Made by a program: the position numbers and the translations under genes. A stretch of 13,237 nucleotides of DNA from Flavobacteriaceae bacterium (GTDB lineage Bacteria; Bacteroidota; Bacteroidia; Flavobacteriales; Flavobacteriaceae): NCBI GenBank assembly GCA_016763715.1, contig JAESTG010000314.1, positions 1 to 13,237 on the forward strand, in the 5' to 3' direction. Shown one piece after another: positions 1 to 13,237 of the stretch. Within the stretch, counting starts at the first letter, position 1. Each line of letters starts with the position of its first letter. The notes under the pieces were generated by a model. It was not told the DNA's origin, did not search any database, and saw only the letters and a program-made list of their open reading frames with translations.

Positions 1-285
1 GAATTACAGGTAATAACTGCTTGTGACGCTTTAGGGGTTGATGATATCCTATTAAATAAAGTCATTACCCTATATCCAAATCCAACAAGTAATAACCTAT
101 ATATTACAACAACAAGTGATATTGTTGTTAACTCCATAGATGTATATGATGTTTCAGGAAAATTGATTGCTAATTATAATGAAAATGTAGGAGTAATTAA
201 CATATCACACTTTAGCAATGGATTGTACTTTATATCTGTAAATACAGACAAGGGTGTTTATAATCAAAAAATTGTGAAACAATAA
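1..285 (+). CDS. C-terminal end of a T9SS type A sorting domain-containing protein (5' partial)
   Basis: The frame is open from the first base and ends at the TAA at 283-285, leaving 94 residues. The visible part is a type A C-terminal sorting domain of the Bacteroidota type IX secretion system. It has the hallmark LYPNPTSN motif at residues 25-32, a VYDVSGKLI strand, a SNGLYFISV strand and a basic KIVKQ end. Such domains carry the protein through the outer membrane and are removed or swapped for a lipid anchor at the surface. Nothing of the cargo domain is visible, so the function of the whole protein cannot be given. A strong hairpin terminator follows about 50 bases downstream. The domain assignment is firm; the identity of the protein is unknown. 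Confidence 0.9.
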   Translation, partial: ELQVITACDALGVDDILLNKVITLYPNPTSNNLYITTTSDIVVNSIDVYDVSGKLIANYNENVGVINISHFSNGLYFISVNTDKGVYNQKIVKQ

Positions 286-338
286 TCGGTATATAAAAAA
301 TTATATTTTAGTTAATAATAGAGTGTAATTTTAATGAG

Positions 339-374
339 AGAGGCTGTCAAAAAAAGGACAGCCTCTTATTTTAT
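339..374 (+). terminator. Rho-independent terminator after the T9SS cargo gene
   Basis: A perfect 10-bp stem (AGAGGCTGTC at 339-348, GACAGCCTCT at 357-366) encloses an A-rich 8-base loop and is followed by a T-rich stretch (TATTTTAT). It closes the upstream gene and separates it from the regulator downstream. Confidence 0.85.
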
Positions 375-468
375 AGTATATTAGCTTATTGCAAATGGTG
401 AATATTATTTTTAACATATTTAAAAGTGCTTTTGTAAAAATATAGGGTTACCTATTCTACTTTTTTCT

Positions 469-2151
469 ATGGTTTTATCTGCACAAACCATCGATAAAAC
501 AAAAGAAGTAAAGCTTCAAATAAAGGAGTTCATCTCTCAAAAAGATATTTTAGCGGTTAACAATCTATTAAAGTTAAATACTTTTTTAGAACCAGAATAT
601 ACACTAGAAATCTTAAAAGGAAATATTCTTATTTCTAAAGAAAGAGAAAATTTTAAAGAGCTTGCCGACACTTATTTAGTCTTTGGCAATTTTTGGTTTC
701 AGCAAGGAAATAGAGTAAAAGCATATGATTATTTTTTAAAAAGTGAATCTAATAGTCGAAAGGTTAATGATGAAGATATACTAGGGTCGTCTATGCTAAA
801 TCGAGGGAACATTACTGAAGATTTAGATTCAAGAATAGAAATCTACAAAGAGGCTATCACTATATTCAAAAAAAGAAATGATACGTTAAACCTTTCAAAG
901 GTTTATTTAAATATTGGAGACGCCTATACTAACTATGTTTGGGAAAACAAAAAGCTAGAAGAATCCAAACAATATCTTACAAAAAAAGACTCTATACTTT
1001 ATAAAGAAACGGCTCTTTCTTATTATAATAAAGCCGATTCTTTAAACCAATACTTAGACAATGGTATGGTAGAAGGAATATTGCAAGTTCATATTGGCGA
1101 ATGGTATAAGCTTGAAAAAGATTATAACAAAGCTAAAGAACTATTTTTTAATGCTGAAAAAATATTATTGAATGCTGGATACCCAAAAGGACAAACCTAT
1201 TGTATACTCCATTTGGCAAGTATAGAAATTAAACAAGGGCACTTTAGTGAAGCATTAGTTTATTTAAAAAAAGCAGAAGATATTTCAAAAAAATACGATT
1301 ACAAAAAATACCTGCAAGGGGTCTATGATGAATATGTAAAGGTGTATGACTCTCTAGGAAATTACAGCAAAGCACTAGCATACAATAGGCTTTATACTGA
1401 CATATCATTGGAACTTTATACTATAAATAGTCAAGACAGGATTCTTGCTCTTAACCTTGAACATAACTTGACCGAAAATGAATACATTATTGAAAAATTT
1501 AAATCTGAAAGTAAATTAAGTAGAATCTTAATTACAGTTATATTGTCTATTTCTCTATTAATTTTAGGCATCTCCTATCTTATCATTAAAAACAAAAAAC
1601 GAAAAATAGACAGCATTCAAAAAAGTAAAGTTATTTCCGATTTAGAAAAATATTCGATTGAAATAAAACTAAAAAACCAACAACTTCATGAAGAATTATT
1701 GAAAGAAAAAATTAAATTTAGTCAAGATCACCTAATTTCATTTGCCAATCAAGTTAATAAAATTGAAAATTTCTTAGATGTTGTTAAAACTAAAATAAAA
1801 GAACTAAAAAAAGGTACCGTAGATCAAAATGTGGTTAATTCTTTAAAACTGTCCTTTTCAGAAATTATCCATGGTCAAAACCACTTGAAGCAACTCAATT
1901 CATTTTCAACTCAATTAAACCAAAATTTCTTTTTCTATGTAAGAAAAGAATTTCCCAACATTACTAAAGAAGACGAACAACTTTTATCATTTATTATTTT
2001 GGATACCAATTCAAAAGAAATAAGTAGAAATTTGAGTATTTCAACAGAAAGTGTGTATACAAAAAGATATCGTTTACGGAAAAAACTCAATTTTAATAGT
2101 GACGAATCATTTATAGGTTTCTATCATAAGGTGATTTCAGGACTTGATTAA
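469..2151 (+). CDS. TPR-containing, membrane-anchored HTH transcriptional regulator
   Basis: The protein has 560 residues from the ATG at 469. Residues about 20-330 are helical TPR-like repeats (for example KAYDYFLKSE, KAKELFFNAEKI, EALVYLKKAED). A single membrane helix lies at about 353-373, then a charged coiled-coil stretch to about 420, then a C-terminal LuxR-like helix-turn-helix at about 500-545 (KEISRNLSISTESV followed by YRLRKKL). This is the known Bacteroidota layout in which an extracytoplasmic TPR sensor is tied through the membrane to a cytoplasmic DNA-binding domain; the signal is unknown. The true start is doubtful. The same frame upstream of 469 encodes KNIGLPILLFSMVLSAQ, a clear signal peptide, but has no ATG, GTG or TTG before the TAA at 421. 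A one-base loss in the A run at 436-440 would restore a start at ATG 395. Without those residues the TPR part would not be exported, so the gene may be mis-sequenced or damaged at its 5' end. Confidence 0.85.
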   Translation: MVLSAQTIDKTKEVKLQIKEFISQKDILAVNNLLKLNTFLEPEYTLEILKGNILISKERENFKELADTYLVFGNFWFQQGNRVKAYDYFLKSESNSRKVNDEDILGSSMLNRGNITEDLDSRIEIYKEAITIFKKRNDTLNLSKVYLNIGDAYTNYVWENKKLEESKQYLTKKDSILYKETALSYYNKADSLNQYLDNGMVEGILQVHIGEWYKLEKDYNKAKELFFNAEKILLNAGYPKGQTYCILHLASIEIKQGHFSEALVYLKKAEDISKKYDYKKYLQGVYDEYVKVYDSLGNYSKALAYNRLYTDISLELYTINSQDRILALNLEHNLTENEYIIEKFKSESKLSRILITVILSISLLILGISYLIIKNKKRKIDSIQKSKVISDLEKYSIEIKLKNQQLHEELLKEKIKFSQDHLISFANQVNKIENFLDVVKTKIKELKKGTVDQNVVNSLKLSFSEIIHGQNHLKQLNSFSTQLNQNFFFYVRKEFPNITKEDEQLLSFIILDTNSKEISRNLSISTESVYTKRYRLRKKLNFNSDESFIGFYHKVISGLD

Positions 2152-2486
2152 GATAGTTTTACCATACTGGAGTCAATTGTAACCAGAAATTCTCACCCAC
2201 CGCTCAACTCTATTTGAATACGTATTTCGTCTTACTCTTTTTTAAAATGTATTGTTAAAAAGAAAGAGGTGAGAACTCTGCTACAATCAAAACAACATAG
2301 CATGTAAATAACACGAATACAACAATTTAACAACGTAGTAGACATCCAGTTACTTGAAATTCTCACAGATTGACTTATCTCAAATATTTATTATATTTTT
2401 CATTTTATCGATGAAACGCAAAAATATTAGGTAAAGTGTATAATTTTTGTATATTGAAGTACCCAAATTACAAAAACCTACTTACT
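2152..2486. other. Intergenic region between two regulator genes, with TTCTCAC repeats
   Basis: This 335-bp stretch has no gene I can support. It holds two direct copies of GAAATTCTCAC (2186-2196 and 2356-2366) and an inverted copy of the core (GGTGAGAA at 2268-2275). It also holds an imperfect T-rich/A-rich inverted repeat (about 2232-2266), which may help end the upstream transcript, and a candidate promoter near its right end. Confidence 0.5.
2370..2399 (+). promoter_or_regulatory. Candidate Bacteroidota promoter for the 7TMR-DISM regulator
   Basis: TTG at 2370-2372 and TATATTTT at 2392-2399 are 19 bases apart. This resembles the Bacteroidota pattern TTG / TAnnTTTG, with one mismatch in the last base. 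It would give a leader of about 80 bases before the ATG at 2487. In such AT-rich DNA a chance match is quite possible. Confidence 0.3.
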
Positions 2487-3794
2487 ATGAAGTCAGTATT
2501 GATCCTTTTTACCCTCATTTTTTGCCTCAACGCTGAAGCAAAAAAGAAAGTACATTCTGTGGATGTCTCCACCAAGAGTATAAACCTCAAATCCATTGAA
2601 AACAGTGCCCTAAAGGTACAAGACGATTCTGTATTTAATGATCCAGATAGTGTAGTCAATCCGTCTTCAAATATGACTTCAATTGATAGCAATTTCTATT
2701 ACAACAATGGTTTCGGTAATTTTGGTGAGGGATTTAGTTTTTCGGAAAATTCCTACAAATTTGTTCTTGTCGACAACAATTCAGCAGGGGCTTCATTGGA
2801 AGATAATTCAATAGTAAGAAATGAGGCTTCTATAGATTCTCATACAATTTTTAGACAAGGACTTTATTATGGGTTTGCAGTAATGTTGGTTTTACTCAAT
2901 TTGGTTTGCTTCTTTCTGTTTGAAGAGAAAACCTTTTTATATTATTCATTATCTCTAGTTACGATGTCTATATTACTTTTTTTTAGCGACGGATTGTTTT
3001 CGCTATTAGGATTGGACAATTTAGAGCTTCTTTTGAATAACCAAACGTTGTTTTCATTTATAGCAACCATTTTTGGAGCACTCTTTGTATCAAAATACCT
3101 AAATCTCAATGAATTTCTCCCAAAGCTTAAATATATCACTATTACCTTATTTGGGTTATCGGCTATTTTAATGGCTATGGGATGGGCTTCTCAAAACCCA
3201 ATATATTTCATAGGCACCAATGTTGTGTTGTTTACTATACTTACCACTTATTTTCTGGCGGGTATTTATCTATTCAGCAAAAAGAACTATGCTAAGTTTT
3301 TAGTTATCGCTTCATTTATCCCTTTGCTATTTTGTATTGACTTCTTTGTGTTGAATCCACTTGGAATTAACTTTTTATCAACACAAACCACACATATTAA
3401 AGCGGCTAGTATTGCTGAAATGCTTATCATAACCTATGCTATCATGTTTCGTATGCAATCCATCAAAGAGGAAAACATTATAAGACAGACAGAGCTACGT
3501 ATTTTCATAAAAAGACAAGAGGCCAGTTCGGTTAGAAAGAAAACTGAAAAATTAGTGGAAGATGTTTATTTGGAAAATTTGATCATGCATTACGATCTTG
3601 ACGGATTGGAAATTAAGTTATTACAATATATTTCCGAAGGAAAAGAAAATCATAAAATAGCGAGAAAACTAAAAACCACGGAACACGAAATTGAAGAATT
3701 AACCAAAGACTTGTACGAAAAGCTCGAAATAGGAGAACAAATTCAGCAAGACTATCGTTTGGTGGATTCCCAACCAGACTATATTTATAACTAG
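2487..3794 (+). CDS. 7TMR-DISM sensor protein with C-terminal HTH domain
   Basis: I chose the ATG at 2487 (435 residues) because it opens directly into a signal peptide, residues 1-18 (VLILFTLIFCLNAEA). The longer frame from a GTG at 2436 would bury this peptide. Residues about 20-120 are a low-complexity extracytoplasmic stretch. Residues about 122-324 form a seven-helix membrane region that opens with the 7TMR-DISM signature (FRQGLYYGFAVMLVLLNLV and a following YYSLSL). A helical linker leads to a C-terminal LuxR-like helix-turn-helix at about 370-420 (LEIKLLQYISEGKENHKIARKLKTT). The predicted role is a membrane-bound one-component regulator that senses an extracellular ligand and binds DNA from the membrane; neither ligand nor targets are visible. 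The canonical extracellular 7TMR-DISM ligand-binding domain is not recognisable. It follows another membrane-anchored HTH regulator on the same strand. Confidence 0.8.
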   Translation: MKSVLILFTLIFCLNAEAKKKVHSVDVSTKSINLKSIENSALKVQDDSVFNDPDSVVNPSSNMTSIDSNFYYNNGFGNFGEGFSFSENSYKFVLVDNNSAGASLEDNSIVRNEASIDSHTIFRQGLYYGFAVMLVLLNLVCFFLFEEKTFLYYSLSLVTMSILLFFSDGLFSLLGLDNLELLLNNQTLFSFIATIFGALFVSKYLNLNEFLPKLKYITITLFGLSAILMAMGWASQNPIYFIGTNVVLFTILTTYFLAGIYLFSKKNYAKFLVIASFIPLLFCIDFFVLNPLGINFLSTQTTHIKAASIAEMLIITYAIMFRMQSIKEENIIRQTELRIFIKRQEASSVRKKTEKLVEDVYLENLIMHYDLDGLEIKLLQYISEGKENHKIARKLKTTEHEIEELTKDLYEKLEIGEQIQQDYRLVDSQPDYIYN

Positions 3795-3902
3795 CATCAT
3801 TATTTAACAAAAACAGTCTGAATTAAATAGCTATAAAGATATTTTCCCCCATTAGCGTTCCATAGAACCTAATTGACTATTGTTTATAATTAGTATGGCG
3901 AG

Positions 3903-3934
3903 AAAGGATAAGTGTAAAAGCTTATCCTTTTTTT
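3903..3934 (+). terminator. Terminator between convergent genes
   Basis: AAAGGATAAG (3903-3912) and CTTATCCTTT (3921-3930) form a perfect 10-bp stem with an 8-base loop, running into seven T residues at 3928-3934. It ends the 7TMR-DISM transcript. The right arm overlaps the stop codon of ccsA on the other strand, where the U-tract is short, so action in both directions is possible but weaker for ccsA. Confidence 0.85.
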
Positions 3935-6900
3935 ACATAGTGTTTTTTATACTGAAAGTAGGATAACACACTTAAAAGTAGCATGGTCCCAAAAAGGTAG
4001 AAAACGAAGCTAGGAGTTACAGGTACATCCCCACTAGCATATGAATGTAGCCCAGTTAGATAGAAATTAACTCCAAAATAGGTCATCATTATTGACGCAA
4101 AGGCAAAAACTGCCATCACACTAAAAAACCATCTTCCACGAAGTCCAGGAACTAGTCTCATGTGAATTACAAATGCATAAATCATAATACTAATGAGCGC
4201 CCATGTCTCCTTTGGGTCCCATCCCCAATAACGACCCCAACTCTCATTTGCCCATTGTCCACCTAAGAAATTCCCAATGGCTAACATCACAAGACCAACG
4301 GTTAGTACCATCTCAATAATAATGGTGAGTTCTTTTATGTTGAGATCCATTTTAGCTTTGTTCTTTTTGGTAGTAAAAATCATCAACAGCATGGTTGTAG
4401 CACCAAGTATCCAACCTAAAGCGAATGGACCATAACTAGCAACAATCACTGCCACATGAATCATTAACCAGTAACTATCTAAAACTGGCTGTATGTTTGC
4501 TATTGCAGGATCTAACCAATTTAAATGTGCTACCCACAACAACATAGCGGCTACAAAGGCGGTAGACGCAACGGTTAAATCGCTTTTTCTGCCAAAAACT
4601 AGACCAAAAAACACCGTCGCTGTACTTACATAAATAACACTTTCATAGGCATCACTCCAAGGGGCATGACCACTAATATACCAGCGTGCAACTAGCCCCC
4701 CAATCATAGATGCAAAAAGCATCCATACACCAACCTTTAAAGTTTTTATAGCAAAAACAAGCCATTTTTTTTCAACAAAAATTTGCACAATCACAAACGT
4801 GAACATCAAAAACCCAAACAAGGCGAAATAATGGTATAAGCGATTGAATAAATTTGCTTTATTGTACGCAATCTCAATACCTACCTTCTTTTCTGAAGGC
4901 AAAACGTCGGAACCATATTTTTTCTGATAGTCTATAATAAGGTCTAATGCCTTATCTGCCTCTGTATAGTCATTTGTACGTTTGGCATAATCTAGCGCAA
5001 GACGATAGGCCGAAAGTATTTCAGAGACAAAGACAGAATCCTGTCCTTTAATATTGGCACTCCCCAATTCGGGTCTTGAAATCCATTTATTATTTTGATC
5101 CCCTGGAATAGGGAATAACTTAAGTAGTCCACCACTAAGTGCCTGATCCAAAATGTACGTCTTCTCGTTCAGCTTTATAAAATCCTTCTCAAATTGATTA
5201 GGGTTGGCCTTAGAGGTAGCTTCCACTAAATAAGGACCTAATTTATTTCGCATTTGACCATCTAGCAAATCAACTATTGCAGCTTCTGAAACATCTTTAG
5301 GAACCCCAATAATTCGTTTAATACTGTCATTCTTCCAATCCAATTTCATGATTGGAACTTCAAACCACAATTGAGGAATTTCTGTCATGGAAAGAAAAAC
5401 TTGATTTGCATTCAAATCGCCAAACTTATCTTCCCCACTAATTTTTCGTAGAATCTCACTTGCAAACGTATTTATGGGCTTCATACGACCATTGTCCTGT
5501 ACCACCAATCGACCAAACCTTTCGGCGTGTACTTTGTCAATAGTATTTGCTACAACTATAGAATCTATCTGATCTAAAGTAGCACGACGCGCATGTGATG
5601 TTTCTTGAGCAATCCCAGAAAAAGAAAACAATAAAACAATTATGGTAATCAATTTTGCCTTTTTATCTTTCACCTTATTCAACATTCTCTTCAGATCAGC
5701 AAATCGAGTATTTCGATCAAACAGAATGGCCAATAGTCCGAAATACAATAAAAAGTAACCAATATATGTAATCCAAGTCCCCCAGAAATCGTGATTCACA
5801 GACAACACTGTTCCTTTCTCATCAGGATCAAATGAAGCTTGGAAAAATCGAAATCCTCCATGATCCAGAATATTGTTCATATAGACATCATAGTCATAGA
5901 AATCTGTATCGCTAGTATTTACAGTAAGTTTACTTCGATATGCTGAATAGCCTCTATCAGTCCCAGGATATTTGTCAGCTATAAAATCATTTAAAGTAAT
6001 ACTGAATGGTAATTCCAATTCTTTAGCTCCATAACTAAGATAGACCTTTAAACCTGCAATATCAACTCTTACAGGGTCTGTAGTCATAAATTTACCTCCT
6101 AAAAGTTCAACGGTTTGAGTCTCTCCCATAGAATTTAATTCCAAAACCAAAACATCCTGATTCGTTTTTTCAGGTAAGGCTACTTTTACGGGACCATATC
6201 TTCCTTTGGCCACAGGCTCCGGAATTACAAACTGCATCCCTCCCATGCTATACAAGGCACGCAACGCTAAATTTTGAACGCTATCCTTTACAAATGAATT
6301 TCGAAAACGTGTCATAATTTCTTGCACATCGCTTCCTCGTACCTCAGTAGGATCAATACCCGCAGCTCTCACTTCGGACATGTTCATATAAAACCCATCA
6401 AAAGGGGCTTCAATATTATATGCGTCCTCTCCAATTGAAATATTAATAGCTCCAACCGTAGGTTTATCTAGTGCAATAAGAACATTGTGAAGATTTGCAA
6501 CCTCTCCTCTTTTGAGCCAATGATCATGCCCTTGTCCAGAACCGCTTTCTACAATCTTCAAATATTCATCCCCATCTTCAGAAGCAATAAAACCTTCTTT
6601 CACATTAGACACAAAGTCTTTGTATTTAATAGTAAGTGGTTGTTTGTTATAATCGGTATTGATGGTAAAATCGTTATTGAGTCTTTCAGATAAGTCCAAC
6701 TCCTCTAAAGCAAGATTCCTCCTTTGAGCAACCCCATCTACTTTATAATCACCATCAATAAATGTTTTTAAATAGGTTTCGGTAGAAAGAAAAGAGCTCT
6801 CTGTAGCCCCTTCTCTTATAGGCATCAATCCTTCATACCCAATATACCTTGTAACAAATGCTCCTATTAAAATGAGAATAAACGACAAGTGTAAAGTTAA

Positions 6901-7146
6901 CGTTGCCCACTTCTTCTTTTTATATAATCTGAATCGAAAAATATTTCCAACAAAATTGATTACAAAAAACACCATAATGGCCTCAAACCACAAAGTATTG
7001 TATATCATCTCTCTAGAATATGGAGTTGGAGATGTTTCGGCGGCTCTATCTAAAAAGGTTCCTATGGCCATCGCAACAGCAAAAACAATAAATAAAACAG
7101 CGGTGAGACGGGTTGAAAAGAGGATGGAAGCAAGTTTCTTTTGCAT
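3922..7146 (-). CDS. ccsA: Fused cytochrome c biogenesis protein ResB-CcsA (CcsBA)
   Basis: System II cytochrome c synthetase: it carries haem across the inner membrane and attaches it to CXXCH apocytochromes. I chose the ATG at 7146 (1074 residues). An in-frame TTG at 7164 is possible but overlaps a promoter-like TAAATTTG. The N-terminal ResB-like part has three membrane helices, with a histidine at H86 (TLHLSF), then a large periplasmic region and a helix at about 457-476. Residues 496-514 (KLITIIVLLFSFSGIAQ) look like a signal peptide kept at the fusion point. A second periplasmic part leads into CcsA, with about eight or nine helices and the tryptophan-rich haem-binding WWD motif at W970-D977 (WGRYWGWD). 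The candidate haem ligands are all present: H86 and H897 in membrane helices, H827 (HAPWSDAYE) and H1034 (GLHSYASGD) flanking WWD. The length suits the fused Bacteroidota form. The gene ends in a terminator and lies downstream of a truncated haemoglobin gene. Confidence 0.93.
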   Translation of the reverse strand: MQKKLASILFSTRLTAVLFIVFAVAMAIGTFLDRAAETSPTPYSREMIYNTLWFEAIMVFFVINFVGNIFRFRLYKKKKWATLTLHLSFILILIGAFVTRYIGYEGLMPIREGATESSFLSTETYLKTFIDGDYKVDGVAQRRNLALEELDLSERLNNDFTINTDYNKQPLTIKYKDFVSNVKEGFIASEDGDEYLKIVESGSGQGHDHWLKRGEVANLHNVLIALDKPTVGAINISIGEDAYNIEAPFDGFYMNMSEVRAAGIDPTEVRGSDVQEIMTRFRNSFVKDSVQNLALRALYSMGGMQFVIPEPVAKGRYGPVKVALPEKTNQDVLVLELNSMGETQTVELLGGKFMTTDPVRVDIAGLKVYLSYGAKELELPFSITLNDFIADKYPGTDRGYSAYRSKLTVNTSDTDFYDYDVYMNNILDHGGFRFFQASFDPDEKGTVLSVNHDFWGTWITYIGYFLLYFGLLAILFDRNTRFADLKRMLNKVKDKKAKLITIIVLLFSFSGIAQETSHARRATLDQIDSIVVANTIDKVHAERFGRLVVQDNGRMKPINTFASEILRKISGEDKFGDLNANQVFLSMTEIPQLWFEVPIMKLDWKNDSIKRIIGVPKDVSEAAIVDLLDGQMRNKLGPYLVEATSKANPNQFEKDFIKLNEKTYILDQALSGGLLKLFPIPGDQNNKWISRPELGSANIKGQDSVFVSEILSAYRLALDYAKRTNDYTEADKALDLIIDYQKKYGSDVLPSEKKVGIEIAYNKANLFNRLYHYFALFGFLMFTFVIVQIFVEKKWLVFAIKTLKVGVWMLFASMIGGLVARWYISGHAPWSDAYESVIYVSTATVFFGLVFGRKSDLTVASTAFVAAMLLWVAHLNWLDPAIANIQPVLDSYWLMIHVAVIVASYGPFALGWILGATTMLLMIFTTKKNKAKMDLNIKELTIIIEMVLTVGLVMLAIGNFLGGQWANESWGRYWGWDPKETWALISIMIYAFVIHMRLVPGLRGRWFFSVMAVFAFASIMMTYFGVNFYLTGLHSYASGDVPVTPSFVFYLFGTMLLLSVLSYFQYKKHYVKKG

Positions 7147-7161
7147 TCTTACGAATTTTGG

Positions 7162-7169
7162 CAAATTTA
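7162..7169 (-). promoter_or_regulatory. Possible -7 element upstream of ccsA
   Basis: Read on the minus strand the bases are TAAATTTG, an exact match to the Bacteroidota TAnnTTTG element. No TTG is found at the expected distance upstream. Transcription would start a few bases before the ATG at 7146, which argues for that start over the TTG at 7164. It may be a second promoter inside an operon, or chance. Confidence 0.25.
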
Positions 7170-7216
7170 GTTAATTAGACACAGAATTTCTAGTTAAATC
7201 TGTTAAGGTATCTGGA

Positions 7217-7618
7217 TTATTTTTGATCTCTATTTTTCCGTGCTTCGAACATTTTTAGATGTATAAAAGTACTCATATTTCTTGCTCGATTTTTGGCTAC
7301 TTGTGCAACGTCTCCCTTAAATAACTCATCTATAGTCTCAAACCAGAGATTGAGCCATACGCCAAAATGCATTTCATTAATACTTCCGTGGTATGTTGTA
7401 TCCACTTCAACATGCTTTTGCAGCGGATCTCCTATGTATTTTTTACTGAAAAATAAGTTGCTTACCCAAAAAGTAGTGAGCCTTTTAAAATGCTCTTCCC
7501 AATCTTTAATAACTCCATTAAATATAGGGCCTAGTAAATCATCTTTCCGTACTTTTCCATAAAACGTTCGTACGAGAAGAAGTACATCTTCTTCTGAATT
7601 TATATCATTCATTTCCAT
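7217..7618 (-). CDS. Group III truncated haemoglobin
   Basis: At 133 residues it has the usual length of single-domain truncated globins. The group III features are visible. Y20 in FYGKV is in the B10 position, and LGPIFN follows at 29-34. H43 in DWEEHF is in the E7 position, FW is at 50-51, the proximal haem ligand H69 lies in LQKHVEV (F8), and W88 in the next helix is probably the G-helix tryptophan. Group III globins bind haem and O2, and are tied in some bacteria to nitric oxide or microaerobic metabolism; the role here is not known. An internal ATG two codons in (7612) is an equal choice of start. The stop lies about 70 bases before the ATG of ccsA on the same strand, so the two genes are probably co-transcribed, with a haem theme in common. 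Confidence 0.92.
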   Translation of the reverse strand: MEMNDINSEEDVLLLVRTFYGKVRKDDLLGPIFNGVIKDWEEHFKRLTTFWVSNLFFSKKYIGDPLQKHVEVDTTYHGSINEMHFGVWLNLWFETIDELFKGDVAQVAKNRARNMSTFIHLKMFEARKNRDQK

Positions 7619-7625
7619 TAGAAAG

Positions 7626-7658
7626 CAAAGTTAACTATTACGAACACACTATTTACAA
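7626..7658 (-). promoter_or_regulatory. Promoter of the truncated haemoglobin gene, nearly leaderless
   Basis: On the minus strand TTG (7658-7656) lies 22 bases ahead of TAACTTTG (7633-7626), an exact match to TAnnTTTG at allowed spacing. The start codon at 7618 is only eight bases beyond the element, so the mRNA would have almost no leader. Starting at the second ATG (7612) would leave a leader of a few bases. Confidence 0.45.
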
Positions 7659-7756
7659 TTTAAAGTACAAATAGAGAACTAGAAATCTTTCTAAAAAATC
7701 TACTTCTAAAAGTTTTAAAGCTTTATACCTTTTCTTTAAAATTGTATTTTAGCCCT

Positions 7757-8535
7757 ATGAATATTGTAATCCTAGGTTTTGGAAATGTGGCGCAACACTT
7801 GGTTCGTGCATTCTTGGATACCGACAATGTAAATATTGTTCAAATTTATAATCGATCTGAGATTACAAATCCTCCTATTAAAAATTGCACCACAGTACTT
7901 TCTGAATTGATAGACGCAGATGTTTGCATCATCGCATTACCCGATGATGTAATTCCTAATTTTTCAAAAAAACTACCTTTCAAAAATCGTTTGGTGGTTC
8001 ACACTTCGGGTAGTGTTCCTATGAGCATTCTTTCAGAGAAAAACAATACTGGTGTCTTTTATCCATTGCAAACCTTTTCCAAGGATCGGATTGTCGATTT
8101 TAGATCTATACCCATTTGTATTGAAGCTAAGAATGCTTCGGACTTAAAAACCTTGAAGAAATTAGGAGATAGTATTTCTGAAAAGATAGTTGAAATAAAT
8201 TCTGAGCAACGTAAAAAGCTTCACCTAGCAGCTGTATTTGTAAATAATTTCACCAACCATCTATATCATATTTCTGAAGAAATCATTGCCGAGAATAGAC
8301 TCGACTTTATCTTCTAAAACCTCTTATCCTAGAAACGGCTCAGAAAATGGGTAGTTTATCCCCAAGTGAAGCCCAAACTGGCCCTGCCAAACGAAATGAT
8401 ATTAAAACAATTGAGAATCACCTGCAATTACTGAACGATGCTCAACAATCTGGCACTTTGGATGCATCTGTGCCAGAAATATACACCTTGTTAACCCAAT
8501 CGATATTAAAAAAGAATCATGGAAAAAAGCTATAA
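7757..8535 (+). pseudogene. Rossmann-fold/DUF2520 oxidoreductase-like protein, frameshifted
   Basis: Two frames together encode one protein of about 258 residues, the normal size of Rossmann/DUF2520 proteins. The first piece (7757-8317, 186 residues; ATG at 7757 preferred over an in-frame TTG at 7742) has the nucleotide-binding GFGNVA at residues 7-12. It also has the family signatures HTSGS and GVFYPLQTFSK, and the start of the helical DUF2520 part (KLHLAAVFVNNFTNHLY). It stops early at TAA 8315-8317. The second piece, in the next frame from about 8305 to the TGA-type end at 8535, carries LLKPLILETAQKM and SEAQTGPAKRND, the expected DUF2520 remainder. One missing base near 8305-8314 explains the break. 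The family resembles F420/NADP-dependent reductases and ketopantoate-type dehydrogenases, but its substrate is unknown. It overlaps the phosphatase gene by 17 bases, as expected for an intact coupled operon, so a sequence error is as likely as real decay. Confidence 0.85.
8305..8317 (+). other. Frameshift site in the DUF2520 gene
   Basis: Frame 2 reads D-F-I-F-stop here, while frame 1 reads L-Y-L-L-K-P-L on into the rest of the domain. The coding sense moves by one missing base (or two extra). For example, one more T before CTAAAACC would give DFIFLKPLILET without a stop. No classical slippery heptamer or downstream structure was seen. Confidence 0.75.
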
Positions 8536-9052
8536 AGAATACCTTCAACATATCACCACCTTTATTTTTGACGTAGACGGCGTTCTAACAGACGGAACTA
8601 TTATAGTAAACACAGAAGGAGAAATGTTTCGAACCATGAATATTAAAGATGGGTACGCTCTTAAAACAGCCGTAGATCATCAATATAACGTGTGTATCAT
8701 TAGTGGCGGCACTAATGAAGGTGTTCGTAAGCGTCTACAGGGCTTAGGTATTACCGATATTCACTTGGGAGCCCATCATAAAACCGAAATTTTAAAGGAA
8801 TACTTTAGTGCCAATCAAATTGGACACGACAACGTACTATACATGGGTGACGATATTCCCGATCTTGCACCAATGAAAATTGTTGGACTACCTACTTGTC
8901 CGCAAGACGCAGTGCCAGAAATAAAGGCTATATGTAAATACATCTCTCATAAAAAAGGAGGTAGAGGAGCCGTTCGTGACGTCATTGAACAAGTACTCAA
9001 AGTGCAAGGAAAGTGGATAAGTAATGGCGATGCAAGTGCCAAATACGACTGA
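8519..9052 (+). CDS. kdsC: KdsC-like HAD-superfamily phosphatase (3-deoxy-manno-octulosonate-8-phosphate phosphatase type)
   Basis: The 177-residue protein matches the length of tetrameric KdsC phosphatases, which lack a large cap domain. The HAD motifs are present: DVDGVLTDG with nucleophile D18 and acid/base D20, IISGG for motif II, K residues in the AHHKTEILKEY stretch for motif III, and GDDIPDLAPM with D111 and D112 for magnesium binding. The C-terminal KKGGRGAVRDVIEQVL tail is typical of KdsC and reaches into the neighbouring active site of the tetramer. The expected reaction is removal of phosphate from Kdo-8-P in lipopolysaccharide core synthesis; related enzymes act on other sugar acids such as Neu5Ac-9-P or KDN-9-P, and the sequence alone does not exclude these. 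The start at 8519 lies inside the end of the DUF2520 gene, suggesting translational coupling. A prenyltransferase gene follows after 14 bases. Confidence 0.85.
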   Translation: MEKSYKEYLQHITTFIFDVDGVLTDGTIIVNTEGEMFRTMNIKDGYALKTAVDHQYNVCIISGGTNEGVRKRLQGLGITDIHLGAHHKTEILKEYFSANQIGHDNVLYMGDDIPDLAPMKIVGLPTCPQDAVPEIKAICKYISHKKGGRGAVRDVIEQVLKVQGKWISNGDASAKYD

Positions 9053-9066
9053 TTAATTAAAAAATA

Positions 9067-9667
9067 ATGATGCCCAAAATCTTAGCCTATTTTAAGCTCA
9101 TAAGACCCATCAACATATTAATGATTATCTGCGTTCAGGTGATTATTAAATATGTTCTTTTCGGAAAAAGCGCGGTGATAATAGCAATGAATGATTTTCA
9201 GTTTGGTCTACTAGTTTTAGCTTCCACACTAATTGCCGCAGCAGGGAATGTTGTCAATGATATTTTTGATGTCAATGTGGACTCCATCAATAAACCTGAG
9301 AAGGTCATTATTTCACGAGTAATTTCTGAAAAAGCGGGATATAACTTTTACATTGTTCTTAGTGTTTTGGGTGTCGCTGCTGGATTTTACCTATCCAATC
9401 AATTAGGTCGCCCAGGATTGACAGCCATTTTTATTATTATTTCGGCATTGTTGTATATCTATGCCACTCATTTGAAAGCTATATTACTTGTTGGAAATGT
9501 GCTAATCTCCCTTCTGGTAGCAATGAGTTTACTTGTGATGATTTTATTCGATATTTTTCCTGCTATCGACACCCAAAATAGGGAGCTACAGCTATTATGT
9601 ACCCGAATCGTTTTAATGTACGCTGGCTTTGCATTTTTTATCAATTTAATTCGAGAGATTGTAAAAG
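9067..9667 (+). CDS. UbiA-family prenyltransferase, 3'-truncated at the contig join
   Basis: About 200 residues are genuine, of roughly 300 expected. Several membrane helices are visible. The first aspartate-rich UbiA motif is N64-D65-x-x-D68-x-x-x-D72, followed by SINKPEK, which coordinates magnesium and the prenyl diphosphate. The second motif normally starts REIVKD-x-x-D; here R196-E197-I198-V199-K200 is present and the sequence then switches into unrelated DNA. The open frame runs on to 9867, but those residues are antisense to TSP3 repeats and are not protein. Flavobacterial homologues in this context are usually named geranylgeranylglycerol-phosphate geranylgeranyltransferase; the true acceptor is not shown by the sequence. 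ATG 9067 and ATG 9070 are both possible starts. The gene lies 14 bases after the phosphatase and is in one operon with it. The Maf-type gene I would expect next is absent because of the join. Confidence 0.85.
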
Positions 9668-9670
9668 TCG
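9660..9670. other. Chimeric junction between flavobacterial and gammaproteobacterial DNA
   Basis: Up to about 9667 the plus strand encodes REIVK of a UbiA prenyltransferase. From 9667-9669 upward the minus strand encodes D-N-D-D-D-T-D of a thrombospondin type 3 repeat. The minus-strand frame runs on only six residues into the flavobacterial side before a chance TAA (9646-9648). At most one base (G 9667) can belong to both sides. Both genes are cut in mid-motif and face each other tail to tail, with no repeat, integrase or attachment-like site. Confidence 0.85.
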
Positions 9671-11361
9671 TTATCATCATCGGTATCAACCGCATCTGGA
9701 ATTTTATCACCGTCGGTATCAATCGGTGTACTTGCTCCATTATTCGGATCTGTACCGGCTGCAACTTCATTAGCGTTGCTGATACCATCACCGTCAGTAT
9801 CGTTATTTGGATTAGTATTCTCAGCATCCAGCTCATCATTAACACCGTCGTTATCGGTATCAATTAATGAAGATTCCAGAGCGTCGATTTTGCTGTCGCC
9901 ATCGGTATTCGTTAAGCCTTCAATATCATCATTTTTACCATCACCATCAGTATCTTTTAATAATGGATTGGTGCCGCGCGCTTGCTCGACAGTATTACTA
10001 AGACCATCTCCATCACTATCATTGCTTGCATCATTATTCGAACCATCAAACTCATCAGGCACACCATCACCATCAGAATCTTGATTTTCAGGCTCTAACG
10101 CATCGATAATCCCATCACCATCGCTATCAATCGTACCTTCTTCACCATCACTTTTACCATCGCCATCAGTATCAGGATTATTTATATCAGTACCATTGCT
10201 AGCTTCATCATTATTACTAACGTTATCACCATCGGAGTCTTCTAAAACAGTAATAGTTACGAGTGCAGAGTCTGTATCTCCAGACTTATCAGTGATTTGA
10301 TATGTGAAACTATCGCTACCAAAGAATTCAAGATTGGGGGTATAACGCACAACGGATCCAACCGTTGAGATAGTGCCGTTTGCGGGGGTTGTAAAGGCTC
10401 CCGCTGAGACCGGAGTATCAAGAGCAACATCATTTTCTAAAACATTAATTTCAACAACGTTATTAGCTGTATTATTTTCAGTAACGCTTTCATAATCATC
10501 TACAGCTACCGCAACACCAACATCAGGAATTCCACCTAAAGTAGTTACAATAATTGCTTGCTGCTGATCTGAAGTTACTGTCCAAGCCATTGCTGATACA
10601 ATGTCTACAGCACCGAATACATCACCTACATCGACATGGGTATCTGTTTTAGTACTTAATTCAGAACATACCAAACCCTCAGGGGTATACGCATAGCTGC
10701 CTGAAGTTAACTCAGAGCCACTGCCTTTATAAATACATACTCCCCAACCATTAAAAGTCGCATTGACTAATCCCTGATCAGAAAACTGAGCTCCACCATG
10801 ACTAATACCCAGAGCAACCGAATTGTCATCATCGATTGTGTAAAGCTCAATATCATGATTTGAAACAGAGCCACGAATAAAGAAAAAATCATCACCTGCA
10901 CTTAAAACGTCTTCATCAAGATATTGAATAAATTGTAAATCACCTAAATTGCTGCCTACGTCTGCCGTAAAGGTAATAACATTTCGCATTTGTAGGGAAT
11001 CATTTGCAATAGAACTTTCAATTGACCAATTAATAGTATTGGCACTAGCTCCTGTGAAGGAACCTGAACTACGCACCTTATCTTCAGAAACTAAAGAAGG
11101 GGAGCTTCCTGAAAGCCGTTGAGCAGCACCGCTGATTACAACATATGAATGATAAGCATATGCAATATCTTCACCTTTACGAGTTGCACCAGGGTCTGTA
11201 ATTAATACTGTATCAGTCTCGCCAGCATCGCCTACGTCCACACTAAAAAAGCCCCCCTGGTCTGATGTTTTATCGTTATCAATAACAAAAGCAAAGGACA
11301 TTTGAGAAATTAATAACATTCCCCCCAGGAGCATCCTAATGAAGTTCGGATATGTGATCAT
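9667..11361 (-). CDS. Secreted cadherin-like/thrombospondin type 3 repeat protein, 3'-truncated at the join
   Basis: There are 565 genuine residues from the ATG at 11361; six more, up to a TAA at 9646, come from the foreign DNA. Residues 1-24 are a signal peptide (basic start, then [16 protein letters not shown]). A beta-rich domain of unknown type spans about 25-284. Residues about 285-373 are a cadherin-like tandem domain ([46 protein letters not shown]). Residues 375-565 hold eleven calcium-binding TSP3 motifs of the D-x-D-x-D-G type, such as [13 protein letters not shown]. Proteins of this build are exported adhesins or matrix proteins of marine gammaproteobacteria, often ending in a GlyGly-CTERM or similar sorting tail; any such tail is lost here. 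A GAAGG Shine-Dalgarno site lies ten bases before the ATG. The specific function is unknown. Confidence 0.85.
9670..10242 (-). repeat. TSP3-coding tandem repeat tract
   Basis: The plus strand shows irregularly spaced CCATCACCATCRGTATC-like units, the reverse complement of codons for D-T/S-D-G-D-G. Eleven units lie at uneven distances of about 33 to 80 bases. The repetition reflects coding for calcium-binding loops and is not a CRISPR or mobile repeat. Such tracts are prone to recombination and misassembly, and the contig join lies at its edge. Confidence 0.8.
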
Positions 11362-11648
11362 GCTTGTATAACCTTCAGAAAATCTTGTTGCACAGAACTA
11401 ACGCGAGAATGATAGCAACGTCATGTTATGTAACGCTGATTCTTTTACATTTGAGGGGATTATTTTACAGATGAGATGTCTTAACTAGATTTCCTGTAAA
11501 ACAAGCATCCGATGCCAATTTTAAGGAGAAGATTATGCTTTATTCTGATGGATATACAATAGTATGTAAGTAATTAGTACCGACTAGTAGACACTTATTT
11601 ACAATAGTGTCAATTTATTAGCGGAATTCTTGCTGTTTGATGACGAAT
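11362..11648. other. Intergenic region upstream of the TSP3 protein gene
   Basis: This 287-bp stretch should hold the promoter of the minus-strand TSP3 gene, but I see no clear -35/-10 pair. It has an 8-bp inverted repeat, TTTTACAG (11463-11470) and CTGTAAAA (11494-11501), a possible regulator site. It also has a 6-bp hairpin, GACACT/AGTGTC (11590-11611), without a U-tract, and GAATTC twice (11624-11629, 11645-11650). A tiny plus-strand frame is listed separately. Confidence 0.4.
11535..11573 (+). CDS. Possible 12-residue micro-ORF
   Basis: An AAGGAGA Shine-Dalgarno-like sequence (11523-11529) lies five bases before an ATG that opens a 12-codon frame, MLYSDGYTIVCK, ending at TAA. The ribosome site is better than that of most genes in the window. 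No similar peptide is known to me, no gene follows on the plus strand and no attenuator is visible. It could be a leader-type peptide, a remnant or chance. Confidence 0.2.
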   Translation: MLYSDGYTIVCK

Positions 11649-12116
11649 TCACCTAACCATTTGATCAAAGCCTAATTCGTCTGTACTCATTTCCGCTTGC
11701 TTCACAATTTCCACTTGTAAAGAAACGGGCCCAGCCACCTCAGACTCAAACTCAATAAGGCCTAGCGATTGGTATTTAAGTTTAATACTTGGCGTACCTA
11801 GCAAGGTATAACCAGACTTAGTGTAGTTATAGATTTTGCTATATAAGGTATAGCTTTGGTCTTGGTTCAACTGTGCAATCAGTTCGACTTTATAACCGCC
11901 TAAACCTTCTTCGGCTAATGTCGATGGCTCTCCTTCCAATAGAATGAAAGGTGCTTTTTCAAACTCAACCTGCTCCGCAATCGATAAACTAGCATCTACC
12001 TGTAATACCTTTTTGCTCACATCAGCAGAGACTGTTATTAGCGCTAATACACCATAGATAGTGGCAATAAAAGTGGCTTGCTGCCAATTTAAACTCAATT
12101 TCAATAGTTTGTTCAT
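11649..12116 (-). CDS. Small exported or membrane-anchored protein of unknown function
   Basis: I do not recognise this 155-residue protein. After a basic start, residues 14-31 are hydrophobic (ATFIATIYGVLALITVSA) and could be a membrane anchor or a signal peptide cut after VSA at 31. The rest is acidic and looks beta-rich, with alternating strands such as YKVELIAQL, YTLYSKIYNY, SIKLKYQSLGLIEFES and VSLQVEIVKQ, which suggests a small extracytoplasmic beta-sandwich. There are no cysteines and no lipobox. The ATG overlaps the tilS stop as ATGA, and an AAGGTGA ribosome site (complement of 12124-12130) lies inside the end of tilS, so the two genes are translationally coupled. A functional link with tRNA modification is not implied. 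Confidence 0.75.
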   Translation of the reverse strand: MNKLLKLSLNWQQATFIATIYGVLALITVSADVSKKVLQVDASLSIAEQVEFEKAPFILLEGEPSTLAEEGLGGYKVELIAQLNQDQSYTLYSKIYNYTKSGYTLLGTPSIKLKYQSLGLIEFESEVAGPVSLQVEIVKQAEMSTDELGFDQMVR

Positions 12117-13237
12117 TTTAAAATCACCTTATATTCAGCGAACCAGCCAGACTGGCCTTCGTTTACGCAATAACCCTGGCAAACAAATAATCCGGGGATA
12201 GCGGCTATTTCATTCTTCTCTTTATGCACAATAATTGGCCAGTGCTCTCGAACCCAACTTGGCACATTGTAATCTTGCCACCACTTTTTCATCTTCCGAG
12301 TTGAACGCCCAGAAGGCTTTGCGATATCACCCGCTTGCCAGTTTCTGACCCTATATTGCCCTGGTATTAAACTAAAGCTATCAACTTGCTCATGACAAAC
12401 TAACTTACCTAAAAAGCAATCCAGATCCTCACCTTGCCATTCAGCTGCTCTATCACTTAATGAATCATCATTAAGCCTTACTCTATTAAAAGTATCACTA
12501 TCAATTAAATACAAAGAATTTTGATAGCGATATAAAGTTGATGATGACCAACTAACCTTGGGTTCACCATCTGATCGAGCAAGAACCATATCAACATAGA
12601 TACTTTGCATTTGTATGGCAGAAGGTAAAATATCCACATATTGGGCAAGCCAAGCGCGCAGATAACTCAAGCTAGCTGCTTGATCAAAATCCTGAATCAA
12701 TAACAAATTAAAGCTGGGAATATCTTTCAAAGCTGGATGGATTTTTATATCCGCTGGTTGCTGCTCAGTATTTAAAACTGTCTTGTCGTTTATTGAAGCC
12801 AGCAATAAGCTCTGTAATAAGCTTTGCTCGTGTTGAATAGTATTAATGGTGCGGGATAGCGATCTCTTCTGTTCTGGATAACGCTGCCAAATTTGTGGCA
12901 ACAATTCATTGCGCCACCAGTTTCTATCTATCTTAGAATCTTGATTCGATTCATCCTCAACCCAGTTAAGTTGATGATTTTTGGCGTATTCAAGGAGTTG
13001 ATTTTTTTCGATATTTAGAAGAGGCCGCAATATTTGGCAGGCATTATCTCGAGATAAAGACCTTTGCTTAGGAATACTCGCTAAGCCGGTTAAACCGCTG
13101 CCACGAATAGCACGCATAAAAAAAGTTTCAATCTGATCATCCAGATGATGCCCTTGCAGTAATACATCATTAGGGCCACAGTGTTTTGTGAATATGCGAT
13201 AACGTGCAGAACGAGCAGCCTGCTCTAAACCATCAGA
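12113..13237 (-). CDS. tilS: tRNA(Ile)-lysidine synthetase TilS (5' partial)
   Basis: TilS uses ATP to join lysine to C34 of the CAU-anticodon tRNA-Ile, creating lysidine so that AUA is read as isoleucine. The frame is open to the window edge, so the Met at 13117 is internal and not the start. 374 residues are present; the N-terminal SGGxDS PP-loop lies beyond the window. Visible are LEQAARSARY, the catalytic-core GHHLDDQIET (encoded at about 13127-13153) and RGSGLTGLA. A middle helical domain follows (about 12470-12870), then the C-terminal TilS_C domain (PGQYRVRNWQAGD, KMKKWWQDYNVPSWVREHWP, about 12150-12370), which contacts the tRNA acceptor stem. The size and the two C-terminal domains fit the long proteobacterial form. 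It ends in an ATGA overlap with the next gene. Confidence 0.95.
   Translation of the reverse strand, partial: SDGLEQAARSARYRIFTKHCGPNDVLLQGHHLDDQIETFFMRAIRGSGLTGLASIPKQRSLSRDNACQILRPLLNIEKNQLLEYAKNHQLNWVEDESNQDSKIDRNWWRNELLPQIWQRYPEQKRSLSRTINTIQHEQSLLQSLLLASINDKTVLNTEQQPADIKIHPALKDIPSFNLLLIQDFDQAASLSYLRAWLAQYVDILPSAIQMQSIYVDMVLARSDGEPKVSWSSSTLYRYQNSLYLIDSDTFNRVRLNDDSLSDRAAEWQGEDLDCFLGKLVCHEQVDSFSLIPGQYRVRNWQAGDIAKPSGRSTRKMKKWWQDYNVPSWVREHWPIIVHKEKNEIAAIPGLFVCQGYCVNEGQSGWFAEYKVILK

Follow-up and report, generated by a model that had tools for sequence, protein, structure and literature searches.

Does a contig assigned to a Flavobacteriaceae bacterium pass, at about base 9667, from the DNA of one phylum into that of another, and if it does, is the join a feature of a genome or an artefact? 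The window examined here is the whole 13,237-nucleotide stretch of contig JAESTG010000314.1 (assembly GCA_016763715.1). A preliminary description had proposed such a join and had read it as an artefactual chimera, so we examined the two broken genes, the ancestry of each arm and the context of the join in turn.

Position of the join and the genes that it breaks

Positions 9067..9666 of the plus strand hold the first 200 codons of a UbiA-family prenyltransferase gene (PF01040). The gene is cut at the join, and its frame runs on to 9867 without homology. Residues 1–200 are 79–82% identical to the nine closest relatives (P0121–P0129; 305–311 residues long), and a full-length relative, L001, is identified by NF009512 as a geranylgeranylglycerol-phosphate geranylgeranyltransferase. 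The loss of homology is abrupt: in an alignment of the window protein with these nine relatives, mean column identity falls from 0.98 over residues 191–200 to 0.11 over residues 201–210, and, against the closest relative, residue 200 is the very last one in the local alignment. Lysine 200 (K200; 9664–9666) is the last codon with sense on the plus strand. As had been described, coding breaks after REIVK, where the second aspartate motif should follow. An aspartate stands directly after the RE-x-x-K motif in 118 of the 120 homologues listed, the remaining two lacking the pattern used; its codon is GAT in 16 and GAC in eight of the 24 Flavobacteriaceae loci matched by the pattern (six of the 30 loci were unmatched). 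The window has GTC at this place, which, together with the loss of homology after K200, indicates that the plus-strand gene makes no sense beyond 9666, base 9667 still being compatible with it.

We considered whether UbiA truly continues beyond that residue, as the frame is open and BLAST reaches residue 249 against P0191; this was rejected on the low identity at residues 201–210 and the end of the closest-relative alignment at residue 200. The 66 further open codons (9668–9867) lie antisense to the TSP3 repeats, and an automatic gene caller would give a false 266-aa fusion protein here.

From 9668 onward the coding is on the minus strand. The gene here (9667..11361) lacks its 3′ end at the join; the 5′ part that remains encodes a protein of secreted type that combines TSP3 repeats with a bacterial Ig domain (PF17963 and PF18884). 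The final repeat reads DTDDDND and is followed by FYNLSN and a stop codon. In 30 comparable repeats from the 120 homologues listed, the following position is taken by G 25 times, by S and K twice each, by N once and never by F; the F in the window, unlike all of these, indicates that the TSP3 gene also loses its sense at 9667. Both genes have thus lost their 3′ ends, as proposed, ubiA being cut after codon 200 and the TSP3 gene broken after DTDDDND.

The homology of the two flanking genes ends abruptly at one and the same point, and the join, between bases 9666 and 9668, is really present in the sequence. Only base 9667 (G) is compatible with both genes. By the protein homology of the two sides, the overlap is therefore at most one base, in agreement with the preliminary description.

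Ancestry of the two arms

The left arm, from approximately 2436 to 9666, carries genes of Flavobacteriaceae type: a 7TM sensor gene, a cytochrome c assembly/ResB gene, a 133-aa open reading frame (ORF), a DUF2520 gene, kdsC and ubiA. It is collinear with L038 (from genome G001) and L039 (from G157), at protein identities of 55–82%; the two ORFs that precede 2436 matched nothing in the L038 and L039 stretches compared. On the strength of its named relatives, Aureisphaera and Aequorivita among them, we assign the group from which this arm derives to the Flavobacteriaceae. The 133-aa ORF (7217–7618) has no Pfam or NCBIfam match; a 71% identical counterpart stands in the same place in L039 and none is present in the L038 stretch, so its presence varies among relatives. 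The DUF2520-family gene (7742–8532) is split by a frameshift near 8308–8311, its two pieces matching, in two frames, one continuous 253-aa protein of L001; either a genuine mutation or an error in sequencing could account for this.

Of the 397 genomes in the same family as G001, 381 had a UbiA match, and we compared the neighbourhoods of the 30 best loci, each approximately 2.2–3.6 kb. The ubiA gene runs on past the break point in all 30, and kdsC lies upstream in all 30. In 29 of them maf follows on the same strand, in some cases with approximately 600 bases between the two genes; in the thirtieth (L025), the contig ends inside ubiA. Downstream of the ubiA of the window, maf is missing. The TSP3 protein, the 155-aa protein discussed below and TilS had no match in any of the 30 loci. 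It had been suggested that finding the same arrangement in an independently sequenced genome would count against an artefact; it occurs in none of these 30 loci, drawn from the 381 genomes with a match.

At the far end of the right arm, 12113..13237 of the minus strand holds a gammaproteobacterial tilS (PF01171, PF09179 and PF11734), cut by the contig end. The view that the TSP3 gene lies next to a proteobacterial tilS needs amending: an ORF of 155 aa with no family assignment (11649..12116, minus strand) lies between the two. Among 120 listed of 557 matches, the best relatives of TilS besides itself are P0242–P0244 (80–86% identity) and the best named one is from Oleispira sp. (69%), the other named relatives being from Thalassolituus, Vibrio and Thalassotalea. 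Against Flavobacteriaceae, the protein gave local matches at 29–40% identity in 80 of the 80 genomes searched, mostly over the N-terminal 120–190 residues, and each of these genomes carries its own type of tilS. These relatives point to a right arm that is gammaproteobacterial and Oleispira-like. Comparing the arms separately, with flavobacterial relatives for UbiA and this distribution for TilS, bears out the claim that the two sides of the join differ in ancestry at the level of phylum. With the fall in UbiA identity at residues 200/201 and the loss of TSP3 sense at the same point, the proposal that the contig joins two phyla at about 9667 holds.

Identity between TilS and P0242 is uneven, with 157 of the first 160 residues identical and lower values beyond, down to 21 of 40 at residues 241–280; strains may have recombined, or the pattern may simply be that of ordinary conservation by domain.

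The TSP3 protein is laid out as an N-terminal part followed by the bacterial Ig domain and the TSP3 repeats. Its N-terminal part is 47% identical to P0008 over 261 columns, and its N-terminal 280 residues matched none of the 80 Flavobacteriaceae genomes in a search run without a positive control. The N-terminal part (10522–11361) also recurs in proteins of approximately 320 residues that lack TSP3 repeats; PF07589, a domain that we take to be PEP-CTERM, is present in one of them (P0009). The same N-terminal part is thus paired with different C-terminal parts.

Neither the right arm nor the join matched any plasmid, E. coli genome or phage at the DNA level. The plasmid collection yielded TilS proteins only, at less than 60% identity, in 55 records; the viral scans found no locus, and no phage record matched 9067–10400.

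A real event could in principle account for these observations, namely an illegitimate insertion, of recent date, that placed gammaproteobacterial DNA in a flavobacterial ubiA, or the reverse. The letters of the window are compatible with such an event, and apart from the one frameshift on the left the coding DNA of the two arms is elsewhere intact. However, an insertion would break a gene that is continuous in all 30 relatives inspected and would bring in the tilS of a second phylum, whereas all 80 of the Flavobacteriaceae genomes searched have their own. We regard a real join of this kind as very unlikely. Its most specific form, a very recent illegitimate recombination between phyla, with one base of microhomology, that cut the flavobacterial ubiA and brought in the gammaproteobacterial tilS region, appears a shade more improbable still.

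Composition, elements and repeats around the join

Base composition had been expected to mark the join, and it does not. The strongest single trinucleotide change point lies at about 3980, with a log-likelihood gain of 162 versus 137 at 9667, and falls within a gene that runs uninterrupted, and in collinear order, in L001. Composition was therefore set aside as a locator of the join; used alone, it would have placed the break wrongly, at about 3980. The DNA left of this change point (window positions 3922–4000) is richer in A+T. The proposed comparison of tetranucleotide profiles likewise fails to separate the arms by z-score correlation (−0.02 to 0.44 between left-arm pieces, 0.17 to 0.36 between left and right), and the frequency distances lean only mildly towards the join (0.232–0.352 left–left, 0.339–0.489 left–right). 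The G+C content is 33.6% on the left and 39.8% on the right, with kdsC, on the left, also at 40%. A real insertion would sit comfortably with this lack of a sharp compositional difference between the arms. A change in the style of ribosome sites had also been reported. The right arm does have the motifs GAAGG and AAGGTGA and the left-arm leaders are mostly A+T-rich, but the right-arm motifs come from two starts only and two left-arm leaders also hold AGG, leaving this a weak sign.

The statement that no element or border repeat accompanies the join was confirmed, and this again argues against a real insertion. No integrase or transposase domain was found in the 11 ORFs scanned with Pfam (two of which matched no family), the window contains no tRNA, and there is no convincing border repeat between 8600 and 10700. 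The join thus shows none of the marks of a horizontal element or genomic island (integrase, transposase, tRNA site or convincing border repeats). The repeats in that interval are the TSP3 array, whose first copy starts at 9665, and short or weak pairs. Two of these pairs flank the join yet lie far from it, a direct one at 9188/10468 (15 nt) and an inverted one at 9050/10206 (74%).

The repeat-rich right side of the join favours a different explanation, in which an assembler or scaffolder joined two correct contigs in error, without any physical chimeric molecule. Assemblers are known to fail by building chimeric contigs, either from k-mers that are shared or from hypothetical ones that they add themselves, according to the part of the source drawn on here (PMC7299287). 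A k-mer merge would, however, leave a shared stretch of k-mer length, and at most one base is common to the two sides; nor does the contig contain any N. On balance, this kind of error is possible but somewhat doubtful.

Origin and meaning of the join

Taken as a whole, the join is almost certainly an artefact of one kind or another, and this is by far the simplest reading. The preliminary description reached the same view, which is supported by the two-sided break, the differing phyla, the missing maf and the lack of an element. Because the two sides share at most one base, the joining of fragments by ligation or by template switching is a likelier origin than a k-mer merge, and we consider it probable that the contig became chimeric through the physical joining of two unrelated fragments. 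DNA of an uncultured member of the Flavobacteriaceae (to 9666) would have been joined to that of an Oleispira-like gammaproteobacterium (from 9668), either through end ligation while a library or clones were being prepared, or through template switching between molecules in the course of whole-genome amplification. One or a few such chimeric molecules may then have entered a thinly covered contig. Any one of amplification, ligation and assembly may have been at work.

Comparison with known types of chimera, for which we draw on parts of each published source, is informative here. Intermolecular chimeras from multiple displacement amplification (MDA) resemble the window in bringing unlinked segments together at a sharp joint with little or no shared sequence (PMC1855051 and PMC4595205). 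In one study, when the joined segments lay over 10 kb apart, only 34.8% of inverted and 27.6% of direct MDA junctions showed complementarity of at least 2 bp (PMC1855051); given such low complementarity, a one-base overlap fits intermolecular joining and amplification could still have been responsible. In another, the overlaps peak at 6 nt (PMC4595205), which would speak against MDA and not against ligation. Unlike the join in the window, moreover, the MDA chimeras studied in these papers lie within one genome and are mostly inverted.

Ligation-based preparation yields chimeric reads in microbial DNA standards also (PMC13141652), and these share with the window an artificial join that would come from a ligation step; end ligation should require no common base. 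The chimeras in the portion of that report used here are mostly inverted repeats in single nanopore reads, whereas the window is an assembled contig that joins two phyla. Chimeric contigs from metagenome assemblers, finally, are similar in that one contig holds sequence of more than one species (PMC7299287). The species that they join are often related, and the k-mers behind them are shared or hypothetical, in contrast to the different phyla and the single shared base at most of the window.

The join is thus most likely an ordinary artefact and not a real biological feature. Claims of gene neighbourhood or gene transfer across 9667 should not be taken as real, and the advice to discard neighbourhood claims across this point is upheld. 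The predicted proteins at 9067–9867 (plus strand) and 9646–11361 (minus strand) should not be trusted as they stand. The join itself has no biological importance, and its value is that of a practical warning.
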